From Hydrogenophilales bacterium 28-61-23 (GTDB lineage: Bacteria > Pseudomonadota > Gammaproteobacteria > Burkholderiales > Thiobacillaceae): 64,000 bases of DNA. Below the pieces are notes generated by a model, which was not told where the DNA came from, ran no database searches, and saw only the letters and a list, made by a program, of their open reading frames with translations. The stretch's first letter is position 1. Each line of letters starts with the position of its first letter. The position numbers and the translations under genes are program-made. The stretch is taken from contig NCGJ01000008.1 of NCBI GenBank assembly GCA_002281555.1, forward strand, positions 1-64,000, given 5' to 3'. Below, piece after piece: positions 1-64,000 of the stretch.

Positions 1-1208
1 TTCTGGTGGAAGAAGCCGAAGGTCTGCTTGCCGGGCGTGGCGGTGAGGCCGACGAGGTAGGCGTCGAAGTATTCCAGCACCTGCGCCCACAGGTTGTAGA
101 TGGAGCGGTGGGCCTCGTCGGTGACGATGATGTCGAAGGTCTCGATGGGGATGGCCGGGTTGTATTCGATGGGCTCGGGTTGGGCGAACAGATTTCCCTC
201 TCTGATGGAACTACCAGCCAACCGACTAGGCTGCCCAAAGACGTCAGCCAAGTCTCCGGCTGCCCCGGCCCCTCTCCCGCTTGCGGGCGAGGGGGGAAGT
301 GCGTCGATGGGTATTTCTTCCAGGTCGGCCGGCAGGTCGCGGCCCTTGAGCATGGAGTACATGCGCTGAATGGTGCAGATGCAGACGCGGGCGGTGGTGT
401 CGATCTGGTTGCCTTGCAGGCGCTGGACGATGTATTCCTCGCTGAACTTGAAGTTGTTGTAGGGCGAGACGTATTGCTGGAATTCCTTGAGCGTCTGGTC
501 GGCAAGGTTGCCGCGATCGACCAGGAACAGGATGCGCCGCGCGCCGGCGAACTTGATCAGGCGGTAGATGAAGGAAATCGAGGTGAAGGTCTTGCCCGAG
601 CCGGTGGCCATCTGGATCAGGGCGCGCGGGCGGTTTTCCTTGAGGGATTGTTCGAGGTTGTGGATCGCTGTGATCTGGGCGGGCCAGAGGCCTTCTTCCT
701 GCAACGGCGGCATGGCTTGCAGGCGGGCGAGGAAGGTCTTGCCGCGATCCAGATAGCTGACGTTGTCCTGCCGGGCTTGCTGGTGGGAAGAGTCCAGCCA
801 TTCCGCCAACAGCTCCGGCCGATGGAAGGCGAACACCGGGCGGGCGCGCGGAACGGGGTCGAGGCCGTTGGTGAAGCGGGTTTCCACGCCGGTGGACTGG
901 TATGAAAACGGTAGCGGGTCGTGCCAGCGGGGCAAACCATCCGGCAGACCCTGTGTGTACTTGGCGGCCTGGGTTTCCACGCCGGAGAGGCTGACGCCTT
1001 CCTTCTTGGCCTCGATCACTCCGGCCGCCTTGCCGTCCACGTAGAACAGGTAGTCGGCGTAGCCATGGCCGGGTTTCAGGGGGAATTCGCGGATGGCCAC
1101 GCCCCGGGCGGCGTGGATGTTGGCTTGGGATGCATTGCTGACAATCCAGCCCGCCGCATGGAGCAGCTTGTCGATGTTCTCCCTAGCTTGTTGTTCTGGT
1201 TGAGCCAT
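1..1208 (-). CDS. hsdR: Type I restriction enzyme R subunit, 3' end outside window
   Basis: Motor and nuclease subunit of a type I restriction-modification complex. About 402 residues are visible, starting at the ATG at 1208; the rest lies beyond position 1. The N-terminal part has the nuclease signature (Asp52 in GYADYLF, then Glu67-Ala-Lys69 in VIEAKKEG). A Walker A motif MATGSGKT lies near residue 200 and TDEAHRSIYNLW near residue 364, followed by LTATPGKQTFGF. The reading frame stays open through the linker between the two helicase motifs, although this linker carries a palindromic repeat (see 192-300). The matching hsdM and hsdS would be expected outside the window. Family assignment is firm; subtype is not determined. 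Confidence 0.93.
   Translation of the reverse strand, partial: MAQPEQQARENIDKLLHAAGWIVSNASQANIHAARGVAIREFPLKPGHGYADYLFYVDGKAAGVIEAKKEGVSLSGVETQAAKYTQGLPDGLPRWHDPLPFSYQSTGVETRFTNGLDPVPRARPVFAFHRPELLAEWLDSSHQQARQDNVSYLDRGKTFLARLQAMPPLQEEGLWPAQITAIHNLEQSLKENRPRALIQMATGSGKTFTSISFIYRLIKFAGARRILFLVDRGNLADQTLKEFQQYVSPYNNFKFSEEYIVQRLQGNQIDTTARVCICTIQRMYSMLKGRDLPADLEEIPIDALPPSPASGRGAGAAGDLADVFGQPSRLAGSSIREGNLFAQPEPIEYNPAIPIETFDIIVTDEAHRSIYNLWAQVLEYFDAYLVGLTATPGKQTFGFFHQ
192..300. repeat. In-frame palindromic repeat insert within hsdR
   Basis: The stretch encodes a Ser/Pro/Gly-rich linker (PPSPASGRGAG and following) that looks foreign to HsdR. Its core is a hairpin: 12-base arms at 269-280 and 283-294 that pair with one mismatch around a TT loop. 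The same kind of unit (cctctcccgc, then gcggg and gaggg) occurs inside mutL near 21903-22010. The insert keeps the hsdR frame. The outer boundaries are approximate. Confidence 0.6.
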
Positions 1209-1357
1209 GTCCCTGGAAGCGCCTTGGTTAACCGGGCGATGATCTCACAGGACGCAAGGCGCATGCAGTCGTCCGAGAATTGCCGGTTCGGGCCGGTCAC
1301 TCTCGAGTGGGAGTAAGCAAAACAGCCGCCAGTGCCGGCTTTGTTGCTCCCGATGCC

Positions 1358-2197
1358 TCACCCCGCGTTGGATTTTTGTTGCCGCATGGTGTCGACGGCC
1401 AACAGCAGGTCTTCCCAGACCTTGGCCTTGTCGAGCGGGTTGCGCAGCAGATAGGCCGGGTGATAGGTGACCACCAGCGGCACGCCGCGATAGCGATGCA
1501 TCTGGCCGCGCAGTTTGCCGATGGGCGTGTCGGTCGCCAGCAGGTTTTGCGCGGCGAAGCGGCCGAGCGCGACGATCAGTTTGGGCTGGATCAGTTCGAT
1601 CTGGCGTTCGAGATAGGGCAGGCAGGTCGCCACTTCTTCCGGCAGCGGGTCGCGATTGCCGGGCGGGCGCGATTTCAGCACGTTGGCGATATAGACGTTG
1701 TTGCCGCGCGCCAGGCCGATGGCGGCCATCATGGCGTCGAGCAGTTTGCCGGCATCGCCGACGAAGGGTTCGCCCTGGCGGTCTTCGTTCGCGCCCGGCG
1801 CTTCGCCGACAAACAGCCATTCGGCGTGAATATCGCCAACGCCGGGCACCGCCTGGGTGCGGGTTTTCGCCAGCGCGCAGCGGGTACACGATTTGATCGC
1901 GGCATTGAGCGCGGTCCAATCCATTTCCCTGATTGCGTTCGGCGGACTTGTAGCCTGGATGGAGCCATGGGCGGAATCCGGGATTTCGCCCATTGCGATG
2001 CCCGGATTCCGCTCCACCGCATCCGGGCTGCTTGTGGCGGGCTTCTCCAATAACTCGGCCGCAAGCGCGGCAGCCTGAAATGGTTCCGCTTCGTGCTCAG
2101 CTTCGCGCTCAGCTTCGATCGCCGGCGCGGCCACGCGCAGCCGCCATGCCGGCCATAGCCCCAGGGCTTGCAGTCGATCGCGACGCGTCAGCGACAC
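1358..2197 (-). CDS. Uracil-DNA glycosylase, family 4/5 type (SPO1 polymerase-related)
   Basis: Base excision repair enzyme that removes uracil from DNA. The 279-residue product has the family motif GEAPGANEDRQGEPFVGDAG, the pair CTRC at the start of the domain, KSRPPGNRDP and the late motif VTYHPAYLLR. Family 4 enzymes bind a 4Fe-4S cluster through four Cys. Three are visible here (two in CTRC, one in VATCLPYL); the position normally in KCRPPGNR is Ser. The N-terminal 80 residues are a low-complexity extension that includes an in-frame repeat (1951-2029), also seen as N-terminal tails in relatives. The gene follows rimI by 13 nt, which suggests an operon with tsaB-rimI. Confidence 0.88.
   Translation of the reverse strand: MSLTRRDRLQALGLWPAWRLRVAAPAIEAEREAEHEAEPFQAAALAAELLEKPATSSPDAVERNPGIAMGEIPDSAHGSIQATSPPNAIREMDWTALNAAIKSCTRCALAKTRTQAVPGVGDIHAEWLFVGEAPGANEDRQGEPFVGDAGKLLDAMMAAIGLARGNNVYIANVLKSRPPGNRDPLPEEVATCLPYLERQIELIQPKLIVALGRFAAQNLLATDTPIGKLRGQMHRYRGVPLVVTYHPAYLLRNPLDKAKVWEDLLLAVDTMRQQKSNAG
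1951..2029. repeat. Palindromic repeat inserted in frame in the glycosylase gene
   Basis: A dyad with perfect 12-base arms gcggaatccggg (1971-1982) and cccggattccgc (2001-2012), nested in outer arms agcctggat (1952-1960) and atccgggct (2021-2029) with one mismatch. This matches the form of the common proteobacterial 'tagcccggat...atccgggcta' intergenic repeat. Here it is translated as part of the N-terminal linker (SPDAVERNPGIAMGEIPDSA) without breaking the frame. Confidence 0.75.
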
Positions 2198-2210
2198 GCA
2201 AACATCCCGG

Positions 2211-2675
2211 TCAAAACAACAGCCTCATCACCAGCGCGTCTTCCGAACCCTGGTCGGCCGGGTAATAGCCGCGGCGCAGGGCGATGGTTTCAAAGCCCAG
2301 GCGTTGATAAAGAAACACGGCGACGGTATTGGATGGGCGCACTTCCAGGTAGAGGCATTCCGTGCCATGGCCGCGCGCGGTTTCGATCAGATGCTCGACC
2401 AATAGGCGGCCGAATCCTCGGCCCTGCCAATCCGGCGCGACGCAGCAGTTGAGGATGTGGCCTTCGCCCACCGCCAGCATCATGATCCAGTAACCGGCGG
2501 GTTTGCCGTCGATCTCGGCCAGCCAGCAGGAATAGCCGGAGTCCAGGCTGTCGCGGAAATTGCCTTGAGTCCAGGGATACGGATAGGCGGCGCGTTCGAT
2601 GCGGATGACGTCTTCCACGTCGCTGCCCAGCATCGGGCGGAATTCGAAACTGAGCGGTTTGAGCACGGCGTTCAT
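2211..2675 (-). CDS. rimI: Ribosomal-protein-S18-alanine N-acetyltransferase
   Basis: GNAT-family enzyme that acetylates the N-terminal Ala of ribosomal protein S18. The 154-residue product has the acetyl-CoA binding stretch VAPDWQGRGFGRLLVEHLI and the C-terminal pattern LEVRPSNTVAVFLYQRLGF, both typical of RimI. The start ATG overlaps the tsaB stop as ATGA (2672-2675), so translation is probably coupled. The tsaB-rimI neighbourhood is widespread in proteobacteria and supports the assignment. Confidence 0.93.
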   Translation of the reverse strand: MNAVLKPLSFEFRPMLGSDVEDVIRIERAAYPYPWTQGNFRDSLDSGYSCWLAEIDGKPAGYWIMMLAVGEGHILNCCVAPDWQGRGFGRLLVEHLIETARGHGTECLYLEVRPSNTVAVFLYQRLGFETIALRRGYYPADQGSEDALVMRLLF

Positions 2676-3343
2676 GCCAGACCTCGTTCGCAAATCTTCA
2701 GCGCGATCTTGTCGCGGATGTAGAGCGGTTCGGCGCGTTCCGCCGGCAGGCCTTCGCCGCGCAGCAGACGCGGCGCGGCCAGGCGGGCCATGGCGCGGGC
2801 GTGTGGAATCAGGCTGGCATCGACCCGTTGCAAGCGGCGGGGTGGTGCGATGTCCGGGTAAGCCGCGAAGCCGGAGCCGACGCCGACGTAGCCTTCGCCT
2901 TGCGGCATCGGCACCGCGCCGGGCGGACAGACCAGCGGGCCGGCCAGACAGCGCCATGCGTTGTTTTCTTGTTGATACAGCGCGCAGTAAACCTCGTTCA
3001 TGCGCGCATCCAGACAGGCGAGGACGCGCTCCGCGCCGGCTTCCTCGGCCAGCGTTTCCAGTGTGGAGACGCCCAATACCGGCAGGTCGGCGCCCAGGGC
3101 CAGGCCTTGGGCGACGCCACAGGCAATGCGCAAGCCGGTGAAGGAGCCCGGCCCCATGCCGTAGACGATGGCATCGAGCTGTTTCAGGCTGAAGCCGGAT
3201 TCGGCCAGCAAATCCATCAGCATCGGTACGAGCAGATCGGAATGTTTCTGGCCGGCGTGGATTTCCCGGTGCGCGCAGACGCCATCGACCCAGAGGGCGG
3301 CGCTGCACCATTCGGTGGCGGTATCGAAAGCGAGAAATTTCAA
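2672..3343 (-). CDS. tsaB: tRNA threonylcarbamoyladenosine biosynthesis protein TsaB
   Basis: Partner of TsaD in making t6A37 on ANN-decoding tRNAs, in the cytoplasm. The product starts LKFLAFDTATEWCSAAL, carries MGPGSFTGLRIACG and is 223 residues if translation begins at the TTG at 3343; E. coli TsaB is about 231. An alternative ATG at 3409 would add 22 residues and overlap the HIRAN gene by 26 nt. The TTG places the family's usual N-terminus right after the initiator but has no clear ribosome binding site, so the start is uncertain. It ends in an ATGA overlap with rimI. Confidence 0.9.
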   Translation of the reverse strand: MKFLAFDTATEWCSAALWVDGVCAHREIHAGQKHSDLLVPMLMDLLAESGFSLKQLDAIVYGMGPGSFTGLRIACGVAQGLALGADLPVLGVSTLETLAEEAGAERVLACLDARMNEVYCALYQQENNAWRCLAGPLVCPPGAVPMPQGEGYVGVGSGFAAYPDIAPPRRLQRVDASLIPHARAMARLAAPRLLRGEGLPAERAEPLYIRDKIALKICERGLA

Positions 3344-3383
3344 GGCGGGTCGGCTGGAAAAAACGGGAAAGCGGGCGGCGATT

Positions 3384-3785
3384 TTAACGTTCGCCGGGCT
3401 GCGGGACATACAGTTCCATCAATACGCGTTTCCACGGGTCGCGGCTCATTTGCAGATGCAGGATACGACCTTCAATCCGCGCGCCGCGATCCATCAGACG
3501 GGCCAGATCGACATTGTCCACGCGCGGTGCGTAGCCGATCTGCACGCCGCGCCATTCCACGCGCACCGCTTTCGGGTCGTACGGGTTATCCGGTTCGCGC
3601 AGCAGCGCCAACGCATCGCCCGTCCGCATCAATGGAAACAGGGCTTTGCCGGCGTAGAACTGAAAACCCGCTACCGGCGACGTTTGCAGAATCAAGCGCT
3701 GTTCGGTTTCGGCGCATGCCTGCGCCGATGCCATGATTAGCAGAAACGCAACGAGGTTATGCAGGGAAAGCTGGCGATGCGCCAT
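3384..3785 (-). CDS. Exported HIRAN-domain protein
   Basis: 133 residues. Residues 1-25 look like a Sec signal peptide (hydrophobic LVAFLLIMASAQA, probable cut after AQACA). Residues about 38-108 match a HIRAN domain: VAGFQFYAGKALFPLMRTGD, then LLREPDNPYDPKAVRVEW, IGYAPRVDNVDLARLMD. HIRAN domains in HLTF/Rad5-type helicases bind DNA 3' ends; a free-standing exported version must do something else, and its ligand is unknown. It sits between the helicase gene (8 nt away) and tsaB on the same strand. Confidence 0.8.
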   Translation of the reverse strand: MAHRQLSLHNLVAFLLIMASAQACAETEQRLILQTSPVAGFQFYAGKALFPLMRTGDALALLREPDNPYDPKAVRVEWRGVQIGYAPRVDNVDLARLMDRGARIEGRILHLQMSRDPWKRVLMELYVPQPGER

Positions 3786-3793
3786 GCTTGCCT

Positions 3794-5752
3794 CTAGATG
3801 CCGGAATCGGGCGCATCGGCAAAGAACGCCAGCGCCTCGGCGCGTTTACGGGTGCGTTTCATCGGCGGCAGCGCCTGCCAGATGCGGCGGCCATAGGGTT
3901 TTTCGACCAGGCGCGGGTCGCAGATCATCAGCACGCCGCGGTCGCTTTCGCTCCGGATCAGGCGGCCCGCGCCTTGTTTGAGATTGATCACCGCGTGCGG
4001 CAACTGGTAATCGAAGAAGGGATTCTTGCCGACCCGTTTCATCGCTTCCATGCGCGCGGCCAGCACGGGGTCGTCGGGCGGCTGGAACGGCAGGCGGTCG
4101 ATGACGACCAGAGACAGCGCGTCGCCGGCGACGTCGACGCCTTCCCAGAAACTCTGGCTGCCGAGCAGAACGGCATTGCCGAGGCGGCGGAATTCGTCGA
4201 GCAGATCGGTGCGGCTTCTTTCGCCTTGCAGCAACAACGGGTGATGCACGCCCGCTTCCGCCATGCGCGCTTGCAGCAGGCGATAGGCTTCGTTCATGGC
4301 GCGCAATGAGGTGAACAGCAGGAAAGCGCGGCCGCGACTGGCTTCCAGGATCGGCCAGGCGGCTTCGATCACCGCTTCGGTATAGCCGGGCGAGTTCGGG
4401 TCGGGCATCGCTTCAGGCACATACAGCAAGGCTTGCTTTTCGTAATCGAACGGGCTGTCCCAGATCGCGGTTTCCGCTTCCTTGAGGCCGATTTCGTGCA
4501 GGTAGTGGGAGAAATCCTTGCGCACCGAAAGCGTGGCGGAGGTGAAGATCCAGGCGCGCGCATCATTTTCGATCTGGCGCGCGAACAGTTCGCCGGCATT
4601 CAGCGGCGTGGCGTGGAACAGCACGGAATGGGTGCCGGCTTCCAGCCAGCGCACGATGGCGCCGTCCATGTTTTCGCCGGCATCGGCCGGCGGCGACAGC
4701 CAGCGTTCGATGCGTCCCGCCGCTTCGTGGCAGCGGGCATGCAGTTTTTCCAGTTCATCGGAGCGCTCGGCCTGGCTTTCCAGCAAGGCGTCGAGCTTGG
4801 CCAGCGCGCCGATCATGGCCGCCAGCGCTTCCCGGAATTCGCCGCGTTCGAGGCCGCGCGCCGCCGGCATGCGCGCCTGCGCCGGGCCCAGACTCAAACG
4901 AACCTGGCGCGCGGCGATTTCCAGTTCGCCGGTGGAGTTGGGCAGCTCGGGGAAGTCCGCCGCGTTGATCGAGGCCTCCACGCGCACGTCGCGGCAGAGA
5001 TCGAGCAGCATGCCGGTGGTCACGGTTTCGCCGAAAAACAGGCTGGCGGTGGCCGGCAGTTGGTGCGCTTCGTCGAAGATCACCGCATTGCTAGCCGGCA
5101 GCAGCTCGCCGGCACCCTCGTCCTTGAGCCAGACATCGGCGAAAAACAGATGATGGTTGACCACGACCAGATCGGCTTCCAACGCTTTCTTGCGCGCTTT
5201 CAACACGAAACAGGCTTTGTGCTGCGGACAATCTCCGCCCAGGCAGTTGTCGCGCGTGGATGTCGCCCAGCCCCAGGCCGGCGCGTCCTCCGGCACTTCG
5301 CCGCAGGCCATGCGGTCGCCCGAGTCGGTCACCGCCGCGTAGCGCGCGATGGCATGCAGATGCAGGGCATCCTCGCGGCTCTTGAAGCGGCCTTCCGACA
5401 GCGCGCGTTCCAGGTGATAGGGGCAGACGTAGTTGGCGCGGCCTTTCAGCAGCGCGACGGTGATCGGCCGCGCCAAAGCTGCCCGCACGGCGGGTATGTC
5501 GCGGTGGAAGAGCTGGTCCTGCAGGGTTTTGGTGCCAGTGGAAACGATGACCTTGCCGCCGAACAACAGCGTGGGCACCAGGTAAGCCAGTGTTTTTCCG
5601 GTGCCGGTGCCGGCCTCCGCGACCAGGCGCGCGCGCCGCTCCAGCGCCGAAAAAATGGTGCGCGTCATCTCAAGTTGCTGCACCCGCGGTCGATAGTGCG
5701 GTAGAACATTAGAAAACGGCCCGTTTTGCGAAAAAATTTCGTCGAGATCCAT
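3794..5752 (-). CDS. ATP-dependent Fe-S DNA helicase, YoaA/DinG type
   Basis: Superfamily 2 XPD-like 5'-3' helicase of 652 residues. Walker A is EAGTGTGKT (residues 46-54), the Walker B box is FDEAH (226-230), and the four Fe-S cluster Cys of the family are Cys110, Cys170, Cys175 and Cys181. The C-terminal half has LLGSQSFWEGVDVAGDALSL and LKQGAGRLIRS. Family members act in replication-associated repair and R-loop removal. Size and N-terminal organisation resemble YoaA more than DinG. It starts at MDLDEIFSQN, close to a divergent hydrolase gene. Confidence 0.9.
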   Translation of the reverse strand: MDLDEIFSQNGPFSNVLPHYRPRVQQLEMTRTIFSALERRARLVAEAGTGTGKTLAYLVPTLLFGGKVIVSTGTKTLQDQLFHRDIPAVRAALARPITVALLKGRANYVCPYHLERALSEGRFKSREDALHLHAIARYAAVTDSGDRMACGEVPEDAPAWGWATSTRDNCLGGDCPQHKACFVLKARKKALEADLVVVNHHLFFADVWLKDEGAGELLPASNAVIFDEAHQLPATASLFFGETVTTGMLLDLCRDVRVEASINAADFPELPNSTGELEIAARQVRLSLGPAQARMPAARGLERGEFREALAAMIGALAKLDALLESQAERSDELEKLHARCHEAAGRIERWLSPPADAGENMDGAIVRWLEAGTHSVLFHATPLNAGELFARQIENDARAWIFTSATLSVRKDFSHYLHEIGLKEAETAIWDSPFDYEKQALLYVPEAMPDPNSPGYTEAVIEAAWPILEASRGRAFLLFTSLRAMNEAYRLLQARMAEAGVHHPLLLQGERSRTDLLDEFRRLGNAVLLGSQSFWEGVDVAGDALSLVVIDRLPFQPPDDPVLAARMEAMKRVGKNPFFDYQLPHAVINLKQGAGRLIRSESDRGVLMICDPRLVEKPYGRRIWQALPPMKRTRKRAEALAFFADAPDSGI

Positions 5753-5797
5753 CCGGCGAGTTTATCCGAGGGGCCGCTTTGCCGAGAGGAGATGGCT

Positions 5798-6637
5798 ATG
5801 GTGCGATGGATATTTCTGGCGTTGGCCGCTGTTGCTGTTTCCGCTTTTGCCGAGCCGGTTGAGTTGCAGATGCCGAACAAGGTGGTGGCCAAGGCGGAGT
5901 ATCGGGCCGGCGAGGCGGGCAAGCCGACAGTGTTGCTGATGCATGGATTCCTGCAGACGCATGAATTCCCGACCATACAGCGGCTTGCCGATGGCCTCGC
6001 CAGCGCCGGTTATAGCGTCCTTGCGCCGACGCTGACGCTGGGGGTCACGCATCGAAAACAGAGTTTGGCGTGCGAGGCGATACATACCCACACCATTGGC
6101 GATGGCGCGAAAGAAATCGCGCAATGGGTGAATTGGCTGAAAGCCCGCAACGCGAGTTCCATTGTGCTGGTCGGCCACAGCTTTGGCAGCGTCGAAACTT
6201 TGGTCTACATGAGCGCGCAGCGTGACCCGCTGGTACGCAAACTGATCGGCGTCAGCGCAGTCGAGGGGCGCTTGAAAGTCGACGGGGCGCAGCGGGAAAA
6301 GGTGATCGAGGAGTTGCGGGCGCTGGTGAAAAAAGGCGACAAAAAGCTGTTTACGCAGGCATTCTCGTTCTGTCCGAAATATCTGGCCACGCCGCAGTCG
6401 ATGCTGTCTCACCTTGAGTGGACCCCGGAGCGGATCCTTAAGACAGCTTCCCACCTGCCTATTCCGGTTGTTTTCATCATGGGAAGCAAGGATGATCGAA
6501 TCGGGGTGAACTGGATCGATCAGCTCAGGAAATCCAGATTGAAAGTCCGAGTCATTGAGGGCGCCAACCACTTTATGGATGGAGATTTCGAATTCGATCT
6601 GCTGGATAACGTCTTGCTCGAACTCAAGTCGCTTTGA
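5798..6637 (+). CDS. Exported alpha/beta hydrolase
   Basis: 279 residues from the second of two close ATGs (5792 and 5798). The second is preferred because gagaggag lies 6-7 nt upstream, whereas it directly abuts the first. Residues 1-18 form a signal peptide (FLALAAVAVSAFA). A catalytic triad is visible: Ser128 in VGHSFGS, Asp232 or Asp233 in GSKDDRIG, and His258 in GANHFMDG; LLMHGFLQ supplies the oxyanion region. The substrate is unknown. The gene is divergent from the helicase gene and precedes the GGDEF-EAL gene by 46 nt. Confidence 0.8.
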   Translation: MVRWIFLALAAVAVSAFAEPVELQMPNKVVAKAEYRAGEAGKPTVLLMHGFLQTHEFPTIQRLADGLASAGYSVLAPTLTLGVTHRKQSLACEAIHTHTIGDGAKEIAQWVNWLKARNASSIVLVGHSFGSVETLVYMSAQRDPLVRKLIGVSAVEGRLKVDGAQREKVIEELRALVKKGDKKLFTQAFSFCPKYLATPQSMLSHLEWTPERILKTASHLPIPVVFIMGSKDDRIGVNWIDQLRKSRLKVRVIEGANHFMDGDFEFDLLDNVLLELKSL

Positions 6638-6683
6638 ATCCTTCCGGCAACGTCGTCTCTACATCTCCTTCCAAATCTGCGAT

Positions 6684-8912
6684 ATGAATTCGCTCAGTAT
6701 CGGTCGACTCTCGCTCATCTTCGTGCTGACGGCGGGCCTCCTGGTCATTGGTTTGGGCGGTTATTTCTGGCATGAAATTTCCCGGGCGACGGAGTCGCTC
6801 GGCGTCAGCGAGCATGAAAGCGCGCGCCAGGAGGTGGCTCAGGCCTTGCAGACTACAGTGCAACACATGCGGGAGAGCGGGCAGGCCCTGGCGAATTGGG
6901 ATGAAACCCGTCAGCAATTGGTCTTCCCCGAGTACTACGCGCTATGGCGCGATAACCGGGTGCGCGATGCCAACATGATGCCGCGCAGCGTGCTGGCGGT
7001 TGCGCTGTACGATAAATCGGGTTCGATTCTGGCCAAACAGGAGGGCGCGCCCGCACTGCCGGACCGATTGCCGGGCAAGGCGCCGTTATCGATCTATTTA
7101 TCTGTCGCTGGACAGCATCAGGTCGATTACTACATCCCGGTCCATGCCGATGCCGGGGCGGGCATTCTGCTTGGTTATCTGGGCCTTAAATTCGATCTGC
7201 TGAATGAATTGAAACGCGCCCATTCATTTCGCTATGCCGATTTGTCCGGTCTGGTCGTGCGGCTTCCCGGCAACAGCCGCATCGATATCGAAAACAGCCT
7301 TGCGCACATGCGCTTCGGCGTGTTGAAAAACACCAATCAGGTCGCGTTTCAGCGCTTGTTTCAGGATGCATTGTTGCGTCTGACCCTGGCCGTATTGGTC
7401 TCGCTGCTATTCGCCGCATGGCTGTTGAGAAATTTCCTGGTCCGGCCATTGCACAATTTCTCAAATGAAATCAACGCCATGCGGACGGTGAGCGCCAATC
7501 TTCCGCATGGGCTGATTTTCAAGACGCCGCTTCACATTACCGAACTCGAAAGCGTCCGCCAGGCATTCAGCGATTACCAGGAACGACTGGCCGCGCTGCA
7601 TGAAAGTCTGGCCCAGAACAGCCGCGATTTCTTCGATCAAGCCCGTCGCGATGCGCTCACCGGCGTCTACAACCGTCGCGCCTATGACGAAGACTGGCAC
7701 AGTCTGGGCGAAGATCGCAGGCTGACAAATGTCGCATTGCTGCTATTCGATTGCGATCATTTCAAGGCCATCAACGACACCTATGGCCACAGCGTGGGCG
7801 ATGCGGTGATCCGGGCGATTGCCACCAGTCTGCAAGCGGCATTGCGCGGGGGAGACAAGTTGTATCGGCTGGGTGGCGATGAGTTCTCCACGGTATTGGT
7901 CGATGCAGATCCATTACATGCCGAGGCGATCGCCGAGCGTTGTCTGGACCACCTGACGGCACACGATTTCCGCCAATACGGCATGAGCGAGCCGGCAACC
8001 ATCAGCATCGGCGTGGCTTATTCGCAAGCCGGCGAACTCAGTCTGAGCGAGCTGCAAAAGCGGGCCGATCTGGCCATGTATGCCGCCAAGCGTCCGGACA
8101 GCCCGAAAATGGTGATTTACAGCGAAGGCATGGGCGAACTGACCGCGCTGGTCGCCAACCAATCGATCAATGCCGTATTTCAGGCGATCCGTGACCCCGG
8201 TCTGCTCGAAATGACTTATCAAGCCGTGATGCACTTGCCGTTGGTGCAAAAGGAATACGTCGAAGCGCTGACCCGGATTCGTTTTAACGGCGAGCTGATC
8301 CGGCCGGATGCCATTTTCCCTATCGTGCAGGCGCGCAAGCTGGATTCGGAGTTTGATTTGGCCGTCATCCGCGCGATCGCGCGCGATATGGCGAATGGGT
8401 TTTTGCCGCCCGGGCAGGGGGTGTCCATCAACCTGTCCGCGCCCAGCATTGTCAATGCCAAGGTGGTCGATGCGATGCTGGAGTTGGTGCGCGTCCAGAG
8501 CGTCCATCCGGGCGGACGCAAGATCGTGGTGGAAATCACGGAAACCGCGCTGATTACCCAGATGGAACTCGCCTCCGCGAATATCGGCCAATTGCGTGCC
8601 GCCGGGGCGCTGGTCGCGCTGGATGACTTCGGTAGCGGCTACTCGTCCCTGCGCTATCTCGCGACGATGCCGGTCGATCTGGTCAAGTTCGACATCAGCA
8701 TGTTGCGTTTGCTGGAGAACGGCGATCCGCGCCAGAAACTGATCCTGGAAGAGATCGCCCAAATGGTGCTGACCGCCGGCTATGAACTGGTCGCGGAGGG
8801 CATCGAAACGCGCGCGCAACTGGACAAGATCATCGGCATGGGCTTCACCCACGCGCAGGGTTTCTACTTTGGCAAACCGGGCGAGGAAATCGAGCCGCTC
8901 GGTCATTCCTGA
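6684..8912 (+). CDS. Membrane GGDEF-EAL cyclic-di-GMP protein with periplasmic sensor
   Basis: 742 residues from ATG 6684; upstream codons in frame give no plausible N-terminus. Transmembrane segments at about 8-28 and 229-249 bracket a periplasmic region that looks CHASE4-like, followed by a HAMP-like linker. The diguanylate cyclase domain has an intact GGDEF (397-401) and an RxxD inhibitory site RGGD (388-391). The phosphodiesterase domain keeps EAL (527-529), the Asn in INLSAP, EITE, DDFGSGYSSL (647-656), VKFD, EGIET and QGFYFGKP. Both activities may therefore be retained; which dominates cannot be told. It is the last gene before convergent recG. Confidence 0.92.
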   Translation: MNSLSIGRLSLIFVLTAGLLVIGLGGYFWHEISRATESLGVSEHESARQEVAQALQTTVQHMRESGQALANWDETRQQLVFPEYYALWRDNRVRDANMMPRSVLAVALYDKSGSILAKQEGAPALPDRLPGKAPLSIYLSVAGQHQVDYYIPVHADAGAGILLGYLGLKFDLLNELKRAHSFRYADLSGLVVRLPGNSRIDIENSLAHMRFGVLKNTNQVAFQRLFQDALLRLTLAVLVSLLFAAWLLRNFLVRPLHNFSNEINAMRTVSANLPHGLIFKTPLHITELESVRQAFSDYQERLAALHESLAQNSRDFFDQARRDALTGVYNRRAYDEDWHSLGEDRRLTNVALLLFDCDHFKAINDTYGHSVGDAVIRAIATSLQAALRGGDKLYRLGGDEFSTVLVDADPLHAEAIAERCLDHLTAHDFRQYGMSEPATISIGVAYSQAGELSLSELQKRADLAMYAAKRPDSPKMVIYSEGMGELTALVANQSINAVFQAIRDPGLLEMTYQAVMHLPLVQKEYVEALTRIRFNGELIRPDAIFPIVQARKLDSEFDLAVIRAIARDMANGFLPPGQGVSINLSAPSIVNAKVVDAMLELVRVQSVHPGGRKIVVEITETALITQMELASANIGQLRAAGALVALDDFGSGYSSLRYLATMPVDLVKFDISMLRLLENGDPRQKLILEEIAQMVLTAGYELVAEGIETRAQLDKIIGMGFTHAQGFYFGKPGEEIEPLGHS

Positions 8913-8925
8913 GACCGACAGGCTG

Positions 8926-10968
8926 CTAGGCGCGCAAATAATCCAGACCGCGCGGCAGCCAGCGCGCCAGATGCCGATCCACCACCTCGGGCCGCCGCGA
9001 GAGCAGTTCTTCCGCCGCATCGCGCGCGGCTTCCAGCAGGTCGATATCGGTTTCCAGATTGGCGAAACGCAGAATATGTTGGCCGGACTGGCGCGCGCCC
9101 ATGAATTCGCCGGGGCCGCGCAGTTTCAGGTCTTCTCGCGCGATGGCGAAGCCGTCGGCATGTTGTTTGATGATGCTCAGGCGCTGGCGGCCGTTATCTG
9201 AAAGCGCATCGCCGTAGATCAGCAAGCAGGTCGATTCGCGTGCGCCGCGGCCGACCCGGCCGCGCAACTGATGCAGTTGCGCCAGACCGTAGCGCTCGGC
9301 ATGCTCGATCACCATCAACGCGGCATTGGGCACGTCGACGCCGACTTCGATCACCGTGGTGGCGACCAGCAAATGCAGTTCGCCGGCCTTGAACGCGGCC
9401 ATCACCGCAGCCTTTTCCACGCTTTTCATGCGGCCGTGCACCAGGCCGATATTCAGTTCCGGCAACCGTTCGACCAGTTCGGCGTGGCTTTCCTCGGCGG
9501 CGCGAAGCTGGAGCTTTTCCGATTCCTCCACCAGCGGGCAAACCCAATAGGCCTGCGCGCCGGTCTGGCAGTAGTCGCGCAGACGGCCGATGACTTCATC
9601 GCGCCGTTTCATCGACATCACTTTGGTGGCGATCGGCGTGCGTCCGGGCGGCAGTTCGTCGATGACCGAGACGTCGAGATCGGCGTAGTAACTCATCGCC
9701 AGCGAGCGCGGGATGGGCGTGGCGGACATCATCAGCAGGTGCGGAACCTGCCCCAATTCGATGCCGCCGCCTTTCTCGCGCAAGGCCAGGCGCTGGCCGA
9801 CGCCGAAGCGGTGCTGTTCGTCGACGATGGTCAGGGTCAGATTGGCGAAGCTGACGCCGGCCTGGAACAGCGCGTGGGTGCCGACGGCGACGTTGACCTC
9901 GCCGCTGGCGATACGCGCCAGGCTGTCCTTTTTCGCCTTGCCCTTGGTCGCGGCGGCGATCCAGGCCACCTGCATGCCGAGCGGTGTCAGCCATTCGTGC
10001 ATTTTCAGGAAGAGTTGTTCGGCCAGGATTTCGGTCGGCGCCATCACGGCGACCTGGCCGCCGGCCGCGAGCGCGGGCAGCAGCGTGAGCGCGGCGACCA
10101 GGGTCTTGCCGCTGCCGACATCGCCCTGCAACAAACGGTTCATCGGGTGCGGCCGGGCCAGATCGCGGCGGATTTCGTTCAGAGCGCGAGTCTGGGCGGC
10201 GGTCAGCGCGAAGGGCAGGGCGGCGAGCAGTTTTACGGACAGGCCGCCGTCGCCAGTGAGCGAGACCGCGCCGAGTTGCTCGCGTTGGTGCGCGGCCAGA
10301 CGCAGCGAAAGTTGTTGCGCCAGCAGTTCGTCGAACTTGATGCGTTGCCAGGCCGGCGTGGTCTGGGTTTCCAGCGCGTTCAGGTCGGCGTCGGGTTGCG
10401 GATGGTGCAGCGCATTCAGTGCTTCGGCGAAGCCGGGCAGTTGCAATCCTGTCAGCAGACTGGCCGGCAGCGTTTCGCTCAGGTCGGCCTGCGCGAGTGC
10501 CGTCTGCACCGATTTGCGGATGGCGTTCTGCGAAAACGCCGCCACGGCCGGGTAAACCGGCGTCAGCGTCGCTGGCAACGGCGTGTTTTCGCGTACGACT
10601 CGCATTTGCGGATGCACCATCTCCGCGCCGAAGAAGCCGGGCTTCACTTCGCCGAACAACCGCACACGCGCGCCGGGCTGGAGCTGATTCAACTGGCTGG
10701 GATAGAAATGCAGCAGGCGGAAATACAGGTGGGCGCTGCCGGGCGTGACGCTTTCTGCAATTTCGACCAGCAATTGCCGCCGTGGCCGCATCTGCACTTC
10801 GGCATGCACGACGACGCCCTCGACCAGCACATCGACGCCCATGCGCACATCGCGCAGCGGCGTCAGCCGGGTTTCGTCCTGATAGCGCAGCGGCAGATGC
10901 AGGATCAGATCGCCGCTGGCGGCATAGCCCAGCTTGCGGGCGATCAGGTCCGCATCGAGCGTGGCCAT
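8926..10968 (-). CDS. recG: ATP-dependent DNA helicase RecG
   Basis: Branch-migrating helicase that remodels stalled forks and Holliday junctions. 680 residues with the wedge/OB domain at the N-terminus, Walker A LLQGDVGSGKT, the RecG-type DEQH box (IVDEQHRFGVGQR), and the C-terminal motifs VATTVIEVGVDVPNA and LHQLRGRVGRGARES. Length matches E. coli RecG (693). It is convergent with the GGDEF-EAL gene and begins 18 nt after ridA on the same strand. Confidence 0.96.
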   Translation of the reverse strand: MATLDADLIARKLGYAASGDLILHLPLRYQDETRLTPLRDVRMGVDVLVEGVVVHAEVQMRPRRQLLVEIAESVTPGSAHLYFRLLHFYPSQLNQLQPGARVRLFGEVKPGFFGAEMVHPQMRVVRENTPLPATLTPVYPAVAAFSQNAIRKSVQTALAQADLSETLPASLLTGLQLPGFAEALNALHHPQPDADLNALETQTTPAWQRIKFDELLAQQLSLRLAAHQREQLGAVSLTGDGGLSVKLLAALPFALTAAQTRALNEIRRDLARPHPMNRLLQGDVGSGKTLVAALTLLPALAAGGQVAVMAPTEILAEQLFLKMHEWLTPLGMQVAWIAAATKGKAKKDSLARIASGEVNVAVGTHALFQAGVSFANLTLTIVDEQHRFGVGQRLALREKGGGIELGQVPHLLMMSATPIPRSLAMSYYADLDVSVIDELPPGRTPIATKVMSMKRRDEVIGRLRDYCQTGAQAYWVCPLVEESEKLQLRAAEESHAELVERLPELNIGLVHGRMKSVEKAAVMAAFKAGELHLLVATTVIEVGVDVPNAALMVIEHAERYGLAQLHQLRGRVGRGARESTCLLIYGDALSDNGRQRLSIIKQHADGFAIAREDLKLRGPGEFMGARQSGQHILRFANLETDIDLLEAARDAAEELLSRRPEVVDRHLARWLPRGLDYLRA

Positions 10969-10986
10969 GCCTTGGTTAGTCTGGGA

Positions 10987-11367
10987 TCAACCCAGCGCCA
11001 TCACCGCATCTGCCTCGACCAGCGCGTTGCGCGGCAGCGAGGCGACGCCGACGGCGGCGCGGGCCGGGTAGGGCTGGCTGAAATACTGCGCCATGATTTC
11101 GTTGACCTTGGCGAAGTTGGCCAGGTCGGTCAGGAACACGTTGAGCTTGACCACATCGGCCAGACTGCCGCCGGCCGCTTCCGCGACCGCCGCCAGATTC
11201 TTGAACACTTGATGGATCTGCGCTTCGATGCCTTCGACCATCTGCATCGAAGTCGGATCGAGGCCGATCTGGCCGGACATGTAAACCGTGCCATCGACGT
11301 TGACGGCCTGCGAGTAGGTGCCGATGGCTTGCGGGGCGTTGGCGGTGGCGACGATGGTTTTGGTCAT
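10987..11367 (-). CDS. ridA: RidA family enamine/imine deaminase
   Basis: 126-residue cytoplasmic trimeric enzyme of the YjgF/YER057c/UK114 family, which hydrolyses 2-aminoacrylate and related reactive enamines. The catalytic Arg is Arg103 in PARAAVGV, with Glu118 in [15 protein letters not shown] and [13 protein letters not shown] are further family marks. It sits directly upstream of recG on the same strand. Confidence 0.93.
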
Positions 11368-11421
11368 GGCGGGTTCCGATTTATGAAAGGGGTTAATTTG
11401 GCGGCGAAGCCTGCAACATGA

Positions 11422-11820
11422 TCAAGCCAGCCAGTTTTCTACGTTCAATCTTTCGACTCGTTTGAATTCGCCGACGTTATCGGTCACCAGCACAGCGCCC
11501 AGCGCTTGTGCGTGGGCCGCGATCATCAAGTCATAGGGGCCGATCGCTTGGCCACGCAGCTCAAGATCGGCGCGGATCGGGCCATACAGTCGCGCAGCGG
11601 CGGCATCGAACGGGACGATCTGAAATCCGTCGATGAGCGTGTCGAAGACCCGCCGGTTGTGTTCCTGCCGCACGCTCTTGGCAATGCCGTACTCGATCTC
11701 GGCGACGACCACGGACGACAGCAAGATGGCGCTGGCCGGATATTTCTCCAACCGTATCAGCAGGCCAGGACGTTCCTTGCTCATGGCGATGAGGATGTTT
11801 GTATCGAGCAGGTATTGCAT
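11422..11820 (-). CDS. vapC: PIN-domain toxin, VapC type
   Basis: 132-residue ribonuclease toxin of a type II toxin-antitoxin pair. The PIN acidic residues are in place: Asp6 (LLDTNILI), Glu41/Glu43 (VAEIEYGI), Asp97 (PYDLMIAAHA) and Asp114 (VTDNVGEF). It lies 5 nt downstream of its antitoxin gene. All catalytic residues are present, so the toxin should be active. The RNA target is not predictable from the sequence. Confidence 0.92.
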   Translation of the reverse strand: MQYLLDTNILIAMSKERPGLLIRLEKYPASAILLSSVVVAEIEYGIAKSVRQEHNRRVFDTLIDGFQIVPFDAAAARLYGPIRADLELRGQAIGPYDLMIAAHAQALGAVLVTDNVGEFKRVERLNVENWLA

Positions 11821-11825
11821 GGAAT

Positions 11826-13108
<1,283 letters not shown>

Positions 13109-13168
13109 GTCGAAATTCTCGATAAGTGAACAAAAAATCAGGTCGGCAAGGGATTGCCGACGCCTTGC

Positions 13169-13894
13169 TTACATCAGCCAGTCATCCAGCGACGATTCCT
13201 TGCTGGTTTCGTGGCGGATGTCTTCCTTGCCGAGCGGATTGTCAGCGCGCACCAGTTCGTCCGCGTGGATGCGCAGTTTGGTCTTGCGCCGCGGCAGGTA
13301 ATGGTTGGCCGGTTTGGTGCCCCATTCCGGCATCAACTGATAGCCGCCCGATTCGCGGATCGCCAGCGAGACGTCCGATTCCGGGTCATGCACATCGCCG
13401 AACAGGCGCGCGCTGGTCGGGCAGGAAATCACGCAGGCCGGTTTGCGCCGGTCTTCCGGAATGGTTTCGTCGTAGATGCGGTCGACGCACAGCGTGCATT
13501 TCTTCATCACCTGCTGCTTCTCGTCCAGTTCGCGCGCGCCGTAGGGACAGGCCCAGGAACAGTATTTGCAGCCGATGCATTTGTCGTAATCGACCAGCAC
13601 GATGCCGTCTTCCTTGCGTTTGTAGCTGGCGCCGGTCGGACAGACCGGCACGCAGGGCGGGTCTTCGCAATGCAGGCAGCTCTTCGGGAAATGCAGCGTT
13701 TCGGTGTTGGGAAAGGTGCCGACTTCATAGGTCTGCACCCGGTTGAAGAAGGTGCCGGTGGGGTCCTTGCCGTAGGGGTTGTCGTCGAACAGCGGGCCGG
13801 CTTCGCCGGAGGTGTTCCACTGTTTGCAACTGGTCACGCAGGCATGGCAGCCGACGCAGACGTTGAGGTCGATGACTAACGCGAGCTGGGTCAT
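13169..13894 (-). CDS. soeB: Four-cluster ferredoxin subunit of sulfite dehydrogenase
   Basis: 241 residues from ATG 13894. Four Cys groups typical of DmsB/PsrB-type subunits are visible: CVGCHACVTSC (Cys13-Cys23), CLHCEDPPCVPVCPTG, CIGCKYCSWACPYG, and CTLC with CVISCPTS. These should hold four 4Fe-4S clusters that wire the molybdenum site to the membrane anchor. The ATG overlaps the soeA stop as ATGA. No signal peptide is present, consistent with a cytoplasmic location. Confidence 0.9.
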   Translation of the reverse strand: MTQLALVIDLNVCVGCHACVTSCKQWNTSGEAGPLFDDNPYGKDPTGTFFNRVQTYEVGTFPNTETLHFPKSCLHCEDPPCVPVCPTGASYKRKEDGIVLVDYDKCIGCKYCSWACPYGARELDEKQQVMKKCTLCVDRIYDETIPEDRRKPACVISCPTSARLFGDVHDPESDVSLAIRESGGYQLMPEWGTKPANHYLPRRKTKLRIHADELVRADNPLGKEDIRHETSKESSLDDWLM

Positions 13895-16800
13895 TTGCCT
13901 TCTCCCTTGCCGAACAGCCCGGCGACATAGTTCTGCCAAGGTCGTCGCCCCGGTGTGCCCGGTGCCGCCGGTACCGCCGTGAACTGCGGCCAGGTTTCTT
14001 TCGGCTCATCCGCGCCGGCCTTGTAGATGCGCACGCGCACGTCGTACCAGGCGGCCTGGCCGGTGACCGGGTCGGAGTTGGAAATATGTTCGCCGGCTTC
14101 GTTGCGCGGCAGTTCCTCGGAAATCAGGTGGTTGAGCAGGAAGCCCTGTTTGCTTTCGTTGGCGTCCTTGTCCAGATTCCACGCGCCGGCGGCCTTGCCG
14201 ATGGCGTTCCAGGTCCACACCGTGCCCGGCTCGACCGCTTCGGACAGGCGCGCCATGCAGCGCACCTTGCCGTGCATCGATTCGATCCAGATCCAGTCGT
14301 CGTCGGCGATGCCTTGCGCGGCGGCGGTCTTCGGGTTGATGTGGAGGTAGTTGTAGGCGTGAATCTGGCGCAGCCAGGCGTTTTGCGAATCCCACGAGTG
14401 ATACATCGCCATCGGCCGTTGCGTGACCGCGTTGAGCGGGTATTTGTGCTTGTCGGACAGGGTTGCTTCGAGCGGTTCGTAATAGAAAGGCAGCGGGTCG
14501 AAGTAGGTTTCGATGCGCTTCTTCAGATGCGCCGGCGGTTGTCTGCCATCGGTCTTGCCTTGCGCGGCGAGGCGGAATTTCTGCAGCACTTCCGAGTAGA
14601 TGTGGATGTTGATCGGCTCGGAGTGGCGCGTCATGCCGTGCGCCTGCGCCCATTGCAGATAGCCCTGGTTCCAGTTGCGCATGTATTGGTAGGACTTGGG
14701 CAGGTGGTACTGGAACACGCAGTTGTTCTGCTCGTACATCTGCCATTGGTTCGGATTCGGCTCGCCCTTCATCGATTTCTCACCGCCCTTGCCGCGCCAG
14801 CCGGCCAGGAAACCGATGCCGGAACCGGGTGCGGTCTCGAAATTGACGATGAAATCCGGGTAGTCGCGGAATTTGCGGTTGCCCTCTTTGGTCGTGAACG
14901 CCGGCAGTTTCAGCCGGCTGCCGAGTTCGATCAGCACTTCCTGGAATGGCTTGCATTCGCCGGTCGGCGGCAGCACGGGGATGCGCACCGAATCGACCGG
15001 GCCGTCGAATTCGGAAATCGGCCGGTCGAGCATCGACATCGCGTCGTGGCGTTCGAGGTAAGTGGTGTCCGGCAGGATCAGATCGGCGAAGGCGGTCATC
15101 TCGGACTGGAACGCGTCGGCGACGACGATGAACGGAATTTTGTAGCTGCCATCCTCTTCCTTGTCGTTCAGCATCTTGCGCACTTCGACCGCGTTCATCG
15201 TCGAGTTCCACGCCATGTTGGCCATGAAGATCAGCAGCGTGTCGATCTTGTACGGATCGCCGCGCCAGGCGTTGGTGATGACGTTGTGCATCAGGCCATG
15301 CACGGAGAGCGGATACTCCCAGGAGAACGCCTTGTCGATGCGCACCGGGCCGCCGTCGTCATCGACGAACAGATCGTCCGGGTCGGCCGGCCAGCCCAGC
15401 GGCATGCCGTCCAGCGGCGTGTTCGGGCGTACCGCTTCGGGTGTGGTCGGCGTCTTCGCGCAGGGCGGAATCGGGCGCGGGAACGGCGCTTTGTGGCGGA
15501 AACCGCCGGGCCGGTCGATGGTGCCCAGCAGCGACATCAGGATGCCCAGCGCGCGGATGCCGTGGAAGCCGTTGGAATGCGCCGCCAGGCCGCGCATGGC
15601 GTGGAAGGCGACCGGATTGCCGGTGATCGTCTTGTGTTCGTTGTCCCACACGTCGGTCCAGGCGATCGGCAGCTCGATCTTCTGGTCGCGCGCGGTGACG
15701 CCCATTTCATGCGCCAGCCGCCTGATCGTTTCGACCGGAATCCCGGTGATGCCGGCGGCCCATTCCGGCGTGTACTGCTCGACCCGCTCGGCCAGCAACT
15801 GGAACGCGGGTTTCACCGGCGTACCGTCGGCCAGCTTGAATTCGCCGAGCAGGTAAGGATCGACGCCGGGCGTGTGGGTGCCCACCGGGCGGTCCATTTC
15901 GCGGTCCCACCACAGCTTGTTCTGCGGGTCGAAACAGCCTTCCTCCGGCGGCACTTCGAAGCGCACGAACATGCCTTCTTCATGGCTCTTGGCGTCGATG
16001 TTCACCAGTTCCGCCGAGTTGGAGTACTGCACCAGGAACTCGCGGTCGTACAAACCCTGCTTGATGATCTCGTGGATCAAGGCCAGCAGCAGCGCGCCAT
16101 CGGTGCCCGGCTTGATCGGAATCCATTCGTCGGCGATCGCGGAATAGCCGGTGCGCACCGGGTTGATCGAAATGAAGCGGCCGCCGTCGCGCTTGAATTT
16201 GGACAGCGCGATCTTCATCGGATTGGAATGGTGATCCTCCGCCGTGCCCAGCATCACGAACAGCTTGGCGCGGTCGAGGTCCGGCCCGCCGAATTCCCAG
16301 AACGAACCGCCGATGGTGTAGATCAGTCCGGCCGCCATGTTGACCGAGCAGAAACCGCCGTGCGCCGCGTAGTTGGGCGTGCCGAACTGGCGCGCGAACA
16401 AGCCGGTCAGCGCCTGCATCTGGTCGCGTCCGGTGAACAACGCGAACTTCTTTGGATCGGTCGCGCGGATCTTGCCCAGCCGCTCTTCCAGAATCGCGAA
16501 CGCCTCGTCCCATGAGATCGGCTCGAACTCACCCACGCCCCGGTCGGCGCCCGCCTTGCGCCGCAACGGCCGGGTCAGCCGCGCCGGCGAATACTGTTTC
16601 ATGATGCCGCTGGAACCCTTGGCGCAGAGCACGCCCTGGTTCAACGGATGGTCGATATTGCCCTCGATGAAGCGCACCTCGCCGTTCTTCAGATGCACCT
16701 TGATGCCACAACGGCAGGCGCACATGTAACAGGTGGTGGTGCGGACTTCTTCGTGCAGGGCGGCGGGTTCGGATTTCGAGGCGGTGAGGGTTTGCGTCAC
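13891..16800 (-). CDS. soeA: Molybdopterin oxidoreductase, probable sulfite dehydrogenase SoeA
   Basis: 969-residue catalytic subunit of the DMSO reductase superfamily. The N-terminal cluster is Cys24, Cys27, Cys31 and Cys59 (TTCYMCACRCG ... GVLCAKGS). HGGFCSVNM holds a candidate molybdenum-ligand Cys. There is no twin-arginine signal, so the enzyme should face the cytoplasm. This fits SoeABC, which oxidises sulfite to sulfate and feeds the quinone pool, and fits less well with the Tat-exported Psr, Ttr or Dms enzymes. The overall sequence (FALFTGRDQMQALTGLFARQ and neighbours) agrees with what I recall of purple sulfur bacterial SoeA. Substrate is inferred, not shown. Confidence 0.8.
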   Translation of the reverse strand: MTQTLTASKSEPAALHEEVRTTTCYMCACRCGIKVHLKNGEVRFIEGNIDHPLNQGVLCAKGSSGIMKQYSPARLTRPLRRKAGADRGVGEFEPISWDEAFAILEERLGKIRATDPKKFALFTGRDQMQALTGLFARQFGTPNYAAHGGFCSVNMAAGLIYTIGGSFWEFGGPDLDRAKLFVMLGTAEDHHSNPMKIALSKFKRDGGRFISINPVRTGYSAIADEWIPIKPGTDGALLLALIHEIIKQGLYDREFLVQYSNSAELVNIDAKSHEEGMFVRFEVPPEEGCFDPQNKLWWDREMDRPVGTHTPGVDPYLLGEFKLADGTPVKPAFQLLAERVEQYTPEWAAGITGIPVETIRRLAHEMGVTARDQKIELPIAWTDVWDNEHKTITGNPVAFHAMRGLAAHSNGFHGIRALGILMSLLGTIDRPGGFRHKAPFPRPIPPCAKTPTTPEAVRPNTPLDGMPLGWPADPDDLFVDDDGGPVRIDKAFSWEYPLSVHGLMHNVITNAWRGDPYKIDTLLIFMANMAWNSTMNAVEVRKMLNDKEEDGSYKIPFIVVADAFQSEMTAFADLILPDTTYLERHDAMSMLDRPISEFDGPVDSVRIPVLPPTGECKPFQEVLIELGSRLKLPAFTTKEGNRKFRDYPDFIVNFETAPGSGIGFLAGWRGKGGEKSMKGEPNPNQWQMYEQNNCVFQYHLPKSYQYMRNWNQGYLQWAQAHGMTRHSEPINIHIYSEVLQKFRLAAQGKTDGRQPPAHLKKRIETYFDPLPFYYEPLEATLSDKHKYPLNAVTQRPMAMYHSWDSQNAWLRQIHAYNYLHINPKTAAAQGIADDDWIWIESMHGKVRCMARLSEAVEPGTVWTWNAIGKAAGAWNLDKDANESKQGFLLNHLISEELPRNEAGEHISNSDPVTGQAAWYDVRVRIYKAGADEPKETWPQFTAVPAAPGTPGRRPWQNYVAGLFGKGEGK

Positions 16801-16846
16801 GCGAGGCGTCCTTGCTGGGCTTGCTCCGGATCATTCGGACAAGGGG

Positions 16847-16874
16847 AAATCAGCGTATTAGAAAGCGCTGATTT
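16847..16874. promoter_or_regulatory. Inverted repeat upstream of the soe operon
   Basis: Perfect 9-base arms aaatcagcg (16847-16855) and cgctgattt (16866-16874) with a 10-base spacer, centred about 60 nt before the soeA start. No T-run follows on the minus strand, so an operator is more likely than a terminator. The regulator is unknown. Confidence 0.45.
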
Positions 16875-17022
16875 TCTCATGCGATTGGAATTGGTCCAAG
16901 ATAAAAGCTGGCTTTGTCGCTAGTGAAGCACCTGAAATGCTGGATTGCCGCGACAGAGAAGCCTCGCCATACTGCATCTAAAATCCTGGCCGAAGCTGAC
17001 TTTGAATCAAGGAGTTCGAAGC

Positions 17023-17256
17023 GTGACATTAACCATTGAACAAATTGCCGAGCAGGCCCTGAACCTACCCAGCGACGCCCGCGCTTTGCTGGCAGATCGA
17101 TTGGTGGAAAGCCTCGATCCACTTGAGGACGAGACAATTCGTGCCGTGTGGATGGCCGAAGCGCGCCGCCGGCTCGATGAAGTTCGCTCGGGGGCAGTCA
17201 AAACCATTCCTGGCGAGGAAGCCTTAGCTCAGGTGCGTCGCAACCTGTCACGCTGA
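17023..17256 (+). CDS. Addiction module antitoxin-like protein (TIGR02574 type)
   Basis: 77 residues, starting at GTG 17023 with aaggag 8 nt upstream. The sequence TIEQIAEQALNLPSDARALL, then LADRLVESLD, and a C-terminal EARRRLDEVRSGAVKTIPGE is typical of small 'putative addiction module' proteins paired with ParE/RelE-like toxins. The toxin gene just downstream is frameshifted, so this antitoxin may be an orphan. Confidence 0.82.
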   Translation: MTLTIEQIAEQALNLPSDARALLADRLVESLDPLEDETIRAVWMAEARRRLDEVRSGAVKTIPGEEALAQVRRNLSR

Positions 17257-17259
17257 TAC

Positions 17260-17558
17260 ATGCGTTTCGAGTTTCACCCGCTGGCACTGGCGGAATATCA
17301 GGAAGCCGCTTACTACTACGCGGGTTGCCAGCCGGGCTTGGAGTTGCGGTACATGGCTGCCGTGGAACGCGTCACATCGAGTTGATCGTTGAAGCGCCAC
17401 AGCGTTGGCCCATCCTTGAAGAAGATGTCCGACGCTGTCTGACGCAGGTGTTTCCCTACGCGGTTCTCTATGCCGTCGAGGCCGATTACATCTTGATTCT
17501 TGCCGTGATGCACAGCCACCGCGAACCTGGATATTGGCGCGACCGGAAGCCTCAGTAA
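17260..17558 (+). pseudogene. ParE/RelE-family toxin, frameshifted
   Basis: The gene starts at ATG 17260 (MRFEFHPLALAEYQEAAYYY, GLELRYMAAVE) and runs into a TGA after ERVTSS. The remainder of a ParE-like toxin (IELIVEAPQRWPILEEDVRR, CLTQVFPYAVLYAVEADYIL, HSHREPGYWRDR) continues in another frame. The switch falls near 17366-17380 and is consistent with loss of one base. The antitoxin upstream is intact. A sequencing error is possible but there is no sign of it elsewhere nearby. Confidence 0.82.
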
Positions 17559-17611
17559 CAGGGCGGAAAAGCGAAGCGCCTTCCGCCGTATGCGGGCTTC
17601 GATATCTACGA

Positions 17612-18736
17612 CTAAGCAGGCATTTTTTGCGATGCGGCCAGGTTTTTTGTACGGCGCGGCGTCAGTGAGAACGGACGTTCGACCGTCAGGAAAAGAAGCG
17701 CGGAAGGGATCAGCGTAAGAGCGAACATTGCCGGCAACAACAGCCAGAACAACCAAGCGCCCTGGTCGGCGATCGGCAGAACGATGGCGAGAGCGAGAAA
17801 GCCCGCTTTGAGCGCAAGTCCATGCAACAGGTAATAGGAATAGCTCATGTTTCCCAACCAACGCATGGGCGTCCACGAAAATGTACGTGGCAGCCAGGCG
17901 GTCGGGTCCCGGAAACAGGCCAGGCCGAGTATGAAGAAGGCCACAAAAAGGATGCCGATCTTTAGCGCAAAACCGCTGGACCCGGTTATCGGCAGCAGCG
18001 TGAGCAGCAATCCCGAGGCAAGCGCCAGCAGGCCGATAAAGCTGGACGGGGTAGGGATGTCGCGGTTCTCGATGGCTTCAAAAAGCAATATGCCCGAGAC
18101 AAACATGATCAGTCTGACGTGCCCGCCATAAGCGGCACTGTAGATCGCGGTTGCCGCCGCCACAGCCAAAAAAAAGGCAACACGCCAAACGATGCCGCGC
18201 TCGCGCAAGCCGAACAGCGCAATGGCAAACGGAATGGCCAAATAGTAGAACATCTCGTAACTCAACGACCACGCTACGGTAATCATGGGCTCGATCGGGA
18301 ATAATCCGGGCAGCAGAAGCAGGTTCTGGACAACGTAGAGCATGCCTTCGGCACCCGGGGCGGGAATCTTGTTTTCAGCGGGGAATACAAACGACAGGGC
18401 GATATAAACCGCAAACACGACGACGAAAGTGGGGTAAATCCGTTCGACACGTCTGGCCATATATCGGAAGAACGCTTGTCGTCGTGAGATCAATGAGCCG
18501 TAGATGAGATAGCCGCTGAGAACGAAAAAAAGATCGACGCCGGTGTTCCCGATGGTGTGTATGGCGCCGGCAAGGGCGAGCAGGGTTTGCTCGCCCGAAA
18601 TCCATGGTTTTATCAGCGTGACGTAATGGACCAGGAAAACAAGAAAGACGGCAAAACCGCGCATGCCTTCCATCGGGCGGACGTTATGAGCCCCGCCTCC
18701 GCGCGAAAGCTCAAATCTCTGGGCCAGCCATTCCAA
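17612..18736 (-). CDS. Acyltransferase 3 (OafA/YrhL) membrane protein
   Basis: 374 residues with about ten hydrophobic helices. Family marks are EGMRGFAVFLVFLVH near the N-terminus (the catalytic His of this family), DLFFVLSGYLI, and RRVERIYP. Such enzymes transfer acyl groups, often acetyl, to cell-surface sugars. It has no polysaccharide locus around it: it lies alone between the broken toxin and minE, so its substrate cannot be guessed. Confidence 0.88.
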   Translation of the reverse strand: MEWLAQRFELSRGGGAHNVRPMEGMRGFAVFLVFLVHYVTLIKPWISGEQTLLALAGAIHTIGNTGVDLFFVLSGYLIYGSLISRRQAFFRYMARRVERIYPTFVVVFAVYIALSFVFPAENKIPAPGAEGMLYVVQNLLLLPGLFPIEPMITVAWSLSYEMFYYLAIPFAIALFGLRERGIVWRVAFFLAVAAATAIYSAAYGGHVRLIMFVSGILLFEAIENRDIPTPSSFIGLLALASGLLLTLLPITGSSGFALKIGILFVAFFILGLACFRDPTAWLPRTFSWTPMRWLGNMSYSYYLLHGLALKAGFLALAIVLPIADQGAWLFWLLLPAMFALTLIPSALLFLTVERPFSLTPRRTKNLAASQKMPA

Positions 18737-18755
18737 GGGACGCTCCCAACGCTGT

Positions 18756-19040
18756 TTACGCGCCCGCCCGCTTGTCCTCCGGCAACATGATGTTCAGCTC
18801 CAGCACGTCGTATTCGCCGTGTTTTTCCAGTTGCACCTTGATCATGTCGCGGTCGACATGGATGTATTTGGCGATCACGGCGAGCAGTTCTTCCTGCAGC
18901 GCGGGCAGGTAGTCGGGCGAACTGGCGTTGCGGCCGGCGCGTTCGTGGGCGAGGATGATTTGCAGGCGCTCTTTGGCGACGATGGCGGTTTTCTTGGTGT
19001 CGCCGCGCAGGTAGTCGAGCAGGTTGTCGATCAGGGACAT
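18756..19040 (-). CDS. minE: Cell division topological specificity factor MinE
   Basis: 94 residues from ATG 19040 ([19 protein letters not shown]). MinE displaces MinCD from mid-cell by stimulating the MinD ATPase. The anti-MinCD stretch [19 protein letters not shown] is clear, followed by the topological domain ending [12 protein letters not shown]. It starts one base after the minD stop. Confidence 0.96.
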
Positions 19041-19041
19041 C

Positions 19042-19854
19042 TCAGCGGCCTCCAAACAGTCGTTTCAGGAATCCCGCTTTTTCGGCGGTGGTGAAGCGCA
19101 TCGGCACATCGTCGCCCATGAAGCGGGCGACGACATCGCGATAGGCTTCGGCGACGTCGCTTTTCTCTAGGTGGATGGCGGGGGTGCCGGAGTTGGAGGC
19201 TTGCAACACCGATTCCGATTCCGGAATCACGCCGATCAGCGGGATGCGCAGGATTTCCTGGATGTCGTCGACGGAGAGCATTTCACCGGCGGCGACGCGT
19301 TTCGGATCGTAACGGGTGACCAGCAGATGTTCCTTGACCGGTTCCTGGCCTTCGGTCGCGCGTTTGGATTTTGCCGCGAGGATGCCCAGGATGCGGTCGG
19401 AGTCGCGCACCGAGGAGACTTCCGGGTTGGTCACGATCAGGGCTTCGTCGGCGTAATACATCGCGCTGAACGCGCCGTGTTCGATGCCGGCGGGCGAGTC
19501 GCAGACGATGCAGTCGAAGCTTTCCTTGAGCTCGTCGATGATGCGGCCGACGCCTTCCAGGCTGAGCGCATCCTTGTCGCGCGTCTGCGAGGCGGGTAGC
19601 ACGAACAGGTTGTCGCAATGCTTGTCCTTGATCAGCGCCTGCTTGAGCGAAACCTCGCCGTTGATGACGTTGATGATGTCGTACACCACGCGCCGCTCGC
19701 AGCCCATGATCAGGTCCAGATTGCGCAGGCCGACGTCGAAGTCGATGACCACGGTCTTGTTGCCGCGCAGGGCGAGGCCGCTGGAGAAGCTGGCGCTGGT
19801 GGTGGTCTTGCCGACCCCGCCCTTGCCCGAGGTAACTACGATGACTTTTGGCAC
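19042..19854 (-). CDS. minD: Septum site-determining ATPase MinD
   Basis: 270 residues, membrane-bound ATPase that recruits MinC. Deviant Walker [13 protein letters not shown] at the N-terminus, switch region [13 protein letters not shown], and the C-terminal amphipathic helix [14 protein letters not shown] for membrane binding. Length equals E. coli MinD. It is the middle gene of minC-minD-minE. Confidence 0.97.
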
Positions 19855-19915
19855 TGTGACTGGTCCTCCGTAAAGATTTGAATTTTAACTGTAAAGCGGG
19901 TGTGGAGATTCTGGC

Positions 19916-20755
19916 TTATGCGGCTTGGCGCTTGCTGCTCATCGGTGTGACCGCGACTTTCTCGCCTTCCAGATAAATCTGGCAGAACTTGCCGCGTAAC
20001 GTGTCAGGTATGCCTTCATCGAACACCTGGAACAAGCCGGCGATGGCGACCAGTTCGGCTTCCATGCTTTGTACGTAAATGCGCGCCGCCGTGTTGCCGC
20101 GCGCGCCGGCCAGGGCGCGGCCGCGCAACGGCGCGTAGATGTGGATGTCGCCATCGGCGATCAATTCCGCGCCGGCATTGACGATGGCCAGCACGACCAG
20201 ATTGGCGCCTTCGGCATAGATGCGCTGACCGGTGCGCACCGGTTTGTCGATGATCAGGGTGGGGCGGGCTTCCAGCGGGGCGGGGGGCTCGGGCCGGGCC
20301 GGTTCGGCGTCGCTTTCCAGCCCGGGCAGGTCGGGTTGCGCCGGGCCGCGCGCTTCTGGCGTTGGCTCGGGCGCTGTTGCCAAAACCGGTTCCGGGGCCG
20401 CTTCCACAACCGGCGCCGGCCGCGCCGGGGTTTCCGGGATCACGCCCAGTCCCGCTTTCGCCGCCGCTTCCTGCTGCGCCGCGGAGCCGCCGATGACGCC
20501 GGCGGCCTGCATGCGGTGGCCGCGCATGAAATCGAGCAGATTGGAGAAATCGAGCGTGGCATCGGCTTCGGCCAGATCGCCCAGTCCCAGCATGATCGGC
20601 GTGTGGGAGAAGAAATCCGGCATTTGTTTGATGCGGGTTGCAAGCTGCGCCTTGAAACGATCCATGTCCGGGGTTTTTAGGTGCAGGATCAGTACCGGCA
20701 GGTTGGCGTTCTTGATCTTGAAGGCGGGTTCTTCGCGCGGCATGGCGTCAGGCAT
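19916..20755 (-). CDS. minC: Septum site-determining protein MinC
   Basis: 279 residues. The N-terminal FtsZ-inhibiting domain spans about residues 10-105 (FKIKNANLPVLILHLKTPD); the C-terminal MinD-binding beta-helix spans about 165-270 (VRTGQRIYAEGANLVVLAIV, RGRALAGARGN). Between them is an unusually long Pro/Ala/Glu-rich linker. It overlaps the 3' end of the S24-like gene by 8 nt, so the S24 gene, minC, minD and minE may be co-transcribed. Confidence 0.95.
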   Translation of the reverse strand: MPDAMPREEPAFKIKNANLPVLILHLKTPDMDRFKAQLATRIKQMPDFFSHTPIMLGLGDLAEADATLDFSNLLDFMRGHRMQAAGVIGGSAAQQEAAAKAGLGVIPETPARPAPVVEAAPEPVLATAPEPTPEARGPAQPDLPGLESDAEPARPEPPAPLEARPTLIIDKPVRTGQRIYAEGANLVVLAIVNAGAELIADGDIHIYAPLRGRALAGARGNTAARIYVQSMEAELVAIAGLFQVFDEGIPDTLRGKFCQIYLEGEKVAVTPMSSKRQAA

Positions 20756-21134
20756 ACGCCTTCTGTTCCGAGCGTTTGCCCGGCTGTTTCTTCAGGATGA
20801 TGACGCCTTTGACCACGTCGAGACCGTCAATCGGGATATTGGGATAAACCGGGTTCAGCGGTTTCAGCATCCAGCCTTCCGCGTGCTGGATCAGTTGCCG
20901 GAAGATGTATTCCTCGTTGACGAAGGCGATGACGTAGGAACCGTCGCGGGCAACGCCTTCCGGTTCGATGACGATGATTTCGCCCTCGTTGAATTCCGGC
21001 AGCATCGAATCGCCCAGCACCATCAGCGCATAGGGTTCGCCGCTGGCGCAGGAAGAGGTTTCCGCATCCACTTGCGGCGGAGGTTCCGTCGAAGCGGCTG
21101 GGACGACGGGAATAGGGAAGGGTTTTTGACTCAT
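20748..21134 (-). CDS. S24/LexA-like peptidase-domain protein without DNA-binding domain
   Basis: 128 residues. ALMVLGDSMLPEFNEGEIIV is the S24 signature with the nucleophile Ser in GDSM. The second catalytic residue, normally Lys in a V-K-R-L context, appears as Arg in EEYIFRQL. There is no helix-turn-helix, so it is neither a repressor nor LexA. The gene abuts mutL and overlaps minC. Possible roles include a UmuD-like adaptor or a non-proteolytic fold. Confidence 0.75.
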   Translation of the reverse strand: MSQKPFPIPVVPAASTEPPPQVDAETSSCASGEPYALMVLGDSMLPEFNEGEIIVIEPEGVARDGSYVIAFVNEEYIFRQLIQHAEGWMLKPLNPVYPNIPIDGLDVVKGVIILKKQPGKRSEQKAYA

Positions 21135-23024
21135 TTACTTGCCTCGCATGAAGTGTTTGTCCAGATCGGCCAGGGTCAGCTGGAACCAGGTCGGCCTGCC
21201 GTGGTTGCATTGATCCGCGCGCTCGGTGGCTTCCATGTCGCGCAGCAGGGCGTTCATTTCCGGCAGTGTCAGCCGGCGATTGGCGCGCACCGCGCCGTGG
21301 CAGGCCAGCGTCGCCAGCAGTTGGTTGCGGTGTGCGGTCAGGGTTTGACTCGCGGCCTCGCTTATGCCGAATTCGCGCATGTCTTTCAACACCTCGCGCG
21401 CCAGGGTTTCCGCGTCGGCGTCTTTCAGCATGCCCGGCAATGCGCGCACGGCGAGATGCGTCGGCGACACGGCGGCGATCTCGAAGCCCATGCCGGCGAG
21501 CGCCTCGCGGCCTTCTTCCGCCGCGCTTATTTCCAGCGCCGTGGCGGCGAAGACCAAAGGAATCAGCAGTGGCTGGCTGGACATCTGGCGGCTATCGAGC
21601 GCGCTTTTCAGGCGCTCGTACAGGATGCGTTCGTGCGCGGCGTGCATATCGACGACGATCAGGCCATGTGCGTTCTGCGCCAGCACGTAGATACCGGAGA
21701 GTTGCGCCAAGGCATAGCCGAGCGGCGGGGTGGTGGAAACGTCGGCTGGCCCTTCGACGGGCTCTGGGCGAACGGGATTGGGTGAGGTGTTGTGACCTAG
21801 CGCATCGCCGACCATCTGGTAATAGGCGGACGGTTCGTTGGCATGCAGGGGCATCTGGGCTTGCGACCAGGTCGCACCTGCCTGCTTCCTCTCCGCCCAC
21901 GGCCCCTCTCCCGCGCTGCCGCGCACCCCTCCCCTCGCAGGAAGGACGCCGGATTCGTAAGGCGGTAAAGCCGCCGACGACTCCGCTGCCCCGCTTGCGG
22001 GGGAGAGGGAGGCCGTTCCGGTCTGATCGCTCGCGGTGTTTCGTTCCTTGCCCAAAGCCCGTTCCAGCACACGCCGGACAAACTGGTGCACGCCGCGGCC
22101 ATCGCGGAAACGCACTTCGGTTTTGGCCGGATGCACGTTGACGTCGACGCCTTCCGGCGGCAGTTCGAGGAACAGTACATAGGCCGGATGGCGTTCGTGA
22201 TGCAGCACATCGCGATATGCCTCGCGGATGGCGTGATTGAGCAACTTGTCGCGCACGAAACGGCCGTTGACGAACAGGTATTGCGCATCGCGCCCGGCGC
22301 GCGAATAGGCCGGCAGGCCGGCCAAACCGAACAGGCGCAGCGGGCCGGCGGCTTCGTCCAGCGTGCGGGCGGCTTCGGCGAAGTCCTCGCCCAGCACCTC
22401 GAGAGCGCGCGCCTGCCAATCGGATACCACATAACGGCGGGCGACACGGCCGTTATGCGCCAGCGTGAACGTGCAACCGGGATGCGCCAACGCCAGGCGG
22501 CGCAGGGTTTCGTCGCAATGGCCGTATTCGGTGGCGGCGGTCTTCAGGAATTTGCGCCGCGCCGGCGTGTTGAAGAACAGGTCGCGCGCCTCGAGCACCG
22601 TGCCGCGACTCAACGCCGCCGGTTCGGCTTGTCCAAGCACGCCATCGAGCGCGACGATCTTCCAGGCATGTTGTTGCGCGGCGACTCGACTGCTCAGTTC
22701 GACCCGCGCGACCGACGCGATGCTGGCCAGCGCCTCGCCGCGAAAGCCCAGGCTGGCGACGCGTTCGAGCTCTTCCAGGCTGAAAATCTTGCTGGTGGCG
22801 TGCCGGGTCAACGCCAGCGGCAGCTCTTCCGGGGCGATGCCGGCACCGTCGTCGGCGACCCGGATCAGCTTGATGCCGCCTTCCTCCAGATCGATGCGGA
22901 TGTCGGCCGCGCCGGCATCGAGGCTGTTTTCCAGCACTTCCTTCAGCGCCGATGCCGGACGTTCGACCACCTCGCCAGCGGCGATTTGCGAGACCAACAG
23001 GTCGGGAAGGAGGCGGATGGCCAT
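21135..23024 (-). CDS. mutL: DNA mismatch repair protein MutL
   Basis: 629 residues. The GHKL ATPase motifs are intact (LENSLDAGAADIRID, DDGAGI, TSKIFSLEELERVASLGFRGEAL). The C-terminal domain holds DMHAAHERILYE, which fits the DxHA(x)2E(x)4E endonuclease motif, plus ACHGAVRAN and CNHGRPTW, so this looks like a nicking-type MutL, unlike the E. coli protein. The interdomain linker (about residues 330-440) carries two foreign repeat types (21750-21776 and 21903-22010). The start ATG at 23024 abuts a MITE-like element, which supplies the ribosome-binding region. Confidence 0.96.
   Translation of the reverse strand: MAIRLLPDLLVSQIAAGEVVERPASALKEVLENSLDAGAADIRIDLEEGGIKLIRVADDGAGIAPEELPLALTRHATSKIFSLEELERVASLGFRGEALASIASVARVELSSRVAAQQHAWKIVALDGVLGQAEPAALSRGTVLEARDLFFNTPARRKFLKTAATEYGHCDETLRRLALAHPGCTFTLAHNGRVARRYVVSDWQARALEVLGEDFAEAARTLDEAAGPLRLFGLAGLPAYSRAGRDAQYLFVNGRFVRDKLLNHAIREAYRDVLHHERHPAYVLFLELPPEGVDVNVHPAKTEVRFRDGRGVHQFVRRVLERALGKERNTASDQTGTASLSPASGAAESSAALPPYESGVLPARGGVRGSAGEGPWAERKQAGATWSQAQMPLHANEPSAYYQMVGDALGHNTSPNPVRPEPVEGPADVSTTPPLGYALAQLSGIYVLAQNAHGLIVVDMHAAHERILYERLKSALDSRQMSSQPLLIPLVFAATALEISAAEEGREALAGMGFEIAAVSPTHLAVRALPGMLKDADAETLAREVLKDMREFGISEAASQTLTAHRNQLLATLACHGAVRANRRLTLPEMNALLRDMEATERADQCNHGRPTWFQLTLADLDKHFMRGK
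21750..21776. repeat. RPEPVEG-type repeat in the mutL linker
   Basis: cccttcgacgggctctgggc and the following gaacggg form a close variant of the common proteobacterial repeat read as 'ccttcgacaggctcagggcgaacgg'. On the mutL strand it encodes PVRPEPVEG, the peptide by which this repeat is often recognised in proteins. It sits in the flexible linker and leaves the frame intact. Confidence 0.75.
21903..22010. repeat. Palindromic repeat cluster in the mutL linker
   Basis: Arms cccctctcccgc (21903-21914) and gcgggggagaggg (about 21997-22009) face each other across 80 bases that hold smaller dyads (ggcggtaaagccgcc at 21961-21975). The insert is translated as a Ser/Ala/Gly-rich stretch containing LSPASGAAES, close to SPASGRG in hsdR. 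The frame is kept. Confidence 0.6.
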
Positions 23025-23028
23025 TAAA

Positions 23029-23262
23029 CCTAGAAACCTCAGTTGAACGCGGCCGAGTGTGCGGTTTTCGAGCCGGCTGGCAAGGCGAGATGACGCAGCG
23101 GGCCGGGGCCCGCAAGGAGGAGCAACGCAGCCAGACGGCTCGAAAATCGTGCAATCGGCTGCGTAGCGGTCTCACCCAAATGGTGAACGTCATCGAAGGC
23201 TCTGAACGTAGAGTACATGCGGTCTCTCAAAGGTTGAGCAGCGGTCAACTGAGGTTTCTAGG
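23029..23262. mobile_element. MITE-like element with 18-bp terminal inverted repeats
   Basis: Perfect 18-base inverted ends: CCTAGAAACCTCAGTTGA at 23029-23046 and its complement at 23245-23262. They are flanked by an identical 5-base direct repeat TTAAA (23024-23028 and 23263-23267), the mark of a transposition target duplication. The 234-bp interior has further imperfect dyads (cggttttcgagccggctg against cagacggctcgaaaatcg) and no transposase; a 69-codon minus-strand frame inside looks non-functional. The parent insertion sequence family is not assigned. Confidence 0.82.
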
Positions 23263-23267
23263 TTAAA

Positions 23268-23565
23268 CGGTACTTGTGGCGACTTGAGCGGGCGCGAGCT
23301 TAGCGAGTGAAACAGAACGAGGAAAGCGCATGTTGTGTAAATCCGGCATACAGTCTGTTGGGCCTTGTCGCAATAAAGCGTCAATCGGCGGGGCCATGCG
23401 TCGATTAACACGGCGGTTGTTGGATCGGTCGCAATGAACATTTATTCTCATATGCTCTCGGTCAGTAGCTGAAATAATCCAATTCGAAGTGCTATTTATT
23501 GAGATCACGACGACTGTTTCGATCGTTGGTCCGCCAGATTATCTTTTTGTCCAAGGAGTCATTCT
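23268..23565. other. Non-coding stretch upstream of the DUF11 gene
   Basis: No convincing gene is seen. The second half becomes AT-richer and should hold the promoter of the DUF11 gene; an aaggag box lies shortly before its ATG. A short minus-strand frame here (23263-23508) has no recognisable protein character. Confidence 0.5.
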
Positions 23566-25257
23566 ATGCAACGCAAGCTCATCGCCACTTTCGTCAGCGC
23601 GCTTTTCAGCGTGGCTGTTACGCAGGTTCATGCCCAGTCCACCCCCTATTACAACCCCGCCAACGCGGCGAGCTCGTCTGGCGTCACATCGGGCGCGGAG
23701 TTGGTCAATACCATTGGGTGTCCGGGCAAAGGTATTCTGGATGCGGGCTGCGTGAATGGGGTGGTCGCCCAGCCCGCCCCGGCCGCCAAGCCGGTCACTC
23801 CCGCTCCCGCCAAGGTGGCTCCGGCTGCCGCGTCAGCGGCCAAGGCAGAGCCCGTCGTGGTTGCCAGCAAGCCCGCCGATACCGTGCTGTATCTGCCTAC
23901 CGGTGTGCGCGCAACCAGCGCGCTGATGATCGAACGCATGGCGCCCAAAGAAGTGGTTGCCGGCCAGCCGTTCAGCTACGACATCAAGGCGACCAATCTG
24001 ACCTCCAACAAGTTATCCGATGTCGAAGTGCAGGATATCTGCAGCAACAACTTCAAATTGCTGGGTTCAACGCCCGATGCCGAACGCCTTGGCAACAACC
24101 AGTTGCGCTGGAAGCTGGGCGAACTGAACGCGAACGAATCCCGCCTCATCAATGTCAACGGTGAGATCGCCGATGCCACCGGGGCGCAAAGCTGTCTGTC
24201 GGCCAACTACGATCAGGCTGCTTGCATGGCGTTCAATGTGGTCAAGCCGGAACTGAATCTGAAAACCAGCGCACCCGCCGAAGTCATGCGTTGCGACGCG
24301 ATTCCATTGACCTATACCGTCGCCAACACCGGAACCGGTGTCGCGCGCAATGCCGCCGTGACCCAGGTTCTGCCCGAGGGCGTCAGCCTGAAGAGCGGTC
24401 TGGACAAGATGGCCGCGGGCGATCTGGGCGCGGGCGCGAGCAAGGAATACCAAGCCTCCGTCATGGCCGCGAAGCCGGGTGTTTATTCCTTCAACCCGTC
24501 GGCGGTCGCCGAGCCCGGCATGCAAGCCAACGCCGTCGCCACCACGCGGGTGACCGAACCGGCGTTGCAGGTTGTGAAGAATGCCACCAATGCCGTGCTG
24601 CTCGGTCGTAACCTGGCTTACGACATCACCGTGACCAATACCGGCGATGCCGTCGCGCGCAACCTGAAGCTTGAAGAAACCCTGCCGGTGGCGTCCAAGG
24701 TCAACAGCGCTTCCGATAACGGCCGCGTCGAAGCGGGCGGCATCGTCTGGAATCTGGCCGATCTGGCGCCGAAACAGTCGCACACCGTCAAGGTCGATCT
24801 GCAACCGGGTTCCGTTGGCAACATCGATACCAGCGCCCGCGCGACCGCTTATTGCGCGGCCGATGCCAGCGCGCAAGGCAAGACGGCAATCATCGGCATT
24901 CCCGCCGTGTTGCTCGAAGTGGTCGATTTGACCGATCCGGTTGAAGTCGGCAAGTCCACCGTCTACGTCATCACCGCCACCAACCAGGGCACGGCGACCG
25001 ACATCAATGTGCGCATCGTGGCCGAGCTGGAAAAGGCGATGGAATTCGTTTCCGGCGATGGCGCGACCGCGATGGTCAATGGCGGCAACCGCATCGAGTT
25101 CGCCCCGTTGCCGAAACTGGAGCCGGGCGCCAAGGCCGAGTGGCGCGTGACCGCGAAGGCGCTTAGCCAGTCCGATCATCGCTTCACGGTGATCATGACC
25201 AGCGATGTGCGTCAGCGTCCCGTGATGGAAACTGAAGCGACCACGTTGTACAAGTAA
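23566..25257 (+). CDS. Secreted protein with DUF11-type repeats, OmcB-like
   Basis: 563 residues. A signal peptide (MQRKLIATFVSALFSVAVTQ, cut near VHAQ) is followed by an Ala/Pro/Lys-rich segment and four DUF11-like beta-sandwich repeats, each with a phrase such as PLTYTVANTGTGVARNAAV or LAYDITVTNTGDAVARNLKL. This arrangement recalls the large cysteine-rich outer-membrane protein OmcB of Chlamydia, but Cys are few here. A structural or surface-layer-associated role is a guess. It stands alone between the MITE and a strong terminator. Confidence 0.78.
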   Translation: MQRKLIATFVSALFSVAVTQVHAQSTPYYNPANAASSSGVTSGAELVNTIGCPGKGILDAGCVNGVVAQPAPAAKPVTPAPAKVAPAAASAAKAEPVVVASKPADTVLYLPTGVRATSALMIERMAPKEVVAGQPFSYDIKATNLTSNKLSDVEVQDICSNNFKLLGSTPDAERLGNNQLRWKLGELNANESRLINVNGEIADATGAQSCLSANYDQAACMAFNVVKPELNLKTSAPAEVMRCDAIPLTYTVANTGTGVARNAAVTQVLPEGVSLKSGLDKMAAGDLGAGASKEYQASVMAAKPGVYSFNPSAVAEPGMQANAVATTRVTEPALQVVKNATNAVLLGRNLAYDITVTNTGDAVARNLKLEETLPVASKVNSASDNGRVEAGGIVWNLADLAPKQSHTVKVDLQPGSVGNIDTSARATAYCAADASAQGKTAIIGIPAVLLEVVDLTDPVEVGKSTVYVITATNQGTATDINVRIVAELEKAMEFVSGDGATAMVNGGNRIEFAPLPKLEPGAKAEWRVTAKALSQSDHRFTVIMTSDVRQRPVMETEATTLYK

Positions 25258-25288
25258 TCGGCGCTCGCCTGGCTTGGGCCGGAAAAAA

Positions 25289-25313
25289 GCCTCGCCGAAG
25301 CGAGGCTTTTTTT
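25289..25313 (+). terminator. Rho-independent terminator after the DUF11 gene
   Basis: Perfect 7-bp stem gcctcgc/gcgaggc with a CGAA tetraloop, followed by seven T. It lies about 30 nt after the stop codon. Confidence 0.93.
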
Positions 25314-25543
25314 ATGCGTGCGCCCGGCAGGGCGCACTGGCATGAACCCCATCCTTTGGTAGACGAAAAACCGTGGCAACCTCACGCTCCGCCGCCAGCG
25401 AGTCGGACATCGGGTTTTCCAGTGGTCGACGCTAACCCGAACCTTGGACGGTCATGGCACTTGCTCGATTTTCGATGTGCATTCAATCTATCCGCCGCAA
25501 GGTGAATCCATTCCACTCCCCGCATTTTTTCAATGTCCATGCC

Positions 25544-26497
25544 ATGACCTCCTCTCTGCAAGAAGCCATTCAGCGCCAACGCCGCATTCTGGAAGGTTGG
25601 CTGGCGTCATCCCTGTCGATTCTGGCCGAGGGCTGTCGGGAATGCTGGCCCGACCGGCAGCGGATGGAGGCGCGTCTGGTGCTGGGCATGGAGGAACTGC
25701 CTTATTGCAAATACCTTTACGTGCTGGACGTGAAGGCCCGCCAATTGACCGCCAACGTGACCCGGGCTGGACTGCTGGAAGCGCATTTCGGCCGGGATCG
25801 GAGTGATCGCCCTTATCTGGAGGCGGCCCTGGCCGGGGCGGAGTTTTCGCTGTCCGAGTCCTATATCAGCCGCAATGCGCGCCGTCCGACGCTGACCGCG
25901 GTTCGGCGCATCGAGAACCAGTCCGGGGCATTGCTGGGTTATCTCGGCGCCGACTTCGATTTGCGTGAATTGCCGGCGACGCAGGCGCTATACCGGCAGC
26001 CGGAACAATGGCTGCAGATGAAGGGCGACCCCGCCATCCGGGCCGGCCTGTTTCATCAGGAACGGGTCGACAGCCTGCTCGATCTGCATATCGACAGCGT
26101 GCTGGCGATGATCGATGAGTTGATCACAGTCCACGGCGTGTTCAACGCCAAGCTGCATTTTTCAAGCTCGCGCGCGACCTTCTGGGTTATCGACGATCCG
26201 TTCCGCTATCGGCTGCACAACGGCGCCGATCTGACCGACGCCAATCTGTGCCTGGCCTATCCGCGCCACCCGTACCCGGCCGATGCTTCCATTCCGGCCG
26301 CGAAGGTGCGCGAGGTGCTGCAGTGTTTCCGCGCGCTGCGCTTCATGGATGAAACGCTTTATCTGCGTTCCGGCTCGCTGAATATCTTCAATGGCATGGT
26401 CAGCCTGACGTTTTCCTGCGACGGCTCGCACTACATGCCCTGGGACGAGTTTCTCGAAAAAAACCTGAGTTTCTGGGTCGGCGCGTCGAGCCGTTGA
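25544..26497 (+). CDS. Cytosolic PDC/Cache sensor-domain protein
   Basis: 317 residues from ATG 25544, no signal peptide or membrane helix. The first half resembles a PDC (PhoQ/DcuS/CitA-like) sensor fold: YLYVLDVKARQLTANVTRAG, FGRDRSDRPYLEAAL, SLSESYISRNARRPTLTAVR, GYLGADFDLRELP. The second half is unassigned, with no kinase, GGDEF or methyl-accepting output module. It is convergent with glgA (11 nt between the stops). A ligand-binding regulatory role is inferred. Confidence 0.72.
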   Translation: MTSSLQEAIQRQRRILEGWLASSLSILAEGCRECWPDRQRMEARLVLGMEELPYCKYLYVLDVKARQLTANVTRAGLLEAHFGRDRSDRPYLEAALAGAEFSLSESYISRNARRPTLTAVRRIENQSGALLGYLGADFDLRELPATQALYRQPEQWLQMKGDPAIRAGLFHQERVDSLLDLHIDSVLAMIDELITVHGVFNAKLHFSSSRATFWVIDDPFRYRLHNGADLTDANLCLAYPRHPYPADASIPAAKVREVLQCFRALRFMDETLYLRSGSLNIFNGMVSLTFSCDGSHYMPWDEFLEKNLSFWVGASSR

Positions 26498-26508
26498 TCC
26501 GGGGCGCT

Positions 26509-27960
26509 TCAATCCGGCTCGGGTAGCGGCTCTGGCAGCAATTCCCGATACAAAGCCTGGTAGGCGAGGGCGCTTTTCTCCCAACTGAAATCGCGGCTCA
26601 TGCCGGCTTGCATCAATTTCTTCCAGGCCGGCTTTTGCGCGTACAGGTCGAGCGCGCGTTCAACCGCCAGCCACAGGGCGTGCGGAGTCGGCTGGTAAAA
26701 GACGAAGCCGGTGACGCCATCCTCGACCGTGTCGCGCAGGCCGCCCGTGGCGTGGACGATGGGTAGGCTGCCGTAGCGCATGCTGTACATCTGATTCAGG
26801 CCGCAGGGTTCGAACAGCGAGGGCATCAAAAAGATGTCCGAGCCCGCCTCGATGCGGTGCGACAAGCTTTCGTTGTAGCCGATCTTGGCGGCGACCTGGC
26901 CTGGGTGGAGCTCGACCAGCGCGGTCACCGCGCTTTCAATGGATTTTTCCCCGGTGCCGAGAAATGCAATCTGGCCGCCCCGATCGATGATGCCATCGGC
27001 GACGGCGAGCACCAGATCGAGACCTTTCTGATGCGTCATGCGCGCGATCATGCCGAACAGCGGCGCATCGGCCAGCGGTTCCAGGCCAAGTTCTTCTTGC
27101 AGCTTGTGCTTGCAGGTTTTTTTTCCGCTCAGCGCGCGGGCGCTGAATTGACTCGGCAGATGCGGGTCGGCGCTCGGATTCCACTCGTCGGTATCGATGC
27201 CGTTGAGAATGCCGGAAAGCTGATTCTGGCGACTCGCCAGCAAGCCTTGCATGCCCATGCCCAGGTACGGCTGCTGGATTTCCAGGGCATAACTCGGCGA
27301 GACGGTGGTGATGTGGTTGGCGTAATACAGGCCCGCCTTCAGAAACGAGAGGTTGCCGTAATACTCGATACCCTCGATTGAAAAAGCGTGCGCCGGCAGA
27401 TTCAATTCAGTCACGGTTTCGGGCGGGAAGATGCCCTGGTAGGCCAGGTTGTGGACGGTGATCACGGCCGGCGTGGTACTCCCGGACAGGCGCAGATAAG
27501 CCGGCGCCAGGCCGGTTTGCCAATCGTTGCAATGCAGGATGTCCGGCCGCCAATCGAGCGGCGATTCGGCGCCGGCCAGCAGCGCGGCAACTTGGCTGAG
27601 CAGCGCGAATCGGTGTGCGTTGTCGGGGTAATCGAGCCCCTCGCTGTCCGAGTATGGGCCGCCGCCGCGCGCGAAGGCGCTGGGCGCATCGAGCACATAA
27701 AGCGGGGTTCCGGAACCCGGCATGCTGCTCAGGAGCAAACGGGCCGCGAGGGGTTTTCCCTTGGCATCGAGAAAGTGGTCGAAGCGGGCGACTTGTCGGG
27801 TGGCTTCCAGCTTGTACATGACGGCGGGGTAACCCGGGATCAGCACCCGGCAATCGATGCCGATTTTGCGCAGGGCGGCCGGCAATGCGCCGGAAACATC
27901 GGCCAGACCGCCGGTCTTGATCAGGGGCGCGGCCTCGGAGGTGGCGTACAGAACGTTCAT
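26509..27960 (-). CDS. glgA: Glycogen synthase (ADP-glucose)
   Basis: GT5 glycosyltransferase of 483 residues that extends alpha-1,4-glucan from ADP-glucose. The substrate-binding motif KTGGLADVSGALP lies at residues 15-27, and the late GT-B motif SLFEPCGLNQMYSMRYG supplies the catalytic and nucleotide-binding residues. Other glg genes are not in the window. Start MNVLYATSEAAPLIKTGG matches the family. Confidence 0.96.
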   Translation of the reverse strand: MNVLYATSEAAPLIKTGGLADVSGALPAALRKIGIDCRVLIPGYPAVMYKLEATRQVARFDHFLDAKGKPLAARLLLSSMPGSGTPLYVLDAPSAFARGGGPYSDSEGLDYPDNAHRFALLSQVAALLAGAESPLDWRPDILHCNDWQTGLAPAYLRLSGSTTPAVITVHNLAYQGIFPPETVTELNLPAHAFSIEGIEYYGNLSFLKAGLYYANHITTVSPSYALEIQQPYLGMGMQGLLASRQNQLSGILNGIDTDEWNPSADPHLPSQFSARALSGKKTCKHKLQEELGLEPLADAPLFGMIARMTHQKGLDLVLAVADGIIDRGGQIAFLGTGEKSIESAVTALVELHPGQVAAKIGYNESLSHRIEAGSDIFLMPSLFEPCGLNQMYSMRYGSLPIVHATGGLRDTVEDGVTGFVFYQPTPHALWLAVERALDLYAQKPAWKKLMQAGMSRDFSWEKSALAYQALYRELLPEPLPEPD

Positions 27961-28122
27961 GGCGGGTCGATTCGTTGATGATGGCTGGCCGGATTATCTT
28001 GCATTCTCCGATGCCTGATCTGAATTCCTGCACGGCTCTAAGGGTTACTGCGGCATGGGGTAGCCGCGCCGCGCATTTATTGGCGTAGGTCGGCAACCCT
28101 TTGCCGACGGTCGTGCTCGCGC

Positions 28123-29448
28123 TCAGAAGTGCCAGGTCAACTGCACGCTCAGGCGGTCGGCGAAGTTGTTGGCCACCACCGTGGCATTGGTGCGCTGGGC
28201 GGCGTTGGTGATGGTGCTCAGGTAGGGCACCTCCTGGTCGCGCCATTCGTAGTTCAGGGTCACCCGGGTGTTCTTGTCGATGAAGTACTGGGCGCCCAGG
28301 GTCCAGGTCTGGAACAGGCGATTGGCGGCCGGGTCGTCGGTGTTGCGGTCGTACTCGTCATAGCGCGCCTCAATCTCCCACTTGGGGTGGACGCGCCAGC
28401 CCGCCTCCAGATACCAGCCGTCCGCCTTGCCTAGGGGGGCGATGTTCAGGTTGTAGGGCGGTACCAGGCCGTTGGCGTTGGGCACCGGCGGGTTGGGGCC
28501 GCCCGGGATCATGCCTTCGCCGCGTAGGTATTCGCTGGTGACGCGCAGCGGGCCTTTCAGGTAGCGGGCGCCCACGCCTTCCCGGGTGCGGGTGTAGTCG
28601 CTGACGCCGAAACGGCGGTCGCCGCTCTGGCGCCACAGGAACACGTTGGCGTCTTCCCGCGCCACGCCCTTGCCGGCGCCGAACAGGTAGCTGGCCTGGA
28701 GCTTGAAGGTGAAGTCCTTGTTGCCGTCGCTGTCGCCAAGCATGTTCTCGATCTCGCCGCCGTTGGAGAGCATGGCGGCGTAGCCCAATTCCCACTTGCC
28801 CCGGTTGAAGGTGTCGAACACCTGCACACCCCAGTCGCGGAAGGCGTTGTTGCCGGCCACGGCCTTGGCGCATTGCAGGGTGGTGGCGCCGGCGATGGCG
28901 GTGCAGCCGGTGCCCGAGGAGGTCTGGAATTGGGTCTCCTGCACCAGGGCGCTGCCGACGAAGCTGTAGTACACGTACGAATAGGAGGTGGGATTGGGCA
29001 CCAGGGCCTCCTCGCTGGTGGGCAGCTTTAACAGGCCGGCGCGGATGCGTGCCCCGGGGATGTGGTTGAAGGTGACGGAGGCGTCGGTGAGCATCACGTT
29101 GTGCTGCACCGTGGTGAGGTTGTGGCCCAGATCGGTCAACACGAAATAGTTGATCTTGTCGCCGAGATTGCCGCGCGCGCCGAACTGGGCGCGCAGGAAC
29201 TGGAGCTGGGCCTTGTCCTCGTAGGTGGGGCCCACCAGGTTCTGGAACTGGTACTGGCCGTTGATGGCGGCGTTACCGCCTTGCATGGGCTCGGCGTCGT
29301 AATAGGTGTAGGTGGGCTGGACGAAGCCGAACGGCTTGAAGCGGCCGGAATCGGCCGGTTCGGTGCCTTGCAGTTGCACCCAGTTGGCGGCCAGGGCGGG
29401 CAGGGGCAGGCAGGTCGTCAGCAGGATGGCGATTTTTTTGATAGGCAT
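28123..29448 (-). CDS. Outer-membrane porin, OprO/OprP-like
   Basis: 441 residues with a signal peptide (MPIKKIAILLTTCLPLPALA) and alternating beta-strand pattern ending in aromatic residues (SVQLTWHF, C-terminal Phe for BAM recognition). FGFVQPTYTYY, LRAQFGARGNLGDKINYFVL and WELGYAAMLSNGG recall the Porin_O_P family of anion-selective porins. It is downstream of the periplasmic DsrE gene on the same strand (93-nt gap), so the two are probably co-expressed and may serve the same sulfur or anion-related task. Confidence 0.85.
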   Translation of the reverse strand: MPIKKIAILLTTCLPLPALAANWVQLQGTEPADSGRFKPFGFVQPTYTYYDAEPMQGGNAAINGQYQFQNLVGPTYEDKAQLQFLRAQFGARGNLGDKINYFVLTDLGHNLTTVQHNVMLTDASVTFNHIPGARIRAGLLKLPTSEEALVPNPTSYSYVYYSFVGSALVQETQFQTSSGTGCTAIAGATTLQCAKAVAGNNAFRDWGVQVFDTFNRGKWELGYAAMLSNGGEIENMLGDSDGNKDFTFKLQASYLFGAGKGVAREDANVFLWRQSGDRRFGVSDYTRTREGVGARYLKGPLRVTSEYLRGEGMIPGGPNPPVPNANGLVPPYNLNIAPLGKADGWYLEAGWRVHPKWEIEARYDEYDRNTDDPAANRLFQTWTLGAQYFIDKNTRVTLNYEWRDQEVPYLSTITNAAQRTNATVVANNFADRLSVQLTWHF

Positions 29449-29541
29449 GGGAGTCTCCTCGATGGGCGGGCAAAGGCAGTCCCTGTAGGGCCAGTGGCTG
29501 GCAGGGAAAACCGTGATCAGGGCGAGTGGCTTGGGAAGGGG

Positions 29542-30003
29542 TCAGGGCTTCAGGTAAACGAAGCCTTCCTTCGCCTGTAGCCGGCCGATCTCGGCCACCC
29601 CGGAAGGCACCACCTGGGCCTCCAGGATCACGGCACTGTCGTCCAGGTTGCGGCTCTTCAAGGTGTTGCGGCAGACGCGGAACTCCACGCCTTTTTCCTT
29701 GAGACCGGCCACTTGAGGTTCATAGGCATCCTTGTCGTCCTTGGCGTCGTTGAGCAGGAAGTCGATACCCTTGCCATGGGTCACCACCACGATCCTGGCG
29801 TTGGGGCTGGCGGACAAGTGGTTGTCCACGTTGCGCATGGCCACGCGGGCGACGCTGGCGTCATTGATGTGGTAGACCACCTTTTCCCGAGGCTCAACCG
29901 CCTGGGCGGCGATTTTGCTGGCCTTGGCCGGCGCGGCGGCCTGCGCGCCAGGCAGGATCAGGGCGGCGCTCAGCAGGACGGCGGATGGGGTAATGCGTTT
30001 CAT
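29542..30003 (-). CDS. Periplasmic DsrE-family protein
   Basis: 153 residues. Signal peptide 1-22 (LLSAALILPGAQA). Residues about 40-153 form a DsrE/F-like domain: KVVYHINDASVARVAMRNV, ARIVVVTHGKGIDFLL, LKEKGVEFRVCRNTLKSRNL, GFVYLKP. Cys111 is at the position used by DsrE-type proteins as a sulfane-sulfur acceptor or ligand site. The closest visible relative is the C-terminal domain of the anti-sigma gene on the other side of the divergent promoter. Function is unknown; sulfur binding is inferred from the family. Confidence 0.85.
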   Translation of the reverse strand: MKRITPSAVLLSAALILPGAQAAAPAKASKIAAQAVEPREKVVYHINDASVARVAMRNVDNHLSASPNARIVVVTHGKGIDFLLNDAKDDKDAYEPQVAGLKEKGVEFRVCRNTLKSRNLDDSAVILEAQVVPSGVAEIGRLQAKEGFVYLKP

Positions 30004-30078
30004 GGTCGTCTCCAGTCGGTTTAATGTTCAAGTGGGATACAAGCAGGCTATGCCACGCCGGTAGGACGATGCAGGTTG

Positions 30079-30114
30079 TCGAAGTATTCCAGCGTGGGGT
30101 ATGGAATATTTCGA
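30079..30114. promoter_or_regulatory. Inverted repeat in the dsrE / ECF-sigma divergent region
   Basis: Arms tcgaagtattcc (30079-30090) and ggaatatttcga (30103-30114) pair with one mismatch across a 12-base spacer, between the dsrE start (30003) and the sigma start (30164). It may be an operator, or two copies of a promoter element facing opposite ways. It argues for the ATG at 30164 rather than the one at 30101, which would lie within it. Confidence 0.5.
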
Positions 30115-30163
30115 CCCACCCTGCCGTCCTACTGCTCAATCTCCCTTGCTGGCGGATATTCCG

Positions 30164-30730
30164 ATGCGACATCTGTTTTCCCTGTTGAACTTTCCCGCCC
30201 GGCGCCGGTTGGAAGCTTTGCGGCCGCGTCTGCATCGCCTGGCCTATGCCTGGTGCCACGATGCCGTTCTGGCCGACGACCTGGTGCAGGACTGTCTGGC
30301 CAAGGCGCTGGTGCGCGGCGATCAATTGCGCGACGAACAGGCGCTGGAAAGCTGGCTGTTTTCCATCCTGAACAATTGCTGGCGCGACCATCTGCGCGCC
30401 CGGCGGGAGTTCGTGGATGTGGCGGAACTGGACGATGCCATCTTTTCCGATGCGCCCGGCCCGGAACAGAATTACGCCAGCCGCCAGACCACCCAGCGGG
30501 TCCGCCACGCCATCGCCAGCCTGCCTCTGGGCCAGCGCCAGGTCATCACGCTGGTGGATATCGAGGAATCGACCTATGCCGAGGTCGCCCGCATACTCGA
30601 GGTGCCGGTGGGCACGGTGATGAGCCGGCTGTCCCGCGCCCGGCTGGCGCTCAAGCAGCATTTCATGGTGGATCAGGCCGCCGGCGATCAGGCGATACGC
30701 GGTCAGATGACGATCAGGAGGGTGAAATGA
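30164..30730 (+). CDS. ECF RNA polymerase sigma factor
   Basis: 188 residues from ATG 30164 (an ATG at 30101 would add 21 residues and overlap the inverted repeat). Region 2: LRPRLHRLAYAWCHDAVLAD, DLVQDCLAKALV, SWLFSILNNCWRDHLR. Region 4: ASLPLGQRQVITLVDIEEST, YAEVARILEVPVGTVMSRLS. This is a compact extracytoplasmic-function sigma factor without extra domains. Its stop overlaps the start of the anti-sigma gene as ATGA, the standard pairing. Confidence 0.93.
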   Translation: MRHLFSLLNFPARRRLEALRPRLHRLAYAWCHDAVLADDLVQDCLAKALVRGDQLRDEQALESWLFSILNNCWRDHLRARREFVDVAELDDAIFSDAPGPEQNYASRQTTQRVRHAIASLPLGQRQVITLVDIEESTYAEVARILEVPVGTVMSRLSRARLALKQHFMVDQAAGDQAIRGQMTIRRVK

Positions 30731-31503
30731 GGGAACCACCGATGAGGGAATTGCCATTGACGGAAGTGGTGAAGGAAACGCTGACGCCCGAATACCTGAA
30801 CGCCTTCGTGGACGGCGAGCTGGCCGCCGATGAGCGCGCCCGCGTCATGGCGCGGCTGGAATCCGATCCCGAGTTCAAGGCGCGCGCCTGCGAGTTGCGC
30901 ACGCTCAAGGACATGGTCAAGGGCGCCTACGCCGAAGCGCCGACCGCGCCGGGCCGACTCGATGGCGGGCCGGCCGCCGGTCGATTCCGGTCGGGACTGA
31001 AACAGGCCATGGCCGCCGGCCTGTTGCTCGCGCTGGGCCTGGGCGGCGGCTGGCTGGCGCGTGACCGGGTCGGATCGGAGCCGGGCTTGGGCCAACTTTC
31101 CGGTCTGCCCGCCGGCTATCGGGTTTTCGCGCTGGCCGAAAAGGTGGATGCCGACAAGGTGATCCTGCATCTGGATTCCGGCGACCCGGAACGCCTCAGC
31201 GCCGTGCTCGATGCGGCCGAGAAACTCCTGGCGCAAAAGGGCGCTTCCGGCCGGGTCGAGATCGTCGCCAACAGCTTCGGACTCAACCTGCTGCGCGCCG
31301 ATGTCACGCCGCTGGCCGGGCGCATCGAGGCCATGGCGCGGCGACATGCCAATCTGAGTTTCGTCGCCTGCGGCCAGACTGTGGCGCGCTTGAAGCGCGA
31401 GGGTGTCAAGGTCGAGTTGCTGCCGGTCGTGCACAGCGCAAGTTCGGCAGTCAACGAGATCATCACGCGCATGGGCCAGGGCTGGATTTATGTAAAAGCC
31501 TGA
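30727..31503 (+). CDS. Anti-sigma factor fused to a periplasmic DsrE-like domain
   Basis: 258 residues from ATG 30727 with AGGAGG 5-6 nt upstream. Residues about 18-66 form an anti-sigma helical domain (LNAFVDGELAADERARVMAR) that lacks the zinc-binding His-Cys-Cys set (only Cys54). One transmembrane helix lies at about 91-111 (MAAGLLLALGLGGGWLA). Residues 143-258 are DsrE-like: KVILHLDSGDPERLSAVLDA, VEIVANSFGLNLL, NLSFVACGQTVARLKREGVK, GWIYVKA, with Cys215 at the equivalent of Cys111 in the free DsrE protein. The topology puts the DsrE part in the periplasm. It should hold the sigma factor at the membrane and release it on a signal; a sulfur-compound signal is inferred. Confidence 0.82.
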   Translation: MREPPMRELPLTEVVKETLTPEYLNAFVDGELAADERARVMARLESDPEFKARACELRTLKDMVKGAYAEAPTAPGRLDGGPAAGRFRSGLKQAMAAGLLLALGLGGGWLARDRVGSEPGLGQLSGLPAGYRVFALAEKVDADKVILHLDSGDPERLSAVLDAAEKLLAQKGASGRVEIVANSFGLNLLRADVTPLAGRIEAMARRHANLSFVACGQTVARLKREGVKVELLPVVHSASSAVNEIITRMGQGWIYVKA

Positions 31504-31559
31504 AGTTTCCTGAAAGCATGCCGATAGTGCGGAAGTTCAAACGAGAATTGGAGAACGGC

Positions 31560-32474
31560 ATGCTGGAAATAGGTCTTTACGGTTTGGGTCGCATGGGTGG
31601 CAACATGGCGCGGCGTTTGTCGCGCGGTGGCATTCGGGTGCACGCGCTGAATCGCAGTTTTGAAGTCACCCAAAAGCTGGCCGCTGAAGAGGCGAACATC
31701 ACGCCCTGCCGCGACGCGAAAGAAATGGTGGCTGGCCTCGCGGCGCCCCGCATCGTCTGGTTGATGCTGCCGGCAGGCGAGGCGACCGAAGCGGCGATCA
31801 CCGAACTCTCCGCGCTGCTGTCGCCCGGCGATCTGCTCGTCGACGGCGCCAACGGGTTTTATCAGGAGGCGATGCGCCGGTCCGAGCATCTGAGCGGGCT
31901 GGGCCTGAAATTCGCCGATGTCGGCGTCTCCGGCGGCGTCTGGGGCCTGGCCAACGGTTACTGTCTGATGGCGGGTGGAAGCGATCCAGATGTCGCGCGC
32001 CTGAAACCCTATCTGCAAGCCCTCGCGCCAACGCCGGAAACCGGCTGGCTGCATGCCGGCCCGGCCGGTTCCGGGCACTTCACCAAGATGGTTCATAACG
32101 GCATCGAGTACGGCATGATGCAGGCCCTGGCCGAGGGCTTCGCCCTGATGAGCGCCAAGCAGGAATTTCATCTGGACCTGGCGGCCATCTCGGAACTCTG
32201 GCGCCACAGCTCGGTGGTGCGTTCCTGGCTGCTGGACCTCTCCGCCGATTTCCTCAAGAACGACCAGAAACTGGAGGGCATCGCCCCGGTGGTGGCCGAC
32301 TCCGGCGAGGGGCGCTGGACCGCCCTGGAGTCGGTGAACCTGGGGGTGCCCACGCCGGTGATGAGCATGGCCCTGATGGCCCGCTTCAGCAGCCAGGGCA
32401 AGGGCGACTTCGCCAACCAGATGCTGACCATGATGCGCCAAGGTTTCGGCGGCCACGCGCTCGGTAAAGGGTGA
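31560..32474 (+). CDS. gndA: 6-phosphogluconate dehydrogenase, short decarboxylating type
   Basis: 304 residues from ATG 31560 (ggag 8 nt upstream). Rossmann motif GLYGLGRMGGNMARRL at the N-terminus, catalytic stretch GSGHFTKMVHNGIEYGMMQA, and DSGEGRWTALESVNLGVPTP. This is the about 300-residue form, lacking the long C-terminal half of E. coli Gnd. It produces ribulose 5-phosphate and reduced cofactor in the oxidative pentose phosphate pathway together with zwf, 106 nt downstream. Confidence 0.92.
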   Translation: MLEIGLYGLGRMGGNMARRLSRGGIRVHALNRSFEVTQKLAAEEANITPCRDAKEMVAGLAAPRIVWLMLPAGEATEAAITELSALLSPGDLLVDGANGFYQEAMRRSEHLSGLGLKFADVGVSGGVWGLANGYCLMAGGSDPDVARLKPYLQALAPTPETGWLHAGPAGSGHFTKMVHNGIEYGMMQALAEGFALMSAKQEFHLDLAAISELWRHSSVVRSWLLDLSADFLKNDQKLEGIAPVVADSGEGRWTALESVNLGVPTPVMSMALMARFSSQGKGDFANQMLTMMRQGFGGHALGKG

Positions 32475-32491
32475 CGGGTGAAAAATGAAAA

Positions 32492-32519
32492 GTGAAATGT
32501 GAAGCCCTTCACGTTTCAC
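32492..32519. repeat. Hairpin-forming repeat between gndA and zwf
   Basis: gtgaaatgtgaag (32492-32504) and cttcacgtttcac (32507-32519) pair with one mismatch around CC. No T-run follows, so it is unlikely to be an intrinsic terminator. The surrounding gtgaa/ttcac words look like a degenerate repeat tract and may influence gndA-zwf mRNA. Confidence 0.5.
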
Positions 32520-32580
32520 TGAAGCCGCAGGGCGGCGAGTCACGCTTCACCTTTCAGCCTTCTCTCAAGAGAGTACAGCC

Positions 32581-34062
32581 ATGTTCGATCAGGAAACCCC
32601 GCTTCCCCCGTGCAACTTCGTCATCTTCGGCGCCACCGGCAATCTGGCCACCATCAAGCTGCTGCCCGCCCTGTACCGTCTTGAGCTGGCCGGCAAACTG
32701 CCCGAGGGCCTCAATTTCGTCGCTTTCGCGCGCCGGGAGTGGGACGACGCCGGCTGGCGCGACAACGTGCGCAAGCTGCTGGCTGACAAGCTCAAGGCCG
32801 ATGGCGACGCACTGGAACGTTTTGTCAGCCGCTTCGATTACCTGCGCGGCGACCTGGACGACCCGGAGGCTTACCACCGCCTCAAGGAGGTGCTGGCCAA
32901 GCCCAAGCTCGGCGTGTGTTCCAACGTGGTGTTCTACCTGGCCATCAAGCCGACCGACTTCTCGGCGGTGATCAAGAATCTGGACGGCGCCGGGCTTTCC
33001 AAGCCGCGCGGTCTGCACCGCATCGTGGTGGAAAAACCGTTCGGCACCGACATCGAATCGGCCCAGATGCTGAACCAGCTCTTGCACCGCTATTTCGACG
33101 AGAGCCAGATCTTCCGCATCGATCACTACATGGGCAAGGAGACGGTGCAGAACCTGCTGGTGTTCCGTTTTGCCAACACCCTGATCGAGCCGTTGTGGAA
33201 CCGCAATTACATCGACCATGTGCAGATCACCGTGGCCGAGAACCTGGGCATCGAAAAGCGCGCCGATTACTACGACAAGGCCGGCGCCCTGCGCGACATG
33301 CTGCAGAACCACCTGATGCAACTGCTCACCCTGGTCGGCATGGAACCGCCGCCGGCCCTGGAGGCGGATGCACTGCGCGACGAGAAGGTGAAGGTGCTGC
33401 GTTCCATCCGCCCGATTTCAAAACGCTCGGTGCATGCGCATGCCTTCCGCGCGCAATACAAGGCGGGGCAGGTGAACGGCCAACCGGCCGCAGGCTATCA
33501 GGACGAGACGGGCGTCGAGCCGGATTCGGTCACCGAAACCTTCGCCGCCGCCAAGTTCTACATCGACAACTGGCGCTGGCGCGGCGTGCCGTTTTATCTG
33601 CGCACCGGCAAGCGGCTCAAGCAGGGCCTGTCCATGATCGCCCTGCGCCTGCGCCATCCGCCCCAGCAACTGTTCCGCGAGACGCCGCTGGAAACCCTGG
33701 AACCGAACTGGATCGTGCTGTCGATCCAGCCCGATGAAAGCATGCACATGGAAATCCACGCCAAGCAGCCCGGCCTGGACATGAACACGCGCGTGGTCAA
33801 ACTCAACGCCAGCTTCCGCAACCCGGACGAGAATCCGCTCGATGCCTACGAGGCGCTGCTGCTCGACGTGATCGAAGGTGACGGCACTCTGTTCATCCGC
33901 TTCGACGAGGTGGAATGGGCCTGGCGCGTGGTCGATCCGATCCTGAAGTACTGGGCGCAGGAACGCGATTTCATCCACACCTATGCCGCCGGCGGCTGGG
34001 GGCCGATCGAGGCGAACCGGCTGTTCGACGACGAGGATACCGAGTGGCGTAACGAGGTTTGA
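32581..34062 (+). CDS. zwf: Glucose-6-phosphate 1-dehydrogenase
   Basis: 493 residues. NAD(P) motif FVIFGATGNLATIKLLPALY at the N-terminus and the active-site signature RIDHYMGKETVQN. It opens the oxidative pentose phosphate pathway. EKPFGTD and TGKRLKQG are further family marks. A strong terminator follows. Confidence 0.96.
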   Translation: MFDQETPLPPCNFVIFGATGNLATIKLLPALYRLELAGKLPEGLNFVAFARREWDDAGWRDNVRKLLADKLKADGDALERFVSRFDYLRGDLDDPEAYHRLKEVLAKPKLGVCSNVVFYLAIKPTDFSAVIKNLDGAGLSKPRGLHRIVVEKPFGTDIESAQMLNQLLHRYFDESQIFRIDHYMGKETVQNLLVFRFANTLIEPLWNRNYIDHVQITVAENLGIEKRADYYDKAGALRDMLQNHLMQLLTLVGMEPPPALEADALRDEKVKVLRSIRPISKRSVHAHAFRAQYKAGQVNGQPAAGYQDETGVEPDSVTETFAAAKFYIDNWRWRGVPFYLRTGKRLKQGLSMIALRLRHPPQQLFRETPLETLEPNWIVLSIQPDESMHMEIHAKQPGLDMNTRVVKLNASFRNPDENPLDAYEALLLDVIEGDGTLFIRFDEVEWAWRVVDPILKYWAQERDFIHTYAAGGWGPIEANRLFDDEDTEWRNEV

Positions 34063-34110
34063 GTCAGGCAATCTGTTTGCGCCCAATCCGGTAAAGCGGA
34101 ATGTCCAAAA

Positions 34111-34143
34111 GAAACGCGGCCCGAAGGCCGCGTTTCTTTTTTT
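34111..34143 (+). terminator. Rho-independent terminator after zwf
   Basis: Perfect 11-bp stem gaaacgcggcc/ggccgcgtttc with a CGAA loop and a T-run. It also separates zwf from the convergent cytochrome gene. Confidence 0.95.
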
Positions 34144-34165
34144 GCTGCGCTACCTCTCCGCCGCG

Positions 34166-36319
34166 TCAGTCACCGTTCGGGCCGTTATGGCAGTCGTAGC
34201 AGGTCACCTTCTGGCCGGCGCTGTAGTTCACCGTCTTGCCATCGGCATTGAAGCTGCGCGCGGCCTTCGCGGTGGACAGGATGCCGCCGCGATAGTCGGC
34301 GCCGTGGCAGGCGGCGCAGGCGGTTTTGTTGTTTTCCGCATAGTCGCCGTGTTTGCCGACCCACGCGCTGCCGACCGTGTGCATGCCATGCGGGCCTTTG
34401 TCGGCGGTCAGAGGAACGCTCTTGTGGCAGGAGGCGCACTCGCCGATGGTGCCTTCGCGGCCCTGCACATCCTTGGCCAACACGTTGTCGTTGGCATGCG
34501 AGCTGGGGTACTCGGCATGGGTCGCGCCGTGGCAGGCCTCGCACTGCAAACCGCCGTGGCCCTTGCTGAAGCGGTACAGGTTCTTGCCGGCGACGGGGAC
34601 GTTGGCATTGGTGGCGTAGCGGGTGTCCAGCCACTTTTTCAGAATGCCGGTGGCGCTGACCGCGCTCAGTTCGCGCTTGCCGTCGTGGTGGCAGGACTGG
34701 CAATCGGGCTGATCCAGCCAGCCGGTGCGCGTGCTGCTGCCCACGTTGGACATGGTGCCGTGGCAACCTTGGCAATCGATCGCCGCTTTGCCATTGGTCA
34801 ATACGGCATTGCCCATGACGCCGCGCAGGCACTTGGTTTCCGAGCCCGGATGGCACTGGTAGCAAGCGCTGCGGTTGCCGATGCTGTCCAGCAGCTGGCC
34901 GCTGGTGGCGTCTTTGACCAGGGCGTGATTGCTGTGGATCGCCGCGGTCAGCGGTTTGATGCCGGCAATACCGGTGCCCGGCAACGCGTTCGAAGCATGG
35001 CAGGACGCGCACAGGATCGGCTTGCCGTTCATCGCGGTGGCATACAGGCCGGCGGCATCGTAGCCCAGGGTGTTGAGCGCATCCCGATAGACCTTGCTGG
35101 CGAGCGATTTCTCGTCATGCAGACGCAGGATGTTTTTCTTGTAATCGCGTTCGACATGCGCATCGTTGACCCAGCCAGCGGCGGGTTTGGCGGCCGCGCC
35201 GGAGTTGGAGGCGTGACAGGCGGCGCAGCTCATTTCATCGGAAACCGGTAGTACGACACGCGCTTGCGCCAGTTGTTTGCCGGTTGCGTCGCGCGCCACG
35301 ACCTTGACCATCGGATAAGGATTCTTGCGGCCGCTATCGTCATACGGCGTGATTGGAATGCCATCCGCGACAAACTGATTGCTGGCCGCATCCAGTTTCA
35401 GCGCCTGCGGCGTGAACGAGGCGGTGGCATTGCCGGTCAGGCCCATGCCGACAGGCAGATCGACGCCAAAGATGGATTTTGCGTACTGCCAGAAATTGGT
35501 TTTGGTTGAAGAAATGCTGTTGACCGAGCCGTCCGCGTCGGCCATCGCCTCGAAAGTCAGCGTGACACCCTGGGTGACCAACTTGTTGTTGCCGCTATCG
35601 ACCAGTTGCGCATGCAGGTTGTTGTATGGCGGCAGGATGGAGAAGACCGAATAGTCGCCATCCATACAGTGCATGCCGAGGTCATTCCAGGCCAGCAGGG
35701 TATGCGATGTGCCCGTTGTCGTCCCGGTGCCACCTCCCGTCGTGGCGGTCACGGTAACCGGGATGGAGAGTGTGGTTTTGCTGTCTTTGAGGGTGATTCG
35801 GGCTGTACCGGCGGCCTTGGCGGTCACCGTGGCTTTGGAACCAGACAACGCAACCGTGGCGACATTGGTGTTGGCGGAACTTGCACTCAGGTTGCCTGAA
35901 ACATTGCTCAGCGTGATGACCGAGGCTGCGCCAACGGCAAGATTCAGCGAGGTCGGGTTAGCGCTCATTATCGCCGTGGACTTGACCGTTACCGGAATGG
36001 TCAGCGTTGTCCGGCTGTCTTTGACCGTGAGTTGCGCGCTTCCGGCCGCTTTGGCGGTCACATTGATTTTTCCATTCGACAGGCTTGCCTCGACGATTCG
36101 CGTATTGCTGCTGGTCACGCGCAACTTGCCGGACACGTTGTTTAGCGCCACAACCGCGGTCGTGTTTACGACCAGCGACAATGAAGTCGGGGTGGCGGCC
36201 ATGACGGCGCTTGTTCTACTGCTACTTTCCGATTTCTGTTCGGCCAGCGTCGGCTGTGACAGGAAGAGCAGCGGTGCGATCAGCAGCGCCAACCAACGGA
36301 TGAATTTTGTGTGTGGCAT
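34166..36319 (-). CDS. Exported nine-heme c-type cytochrome with two Ig-like repeats
   Basis: 717 residues from ATG 36319. Signal peptide (IRWLALLIAPLLFLSQPTLA). Residues about 35-200 hold two tandem BIG2-like Ig repeats (LTIPVTVKSTAIMSANPTSL links them; each ends in TKxAGxAxxTxKDSxTTLxIPVTV). The rest carries nine CxxCH heme sites: CAACH, CASCH, CYQCH, CQGCH, CQSCH, CEACH, CASCH, CAACH, CYDCH. It is likely a periplasmic or surface electron carrier. It stands alone with a long divergent upstream region. No known named cytochrome is recognised. Confidence 0.88.
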   Translation of the reverse strand: MPHTKFIRWLALLIAPLLFLSQPTLAEQKSESSSRTSAVMAATPTSLSLVVNTTAVVALNNVSGKLRVTSSNTRIVEASLSNGKINVTAKAAGSAQLTVKDSRTTLTIPVTVKSTAIMSANPTSLNLAVGAASVITLSNVSGNLSASSANTNVATVALSGSKATVTAKAAGTARITLKDSKTTLSIPVTVTATTGGGTGTTTGTSHTLLAWNDLGMHCMDGDYSVFSILPPYNNLHAQLVDSGNNKLVTQGVTLTFEAMADADGSVNSISSTKTNFWQYAKSIFGVDLPVGMGLTGNATASFTPQALKLDAASNQFVADGIPITPYDDSGRKNPYPMVKVVARDATGKQLAQARVVLPVSDEMSCAACHASNSGAAAKPAAGWVNDAHVERDYKKNILRLHDEKSLASKVYRDALNTLGYDAAGLYATAMNGKPILCASCHASNALPGTGIAGIKPLTAAIHSNHALVKDATSGQLLDSIGNRSACYQCHPGSETKCLRGVMGNAVLTNGKAAIDCQGCHGTMSNVGSSTRTGWLDQPDCQSCHHDGKRELSAVSATGILKKWLDTRYATNANVPVAGKNLYRFSKGHGGLQCEACHGATHAEYPSSHANDNVLAKDVQGREGTIGECASCHKSVPLTADKGPHGMHTVGSAWVGKHGDYAENNKTACAACHGADYRGGILSTAKAARSFNADGKTVNYSAGQKVTCYDCHNGPNGD

Positions 36320-36579
36320 GACAACCTCTTTGGTGGATAGCCGCAATGGCGGTTTGAACACCCATGTCATGAACATGGATGTTGCGCAGGGTACGTGTAA
36401 AACCATTACACGTAAAATAAATTTGGATGAAATCTTTGTTGCGGGGCCGATTTAAATACCCTGAGCATGCTATTTGCATGCTGCTTTCCGGTCGCGGCAA
36501 GGCGCTGGGAACGCGTTGTAGGTTTAAGTGATTATTGCTGGGTGTGTGAAAATTGCTCATCTGTTAAAGTTGCGAGCTT

Positions 36580-37428
36580 ATGCTTACCCAAACTCGCGTT
36601 TTTCTTTCACCGCCGCCGGCTCTTTTGGTCGCTGTGCGCCGTATGCTCAGGCCGTTGGCCCGCTTGTTGATGGCGCATGGCATTCATTTCCCCGCTTTTT
36701 CCGAACTCGCCAAGGGTGTTTTCGTCGATGTGGCGGCACGGGATTTTCCGGATGACGGCAGTGGCCTCAGCGATAGCCGCGTGTGTTTGCTCTCGGGCGT
36801 GCATCGGCGTGAGGTCAAACGCTTGCGCGCCGAAGCGCCGCAATATCAGGCGCCGCAATCGGTTTCTATGGGCGCGCAGATCGCGGCGCGCTGGTGCGCC
36901 GAAGCCGCCTATCTCGATCATCAGCGGCGGCCGAAGCCGTTGCCGAGAACCTTCAGCCAGGGCGGCGAGGTTTGTTTCGAACGTCTGGTGGAAAGTGTCA
37001 GCAAGGACATTCGTCCACGCGCGGTGCTCGATGAATGGCTGCGGCTGGGCGTGGCGACGCTGGATGAAGCCGATTTCGTCCATCTCGCGGAAGCGGCATT
37101 CGTGCCGGTGAACGGCGTCGAGGAAAAGGCATTTTTCTTCGGCAAAAACTTGCATGACCATCTGGCGGCCGCGACGCACAACCTGCTCGACGGCAAGCCC
37201 GCCTTTCTTGAACGCTGTGTCTATTACGACGGTTTGAGCGAGGCATCGGTCGAAGAACTGCGTGTTCTCTCGCGTGAACTGGCGGTAGCCGCCTTGCAGG
37301 AAATCAATCGCCAGGCCATGACCCTGCAGCAGCGGGATGTCGATCATGACGGCGCCGATCAACGGATGACGTTCGGTGTCTATTTCTACGACGAATCGAT
37401 GCGCAACGGTGGAGGCCGGCCGCAGTGA
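36580..37428 (+). CDS. DUF6502 family protein
   Basis: 282 residues, cytoplasmic. MLRPLARLLMAHGIHFPAFS, ELAKGVFVDVAARDF, and SDSRVCLLSGVHRREVKRLR match the DUF6502 pattern, whose first part looks like a winged-helix DNA-binding region. GVYFYDE ends the domain. The gene overlaps the DUF5666 gene (GTGA), so the two are translationally coupled. A transcriptional regulator of its own operon is plausible but unproven. Confidence 0.75.
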   Translation: MLTQTRVFLSPPPALLVAVRRMLRPLARLLMAHGIHFPAFSELAKGVFVDVAARDFPDDGSGLSDSRVCLLSGVHRREVKRLRAEAPQYQAPQSVSMGAQIAARWCAEAAYLDHQRRPKPLPRTFSQGGEVCFERLVESVSKDIRPRAVLDEWLRLGVATLDEADFVHLAEAAFVPVNGVEEKAFFFGKNLHDHLAAATHNLLDGKPAFLERCVYYDGLSEASVEELRVLSRELAVAALQEINRQAMTLQQRDVDHDGADQRMTFGVYFYDESMRNGGGRPQ

Positions 37429-38954
37429 ACTGGCTGCGACCCCTGGTTTTCGGCCTTGGACTGTGGGCGTCGCTGGGTGTTTTTATCTCGGCCTGGGCCA
37501 ATCCTTGCGCCTTGCCGGGCAGCGCGGGCTGGGCCGACGGTTCTGGCATGGGCGGTACCGGCATCAATGGTTCGGGTACAGGCGGTACCGGACATCGGCA
37601 AGACGGTTCCGGCATGGGCGGCACCGGACATGCGACCGATGGCTCCGGCATGGGCGGCACCGGACGGCAAGCCAATTCAGGCCTGGGTGGCACCGGCAAG
37701 CAGGCCAGTTCAGGTCTGGGCGGTACCGGCAAGCAGGCCAATTCAGGTCTTGGCGGCACCGGAAAACAGGCCGATGGGGGCGTCGGCGGTACCGGCGTGG
37801 TTGGTCTGATTACCGGGTTTGCCAGCATTTGCGTGAATGGCGTCGAAATCAACTTTGACGGCAATACGCCGGTCAGCGTCGATGGCGAGCAAGGCGCATC
37901 GGGCCAACTCGCCATCGGACAACTGGTCTCGGTTGAAGCCGAAGGGCAGGGCGATACGATGCGGGCGCGGCATATTTCCGTGAATTCAGCCGTGGTCGGT
38001 CAGATCTCCTGGGTTGCGCCGGATGGGCAATCGTTCATGGCCTTGGGGCAATTCGTGCGCGTGGCGCCGGAGGGTGCGCCGATGAATATGGCAAGCCAAT
38101 TCAGTCCGCGTCCTGGCGATATGGTGCGTGTCAGCGGTTTGCGCGATGCATCCGGCGCGGTGCGTGCGACCCATATCGAACGGGTGCGGCCGGATACGCC
38201 GGCCAGCGTTACCGGCCGTCTCGATTCGACCGCTCAAGTTAATGGGCGTGGCGTCGGCAGAATCGGCGGTTTGCCTGTGCTGGGCATCGGCGCTGTCGCC
38301 GCGGGCGAGCAGGTGCGCGTGGTCGGTGTGGAGCGCGCGGGCGTGCTGCAAGCGCAGCGTGTCGAGGTGAATCCGACCGTAAAATTCGCGGAAAAGCTTG
38401 ACCGCTTATTACTTCAAGGCATGGTGGCGGCGGATGGCCAAGGCGGCGTCACGCTGGGCTACACCCGTATTCAGTCAGTGACCCCGGCCGCCGCGGAAAA
38501 ATTAAGCCAGGCGCGAGGGCAGTGGGTGCGGGTGGAGGCGAAATCGCTTTCAGGTGGCGGGATCGGAGTCAACCGCGTTGAAATCGATCGGCCGGCGCTG
38601 CGTCGCGATAGTGGAAGTGAAGGAAAATCACGCGAGGAGCGACGTTCGAAAAATCGAGAAACTTCCAGAGAAACCTCCATTAAAGAGCGTCATTCCGACG
38701 AAATCGAGAGGCCGGAGGAAACACCGGAACGTGAGCGGCCGGAGAAAATCGAAATAGAACGGCCAGAAGTAGAACGGCCCGAGAAGGTCGAGATAGAGCG
38801 ACCAGAAATAGAACGACCAGAAATAGAACGACCAGAAATAGAACGACCAGAAATAGAACGACCCGAGATAGAACGACCTGAAAAAATCGAGAAGCCAGAA
38901 AAGATCGAGATCGAAAAAATAGAAAAACCGGAGAAAATCGAAAGACACGATTGA
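37425..38954 (+). CDS. Exported DUF5666 protein with Gly-rich and ERPEI repeats
   Basis: 509 residues from GTG 37425 (ggagg 9 nt upstream). A signal peptide (MNWLRPLVFGLGLWASLGVF to SAWA) is followed by a Gly-rich run of SGMGGTG/SGLGGTGKQA units (about residues 35-125), then DUF5666 OB-like beta units (INFDGNTPVSVDGEQGASGQ, LAIGQLVSVEAEGQ and later copies), and a highly charged tail made of ERPEI/EKIE repeats. A cell-surface or periplasmic structural role is a guess. It lies between the DUF6502 and outer-membrane genes. Confidence 0.75.
   Translation: MNWLRPLVFGLGLWASLGVFISAWANPCALPGSAGWADGSGMGGTGINGSGTGGTGHRQDGSGMGGTGHATDGSGMGGTGRQANSGLGGTGKQASSGLGGTGKQANSGLGGTGKQADGGVGGTGVVGLITGFASICVNGVEINFDGNTPVSVDGEQGASGQLAIGQLVSVEAEGQGDTMRARHISVNSAVVGQISWVAPDGQSFMALGQFVRVAPEGAPMNMASQFSPRPGDMVRVSGLRDASGAVRATHIERVRPDTPASVTGRLDSTAQVNGRGVGRIGGLPVLGIGAVAAGEQVRVVGVERAGVLQAQRVEVNPTVKFAEKLDRLLLQGMVAADGQGGVTLGYTRIQSVTPAAAEKLSQARGQWVRVEAKSLSGGGIGVNRVEIDRPALRRDSGSEGKSREERRSKNRETSRETSIKERHSDEIERPEETPERERPEKIEIERPEVERPEKVEIERPEIERPEIERPEIERPEIERPEIERPEKIEKPEKIEIEKIEKPEKIERHD
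38799..38880 (+). repeat. 15-bp tandem repeat in the DUF5666 gene
   Basis: The unit cgaccagaaatagaa occurs in about four near-identical consecutive copies and continues degenerately on both sides, encoding ERPEI. A repeat of 5 codons cannot shift the frame when its number changes, so length variation between strains is likely. Confidence 0.85.
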
Positions 38955-38973
38955 GACAAGTTCAGGAGCCGTA

Positions 38974-39768
38974 ATGACTGCAAAACCGCAACAGAAACGA
39001 ATCCGCTATCTGTCCGCAGCCCTGCTTGCGCTTTTTTGCGGCCCAGGTTGGGCTGGCGAGTTGAGTCTGACCACCGGGCTCGATACCAGCAGCGGCAAAT
39101 ATGGCGGCACCGCTTCCACCGTCGTGCGCTACGTGCCGTTCACGGTGAAATATGAACAAGGTCGCTCCACGTACAAGGTCACGCTGCCCTACGTCAGCAT
39201 TACCTCGCCGTCCGGCGGCGGCACCGTCAGTATCGACGGGAACGGCAACATCATTTCGTCCGGCGGCGCTGGGCCGAGCGTGACTCAATCCGGTTTGGGC
39301 GATGTGGTGGGGTCTTATTCGTACAGCCTGATCGAAGAACCCCTGCATGGCTGGCTGATGGATGCCACAGTCAAAGTCAAACTCCCCACCGGGGACGAAG
39401 CCAAGGGGCTCAGCACGGGCGAACGGGATTTCACCGTGTTGGCCGATTTCTATTACCCGGCCGGGAAATGGACGCCATTCGTGACTCTGGGCTATCGCAT
39501 GCCGGGCAATCCGCCCGGGGGTACGCTGCGAAATACCTGGCTAGGCAGCCTGGGCGTCGGGCATAAGCTTTCCCAGACCAACAGCGCCGGTTTCATGTTT
39601 GACGCACGCGAGGCGACCAGCGCCAACTCAGTCGGCTCGCGCGAGCTGACCGCTTATTGGGTGCACAAATTCACGCCTCAGACCAAGTTCCAGCTTTATG
39701 CTGTCAAGGGTTTCAGCGATGCCAGCGCCGACTACGGCCTGGGCGCGATGCTTACGCACAAGTATTGA
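38974..39768 (+). CDS. Outer-membrane beta-barrel 'transporter' family protein
   Basis: 264 residues. The signal peptide ends near GPGWAGE. The remainder alternates as beta-strands: TVVRYVPFTVKYEQGRSTYK, VTLPYVSITSPSGGG, VKVKLPTGDEAKGLSTGERD, WTPFVTLGYRMPG, ending MLTHKY. The pattern resembles the Phenol_MetA_deg/'transporter' group of outer-membrane proteins. It is the third gene of the DUF6502-DUF5666 operon, 19 nt downstream of the second. Confidence 0.72.
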   Translation: MTAKPQQKRIRYLSAALLALFCGPGWAGELSLTTGLDTSSGKYGGTASTVVRYVPFTVKYEQGRSTYKVTLPYVSITSPSGGGTVSIDGNGNIISSGGAGPSVTQSGLGDVVGSYSYSLIEEPLHGWLMDATVKVKLPTGDEAKGLSTGERDFTVLADFYYPAGKWTPFVTLGYRMPGNPPGGTLRNTWLGSLGVGHKLSQTNSAGFMFDAREATSANSVGSRELTAYWVHKFTPQTKFQLYAVKGFSDASADYGLGAMLTHKY

Positions 39769-39815
39769 ACCGAAGCTTGTAGTTGCCGAGCCAAGGTGTG
39801 CTTGCCTGAACGAAA

Positions 39816-39835
39816 AAATGGCCCGAAGGCCATTT
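39816..39835. terminator. Bidirectional terminator between convergent genes
   Basis: Stem aaatggcc/ggccattt with a CGAA loop; an A-run on its left becomes a six-T run on the minus strand. It probably ends the PEP-CTERM operon coming from the right and may also serve the outer-membrane gene. Confidence 0.75.
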
Positions 39836-39939
39836 GGAAAGTGTGAAAACCGCTAATTGTTTTTCTGGAGGATCGGGTTCTGTCTTCCAGAATATTGCGC
39901 AGCCCCACCGGTTCAGGCCGGTGGAGCCCGGAGGCGCGA

Positions 39940-40818
39940 TCAGGCGCTGATCTTGTTCTGAGTGAAGGATTTCGGCTTGCTGCGCAGACGCAGGCCGACC
40001 AGGCCCAGGCCCATCAGCAACATGGCCCAGGATTCGGGTTCCGGTACCGGCGTGACGGTCATGCTGGCGAAAGCTTCGCTGCCGCCGAACAGTTCAGGTG
40101 TGCCGCCCAAACCCAAGGCGGTGCCGGTGATCTGGCTTTGGCTGCGCATTTCCAGCCTGATTTCGTCGCCGATATGGGCCTGGAAGCTCCAGTATTCGCC
40201 AACGCCAACAGAGCCGAGTGCGTCGAAGCTGCCGGCATCCATGACCGAACCGTTCAGGTACAGGTCGTAGCTAGAGTAGAAATCCTGCTCGAAAGTGAGG
40301 CTGTCCGCGATCAGATTTCCATCCAGGCTGTGTGTGGCCCAGATGTCCATGTTGATGTTGACCAAGTCGCCCATAGCCTCGCCCAGTTCCGGCGCGATGA
40401 TGAAGTTTTGGGTCAGGCGAGAAGGGGCATGACCGTGGTAGTTGAGAGTCAGACCGGTATCGGCGATCGTTGCATTGTCCAGACTGACACTGGTGATCAA
40501 ATTGGCAATGGCGACGTTTCCGGCAATGCTGACGTTGGCTTCGTGGCTGATGCCCAGATCGATGCTGTTGCCGCCCAAAGTGACGGTGCTGGCATCCCAA
40601 CTGCCGACGGTGACGCTGTCGATTGTGGTTTCATTGATATAGCTGCCGATATTGCCGGATAAAAATTGATTAGCGCTACCCAGGCTGCCGACCGTATCGG
40701 TCAGTGCGGCAACGCTAAAACGAGAACCGCTGGTGGATGTATCGCCCAGAGTCCAGGTGGCGGCTTGGGCATGGGCGGCCATGGTGGCCAGCGCCAGGGT
40801 TAACAGTGTTTTTTTCAT
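39940..40818 (-). CDS. PEP-CTERM sorting-signal protein
   Basis: 292 residues. Signal peptide MKKTLLTLALATMAAHAQA. The body is rich in Ser, Thr, Gly and Asn. The C-terminus has the full sorting signal: PVPEPESWAMLLMGLGLVGL followed by RLRSKPK. Such proteins are cut and anchored or exported by an exosortase, which must be encoded elsewhere. It follows the nucleotidase gene by 34 nt, so the two are likely co-transcribed. The specific role is unknown. Confidence 0.92.
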   Translation of the reverse strand: MKKTLLTLALATMAAHAQAATWTLGDTSTSGSRFSVAALTDTVGSLGSANQFLSGNIGSYINETTIDSVTVGSWDASTVTLGGNSIDLGISHEANVSIAGNVAIANLITSVSLDNATIADTGLTLNYHGHAPSRLTQNFIIAPELGEAMGDLVNINMDIWATHSLDGNLIADSLTFEQDFYSSYDLYLNGSVMDAGSFDALGSVGVGEYWSFQAHIGDEIRLEMRSQSQITGTALGLGGTPELFGGSEAFASMTVTPVPEPESWAMLLMGLGLVGLRLRSKPKSFTQNKISA

Positions 40819-40852
40819 GATGTTTTCTCTCGAAGTTTGTACTGAATAAAGT

Positions 40853-42844
40853 TCAGGGCGCCGGGCAGGCGGCGACTTTGACGATGCGGTCTTGCGCGCC
40901 CGGCGCGGTGGGGGCGTGGGCGACGAAGTAATCGGTCATGGCATCCAGATCGAGCGCGCCGCCGAGCTGGTTGGTGCCCAGGTTGAATATGGTGAAGTTG
41001 TCGCCGCCGGTGGCCAGGAAGGAGTTCATGGTGACGCGGTAGCTGGCGGCCTTGTCGATCGCCACGCCGTTCAACTTGACGCTGCCGTCGCAGACGTAAT
41101 GGCCGCCTTTTTGCGCGGCGAAATTGGCCGCCGTGGTATCGAAGCTGTGCTGGTAAGTGAAGCCGGCCGAGACTTGCAGGATGCGGCTGTAGGGCTGGAT
41201 GGCGCTCCACTGCTGTTCGAGCAGATCGTAGATTTGCTGGCCGGTCAGCGTCTTGGTGGTCAGGGAATTGCCGAACGGCTGGATGGTGAAGGCTTCGCCG
41301 TAGGTCACCACGCCGTCGCCTTCGCCGGCCGCGCTGGTCGGGTAGGTGAAACCGGCGGCGCCGTTGCGGATGCCGCCCGGGTTCATGACGGCGATGACCG
41401 CGCCGCCCAGAGCCGCGGGCGCGGTGGCTTCGAGCTGGGCGTCGGCGATGACGTCGCCGATGGAGGATTCGCCCGCCGCATTATTGATATTCGGGATCGC
41501 GGCGGAAATCTGGCCGATGGGCCGGTTGGCCAGCGGCGTGCTCAGCGCTGCGTAGTTGTTCACCAGTGTGGTCAGTGCGGCGACCGGGACGATGCCGGCG
41601 GCGGAGCGATCGACCAGAACGTTGTCGACGCTGATGCTGGCGACGTCGCGGCTGGCGGTGTCGATGACCAGATCCACCTCGGTGACCATGCGGCCCTGGG
41701 CGTTGGTGCTGGTGACCGGGATCGTGCGGCCGGCGCTGTTGGGCAGGCTGCACAGATAGGACTGGTGGGTATGACCGCTGATCACCATGTCCACCTCGTC
41801 GTTCAGATTGGCGACGATATCGACGATGGGGCCGGCAATGCTGGCGCAGTCCTTGTAGTTGCTGCCGGTGCTATCGACACCGCCTTCATGCAGCAGGACG
41901 ACGATGGTCTCGACGCCCTGTTGCTTCAGTTGCGGCACCAGCGCGTTGACCGTGCTGGCCTCATCCTTGAAGTCCAGCGTGGAGATGCCGCTGGGGGTGA
42001 CGATGCTGGGCGTGCCTTTCAGCGTCATGCCGACGAAGGCGATCTTGTTGCCCTGGAAATTCTTGACCGTGTAGGGCGCGAACAGCGGCTTGCCATTGCT
42101 TTTCTCGACCACGTTGGCGGCCAGGAACTTGAACTTGGCGCCTTCGAATGGGTAGGGCGTGCCGACCGCGTTGCCCTGGCAGGAATTGGCGTCGGTGGGG
42201 TGGCAGCCGCCGTTCTGCATGCGTAGCAGCTCTTCCTTGCCTTCGTCGAACTCGTGGTTGCCGACTGCGTTGATTTCCAGGCCCAGGCGGTTCATGCCTT
42301 CGATGGTGGGCTCGTCATGGAACAGGGCGGAGACCAGCGGCGTGGCGCCGATCAGGTCGCCGGCGGAAACGGCCACGCTGTTGGGCGACTTGGCGCGGAT
42401 GTTGTTGACGTAAGCGGCCAGGTAATCGATGCCACCGACCGGTTTGCTGAAGGAGTTGCCCGGAGACAGCAACTGGCCGTGGAAGTCGTTGATCGCGGCG
42501 ATCTTGACCAGCAGGGTCTTGCCGACGCTGGACTGGGCGGCGGCGCGCATCAGTTTGGCGCGTTCCATCGCGGTGATTTTTTTGGTTTTCTGCCAATCCA
42601 GGCTCAGCCTGGAAAGGTCGCTGACGAATGCGCCGTGATTGCCCCAGTTGGCGCCTTCCGTCGCGCTGTCGACGATGCGGTCATTCAGGCACAGGCCATC
42701 GAAATTCTTGTTGGCGACAGTGCTGTCGATGGCGCCGACAAAAACATTGGCGCGGGTGTCCACGCAAGTCGGCTCGACGGCCTGAACCTGGTAGCTGAAG
42801 CTGGCCAGAACGGCCAGCAAGAGGGGTGAGAATCGGGTTTGCAT
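40853..42844 (-). CDS. Secreted 5'-nucleotidase / metallophosphatase
   Basis: 663 residues with a signal peptide (LLLAVLASFSYQVQA). The metallophosphatase motifs are present: INDFHGQLLSPG, GDLIGATPLVS, GNHEFDEGKEEL and ISGHTHQSYLC. The C-terminal 5'-nucleotidase domain has NPGGIRNGAAGF, FGNSLTTKTLTGQQIYDLLE and NSFLATGGDNF. It should hydrolyse extracellular nucleotides, providing phosphate and nucleosides. It precedes the PEP-CTERM gene. Confidence 0.92.
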   Translation of the reverse strand: MQTRFSPLLLAVLASFSYQVQAVEPTCVDTRANVFVGAIDSTVANKNFDGLCLNDRIVDSATEGANWGNHGAFVSDLSRLSLDWQKTKKITAMERAKLMRAAAQSSVGKTLLVKIAAINDFHGQLLSPGNSFSKPVGGIDYLAAYVNNIRAKSPNSVAVSAGDLIGATPLVSALFHDEPTIEGMNRLGLEINAVGNHEFDEGKEELLRMQNGGCHPTDANSCQGNAVGTPYPFEGAKFKFLAANVVEKSNGKPLFAPYTVKNFQGNKIAFVGMTLKGTPSIVTPSGISTLDFKDEASTVNALVPQLKQQGVETIVVLLHEGGVDSTGSNYKDCASIAGPIVDIVANLNDEVDMVISGHTHQSYLCSLPNSAGRTIPVTSTNAQGRMVTEVDLVIDTASRDVASISVDNVLVDRSAAGIVPVAALTTLVNNYAALSTPLANRPIGQISAAIPNINNAAGESSIGDVIADAQLEATAPAALGGAVIAVMNPGGIRNGAAGFTYPTSAAGEGDGVVTYGEAFTIQPFGNSLTTKTLTGQQIYDLLEQQWSAIQPYSRILQVSAGFTYQHSFDTTAANFAAQKGGHYVCDGSVKLNGVAIDKAASYRVTMNSFLATGGDNFTIFNLGTNQLGGALDLDAMTDYFVAHAPTAPGAQDRIVKVAACPAP

Positions 42845-43033
42845 CGAATTTTCTCCTGGTTTTTTGATCGGAATGTGGCTGATTCTGGCTGCTGTTTATG
42901 ACAAAACAGTTAGCCCGCGGCTTTGTAAAAATGAGCCGTTCTGCTCATTTACATCGAGCCGGTCGGATCGGCTGTCATCGAGATTTCACAGGAGTTGCCC
43001 ATCATCGGCATACGCTTGATGAAAGGAGTGGCT

Positions 43034-43189
43034 ATGTCGATCAAATGGGAAGTTGAATTTCGGGAACCGGTTGCCGACGAGGAATCGGACGATGCAGTCC
43101 AGCCGGTTGAGAGTGAAGACGATTATTTCGGTTGCGGCGAGTGCGCTTCGGATCCCTGTTTTGGCGATTGGTTTCGCCTGGCATTTTGA
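43034..43189 (+). CDS. Small acidic protein with a Cys cluster, unknown
   Basis: 51 residues from ATG 43034 with AAAGGAG 6-7 nt upstream. The chain is acidic (PVADEESDDAVQPVESEDD) and ends with CGECASDPCFGDWFRLAF, three Cys in nine residues that could bind metal or form disulfides. No signal peptide. Its stop overlaps the next start as TGATG, which supports translation. No family is recognised. Confidence 0.6.
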   Translation: MSIKWEVEFREPVADEESDDAVQPVESEDDYFGCGECASDPCFGDWFRLAF

Positions 43190-43839
43190 TGCCGTGGCTT
43201 GACTCGATGTGTGCGACCGAGCCGAGCGCATCGAGATTCAGGCGTCTGGCTCAACGAGTCGGTGCCGCAAGTCTCAGTGGCCTTTTGTTGTTGACGCCGT
43301 GTTGGGCGATGGCCGCCGACAGCGCGGTCTTGCCGCTGGAACCGCGTGCGCGGATGGACGATGTCGGGCTGGTTCTCAACGGCTCGGGGTTGCGAAGTTT
43401 TCTGTTTTTCGACATCTATGCCATCGGTTTGTATCTGCCTTATCGGCTGACCGATGTCGAAGCCATCCTCGGAAAAGATCTGCCGCATCGGGTCCAGATT
43501 ACTTTGTTGCGGGATATGTCCACCGAGCGGGGCGTCGACAAACTGATGGGCGGTCTGGAAGACAACAATACGCCCGAGGAGCTGGCGGCCATCGAAACCC
43601 CGCTCAAGCAATTCTTTGGCGTGATTCGTTCGCTCGGCCAAGTCGCCAAGGGCAGTGTTCTTTATCTGGACTATCTACCTGGCGTGGGTACACGCGTATC
43701 GTTCAATCACCGGGTTGTCGGCACGGTTCCGGGTTCGGACTTCAACCGCAGCCTGTTGAAAATCTGGTTGGGCGAACGACCGATTCAGAACAACCTGAAA
43801 AAAGCGCTCCTGGGCGGCGCGAACAAGGCGGTCAGATAA
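43189..43839 (+). CDS. Exported chalcone-isomerase-like protein
   Basis: 216 residues from ATG 43189. A signal peptide follows a basic start (LAQRVGAASLSGLLLLTPCW, cut near AMAA). The domain GLVLNGSGLRSFLFFDIYAI and GLYLPYRLTDVEAILGKDLP matches the bacterial chalcone-isomerase-like family (Chalcone_3), whose members in bacteria may bind fatty acids. It is translationally coupled to the small Cys protein and precedes the T2SS operon by about 120 nt. Confidence 0.78.
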   Translation: MPWLDSMCATEPSASRFRRLAQRVGAASLSGLLLLTPCWAMAADSAVLPLEPRARMDDVGLVLNGSGLRSFLFFDIYAIGLYLPYRLTDVEAILGKDLPHRVQITLLRDMSTERGVDKLMGGLEDNNTPEELAAIETPLKQFFGVIRSLGQVAKGSVLYLDYLPGVGTRVSFNHRVVGTVPGSDFNRSLLKIWLGERPIQNNLKKALLGGANKAVR

Positions 43840-43960
43840 GCTCGATTTGACCGGTTTTCCCGGCTGCGACGGTTCGCCGGCGCGCGCTGGCCCATCGCGC
43901 ACGATGTTTTGAAATGTTACACACGTCATAATCACCCACTTTTGTAACAAAGGCTGTGTC

Positions 43961-44380
43961 ATGAAGCTTTCATCCGGACGGAACGCGGGTTTCACGCTGC
44001 TCGAATTACTGGTCGTGCTGGTCATCATCGGCTTGTTGGTCGGCTATGTCGCGCCGCGCTATTTCAGCCAGATCGGCAAATCGGAAGTCAAAACGGCGCG
44101 GTCTCAGATCAAAGCGCTGGAAGATGCACTGGATCAGTACAGGCTCGATGTCGGCCACTATCCGGACAGCGAACAGGGACTGGCGGCGTTGTTCACCCAG
44201 CCGGCCGGCGAAGCGCGCTGGCAGGGGCCGTATCTGAAGAAAGCTGTGCCGAACGATCCCTGGGGCAAAGCCTACCTGTACAAGCAGCCGGGCGAGCATG
44301 GCGAGCTGGATATCATGTCCCTGGGCAAGGATGGCCAGCCCGGCGGCACGGCGGAAGCAGCGGACATCGGCAACTGGTAA
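43961..44380 (+). CDS. gspG: Type II secretion major pseudopilin GspG
   Basis: 139 residues. Prepilin cleavage after Gly10, then FTLLELLVVLVIIGLLVGYV with Glu at +5. The C-terminal calcium-site phrase LGKDGQPGGTAEAADIGNW is diagnostic of GspG. It opens the secretion operon. A tgttaca/tgtaaca dyad lies between 43910 and 43955 in the upstream region and may be regulatory. Confidence 0.95.
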   Translation: MKLSSGRNAGFTLLELLVVLVIIGLLVGYVAPRYFSQIGKSEVKTARSQIKALEDALDQYRLDVGHYPDSEQGLAALFTQPAGEARWQGPYLKKAVPNDPWGKAYLYKQPGEHGELDIMSLGKDGQPGGTAEAADIGNW

Positions 44381-44391
44381 GCCACGCAACC

Positions 44392-45579
44392 ATGCAGTTT
44401 GTCATTTCAGCGCTGTCCGGCAACGGACGCGTCTCGCTCAACCTCGATGCGAAGCACGCCGAGGAAGCCGCGGAGCAGGCGCGTCGACAAGGTCTGACCG
44501 TGTTGTCGGTGAAGCCGGCCGGCGCCGGACGTTTGCCGATGTTCGCGCGCCGCTATCGTTTTCCGATCAGCCTGTTTTCGCGCGAATTGCTGTCTTTGCT
44601 GGGTAGCGGCTTGTCCTTGATGGAAGCGCTGCAAACCCTGGCGGAGAAGGAGGCGCGCGCGGAAACCCGCAAATTGCTGATGCAGGTGCTGGATCATCTT
44701 TATCAGGGCGAATCGCTGTCGAGCGCCATCGCCCGTTATCCGGACGCATTCCCGCCGCTTTATGTCGCTTCGGTGCGCGCGTCGGAGAAAACCAGCAATC
44801 TGCCCGAGGCGCTGACCCGCTTCATCGCTTATCAGGAACAACTGGAAGTGTTGCGCAAGAAAGTCACCGCCGCCGCCGTCTATCCGGTCTTGCTGCTGGT
44901 GCTGGGTAGCGCGGTGGCGCTGTTTCTGCTGGGCTGGGTGGTGCCGCGCTTCGCCTCGATCTACGAAGGCAATCTGGAACGTCTGCCGCTGGCCTCGCGC
45001 TGGCTGATGCAATGGGGCGTGATGGTGCAAAGCCATGCCATGGAAACCGGGCTGGTCATCCTGTTGGCGCTGACCGGCGTGTTTTTCGCCTTCAAACAGC
45101 CGGCGGTGCGTGCCGCGCTGTCGCGTCGAATCTGGCGTTTGCCCGGACTGGGCGAACGCTTGCGGGTGTTTCAGCTGACCCGTTTTTATCGCACCGTCGG
45201 CATGTTGCTGTCCGGTGGTATTCCGGTTTTGACCGCGTTGACCATGTCGGAAGGCTTGCTGCATCCGGAGCTGCGGCTCCGGCTGGCCAACGCCGCGCGC
45301 GAAATCCGCGAAGGCAAGCCGATTTCGGATGCGATGGAAGCGTCCGACATGACCACGCCGGTGGCGCTGCGCATGTTGCGCGTGGGCGAGAAAAGCGGCC
45401 GCATGGGCGAGATGATGGAATCGATCGCATCGTTTCACGACGAAGAGCTTGAGCGCGCTGTCGACTGGTTCACCCGCCTGATCGAACCGATTTTGATGAT
45501 CGTCATCGGCCTGACCATCGGTGTCATCGTTGTGTTGTTGTACATGCCGATTTTCGAGTTGGCGGGGAGTCTGGAGTGA
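44392..45579 (+). CDS. gspF: Type II secretion inner-membrane platform protein GspF
   Basis: 395 residues with two repeated cytoplasmic domains (SLFSRELLSLLGSGLSLMEA and FQLTRFYRTVGMLLSGGIPV) and three hydrophobic helices, the last being LIEPILMIVIGLTIGVIVVL. It anchors the assembly ATPase to the pseudopilus platform. The gene follows gspG by 11 nt and precedes gspE by 10 nt. Confidence 0.95.
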   Translation: MQFVISALSGNGRVSLNLDAKHAEEAAEQARRQGLTVLSVKPAGAGRLPMFARRYRFPISLFSRELLSLLGSGLSLMEALQTLAEKEARAETRKLLMQVLDHLYQGESLSSAIARYPDAFPPLYVASVRASEKTSNLPEALTRFIAYQEQLEVLRKKVTAAAVYPVLLLVLGSAVALFLLGWVVPRFASIYEGNLERLPLASRWLMQWGVMVQSHAMETGLVILLALTGVFFAFKQPAVRAALSRRIWRLPGLGERLRVFQLTRFYRTVGMLLSGGIPVLTALTMSEGLLHPELRLRLANAAREIREGKPISDAMEASDMTTPVALRMLRVGEKSGRMGEMMESIASFHDEELERAVDWFTRLIEPILMIVIGLTIGVIVVLLYMPIFELAGSLE

Positions 45580-45589
45580 GGGATTTAGC

Positions 45590-47257
45590 ATGAGGAAGCC
45601 GACGCTGATTACCGCCGCCATGCTGGCGGAGGCCACGCGCAAGAACGAGGGCAAGCAGGCGTTACAGGCGTTGCAGGAAATCCTCGGTTTGCCGGCGGAC
45701 GAATTCCTGGCCGAACTGGGCAACGCGTTCGCCTACCCGGTTCTGGATATGAGCGTGTTGCGCGAGATGACGCCGGCGTTCGATCTGCTGCCGTTCAATC
45801 AGGCGCTGGAACGCGAGTGCGCCGCCTGCCGCGATGCCGACGGCAATCTCTGGCTGGTGTTCGCCGATCCGCTGCAACCGGCGCTGATCGACTGGGCCGA
45901 GCGCTGCATCAGCGAAGCGTTCATTTCCGCGCTGGTGCTGCGCGACGATCTGCTGGCCTGGCTGCATCGGCTGGAGGTCAATCTGAAGGCGATGGATGGC
46001 GTCAAATCGGAATCCGATTCCGGCCGCTCGTTCGAGCAGGTCGAGGAAATCTCCCTGCAAGCCATCGGCGCCGACGCCTCGCCGGTGATCAAACTGGTGC
46101 ATTCGACCTTGTACGACGCGGTTTCCAGCGGCGCTTCCGACATCCATCTGGAAAACGATGCCGGCGGGCTGGCGATCAAATACCGTATCGACGGCGTGCT
46201 CAACGCGGTGGCGCAAGCGCCCGGCCGCGAGATGGCCGAGCATGTCATTTCGCGCGTCAAGGTCATGGCCGAACTGGACATCGCCGAACGCCGCATTCCG
46301 CAGGACGGCCGCTTCAAGGTGCAGATGCGCGGCCGCGAAATCGACTTGCGCGTGTCGATCATGCCGGGCGTATTCGGCGAAGACGCGGTGTTGCGCATCC
46401 TCGACCGCCAGTCGCTGGCCGACGAACTCAAGGTGATTTCGCTCGAACGTCTGGGTTACCACGGCGACAACCTGGCCGGCATCCGCCGCTTGGCGCGCGA
46501 ACCCTATGGCATGTTCCTGGTCACCGGGCCGACCGGCAGCGGCAAGACCACCACGCTGTACGCCGCCATTTCCGAGATCAATACCGGCCAGGACAAGATC
46601 ATCACCATCGAAGACCCGGTCGAATACCAGTTGGCCGGCATCCTGCAGATTCCGGTCAACGAGAAGAAGGGCCTCACCTTCGCGCGCGGTCTGCGTTCCA
46701 TCCTGCGCCACGACCCGGACAAGATCATGGTGGGCGAGATTCGCGACTCGGAAACCGCGCAGATCGCGGTGCAGTCGGCGCTCACCGGCCACCTGGTGTT
46801 CACCACGGTGCACGCCAACAACGTGTTCGACGTGATCGGCCGCTTCATGCACATGGGGGTCGATCCATACAGCTTCGTGTCCGCGCTGAACGGCATCCTG
46901 GCGCAGCGGTTGGTGCGGGTGAATTGTCCGCATTGCGCCGAAGCGGTGACGCCCAGCGCCCAACTCCTGGCCGATTCCGGCCTGACCCCGGAACGCGCCG
47001 CCGGCTTCGATTTCCGCGCCGGCAAGGGCTGCGGCCAGTGTCGCGGCAGCGGTTACAAGGGCCGCCACGCCATCGCCGAAATGATGGTACTGAACGACGA
47101 AATCCGCGAACTCATCGTCACCCGCGCCTCCATCCGCCAGGTCAAGGAAGCCGCCGCGCGCGCCGGCGTGCAAAACCTGCGCGAAGCCGCGCTGGACATG
47201 GTGCGACGCGGCGAGACCACACTGGAAGAGATCAACCGTGTCACCTTCGTTGCCTGA
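45590..47257 (+). CDS. gspE: Type II secretion assembly ATPase GspE
   Basis: 555 residues from ATG 45590. Walker A LVTGPTGSGKTTTLYAAISE, Asp box TIEDPVEYQLAGILQIPVNE, Walker B MVGEIRDSETAQIA and the His box LVFTTVHANNVFDVIGRF. The zinc tetracysteine is CPHC and CGQC. It powers pseudopilus assembly at the cytoplasmic face. Confidence 0.96.
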   Translation: MRKPTLITAAMLAEATRKNEGKQALQALQEILGLPADEFLAELGNAFAYPVLDMSVLREMTPAFDLLPFNQALERECAACRDADGNLWLVFADPLQPALIDWAERCISEAFISALVLRDDLLAWLHRLEVNLKAMDGVKSESDSGRSFEQVEEISLQAIGADASPVIKLVHSTLYDAVSSGASDIHLENDAGGLAIKYRIDGVLNAVAQAPGREMAEHVISRVKVMAELDIAERRIPQDGRFKVQMRGREIDLRVSIMPGVFGEDAVLRILDRQSLADELKVISLERLGYHGDNLAGIRRLAREPYGMFLVTGPTGSGKTTTLYAAISEINTGQDKIITIEDPVEYQLAGILQIPVNEKKGLTFARGLRSILRHDPDKIMVGEIRDSETAQIAVQSALTGHLVFTTVHANNVFDVIGRFMHMGVDPYSFVSALNGILAQRLVRVNCPHCAEAVTPSAQLLADSGLTPERAAGFDFRAGKGCGQCRGSGYKGRHAIAEMMVLNDEIRELIVTRASIRQVKEAAARAGVQNLREAALDMVRRGETTLEEINRVTFVA

Positions 47258-47271
47258 TGAGGTTGCCTGAT

Positions 47272-48072
47272 ATGTCGTTCGATTTCCTGCCCGAACGTCT
47301 TTTCCCCGCGCATCGGCTGGCCTTGCTGGCGGATCGCTGGGTCTTGCGCGCGGCCGGCGGGGCGACCCCGATCGAAGTTGAATTCGATGGCGATACGCCA
47401 TTGCCGGCGCTGGAAACCTTGCTTGAAAAAAACAACGTATCCGGCCGCCTGCGCATCACCCTGTCGCACCATCATGTGCGCCTGTTCCTGGCGCCCGCGC
47501 CGCCGGCCTGGCTGAATCGGGAAGAAATGCTGGCCTGGATCGGCGCCACGCTTGCCACCACGCTGGGCGGCCTGGGTGACAAAAGCGGTGGCTGGCAACT
47601 GGCCTGGGATATCACGCCGCCCGGTCAACCCATCGTAGTGGCGGCCGTGGCGGAGACTTTGTCGGCCGGGATTAACGCGCTATGCCACAAGCGCGGCATC
47701 AAATTGATCGGCATGCGGCCCTGGCTGGCGGAAACCTGGCGGCGCCGAAGCGGGCAGCTTGCGCATGCGACCGGCTGGTACGCGCTGCTGGAACCCGGCA
47801 GCCAGATTCTGTTGCGTTTGCGGCGCGGCCGGCCGGTTGCCCTGCGCCAACGCCAGACCGGCGCCGATCCCGCCGCCGAACTGGAAGCCTTGTTGGCGCG
47901 TGAAAGCCTGCTCGCCGATTTGCCGGTGGGCGGCCCGCTCTGGCTGGAGCGAACCGGCGCGGGGCTGGATCGCGAGCGTATTTCTGAAAAACTCGCGGCC
48001 CGGCTCGGCGGCCGTTATGCGCTGCATGAGCTCGCCGGCCCGACCGATATCGCACAGGCGATGCTGCAATGA
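47272..48072 (+). CDS. T2SS GspL/PilM-like component
   Basis: 266 residues from ATG 47272 (gagg 9 nt upstream); an ATG at 47257 overlapping the gspE stop (TGATG) would add 5. Sequence is poorly conserved: LALLADRWVLRAAG, LRITLSHHHVRLFL, LNREEMLAWIGATLATTLGG. Position between gspE and a PilN-like gene, and the absence of a membrane helix, suggest a PilM/GspL cytoplasmic-domain counterpart. It ends in an ATGA overlap with the next gene. Confidence 0.62.
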   Translation: MSFDFLPERLFPAHRLALLADRWVLRAAGGATPIEVEFDGDTPLPALETLLEKNNVSGRLRITLSHHHVRLFLAPAPPAWLNREEMLAWIGATLATTLGGLGDKSGGWQLAWDITPPGQPIVVAAVAETLSAGINALCHKRGIKLIGMRPWLAETWRRRSGQLAHATGWYALLEPGSQILLRLRRGRPVALRQRQTGADPAAELEALLARESLLADLPVGGPLWLERTGAGLDRERISEKLAARLGGRYALHELAGPTDIAQAMLQ

Positions 48073-48596
48073 ATCTCGATTTCAACGTTCAAAGCTCGCG
48101 CCCGGGCGGCCTGTCCTGGCTGCTGCTCGTTATCGGCCTGGCCGCGGCCGCCTGGGTGATGCAGGCCTGGCAGACCGCCGATGCCGGTTTCAGCGCGGCG
48201 CAGGCGCGCATCGCCAGTCTGCAGGCCAAACCGGCGCAACGCCCGTCCGAGAAAACGGCCAAGGCGAGGCGTGTCGATGCGGCCGCGCAAAATCGTCAGC
48301 GCACTGACGACGCCGCGCGCGGCCAGTTGGCCTTGCCCTGGACGCGCTTGCTGGAAACCTTGCAGCGTCAACAATCGCCGGGTGTCGCGCTGTTGAGTCT
48401 GGATGCCGACGGCCATCGGGGCGATTTCACGCTGACCGCGTTCGCCAAAAATCATGCCGCCATGCTGGACTATTTCGAAGAACTGCAACGCGTGCCGGGT
48501 TTCACCCAGGTCAGCCTGAGCCGGCACGAATTGCGCGAAGTCGATGCCGACACGGTCGTTTATTTCAGCCTGCGCGGCCTGTGGACACAGCCATGA
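48069..48596 (+). CDS. PilN/GspL C-terminal-like assembly protein
   Basis: 175 residues. One membrane helix near residues 15-34 (LSWLLLVIGLAAAAWVM), a coiled-coil stretch (FSAAQARIASLQAK), then a ferredoxin-like fold (LTAFAKNHAAMLDYFEELQR, PGFTQVSLSRHEL). This is the plan of PilN and of the periplasmic half of GspL. It overlaps both neighbours by 4 nt. Confidence 0.65.
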   Translation: MNLDFNVQSSRPGGLSWLLLVIGLAAAAWVMQAWQTADAGFSAAQARIASLQAKPAQRPSEKTAKARRVDAAAQNRQRTDDAARGQLALPWTRLLETLQRQQSPGVALLSLDADGHRGDFTLTAFAKNHAAMLDYFEELQRVPGFTQVSLSRHELREVDADTVVYFSLRGLWTQP

Positions 48597-49144
48597 AAAA
48601 CAGCTCATTCAGTTCGTTGCGGCCGCTCGATTGGTTGCGCTATTTCGTCGCGCGCCTGGGCTGGCCGGGCACGTTGGGCCTGGCCTTGCTGGTGTCGGCC
48701 TGGCTGGTGCATGGCCTGGATGTGCAACCCAGAATCGATGCCGGCATCGAAATGGAACAGCGCGCCGAACGTCTGTCCAAGCAGGCCAGGCCGGTGCGCG
48801 AGGCGGAAGCGACACGCTCCGTCGCGCTGAGCGAGACGCTGCCGGGCGCGGAACGGATTCCGGAAGCCGTCGCGCGTCTGTTCGCCGCCGCCACGCATGC
48901 CGGTTTGAGCCTGAAGCAGGGCGTCTACCGCCCGGCTGGGGAGAAATCGAGCGGCATGATGCGTTATCAGATCAGCCTGCCGGTGACCGGCAATTACCCG
49001 GCGATACGCGCTTTTGTGGCCGAAGCGCTGGAACGGGAGCGCAGCCTTGCGCTCGACGGCATCCGGCTGGCGCGCACGCGCATGGACAGCGACGAGATCG
49101 AAGCCGAATTGCGTTTCACCCTGTTTCTGGGAGCGGCGCGATGA
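48593..49144 (+). CDS. PilO/GspM-like assembly protein
   Basis: 183 residues. One helix near the N-terminus (LGWPGTLGLALLVSAWLVHG), a coiled-coil segment (IEMEQRAERLSKQ), then a ferredoxin-like domain (MMRYQISLPVTGNYPAIRAF, VAEALERERSLALDGIRL). This matches the PilO/GspM plan; the partner is probably the PilN-like protein encoded just before it. ATGA overlaps at both ends. Confidence 0.68.
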   Translation: MKNSSFSSLRPLDWLRYFVARLGWPGTLGLALLVSAWLVHGLDVQPRIDAGIEMEQRAERLSKQARPVREAEATRSVALSETLPGAERIPEAVARLFAAATHAGLSLKQGVYRPAGEKSSGMMRYQISLPVTGNYPAIRAFVAEALERERSLALDGIRLARTRMDSDEIEAELRFTLFLGAAR

Positions 49145-49692
49145 CGACCAGACAAGTGGTTCTCGTCCTTGCTCTGGCCGCGACCCTGGCTGCCGTCTGG
49201 CTGGCCGAGGAGGGCGAGTTGGGCGGGGCGGGCGATGCGGGCGATGCGGGCGATGCGGTTGAAGAAACCGTCATCGTCGAATCCTCTCCGCGCCGTCGCC
49301 CGGCGGGCGCGGCCTTGAATGCTGCAACGGCGCGCCAGACGGAAACGCGGGCCGATAGCGAAATGGGCACCAACGAAACGGCTGCCCGTTTTGCAGTCGG
49401 CGGCGCCGATCTGTTCCCGGTTCAATCCTGGAAACCGCCACCGCCGCCCGCGCCCATCGTTGTCGCTCCGCCGCCTCCGCCGCCGCAAGCGCCACCTTTG
49501 CCGTTCAAATTTGTCGGGCGTTGGGATGGCGGCGACGGCGAATTGTTTTTTCTGGCCCAGGGCGAGAAAACGGTGACGCTGCGCGCCGGCCAGACCCTTG
49601 CGCAATGGCGTCTCGACTCGATTGCCGCCAATACGATGAACTTCACCTATGTCCCCTTGCAACAACAACGCCAACTGAGATTCGGCCCATGA
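49141..49692 (+). CDS. GspC/PilP-like periplasmic connector
   Basis: 183 residues. N-terminal helix (VVLVLALAATLAAVWLA), a GDAGDAGDA tandem repeat, a Pro-rich linker (PPPPPAPIVVAPPPPPPQAP) and a C-terminal small beta domain (PFKFVGRWDGGDGELFFLAQ, TLRAGQTLAQWRLDSIAANT), the homology-region fold of GspC and PilP that contacts the secretin. It overlaps gspD as ATGA. Confidence 0.72.
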   Translation: MTTRQVVLVLALAATLAAVWLAEEGELGGAGDAGDAGDAVEETVIVESSPRRRPAGAALNAATARQTETRADSEMGTNETAARFAVGGADLFPVQSWKPPPPPAPIVVAPPPPPPQAPPLPFKFVGRWDGGDGELFFLAQGEKTVTLRAGQTLAQWRLDSIAANTMNFTYVPLQQQRQLRFGP

Positions 49693-51659
49693 TTGCGACT
49701 TTGATGCCTACTTTTCCACGCATGAATCCGATGCGCGCAAGTTCTCCACGAAACGCGGTTTTCGTTTTGCTGACCTTGTTTGTGCTGGCGTTGGTACTGG
49801 CCGGCTGCGCCAGCGACAACGGGCTGAAACAAGGCAATAAATTGATCGCCGAAGGCAAACCGCGCGAGGGGCTGGCTGAACTGAAAAGCGCGATGCAGAA
49901 AAATCCCGACGATCTGCATGTGCGCACCGCCTATGTGCGCCAGCGCGATCAGCTCATCGGCCAGCTTTTGGCGCAGGCCGATGCCGCTCTGCGCACCGAG
50001 CAGATGGACGCCGCGCAAAGCTTGTATCGCGAGGTGCTCGGCTTGCACCCGGAAAATCCGCGCGCCGCGGATGGCTTGGCCAATGTTGAAATCGGCCGGC
50101 GCAATCAGGTCTTGCTGGCCGACGCCGAAGCGGCAATGAAGCGGGACGACCTGGAAGTGGCGCGCGGCAAGCTGCGCGCGATTCTGGCGCGCGAACCGTC
50201 GCATCAAACGGCACGCGCGCTGCTGGTGCAAGTCGAAGAAAAAGCCGGTCGCGGCGGCTTGCTCGAATCGCCCCAGTTGACCGCGGCATTCCGCAAAACG
50301 GTAACCCTGGAGTTCCGCGATGCGCCGTTGAAACTGGTGTTCGATGCCGTTTCCCGCCAGTCCGGTCTCAAATTCGTGTTCGACAAGGATGTCAGGCTGG
50401 ATCAGAAAACCACCTTGTTCGCGCCGAATACCTCGATTGCCGATGCCATCGACATGCTGCTGGCGACCAACCAGCTGGGCAAGAAAACCCTGAGCGGCAA
50501 TGCCCTGCTGTTGTATCCGAACACGCCCGCCAAGCAGCGCGATTATCAGGACATGATCGTGCGCGCATTCTTCCTGGCCAACGCCGACGCGAAACAGACC
50601 ATGGCGATGATCAAGACCATGGTCAAAACCAAGGATGCCCACGTCGATGACAAGCTCAACCTGCTGGTCATCCGCGACACCCCGGAAGCGGTGCGCCTGG
50701 CCGAAAAGCTGGTCAAAGTGGCCGACCGCCCCGAGCCGGAAGTGATGCTGGAAGTCGAAATCCTGGAGGTGAAGCGGAGCAAATTGCAGGAGTTGGGCGT
50801 GCAGTGGCCGACGCAGTTCAGTGTGCTGGCTAAGCGGGAAGTGCCAGTGCAAACCGTCAGTGGTACTGGGTCGGCAGTTGCAACCAATACCCAATTTATC
50901 GATGTGCCCATGTCACTGGATTTGCTGACCCACATTCGAGGTTCCACGATAGGCATCAGTCCCACGCCTGGCGTCATCGCCAGCAAAACCGACGGCGACG
51001 TCAACATCCTGGCCAACCCGCGCATCCGGGTGAAGAACAAGGAGAAAGCCAAGGTTCACGTCGGCGACAAGGTGCCGGTGATCACCTCCAACGTCACCTC
51101 CACCGGCGTCACTTCCGAGTCGGTCAGCTTTCTCGATGTCGGCCTCAAGCTGGACGTCGAGCCGCAGGTCTATCTGGAAGGCGAGGTCGGCATCAAGGTC
51201 GGGCTGGAGGTATCCAATATCGTCCAGCAGATCAAGACCGCGACCGGCACGCTGACTTATCAACTGGGCAGCCGCAATGCCACCACGACCTTGCGCCTCA
51301 AGGATGGCGAGACCCAGGTGCTGGCCGGCTTGATCTCCGACGAGGAGCGCGCCAGCGCCAGCAAGGTGCCGGGTCTGGGCGATATCCCGATCCTGGGCCG
51401 TCTGTTCTCCAGCCACCGCGATGAAAACAGCAAATCCGAAATCGTCCTGCTGATCACGCCGCGCATTCTGCGCAATATCGAACGGCCGGAACTGGCCGAC
51501 ATCGAATTCTTCGCCGGCACCGAGTCATCCGCCGCGAGCCAGCCCTTGCGTTTGCGTCCGGCCTTGTCGATACCCCAGCGCATGCAGGAATCGCCCGCCG
51601 AAGAGATCGTCGAGCCGCAAATCGACGTACCGCCGCCACCGGCGGTGGACGCGAAGTAG
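49689..51659 (+). CDS. gspD: Type II secretion secretin GspD with N-terminal TPR region
   Basis: 656 residues from ATG 49689. A lipobox LVLAGC places a lipid-modified Cys at residue 40, unusual for GspD, which commonly needs a separate pilotin. Residues 45-190 resemble TPR repeats (GKPREGLAELKSAMQKNPDD, TEQMDAAQSLYREVLGLHPE). N-domains follow and then the secretin barrel (VPVITSNVTSTGVTSESVSF, LKDGETQVLAGLISDEERAS, LGDIPILGRLFSS). A shorter start at a later Met is possible. Confidence 0.92.
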   Translation: MIATLMPTFPRMNPMRASSPRNAVFVLLTLFVLALVLAGCASDNGLKQGNKLIAEGKPREGLAELKSAMQKNPDDLHVRTAYVRQRDQLIGQLLAQADAALRTEQMDAAQSLYREVLGLHPENPRAADGLANVEIGRRNQVLLADAEAAMKRDDLEVARGKLRAILAREPSHQTARALLVQVEEKAGRGGLLESPQLTAAFRKTVTLEFRDAPLKLVFDAVSRQSGLKFVFDKDVRLDQKTTLFAPNTSIADAIDMLLATNQLGKKTLSGNALLLYPNTPAKQRDYQDMIVRAFFLANADAKQTMAMIKTMVKTKDAHVDDKLNLLVIRDTPEAVRLAEKLVKVADRPEPEVMLEVEILEVKRSKLQELGVQWPTQFSVLAKREVPVQTVSGTGSAVATNTQFIDVPMSLDLLTHIRGSTIGISPTPGVIASKTDGDVNILANPRIRVKNKEKAKVHVGDKVPVITSNVTSTGVTSESVSFLDVGLKLDVEPQVYLEGEVGIKVGLEVSNIVQQIKTATGTLTYQLGSRNATTTLRLKDGETQVLAGLISDEERASASKVPGLGDIPILGRLFSSHRDENSKSEIVLLITPRILRNIERPELADIEFFAGTESSAASQPLRLRPALSIPQRMQESPAEEIVEPQIDVPPPPAVDAK

Positions 51660-51694
51660 TGATTGCTGGCGACCGATTGGATGTGAGCAAGCGC

Positions 51695-52186
51695 ATGCGA
51701 GCCGTGGCCGCAAATCGACCCGCAAGCGGCTTCACGCTGATTGAACTGGTCATCACCGTCGCCATACTCGGCGTGCTGGCCATGCTCGCCGTGCCCATGC
51801 TGCAAGCGACCGCGCAGCGCCAGAAAGAGGTCGAACTGCGTTCGGCCTTGCGCGAGATCCGCACCGCCATCGACGCCTATCATCAGGCTGTGCTGGACAA
51901 GAAAATCAAGGTGGCGCAAGACGCCAGCGGTTATCCGCCCGACCTGGACTCGCTCAGCAAGGGCGTGCCCGATAGCCTGCGCCCCGATGACCGGCTGATC
52001 TATTTTCTGCGCCGTTTGCCGCGCGACCCGTTCCATGCCGATCCGGAAACGCCCGCCGCCGAGACCTGGGGCGTGCGCAGCTATGCCAGCGCCCCGGACG
52101 AGCCCCAGCCCGGCGACGATGTGTTCGATGTCTACTCGCTTTCGGTCAAGAAGGGCTTGAATGGCGTGCCCTACAGGGAATGGTGA
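51695..52186 (+). CDS. Type II secretion pseudopilin
   Basis: 163 residues from ATG 51695; GTG codons at 51683 and 51659 are alternative starts. Prepilin cleavage after Gly12, then FTLIELVITVAILGVLAML with Glu at +5. The C-terminal domain is GspG-like in size (YPPDLDSLSKGVPDSLRPDD). It could be a GspI/H-type minor subunit; the exact class is not resolved. Confidence 0.85.
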   Translation: MRAVAANRPASGFTLIELVITVAILGVLAMLAVPMLQATAQRQKEVELRSALREIRTAIDAYHQAVLDKKIKVAQDASGYPPDLDSLSKGVPDSLRPDDRLIYFLRRLPRDPFHADPETPAAETWGVRSYASAPDEPQPGDDVFDVYSLSVKKGLNGVPYREW

Positions 52187-52608
52187 AGCGCATGAAGGTC
52201 GATCTGTCCGATTTCAAAGCCCCGCGCGCGCGCAAGGGTTTCACCTTGATCGAACTGCTGGTGGTGCTGTCCATCATTGCCATCTTGCTGACCATATCCG
52301 CGCCGCGTTACTTCCAGCATGTCGAGCGTTCCAAGGAGGCGGTGCTGCGCGAAAACCTGGCCACGGTGCGCGATGCGATCGATCAATACCACGCCGACAA
52401 GGGTGTCTGGCCGGATTCCTTGCAAGCGCTGGTCGACGACCATTACCTGCGCGCCCTGCCGCGCGATCCCATCACCGAAAGCAGCGAAACCTGGTTGCTG
52501 GAAGCGCCAACGGAACCAGGCTCGGAACAGGCGGCGGGCGGCGTCTACAACCTGCACAGCGGCGCAGAAGGCAATGGCAGCGATGGCAAAGCGTATTCGG
52601 AGTTGTAA
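52180..52608 (+). CDS. Second GspG-like pseudopilin
   Basis: 142 residues from ATG 52180 (an ATG at 52192 is the alternative). Cleavage after Gly20, then FTLIELLVVLSIIAILLTIS, Glu at +5. The body is GspG-like: LRENLATVRDAIDQYHADKG, VWPDSLQALVDDHYL, LPRDPITES. It overlaps the previous gene by 7 nt. Having a second GspG-like subunit besides the gene at 43961 suggests a specialised pseudopilus. Confidence 0.88.
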   Translation: MVKRMKVDLSDFKAPRARKGFTLIELLVVLSIIAILLTISAPRYFQHVERSKEAVLRENLATVRDAIDQYHADKGVWPDSLQALVDDHYLRALPRDPITESSETWLLEAPTEPGSEQAAGGVYNLHSGAEGNGSDGKAYSEL

Positions 52609-53092
52609 ATGCCAGACCGGTTTTTTGATGCTTTTCCTGCTCTTCCTGATCGCAAGCCTCGGCGTCGCGATGGCTGCGCTGGGCACGCTCTGGCACACCC
52701 AAGCCCAGCGCGAAAAGGAAGCAGAATTGCTGTTCATCGGAGATCAGTACCGGCAGGCCATCGAGCGTTATTACCGACTGACGCCCGGAACGGCCAAACA
52801 ATATCCACCTAGTTTCGATGTGCTGCTGCTTGACCCGAGATTTCCAACGACAGTTCGGCATCTGCGGCGCTTGTACCGCGACCCAATCACGGGAAGTGAG
52901 CAATGGGGACTGGAGAAAACCGCCGACGGCGGAATCAGCGGAGTGCACAGTCTCTCGGACAAAGAACCCAGGAAGAAATCCGGGTTTTCGGCGGTTTATG
53001 CCGATTTCGAGGGAAAGACTAAATATGCGGACTGGATATTCAAGGCGATGCCGCTAGAAGACGCTGCCAATGCTGGAGCAAGGGCGCGTTGA
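52583..53092 (+). CDS. Pseudopilin-like protein lacking Glu+5
   Basis: 169 residues, overlapping the previous gene by 26 nt. Cleavage after TG, then FLMLFLLFLIASLGVAMAAL: the residue at +5 is Phe, not Glu. Among T2SS pseudopilins, lack of Glu+5 is typical of GspK at the tip, though this protein is shorter. The rest (LLFIGDQYRQAIERYYRLTP, LLDPRFPTTVRHLRRLYRDP) is GspG-like. It is the last gene of the secretion operon. Confidence 0.8.
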   Translation: MAKRIRSCKCQTGFLMLFLLFLIASLGVAMAALGTLWHTQAQREKEAELLFIGDQYRQAIERYYRLTPGTAKQYPPSFDVLLLDPRFPTTVRHLRRLYRDPITGSEQWGLEKTADGGISGVHSLSDKEPRKKSGFSAVYADFEGKTKYADWIFKAMPLEDAANAGARAR

Positions 53093-53253
53093 GTCGAGCG
53101 CTGATGACTAATTGGAATGCCGTAGGACTAACCCTTATGTCTTTCGAGATATTGCGAAACACCAGCGAAAGTATTCACAATTCCGCCCGCATAAACGCCT
53201 GAAATTTTGAGACACGTCAGGTACTGACAGAACAAATCGAGGGAGAAAAAATC

Positions 53254-55962
53254 ATGAGAATCGACGTACTTGGCAGAATCAAGCATTTAGCAAGAACCGC
53301 AATATTCATCGCCGCCGGCTGGATACAGATCATGCCCGCTTCGGCTGTAGTCGGTGCCATTCCCGGCCAGTTCGCTGTCTCCGAAACTGGCGCCGCCACT
53401 TACTCCATTCCCATTTCAGTCCCGCCCGGCGCCGCCGGCATGGAACCCAAGCTGGCGCTGACATACAACAGCCAGGGCGGAAACGGGCTGTTGGGGGTGG
53501 GTTGGTCGCTCTCCGGGCTTTCCGCCATCACCCGCTGCCCGCGCACCATTGTTCAGGACGGCGCCAACGGTGGCGTCGAATACAGCAGCAACGACAAGTA
53601 TTGTCTGGATGGCCAGCGTCTGGTGGCGGTTACTGGTAGCTATGGCGCCAACGGTACCGAATACCGCACAGAGCTGGAATCCTTCGCCAAGGTCGTTTCC
53701 TACGGCACGGCGGGCAATGGCCCAGCTTGGTTCAAGGTGTGGACCAAGAGCGGCCAGATCATGGAATACGGCAATACGATGAATTCAAGGATCGAAGCCC
53801 AGGGAAAGGCAACGGTGGCAGTCTGGGCTGTGAACAAGATCAGCGACACCAAGGGCAACTACCTGACGGTGACTTACATCAAAGACAACGCCAATGGGCA
53901 GTATTACCCGAGCCGGATTGATTACACAGGGAATGCCAATACCGGGTTGGCGACCTACAACCGTATCGATTTCACCTATGCCGGCCGCGCCGTCAACACC
54001 CCGGCCGTATACATCGGCGGTTCAAAAAGCCAAACCACTCAACGCCTCACCACCCTCACCACCTGGGCCGGGTCAACCCAGTCTCGCACTTACACCCTGG
54101 GCTATGCGCCGCAAGGCGACTTCCTCGGTTCCATCCAGGAGTGCGATAGAGCGGGGACGAACAACTGCCTCAATCCCACCGGTTTCACCTGGAACTTCCC
54201 AAGCGGCAGCGGGGATTTCGAATCTACGACCGGGATCCGGCTCACTGGCGCTGACCTGAATCAGATCTGGTTCGCCAGCAGCGGCGACGTGAACGGCGAC
54301 GGCTATGACGACCTGCTTAGCGTCGTCACCGGGGGCGACAACCAGAGCCACCTGATGCTGCGCCTGGCCACGGGGAACGCCGCGACACCTTTCAACGCGC
54401 CGGTGGACGTCGGAACCACGCCCCTGCGCGATTGCAGCATCCCGGCCAACTGTACCGAGAATCAGGTGTGGCAACTCCCCGCTGCGGCCCGGGTGAGTAT
54501 CCTGGGCGATGTGGACCGGGATGGGCGGGCTGATCTGATCCTGGCCGACGGGCGGGTGGCCCTGGGGCAAGCCAACAGCAGCTTCGGTATTCCCTATGCG
54601 GCCAATGTGCAGATCGGCGCAGCACGCTTTGCCGATGCCAAGGACGTGAACGGCGATGGCCGGGCCGACCTCATGTTTGGCGTGGCCGGCACCGACGGGT
54701 TGACCCACTACTACCTCCAGTACGCGCAGGCTGACGGCGCCTACGCCAACCCGGCGCAGATCGCCACCACGCCCTTGGCGCGAACGATCGACGTGACCTC
54801 GGGCCTTCCATCGGCACCCAATCAAGCCTGCGCGGCCACTCTGGGCGACGTGAATGGCGATGGGCGGGCGGACCTCATCACCTGTCAAGGCCTGGTGTAT
54901 CTGGCCATGGACGGCGGCTTCGCGGCGGGAAGTTCGTGGGGGAATTTTGATACGAGCAGGTATTCGGGCCTCATGGCCCGTTTCCTCTCCGCGGGTGATC
55001 TCAACGGAGATGGCTTTAGCGATATTTTTTCGGCACCGGGTGCTTGGAACGGGTTGACTTGGGGTATCTACGACACGTCCAAACCAGATGGTCAGAGTCT
55101 CGGCCCGGCAACCTATCAGTGGCAAAACATTGTTGTCACTCCAGCCTTGGGTGATACCTCGACTCCCAGTCTCGGCCCTTGGTTTGGATTTCTAGCGGGG
55201 AACTTTACCGGCCGGGGCCATACGGACGCGGTCGAGTTCTCTGCTGGCATCGGTGTTATTCGCACCTACCTGATGCGCGCCCTCGTGACGCCCCCGGCGC
55301 AGATCACTGGCATCACTGATGGCCTAGGCTCATCCAATACCATCACGTATTCGACCCTGAACAACAGTGCGGTCTACACCGCTTCCACCGGATCTATGTA
55401 TCCCCAGCGGGACCTGCCGCCCACTGCCTCCGCGCTCAACGTCGTTTCCTCGACCTCTGCCGATAACGGCGTCAGCGGCAGCTTTGTGTTCGATTACCAA
55501 TACGCCGGTGGGCGAGCGGATGTTCTTGGACGCGGTTTTCTGGGGTTTCAAACGGTGACCACCACCAACCAACAAACCAACCTCGTCAGCCGCACCGAAT
55601 ACCGCCAGGACCATCCCTATACTGGTCTGCCGTCGTTGAGTGAGAAGAGCCTTAATGGCGTTGTTCTCAACCGTTCGACCCCCACCTACGGCCTCAAGAC
55701 CTTCGGCAGCGGCGCCAGTTTGCGCTATTTCCCCTATGCGCAACAAAGCGTCGAAGAAAGCTACGAACTCAGCGGTAGTCTGGTTTCCCGGACCACCACC
55801 AGCCAGACCTACGACGACTGGGGCAACCCTACCCAGATCGTCGTCGGCAGCAACGACGGATACAGCAAAACCACCGTCAACACCTACGACAATGACATCA
55901 CCAACTGGATACTCGGGCGTTTAAGGCGTGCCACAGTCACCAGCACTACCCCCACCCCCTGA
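53254..55962 (+). CDS. Secreted SpvB / FG-GAP / TcdB-middle protein
   Basis: 902 residues. Signal peptide (TAIFIAAGWIQIMPASA). The SpvB-like start is PGQFAVSETGAATYSIPISV and LALTYNSQGGNGLLGVGWSL. Five calcium-binding FG-GAP/VCBS units follow, such as DVNGDGYDD, DVDRDGRAD, DVNGDGRAD (twice) and DLNGDGFSD. The C-terminal part is TcdB-middle-like (FDYQYAGGRADVLGRGFLGF, NTYDNDITNWILGRL). In most relatives this continues into the YD repeats in one chain; here it stops and the repeats are a second gene. It resembles the B component of Tc-like cages. It follows the T2SS operon by 161 nt. Confidence 0.88.
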   Translation: MRIDVLGRIKHLARTAIFIAAGWIQIMPASAVVGAIPGQFAVSETGAATYSIPISVPPGAAGMEPKLALTYNSQGGNGLLGVGWSLSGLSAITRCPRTIVQDGANGGVEYSSNDKYCLDGQRLVAVTGSYGANGTEYRTELESFAKVVSYGTAGNGPAWFKVWTKSGQIMEYGNTMNSRIEAQGKATVAVWAVNKISDTKGNYLTVTYIKDNANGQYYPSRIDYTGNANTGLATYNRIDFTYAGRAVNTPAVYIGGSKSQTTQRLTTLTTWAGSTQSRTYTLGYAPQGDFLGSIQECDRAGTNNCLNPTGFTWNFPSGSGDFESTTGIRLTGADLNQIWFASSGDVNGDGYDDLLSVVTGGDNQSHLMLRLATGNAATPFNAPVDVGTTPLRDCSIPANCTENQVWQLPAAARVSILGDVDRDGRADLILADGRVALGQANSSFGIPYAANVQIGAARFADAKDVNGDGRADLMFGVAGTDGLTHYYLQYAQADGAYANPAQIATTPLARTIDVTSGLPSAPNQACAATLGDVNGDGRADLITCQGLVYLAMDGGFAAGSSWGNFDTSRYSGLMARFLSAGDLNGDGFSDIFSAPGAWNGLTWGIYDTSKPDGQSLGPATYQWQNIVVTPALGDTSTPSLGPWFGFLAGNFTGRGHTDAVEFSAGIGVIRTYLMRALVTPPAQITGITDGLGSSNTITYSTLNNSAVYTASTGSMYPQRDLPPTASALNVVSSTSADNGVSGSFVFDYQYAGGRADVLGRGFLGFQTVTTTNQQTNLVSRTEYRQDHPYTGLPSLSEKSLNGVVLNRSTPTYGLKTFGSGASLRYFPYAQQSVEESYELSGSLVSRTTTSQTYDDWGNPTQIVVGSNDGYSKTTVNTYDNDITNWILGRLRRATVTSTTPTP

Positions 55963-56044
55963 ACGGGCGGGCTGAAAGATGGACAGGGACACAACACAAG
56001 GCCGTACAACGGCCCAGGGAAACAAGGGAAACAAGGGGAACACC

Positions 56045-59000
56045 ATGTACAGATTAGCCACCGTGCTGCTGGCCGCGCTTCTGGGTTTGAACGCCCCCAC
56101 CGAAGCAGCCACCGCCACACGCACCAGCGCTTTCGAATACGACCCGGTAAACGGTCTGCTCACCAAGGAGATCGTCGAACCGGACAGCCCGGACCTCTGC
56201 CTGGTCACCACCTATCAATACGACGCTTACGGCAACAAAACCGCCAGCACCACCCGCAACTGCAACGGCGGCACGGGCGAGGCCGCAGCGCCCACCGGCG
56301 ATGCCGTGTTCCAGGCCCGCACCAGCACCACCAGCTACGCCACCACCACGGTCAACCCGGTGGCCGGCCAATTCCCCACCGCCAGCAGCAACACCCTGGG
56401 CCATACCGAATACCGCGACTACGATGCCCGCTTCGGCAAGGTCACCCGTCTGGTCGGCCCCAACGACCTCACCACCACCTGGCAATACGACGGCTTCGGC
56501 CGCAAGATCCTGGAAACCCGCGCCGACACCACTACCACCACCTGGGCCTACCTGGACTGCGACAGCACCTGCCCGTCCTACGCCAAGTACTACGTGCAGA
56601 CGCTCAGTACCGGCGCCCCCGAATCCCGCGTTTATTACGACATGCACAACCGGGAAGTGCGTAGCGCCACGGTCGGCTTCGACGGCCGCTGGGTAAACAA
56701 GGACACGGAATACGACGTGAACGGCCACGTCTCCCGCGTCTCCCGTCCCTACTACGACAACGAACCCGCCCAGTGGACCACCAGCTACTACGACGAGCTG
56801 GGCCGTCCCTACCAGATCGACGACGCCGACGGCGGCATCACCCGCATCAGCTATCAGGGTCTGACCACGATCACCACCAACCCCAAGGGCCAGACCAAGA
56901 CCGAGACCAAGAACAGCCAGGGCCAGCTTGTCTCGGTAGCCGACGCCGACAACTACACCACCACCTACACCTACGACCCCTTCGGCAACCTCACCCGAAC
57001 CACCGACCCCAGCGGCAACCAGATCGTCAACAGCTACGACCCGCGCGGCCGCAAGACCGCCATGAGCGACCCGGACATGGGCGCCTGGAGCTACACCTAC
57101 AACGCCCTGGGCGAACTCATCAGCCAGACCGACGCCAAGAATCAAACCGTCACCAACACCTACGACAAGCTCGGCCGCCTCACCCAACGCGCCGAACCCG
57201 ACCTGATCACCACTTGGTACTACGACAAATATAAAGACGGCAGCCTCTGTGCCGTCGGCATCGGCAAGCTATGCGAAATCAGTTCAGACAACACCATGGG
57301 CCAGCGGATTTACTACGAAGGCTACGGTGGGCGCATCAGCGTTGTCACTCACACCATCGACGCCACCTACTCGGCTTACCGCAGTTACGACGCCCAAGGC
57401 CGCGCCAGCACTCAAAGCGTCAACGCTGTCTTCGCTACCCGCAACGTCTACAACACCAATGGCTATCTGGCCGAACTGCGCCGCGACAGCGACAACAGCC
57501 TGCTCTGGCGCGCCGACACCCAGGACGCCAGCGGCCACATCACCCGCGAAACCTTCGGCAACGGCGTCACCACCGACCGGGTCTTCAACGCCCAGAACGG
57601 CCGCCTCACCAGCATCCAGGCCAACGGCCCCAACGGCGCGGTGCAAAACCAGAGCTTCAGCTACGACAGCCTCGGCAACCTGGAAACCCGCGCCGACACC
57701 CTCCTCGCCAGCAGCGAAACCTTCACCTACGACAGCCTCAACCGCCTCACCGCCACCACCCGCGACGGCGCCACCACCACCGTCGCCTACGACGCCCAGG
57801 GCAACATCACCCACAAGAGCGACGTCGGCGCCTACAGCTACACCGGCGCCAAACCCCACGCCGTCACCCAGGCCGGCGCCAACACCTACACCTACGACGC
57901 CAACGGCAACCAGCTCAGCGGCGCCGGCCGCACCCTGGGCTGGACCAGCTACAACCTGCCCAACCAGATCGTCGAAGCGATAAACGGCACCCCCAGCACC
58001 ACCACCTTCCTGTACGACTACAACCACGTCCGCGCCAAGCAGACCAGCCCCGGCAAGACCGTCATCTACCTCAACCCCCGTATCGACCTGGGCGGGCACT
58101 ACCACAAGGAAGTCGCGGGCGCGGTCACCACCGAGTCCTACTACTTCTACGCCGGCGGCCAAGTGGTGGGCGCCTACATCATCAAGACCAACGCCAGCCC
58201 TCAGACCAACTACTTTCATGCCGACCACCTGGGCAGCATCAGCGTGGTCACCGACCAGGCCGGCCAGGTCATCACCCGCTACCAGTACGACCCCTGGGGC
58301 AAACGGGTGCTGGCGGCGGGCAGCAGCAGCGCGACGATGCACGGCTTCACCGGGCACGAGCACCTGGACGATGGGCTGATTCATATGAATGGGCGGGTTT
58401 ATGACCCGGTGTTGGGGAGGTTTTTGAGTGCGGATCCGACGATTCCGGATGCCACGAACGGGCAGGCGTACAACCGGTACAGCTATGTATTCAATAATCC
58501 GCTGAGCTTGACGGATCCGAGCGGGTTTAGGCCGTTTTGGGAGCAGAAGTGGTTTAAACAAGCAGCCACAATCGCAGTGGCGGCTTGGGTTGGGCCAGCG
58601 GCCTTCAATTTCGCCTTCGGCAACGTGGGCGGGGCGGTATGGGCCGCGACAGGCAACTTCACTGCGGGATATGCCGCTGGCATGGTGGCTGGGGGGGTGG
58701 CATCTGGCATGACCACGCAGCTCCTGACTACTGGCAGCACCAATGGCTGGCAGAAGGCGGGGGTGTCGGCGATGATGTTCAACACGGCGGCGGGATTCGG
58801 TGCGGCAAATAGTGCTGAACGTATCGCCGCCCATGCCGCCGCTGGCTGCGCCAGCAGTTCGATGTACGGTGGGGATTGCGGCAGTGGCGCGCTCGCGGCG
58901 GGGTTCGGGAAGTACGCGACCAACCATATTTCCGGCGGCTGGGGGCCTGTGGGGCAGATGGTGGCGGTGAGCGTGGTGGGTGGGACGGCTTCAACGCTGG

Positions 59001-59449
59001 GGGGCGGAAACTTCGCCAATGGGGCGAGGACGGCGGCGTTTGGGTATCTGTTTAATGAAATGGCTAGTCGGCTGCGGAACGCTGGCCTTGCCTTAGGTGG
59101 TTTCGGTGGGCTAGTCGCTTCTGGGACTCTAGATGTTGGCACCGGAGGGCTCGCAATTCCGTCGAATCCATCTTTGATATTGGGTGGTGCTGCGCTTGGC
59201 GGTACTGTTGGCCAAGCCCTAGGCGCTTGGATTGATAGCATTACCTACAAAGAAAAAGACGTTCCAGACCGGGGCCCACCAGGCGAATGGATCGATGGTG
59301 AACGCAGATCAAGAAAATATGGACCCAACGGTCGCCCCGAACTGGACATAGACAAGCCACACCAAGGTGCGACAGAGCCTCATGTTCATGAGTGGGAAAA
59401 TGGACAGCGAGAGCATCCTGGTCGTCCCGTGTCGCCCTGGCCAAGGTAA
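56045..59449 (+). CDS. Secreted RHS/YD-repeat protein with variable C-terminal tip
   Basis: 1134 residues from ATG 56045 (aagggg 7 nt upstream). It has its own signal peptide (MYRLATVLLAALLGLNAPTE), then YD repeats (TTTWQYDGFGRKILETRADT, TYTYDPFGNLTRTTDPSGNQ). The RHS core ends with GRVYDPVLGRFLSADPTIPD and NPLSLTDPSGF (near 58530). The about 305-residue tip begins hydrophobic and Gly-rich and ends in a compact segment (GPPGEWIDGERRSRKYGPNG, RPELDIDKPHQGATEPHVHE, WENGQREHPG) rich in His/Asp that looks like a toxin domain of unknown type. The tip DNA is clearly less GC-rich than the core. Confidence 0.88.
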   Translation: MYRLATVLLAALLGLNAPTEAATATRTSAFEYDPVNGLLTKEIVEPDSPDLCLVTTYQYDAYGNKTASTTRNCNGGTGEAAAPTGDAVFQARTSTTSYATTTVNPVAGQFPTASSNTLGHTEYRDYDARFGKVTRLVGPNDLTTTWQYDGFGRKILETRADTTTTTWAYLDCDSTCPSYAKYYVQTLSTGAPESRVYYDMHNREVRSATVGFDGRWVNKDTEYDVNGHVSRVSRPYYDNEPAQWTTSYYDELGRPYQIDDADGGITRISYQGLTTITTNPKGQTKTETKNSQGQLVSVADADNYTTTYTYDPFGNLTRTTDPSGNQIVNSYDPRGRKTAMSDPDMGAWSYTYNALGELISQTDAKNQTVTNTYDKLGRLTQRAEPDLITTWYYDKYKDGSLCAVGIGKLCEISSDNTMGQRIYYEGYGGRISVVTHTIDATYSAYRSYDAQGRASTQSVNAVFATRNVYNTNGYLAELRRDSDNSLLWRADTQDASGHITRETFGNGVTTDRVFNAQNGRLTSIQANGPNGAVQNQSFSYDSLGNLETRADTLLASSETFTYDSLNRLTATTRDGATTTVAYDAQGNITHKSDVGAYSYTGAKPHAVTQAGANTYTYDANGNQLSGAGRTLGWTSYNLPNQIVEAINGTPSTTTFLYDYNHVRAKQTSPGKTVIYLNPRIDLGGHYHKEVAGAVTTESYYFYAGGQVVGAYIIKTNASPQTNYFHADHLGSISVVTDQAGQVITRYQYDPWGKRVLAAGSSSATMHGFTGHEHLDDGLIHMNGRVYDPVLGRFLSADPTIPDATNGQAYNRYSYVFNNPLSLTDPSGFRPFWEQKWFKQAATIAVAAWVGPAAFNFAFGNVGGAVWAATGNFTAGYAAGMVAGGVASGMTTQLLTTGSTNGWQKAGVSAMMFNTAAGFGAANSAERIAAHAAAGCASSSMYGGDCGSGALAAGFGKYATNHISGGWGPVGQMVAVSVVGGTASTLGGGNFANGARTAAFGYLFNEMASRLRNAGLALGGFGGLVASGTLDVGTGGLAIPSNPSLILGGAALGGTVGQALGAWIDSITYKEKDVPDRGPPGEWIDGERRSRKYGPNGRPELDIDKPHQGATEPHVHEWENGQREHPGRPVSPWPR

Positions 59450-59459
59450 AGGGGATGAG

Positions 59460-59864
59460 ATGAAGTACTTTGATTCGCTTGTAGAGGCAAACCTTTATTC
59501 AATTAACGTCGATCCCACTCAAAAGGAAGTTCGTATCGAACTTGCATATGCTGGAAGCAACGCAAGGCTTGTTCTCTTCGCCACCAGCGTTGACGACTTT
59601 GTCGCAGACGAGATGCGAATTTCTAACGTAATTGATCGCGTGCGAGTATTCGGCGCTGGAGACGCTGGCGATCCAGACACTGCCGACTGCTTGTTCCTTC
59701 TGATGCGTGGGCGTTTCCCAAATGCGGGCGAACTCGAATGGTCAGCGCTACAAGATCGATTGGCCGCCATCCATCGTGGGGCGCTAACACTACTGGAAAT
59801 AGAACCGGTTTACGGTGCAAAGATCTTGCTCTTGGCTGGTGAAATTAAGCTTCAGCCCGCGTAG
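59460..59864 (+). CDS. Candidate immunity protein for the RHS tip
   Basis: 134 residues from ATG 59460, aagggg about 6-7 nt upstream, only 10 nt after the RHS stop. It is a small acidic cytoplasmic protein (MKYFDSLVEANLYSINVDPT, VRIELAYAGSNARLVLFATS). No signal peptide and no recognised family. Position, size and lower GC content fit the immunity gene usually found beside an RHS toxin tip. The function is inferred from context only. Confidence 0.7.
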   Translation: MKYFDSLVEANLYSINVDPTQKEVRIELAYAGSNARLVLFATSVDDFVADEMRISNVIDRVRVFGAGDAGDPDTADCLFLLMRGRFPNAGELEWSALQDRLAAIHRGALTLLEIEPVYGAKILLLAGEIKLQPA

Positions 59865-59911
59865 GGCGCAACGCACCGACGCACACCAAACACCGACGGG
59901 GGTCCACCGAC

Positions 59912-60839
59912 GGGGTCAGGTCTTGCATTAACACATTCCGATAGATGGTTTTGGGCGCATGTCACGACCCCTAAGACTTGAACTTTCCGGTGGGCTGTAT
60001 CACGTCACCTCGCGTGGGGATGGGCGGGAAGACATTTACCTGACTGATGCGGATCGAAAGGTCTGGCTGGTAGTGTTCGCGAATGTCTGTGCGCGTTTCA
60101 ATTGGGCCTGCCATGCCTGGTGCCAGATGAGCAATCACTATCACATCCTGATCGAGACGCCCGAGGCCAATCTCGCCCAAGGGATGCGCCAGCTCAACGG
60201 CGTGTACACGCAACGCTTCAACCGGGGGCACTCGCGGGTGGGGCATGTGTTCCGGGGCCGTTACAAGGCGATACTCGTGGAGCGTGATAGCTACCTACTG
60301 GAGTTGGCGCGCTACGTGGTGCTCAATCCGCTCCGGGCGGGGATGTGGTCCAGCGCCTGGAGGATTGGCCGTGGAGCAGCTATGGAGCGACATGCGGGCA
60401 GGAGTCGCCCCCCGAGTGGCTGCAGACCGACTGGAGACTGGCGCAGTTCGGAGAAACGCGCGCAAACGCAATCGAAAAGTACATCCGTTTCGTTCATGAA
60501 GGTGCGCGTCTGTCGAGTGTGTGGACCAAGTTGCAAGGGCAGATATATCTTGGTTCCGAGGCTTTTGTGAAACGGATGCAGGCGAAGATCGAGAAACATT
60601 CTGCGCTGAATGAAGTTCCTCGTGCCCAACGCCGGGAGCTGACCCAGCCGCTCGCGCACTTTGAAAATTGCTATCCACGCCAAGAAGCGATGGCGCGCGC
60701 GTATATTTCAGGCCAACACACCCTAACGGCGATTGCCCAGCACTTCGGGGTGCATTACTCGACGGTTAGTCGAGCCGTGAGGGCGCATGAAGCAAACAAA
60801 GAAAAAGGTCAGTGATGTGGCAATGCAAGACCTGACCCC
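59912..60839. mobile_element. RAYT/IS200-like element with 18-bp inverted ends
   Basis: Exact 18-base inverted ends: ggggtcaggtcttgcatt (59912-59929) and aatgcaagacctgacccc (60822-60839), enclosing a Y1 transposase gene. This flank pattern is typical of REP-associated tyrosine transposase (RAYT) units. The enzyme gene is frameshifted, so the copy is probably immobile by itself. Confidence 0.85.
59959..60815 (+). pseudogene. REP-associated Y1 transposase (RAYT), frameshifted
   Basis: The first part (59959 onward) has the HUH motif NHYHILIETP and the Tyr-bearing helix GMRQLNGVYTQRFNRGHSRV, GHVFRGRYKA, YVVLNPLRAGM. After Met at 60343 the frame shifts: the rest (VQRLEDWPWSSYGATCGQES to IAQHFGVHYSTVSRAVRAHE, a helix-turn-helix tail) continues in another frame, read from about 60345. 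The local sequence ATGTGGTCC against an expected ATGGTCC points to a TG dinucleotide duplication. Confidence 0.85.
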
Positions 60840-60990
60840 TGGGCTCCTGGGCTCCAGCCGGGACGAAGCGCGATAAAACAGCAGAAAACCGAGCAATGCT
60901 ATTGCGGCCAATGTGATGGCTCCATATAATGCTCGGACTTTGCAGCTGCCTCCGAAACGAAGCGGCCGCGACAAGAGTAAAGCAGTAAAT

Positions 60991-61067
60991 GGAGTGGTAG
61001 TTCAGTCGGTTAGAATACCGGCCTGTCACGCCGGGGGTCGCGGGTTCGAGTCCCGTCCACTCCGCCA
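60991..61067 (+). tRNA. tRNA-Asp (GTC)
   Basis: 77 nt including an encoded CCA. Acceptor arms GGAGTGG/CCACTCC pair fully; D loop GTTCAGTCGGTTAGAAT; anticodon stem CCGGC/GCCGG with loop CTGTCAC, anticodon GTC at 61025-61027; T loop TTCGAGT; discriminator G. Confidence 0.97.
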
Positions 61068-61077
61068 ACGCAGTACT

Positions 61078-61114
61078 AAACGGACGTTCTTGATCTTCAA
61101 GACGTCCGTTTTTT
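61078..61114 (+). terminator. Terminator after tRNA-Asp
   Basis: Long stem: aaacggacgt (61078-61087) pairs with acgtccgttt (61102-61111), with further pairing in the loop region (cttga/tcaag), then a T-run to 61115. Confidence 0.9.
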
Positions 61115-61172
61115 TATTTCAGCGCCCGCTTTCAAACATGCAATCGTGTGACCACATCACGTGGAGGATGCC

Positions 61173-61634
61173 ATGCCCAACTCGAATGCCGCCGAACCCG
61201 ATGTTTCCGATTCTGGCCACGATCTGAATCCGCTCGATGCGGGGGATCGGGAAAGCCGGATTGCTCAACTCAATGACGAAGAACGTCGTGTGATTCTGCA
61301 TCAGGGCACCGAAGCGCCGTTTTGCGGCGGCTTGCTCGATAACAAGCTGCACGGGGTTTACCGTTGCCGCTTATGCGAGCTGCCCTTGTTCAGCTCGGAG
61401 GCGAAATTCAATTCGGGCACCGGTTGGCCGAGTTTTTCGCGACCGTTCGATCCGAAACATGTTCGTACCGTGCGCGATATCGGCCACGGCATGATCCGGG
61501 ATGAAATACGTTGCGCGCGTTGCGATGGCCACCTCGGCCATGTCTTCGACGACGGCCCGCCTCCGACCGGGCAACGTTACTGCCTCAATTCGGTTTCTTT
61601 GACTTTTGTCGAGGCCACCGAGGTAAAGCCATGA
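61173..61634 (+). CDS. msrB: Peptide-methionine (R)-S-oxide reductase
   Basis: 153 residues from ATG 61173 (ggagg 5 nt upstream; GTG 61161 is a poorer start). It reduces methionine-R-sulfoxide in proteins. The zinc pairs CRLC and CARC and the catalytic Cys in RYCLNSVSL are present, with FNSGTGWPSFSRPF and GHLGHVFDDGP. The first 35 residues are an acidic extension not seen in the short form. Confidence 0.94.
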   Translation: MPNSNAAEPDVSDSGHDLNPLDAGDRESRIAQLNDEERRVILHQGTEAPFCGGLLDNKLHGVYRCRLCELPLFSSEAKFNSGTGWPSFSRPFDPKHVRTVRDIGHGMIRDEIRCARCDGHLGHVFDDGPPPTGQRYCLNSVSLTFVEATEVKP

Positions 61635-61655
61635 GCGATGGCTGACCGGCAGGGT

Positions 61656-62279
61656 TTAGCGGTTCAGCAGCAAGGCCAGGCTGGAGCGCAGCTCCGCGAC
61701 CTCTTGTTCGAGTTGTTCCACGCGCGCTTCCAGCCCGGCTGGCGCCGCCATGTTGCCGTGGCCGGGCGTTTCCAGCACGGGCTCGCCGCAGAGCAGATGG
61801 GTCCAGCGTTGTTCGCGCGCGCCGGGCTGCCTGGGCAGTTTCAGTACCATGGCGCCGCTGGCCCGGTCGGCCAGTTCCTCCAGAAAAGCTTCAACCGCGG
61901 AAGCATCGGCAAAACGATGCAGGCGTTCGGTATTGGCGCGCAGTTCACTGGCGGTTTGCGGGCCGCGCAACATCAAGATCGCCAGTAAATCCATGCTGGC
62001 CGCCGGCACGTCGTAAACCTTGGCGAAATTGTGGGCGTAGCGCAGAACACGGCCGGAAGCGCCATAGCTTTCCATGATCAGGGTGCGGCCGCGCAGTTCC
62101 TCCAACGCGCTTTGCACCTCGCTTTCGGTCGCCGACATGACCGGATCGCGCGAAGTTTTCTGGTTGCAGCCGGCGGTCAGGCTGTTGACGGTGAGCGGAT
62201 AGGCGTCCGGCGTGGTTCGGGATTTTTCGATCAGCACGCCGAGGATACGAGCCTCGATTTGCGACAAGGTTTGTGGCAT
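61656..62279 (-). CDS. YceH / UPF0502 (DUF480) family protein
   Basis: 207 residues from ATG 62279. Two winged-helix domains of the DUF480 family ([60 protein letters not shown]) and a C-terminal coiled coil ([20 protein letters not shown]). Cytoplasmic; function unknown in the family. Convergent with msrB. Confidence 0.92.
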
Positions 62280-62301
62280 GGCGATTCCAGTCAAAAACAG
62301 A

Positions 62302-62499
62302 TCAGTCCGGCATGTTGGAGGTTGGGCCCTTGTCCTTGGTAATCAGATACATGCCGACGCCGGCCAGGCCCATCCACAGAACCATCGCCCAGCCGCCGAG
62401 CAGTTCCGAAAGCGGGCCCAGAAAGAACAACATCGCCAGCGCGAGAGCCAGCATGCCGTTGCCGATCCAGAAAGCCGGTTTTTGATGGGGATCGTTCAT
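62302..62499 (-). CDS. Small two-helix membrane protein, unknown
   Basis: 65 residues from ATG 62499 (ggag 5 nt upstream). Two hydrophobic segments ([17 protein letters not shown] and [20 protein letters not shown]) with a short cytoplasmic tail. It overlaps the end of the small Cys gene on its upstream side by 4 nt, so it is likely co-transcribed. Confidence 0.72.
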
Positions 62500-62681
62500 T
62501 CCAGCTCCGTTTTTTTGCTTTTGAAAAAAGGACAAATCGTTGCGCCATCGCTTTTCCGTATCAGTTCCTCGCTGAAATCGGCGTAGGTGCGATGCAGGCT
62601 GTTGCTGGCAACGGCGTCCTCGAAGCGCAGGCAAGCTTGGGCCAGCGGACAATTTGAAGTCATGCAGTAAGTCAGCGCCAT
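62496..62681 (-). CDS. Small cysteine-containing protein, unknown
   Basis: 61 residues from ATG 62681, 4 nt after the OmpA-like stop; a TTG at 62696 would add 5. Cys appear in CMTSNCPLAQAC and CPFF, a pattern that could hold a metal. No family is recognised. It lies between the OmpA-family gene and the small membrane protein, coupled to both. Confidence 0.6.
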   Translation of the reverse strand: MALTYCMTSNCPLAQACLRFEDAVASNSLHRTYADFSEELIRKSDGATICPFFKSKKTELE

Positions 62682-62685
62682 GAGG

Positions 62686-64000
62686 TCAGTCGACAATCGA
62701 GCCTTTGGCTGGCATGACGCTGGGAATACCGATCTTTTTCACCTCGGGTTTTGCAATAGGTTTGGCAACAGGTTTTACAGCGGGTTTTACAGCCGGTTTT
62801 GCAATCGGTTTGACTATGGGCTTGGGTTTGGCCGTGACTTCAGCCCTGCGGTTCGGCGCCAGGCAGGCCTTGGTTTCCGGGGTTGCATCGCCTTCGCAAT
62901 TGACGACTGGCAGGGCTTCGCCCTTGGCGAGCACCTGAATGCGGCGCGCGGGGCTGGCCTTCTCGGACAGATATTTTTTGACTGCTTGCGCACGCAGCAA
63001 GGAGAGTTTTTCGTTATAGGGCTGCGGGCCTAGCCGGTCCGCATGGCCGGTCACCAGTATGGCTAAGTCGCTGGATGCCTGTAGCAACCAGGCGTCCAGC
63101 ATTGCCCGGCCGGTTGCGGTCAGCGCCGCGCTATCGAATTCGAAGTGCGCCAGCGCTTCCTGCTGCGCTTTTTCCGCGTGTACACGTGCGGCTTCTGTTT
63201 TTGCGGCTTGTTCGGGATTGTTGGAAATCTGAGTCGATGCGGGTGCTACAGGGGCGGTTGCTACAAGCGTCGCGTCAGCCGGCACGGGCTTGGGCGACTC
63301 CGGCGCGACGAGTGCGGCGGAACCGGCTGCCACAGGCGCGGCTATCGCCACTGGTGTAGCTACGGGTACAGGCGCGGCTACGGGTACAGGTGCGGCTACG
63401 GGTACAGGTGCGGCTACTGCTACAGGTGCGGCTACTGCTACAGGTGCAGCTGCAGCTGCAACTGGCTTGACTGCGACTTCAGGCGTGGAGGGAGTCGGCG
63501 CCACAGTGCCGGCAGTGGCTGCGGGCTGGGCTAGCGGCAAGGCGGAAGTTGCGCTCGCGATGGCGGCGGGCGTGCGGGCTGGCGCAGCTTCAGGCATCAA
63601 CCTTTCCAGCGGCGGCTCGGAAGCGGGGCCATTTTGAGCAGCGTTGACTTCGGGTGTGGGCTGGGCCGCGGACGGCATCCCCAGTGGGGGCGCGAAAGGC
63701 TGCATCAGCGCTGGCATGTAAGCAGCAGCCGGCGCGGATGGATTCTGGGCGTAAGGATTGGACGGAAAATAATACGGTGTGAAAGGGTTTTGGTTGTAAG
63801 GATAGTTTGCCGATGCAAACGGTGACATCAGGATGATCGGCGGTCCCAGGGGAACCTGAACCAAAGGAGGCGCGCTGTCGAGATTGCACGTCGGCCCTGG
63901 CCCGGTAAGACCGACCGGCTGGCACAGACTCTGGCCATTCGGAAGCGGTTGGCAGAGTTGGTTGACCGCGTAGAGGAACATGCGCGAACAGTAGTCGTCG
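62686..64000 (-). CDS. OmpA-family protein with Ala/Pro/Val-rich linker, possibly 5' partial
   Basis: At least 431 residues from ATG 63981. The frame stays open to the window edge, so the true start may lie outside. The N-terminal part is Pro/Asn/Tyr-rich, followed by a long linker of AAPV/VAAPVP repeats. The OmpA-C peptidoglycan-binding domain is FEFDSAALTATGRAMLDAWL, VTGHADRLGPQPYNEKLSLL, RAQAVKKYL, and APNRRAEV. The tail repeats PKPIVKPIAKPAVKPAVKP. It probably ties the envelope to peptidoglycan. Confidence 0.82.
   Translation of the reverse strand, partial: DDYCSRMFLYAVNQLCQPLPNGQSLCQPVGLTGPGPTCNLDSAPPLVQVPLGPPIILMSPFASANYPYNQNPFTPYYFPSNPYAQNPSAPAAAYMPALMQPFAPPLGMPSAAQPTPEVNAAQNGPASEPPLERLMPEAAPARTPAAIASATSALPLAQPAATAGTVAPTPSTPEVAVKPVAAAAAPVAVAAPVAVAAPVPVAAPVPVAAPVPVATPVAIAAPVAAGSAALVAPESPKPVPADATLVATAPVAPASTQISNNPEQAAKTEAARVHAEKAQQEALAHFEFDSAALTATGRAMLDAWLLQASSDLAILVTGHADRLGPQPYNEKLSLLRAQAVKKYLSEKASPARRIQVLAKGEALPVVNCEGDATPETKACLAPNRRAEVTAKPKPIVKPIAKPAVKPAVKPVAKPIAKPEVKKIGIPSVMPAKGSIVD
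63353..63453. repeat. 18-bp tandem repeats in the OmpA-family gene
   Basis: The unit ggtgcggctacgggtaca and close variants occur in five to six consecutive copies, encoding APVPVA on the minus strand. Copy number may vary without shifting the frame. Confidence 0.85.

Follow-up and report, generated by a model that had tools for sequence, protein, structure and literature searches.

Organisation of the locus

The locus described here raises the question of whether a sulfur-transfer fold can act as the sensor domain of a membrane anti-sigma factor and, if so, which signal it reads and which genes it controls. It lies in the window, a stretch of 64,000 nucleotides from contig NCGJ01000008.1 of Hydrogenophilales bacterium 28-61-23. 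The original prediction placed here an ECF sigma factor gene followed by a gene for an anti-sigma/DsrE fusion, with a DsrE gene divergent from the pair; all three genes were found. The anti-sigma factor is referred to as asDsrE and the soluble DsrE protein as sDsrE.

The sigma factor gene (30164..30730, + strand; open reading frame listed from 30101) encodes hardly more than regions 2 and 4, matching PF04542 (49.9 bits) and PF08281 (61 bits) above both cut-offs. Comparison of upstream regions made the ATG at 30164 the more likely start, because a promoter match (30103-30131) begins two bases past the listed ATG at 30101. The start codon of the asDsrE gene (30727..31503, + strand; 258 amino acids) overlaps the sigma factor stop codon. 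On the opposite strand, the sDsrE gene (29542..30003) encodes a predicted secreted protein of 153 amino acids, and a gene for an outer-membrane porin of the phosphate-selective type (Porin_O_P, PF07396, 57.8 bits; 28123..29448, - strand) follows 93 nt downstream. A porin similar to that of the source was found on the divergent side at 13 of 47 other loci, and the gene is possibly a member of a divergent operon with sDsrE.

A DsrE domain on a membrane anti-sigma factor

Three parts were distinguished in asDsrE. The first, a predicted cytoplasmic sigma-binding domain (residues 1-85; 30727..30981, + strand), gave weak matches to zf-HC2 (18.2 bits, cut-off 22.2) and RseA_N (12.5 bits, cut-off 24); 8 of 27 relatives matched zf-HC2 at E<=0.01. 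The structure model contained three helices between residues 21 and 67, and Cys55 (codon 30889-30891, + strand) was invariant in alignment A1. The second part is a single predicted membrane helix (residues 86-114; 30982..31068, + strand), seen both as a hydrophobic stretch and as a helix in the model, which, together with the overlap with the sigma factor gene, is a feature of a membrane anti-sigma factor. From this topology, the third part, a predicted DsrE domain (residues 143-258; 31153..31500, + strand), should face the periplasm.

The Pfam DsrE model (PF02635) did not match asDsrE even at E<=1, and it matched 6 of the 27 relatives at E<=0.01. MTH1491 (1l1s) matched residues 144-257 in a phmmer search of PDB sequences (9.9e-10) and with a 27-row profile (3.6e-15). 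Structure comparison of the model, through which the original prediction could have been refuted, also favoured a DsrE fold (1l1s, 2hy5, 2d1p), this comparison being a second look with VIA-align in which folds ranked low by Foldseek could not appear. Consistent with these results, hhalign aligned asDsrE with the sDsrE family at 99.4% probability and placed Cys215 over Cys111, in agreement with the fold features that the original prediction had described as shared by the two proteins. The assignment of residues 143-258 to the DsrE fold, with Cys215 on a membrane anti-sigma factor, was therefore supported by phmmer, profile, hhalign and structure model.

Cys215 (codon 31369-31371, + strand) was invariant in all 27 aligned sequences, and in the model it ended a strand (residues 210-215) that was followed by a helix (residues 216-224). 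When the asDsrE profile was compared by hhalign with two cytoplasmic DsrE-family proteins of the source genome, no alignment was obtained, so that the identification of Cys215 with the catalytic cysteine of DsrE rests on its position in the fold. It is this residue that would carry the sulfur.

For sDsrE, PF02635 scored 45 bits (cut-off 22.7) and 1l1s was matched at E 5.1e-11. The start of the protein resembled a signal peptide by eye, and Cys111 (codon 29671-29673, - strand) was invariant in alignment A2. Within one genus, the divergent sDsrE proteins (L077, L074, L075, L078) began with a lipobox-like sequence (LTGC, LAGC or ITGC, by eye), which suggests that these may be membrane-anchored lipoproteins.

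Distribution of the gene pair

A survey of genomes revealed that the pair is a conserved module. Matches to asDsrE were present in 51 of the 101 genomes of its group, and in 48 of those 51, the source included, a full-length anti-sigma/DsrE fusion adjoined the sigma factor gene. The 47 further full-length proteins ruled out that the fusion arose by chance or read-through. A scan of named genomes, using a 12-row alignment that was closer than the 27-row alignment, returned 42 loci; the names attached to them included Thiobacillus (nine), Sulfuritalea (seven) and MAGs of Hydrogenophilales, Gallionellaceae and Rhodocyclaceae, with one each of Thiohalobacter, Rhizobium and Acidobacteria and others with unspecific labels. 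The cultured strain Thiobacillus thioparus DSM 505 carries the locus, and a T. thioparus genome of the survey (G037), from the same family as the source, had both the divergent sDsrE gene and the two promoter motifs described below.

Among 239 genomes sampled across the phylum there were only two full-length fusions, both in the source's own family. Outside the class, several anti-sigma-like proteins matched asDsrE over the N-terminal half only. Six of these, taken to be alphaproteobacterial, were read; they shared the N-terminus and membrane helix with asDsrE and carried a different C-terminal domain, similar from one to another. The simplest reading of these sequences would be that the sensor domain of an anti-sigma factor was swapped for DsrE.

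Several genomes of the class sample encoded more than one full-length DsrE anti-sigma factor, with three each in G431, G482 and G555, which suggests parallel sensors with different targets. At another locus (L309; G316:C139:35500-42500), a related ECF sigma factor gene lay beside genes for a molybdoenzyme/cytochrome b pair that was MsrPQ-like by eye, and the anti-sigma factor there matched asDsrE over its N-terminal part only.

A conserved, predicted promoter motif

Comparison of the upstream regions revealed the motif GGAATA-N15..17-CGTC in both orientations between the divergent genes. In the source, the predicted ECF promoters of the sigma/anti-sigma operon (GGAATA-N16-CGTCCTA; 30103..30131, + strand) and of sDsrE (GGAATA-N16-CGTCCTA; 30062..30090, - strand) lie back to back. 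Both copies were perfect, and no third copy with up to two mismatches was present in the window. Taken alone the window would prove little, because 10 of 100 shuffles reached two matches; the support for this putative promoter motif is its conservation across loci.

The motif was present in the sigma factor direction at 46 of the 48 loci, the source included, and in its strict form at 40. In the divergent direction it was found at 36 of the 37 loci with a divergent DsrE gene, compared to 1 of the 11 loci without one. Mononucleotide shuffles gave 0.005 matches per region; the motif was counted on the same loci on which it had been defined, and these loci are related. This sigma factor probably recognises the GGAATA/CGTC motif, and since sDsrE bears the same motif as the sigma factor gene, it is a likely target of the switch. 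Scans for sigma-70 promoters and terminators gave nothing above shuffles.

Association with sulfur oxidation

The source organism is very likely a sulfur oxidiser, since its genome carries soxB as well as dsrB-dsrEFH-dsrC (the latter recognised by eye). In an order sample of 300 genomes, soxB was present in 37/37 carriers of the full-length fusion, compared to 104/263 of the other genomes (Fisher 4e-14). In a class sample of 369 genomes, the corresponding values were 65/66, with G406 as the exception, and 84/303 (Fisher 3e-29). These Fisher tests ignore relatedness. A match at E<=1e-120 was called soxB and a profile match starting at or before 12 and ending at or after 230 was called a full-length fusion; shorter matches, left out of the carriers, accounted for 11 of the 48 order genomes and 7 of the 73 class genomes with a match. 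Among the 101 genomes of the group, a canonical soxB match, in some cases a fragment, was present in 44 of the 48 carriers, and none was found in G009 (96% complete), G018, G053 and G055.

The asDsrE and soxB genes were no more than 5 kb apart in 11 of the 37 order carriers, and the class sample held at least three more close pairs (G506, G517, G616). In G080 the gene order was sigma factor, asDsrE, soxY, soxZ, soxA, soxX and soxB, with SoxY, SoxA, SoxX and SoxB above their cut-offs and SoxZ recognised by eye. In G517 a DsrE-like gene and soxX-Y-Z-A-B (X, Y and B by model, the other two by eye) adjoined the pair; the divergent genes there encoded a DsrE-like protein (by eye), a porin, a thioredoxin-like protein and a sulfur transporter. 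The two DsrE-like proteins of this kind at L312 matched no family in NCBIfam or Pfam, and their naming reflects resemblance by eye. As the switch is found with, and sometimes beside, thiosulfate-oxidation genes in many relatives, it probably senses sulfur food.

In G080 (L038/L278), soxZ was seemingly duplicated. Identical open reading frames of 103 amino acids lay at 5398-5709 and 3176-3487 of L038, with the sigma factor gene between them, and the extra copy was next to a TsuA-like gene.

Candidate targets away from the locus

A strict search for the motif returned 59 sites in 36 of the 101 genomes, 18 of them away from the sigma factor locus; a control with the reversed pattern returned 26. 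With one mismatch allowed, 12 genomes gave 33 sites compared to 34 for the control, and the source genome 4 compared to 3. Site numbers therefore do not by themselves show extra targets, and only the positions of the off-locus sites speak for them. Thirteen of these were read, the sites in G046, G005, G003, G027 and G044 being left out. Five preceded a gene for a secreted DsrE protein, four a SoxB-like gene (the sites of G000 and G010 being identical and so not independent), one a second ECF sigma factor gene, and three another gene, named by eye as oxidoreductase-like, TPR-like and RND-like.

In the source genome a gene for a SoxB-like secreted protein of 693 amino acids from its likely start (L168, G000:C24, open reading frame 4617-6755, - strand) began 46 nt downstream of a third perfect site; the protein may act on protein-bound sulfur groups. 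This gene was ruled out as the canonical soxB, since it scored 186.8 bits in one search and 196.7 in another against a cut-off of 550; the canonical gene is at G000:C3, where the strict search found no motif. Paralogues similar to the L168 protein were seen in many relatives.

A relaxed scan of 12 sox-adjacent loci gave 26 matches; six of these fell within genes and are probably chance hits. A divergent relaxed motif preceded soxY in three genomes from a single genus (G141, G182, G282; 160, 160 and 155 bits, cut-off 125), and in G126 a gene for a sulfur transporter (PF04143, 205.8 bits) followed the motif after 206 nt. That the motif-bearing genes include those for DsrE carriers, Sox proteins and a sulfur transporter is compatible with a sensor that reads thiosulfate or Sox-bound sulfur.

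A second locus in G055 (L176, G055:C156), with a different ECF sigma factor, carried three strict copies of the motif, together with genes for a SoxB-like protein, for a di-heme protein of the MauG/MbnH kind and for a pair of DsrE-like proteins named by eye.

A proposed sulfur-responsive switch

The original prediction proposed that this arrangement is a new type of envelope sulfur sensing. That proposal was supported in part: soxB in the carriers and sox genes behind the motif stand as a genomic association, and the signal, the loading of Cys215 and the release step of the switch are inferred. Our reading, which we consider fairly probable, is that the locus encodes an ECF sigma/anti-sigma switch that controls sulfur oxidation and in which loading of Cys215 with sulfur frees the sigma factor. 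It is supported by the DsrE fold, the invariant cysteine, the pair of motifs, the co-occurrence of motif and divergent gene, and the sox association.

In such a switch, the cytoplasmic N-terminal domain of asDsrE would hold the sigma factor at the inner membrane. Sulfane sulfur from thiosulfate, either free or delivered by SoxYZ, sDsrE or another carrier, would load Cys215, and the loaded residue would change the DsrE domain or its assembly in such a way that the sigma factor is freed. The freed sigma factor would drive its own operon and the secreted DsrE gene, perhaps with the porin gene, and in the source genome also the SoxB-like gene; in other lineages it would drive the sox operon or sulfur transporter genes. 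More broadly, and tentatively, at odds that we place slightly short of even, such anti-sigma factors may form a class, widespread in sulfur-oxidising Gammaproteobacteria (GTDB), that senses protein-bound sulfane sulfur from a periplasmic Sox/DsrE relay, a sulfur-transfer fold having become a transmembrane switch by a sensor-domain swap on an ECF26-type anti-sigma factor.

The nearest relatives of the pair are the sulfite-responsive ECF26 circuits, RpoE4/RpoE1 of Sinorhizobium meliloti and SigE/RpoE1 of Starkeya novella (PMC3511301, PMC6527743). As in those circuits, an ECF sigma factor is encoded with its anti-sigma factor, and a small regulon would serve the control of sulfur-compound oxidation. 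The promoter elements, likened here by element and not by spacer length, were those of the published ECF26 consensus, -35 GGAAT and -10 CGTC (PMC6527743), and were present at 46 of the 48 loci. The signal could accordingly be sulfite, with the locus a DsrE version of the RpoE4/SigE circuits in which Cys215 forms an S-sulfonate or is freed from a persulfide by sulfite. Anti-sigma factors of ECF group 26 are of the COG5662 type. The N-terminal half that asDsrE has in common with proteins of other lineages in the phylum sample, taken as anti-sigma-like only, agrees with this alternative, as does the response of the alphaproteobacterial circuits to sulfite. We regard it as unlikely, since the candidate targets (DsrE, soxY, SoxB-like and Sulf_transp genes) belong to families concerned with thiosulfate or sulfane sulfur, and inspection by eye of the 13 off-locus sites revealed no sulfite dehydrogenase. 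Unlike the ECF26 circuits, moreover, the pair has a DsrE domain as its periplasmic part instead of the C-terminal domain of the six relatives read, its candidate targets are sox, DsrE and transporter genes, and its carriers belong mainly to the source's own class. How ECF anti-sigma factors sense sulfite and release the sigma factor is described as unknown in one account of these circuits (PMC6527743).

DsrE proteins assemble into oligomers, including hetero-oligomers, TusBCD being called heterohexameric. The DsrE domain of asDsrE might thus be a docking site that forms hetero-oligomers with the secreted DsrE protein or a Sox carrier, whose sulfur load would be the signal, and release might require proteolysis. 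The homology of asDsrE and sDsrE, the divergent DsrE gene at 37 of the 48 loci and the same motif before secreted DsrE paralogues elsewhere in five relatives are consistent with docking. We nevertheless consider it decidedly improbable, given that the divergent position held no DsrE gene at 11 of the 48 loci, that no sDsrE match was found at E<=1e-5 in G012, G013 and G029 (58, 84 and 89% complete), and that Cys215 is invariant in asDsrE itself, where plain docking would not need it. Ten sDsrE-type genes outside the locus, in nine genomes, had no GGAATA/CGTC motif within 300 nt, which indicates that proteins of this type also work outside the switch; three of the nine genomes own the switch (G026, G043, G056), one (G070) has another ECF sigma factor gene nearby, 31% identical to that of the source, and the check left out other such genes, for example in G005, G008, G077, G082 and G098. 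The absence of sDsrE from 11 loci makes it look like a target that may feed back, and the idea in the original prediction that the soluble homologue competes for or delivers the ligand is possible and weaker than that of sulfur sensing.

A general envelope thiol or oxidative-stress sensor, common in sulfur oxidisers by chance, would accommodate the few carriers without canonical soxB, a single periplasmic cysteine open to oxidants or metals, and a gnd gene after the anti-sigma gene at 17 of 47 other loci, and is very improbable in view of the link with sox found in both samples, the candidate targets among sox and DsrE genes, and a fold that is one of sulfur transfer.

Comparison with other sulfur proteins

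To our knowledge, no DsrE/DsrF/TusD or DsrE3A protein serves as the sensor domain of a regulator. The domain of asDsrE has the fold and conserved cysteine of these transfer proteins (1l1s, 2hy5, 2d1p); what sets it apart is its fusion to an anti-sigma factor. For DsrE3A, a reaction with tetrathionate that yields a Cys-S-thiosulfonate has been reported (PMC4175335). SoxR and sHdrR, ArsR-type repressors of sox genes, respond to sulfane sulfur (PMC10451225, PMC12423496), and the thiol-based sensing of sulfane sulfur and induction of sox genes proposed for asDsrE resemble those of SoxR. However, SoxR is a DNA-binding repressor with two cysteines (PMC10451225), whereas asDsrE is a membrane anti-sigma factor with one periplasmic cysteine and would read the periplasm, the site of Sox chemistry.

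A limited literature search returned no paper on a DsrE anti-sigma factor; the main ECF classification paper was outside the scope of that search. Thiosulfate sensing by sulfur-oxidising bacteria has been described as little known (PMC10451225). With this locus, a concrete sensor domain and a single candidate residue become available for study, along with a clear promoter motif and a cultured carrier, T. thioparus DSM 505. If the proposed switch operates, it would extend the range of anti-sigma sensor domains by a sulfur-transfer fold and could account for how sulfur-oxidation genes are controlled in many beta- and gammaproteobacteria.

Neighbouring genes

The asDsrE gene is followed on the same strand by gnd and zwf (31518-34062, + strand), which encode 6-phosphogluconate and glucose-6-phosphate dehydrogenases. 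Because gnd follows the anti-sigma gene directly at 17 of the 47 other loci, read-through from the sigma operon into these pentose phosphate genes is possible. Further downstream, a gene on the opposite strand (34166-36406, - strand) encodes a large protein, possibly an outer-membrane cytochrome, in which a multihaem region resembled MtrC/MtrF and Ig-like domains were matched weakly near the N-terminus.
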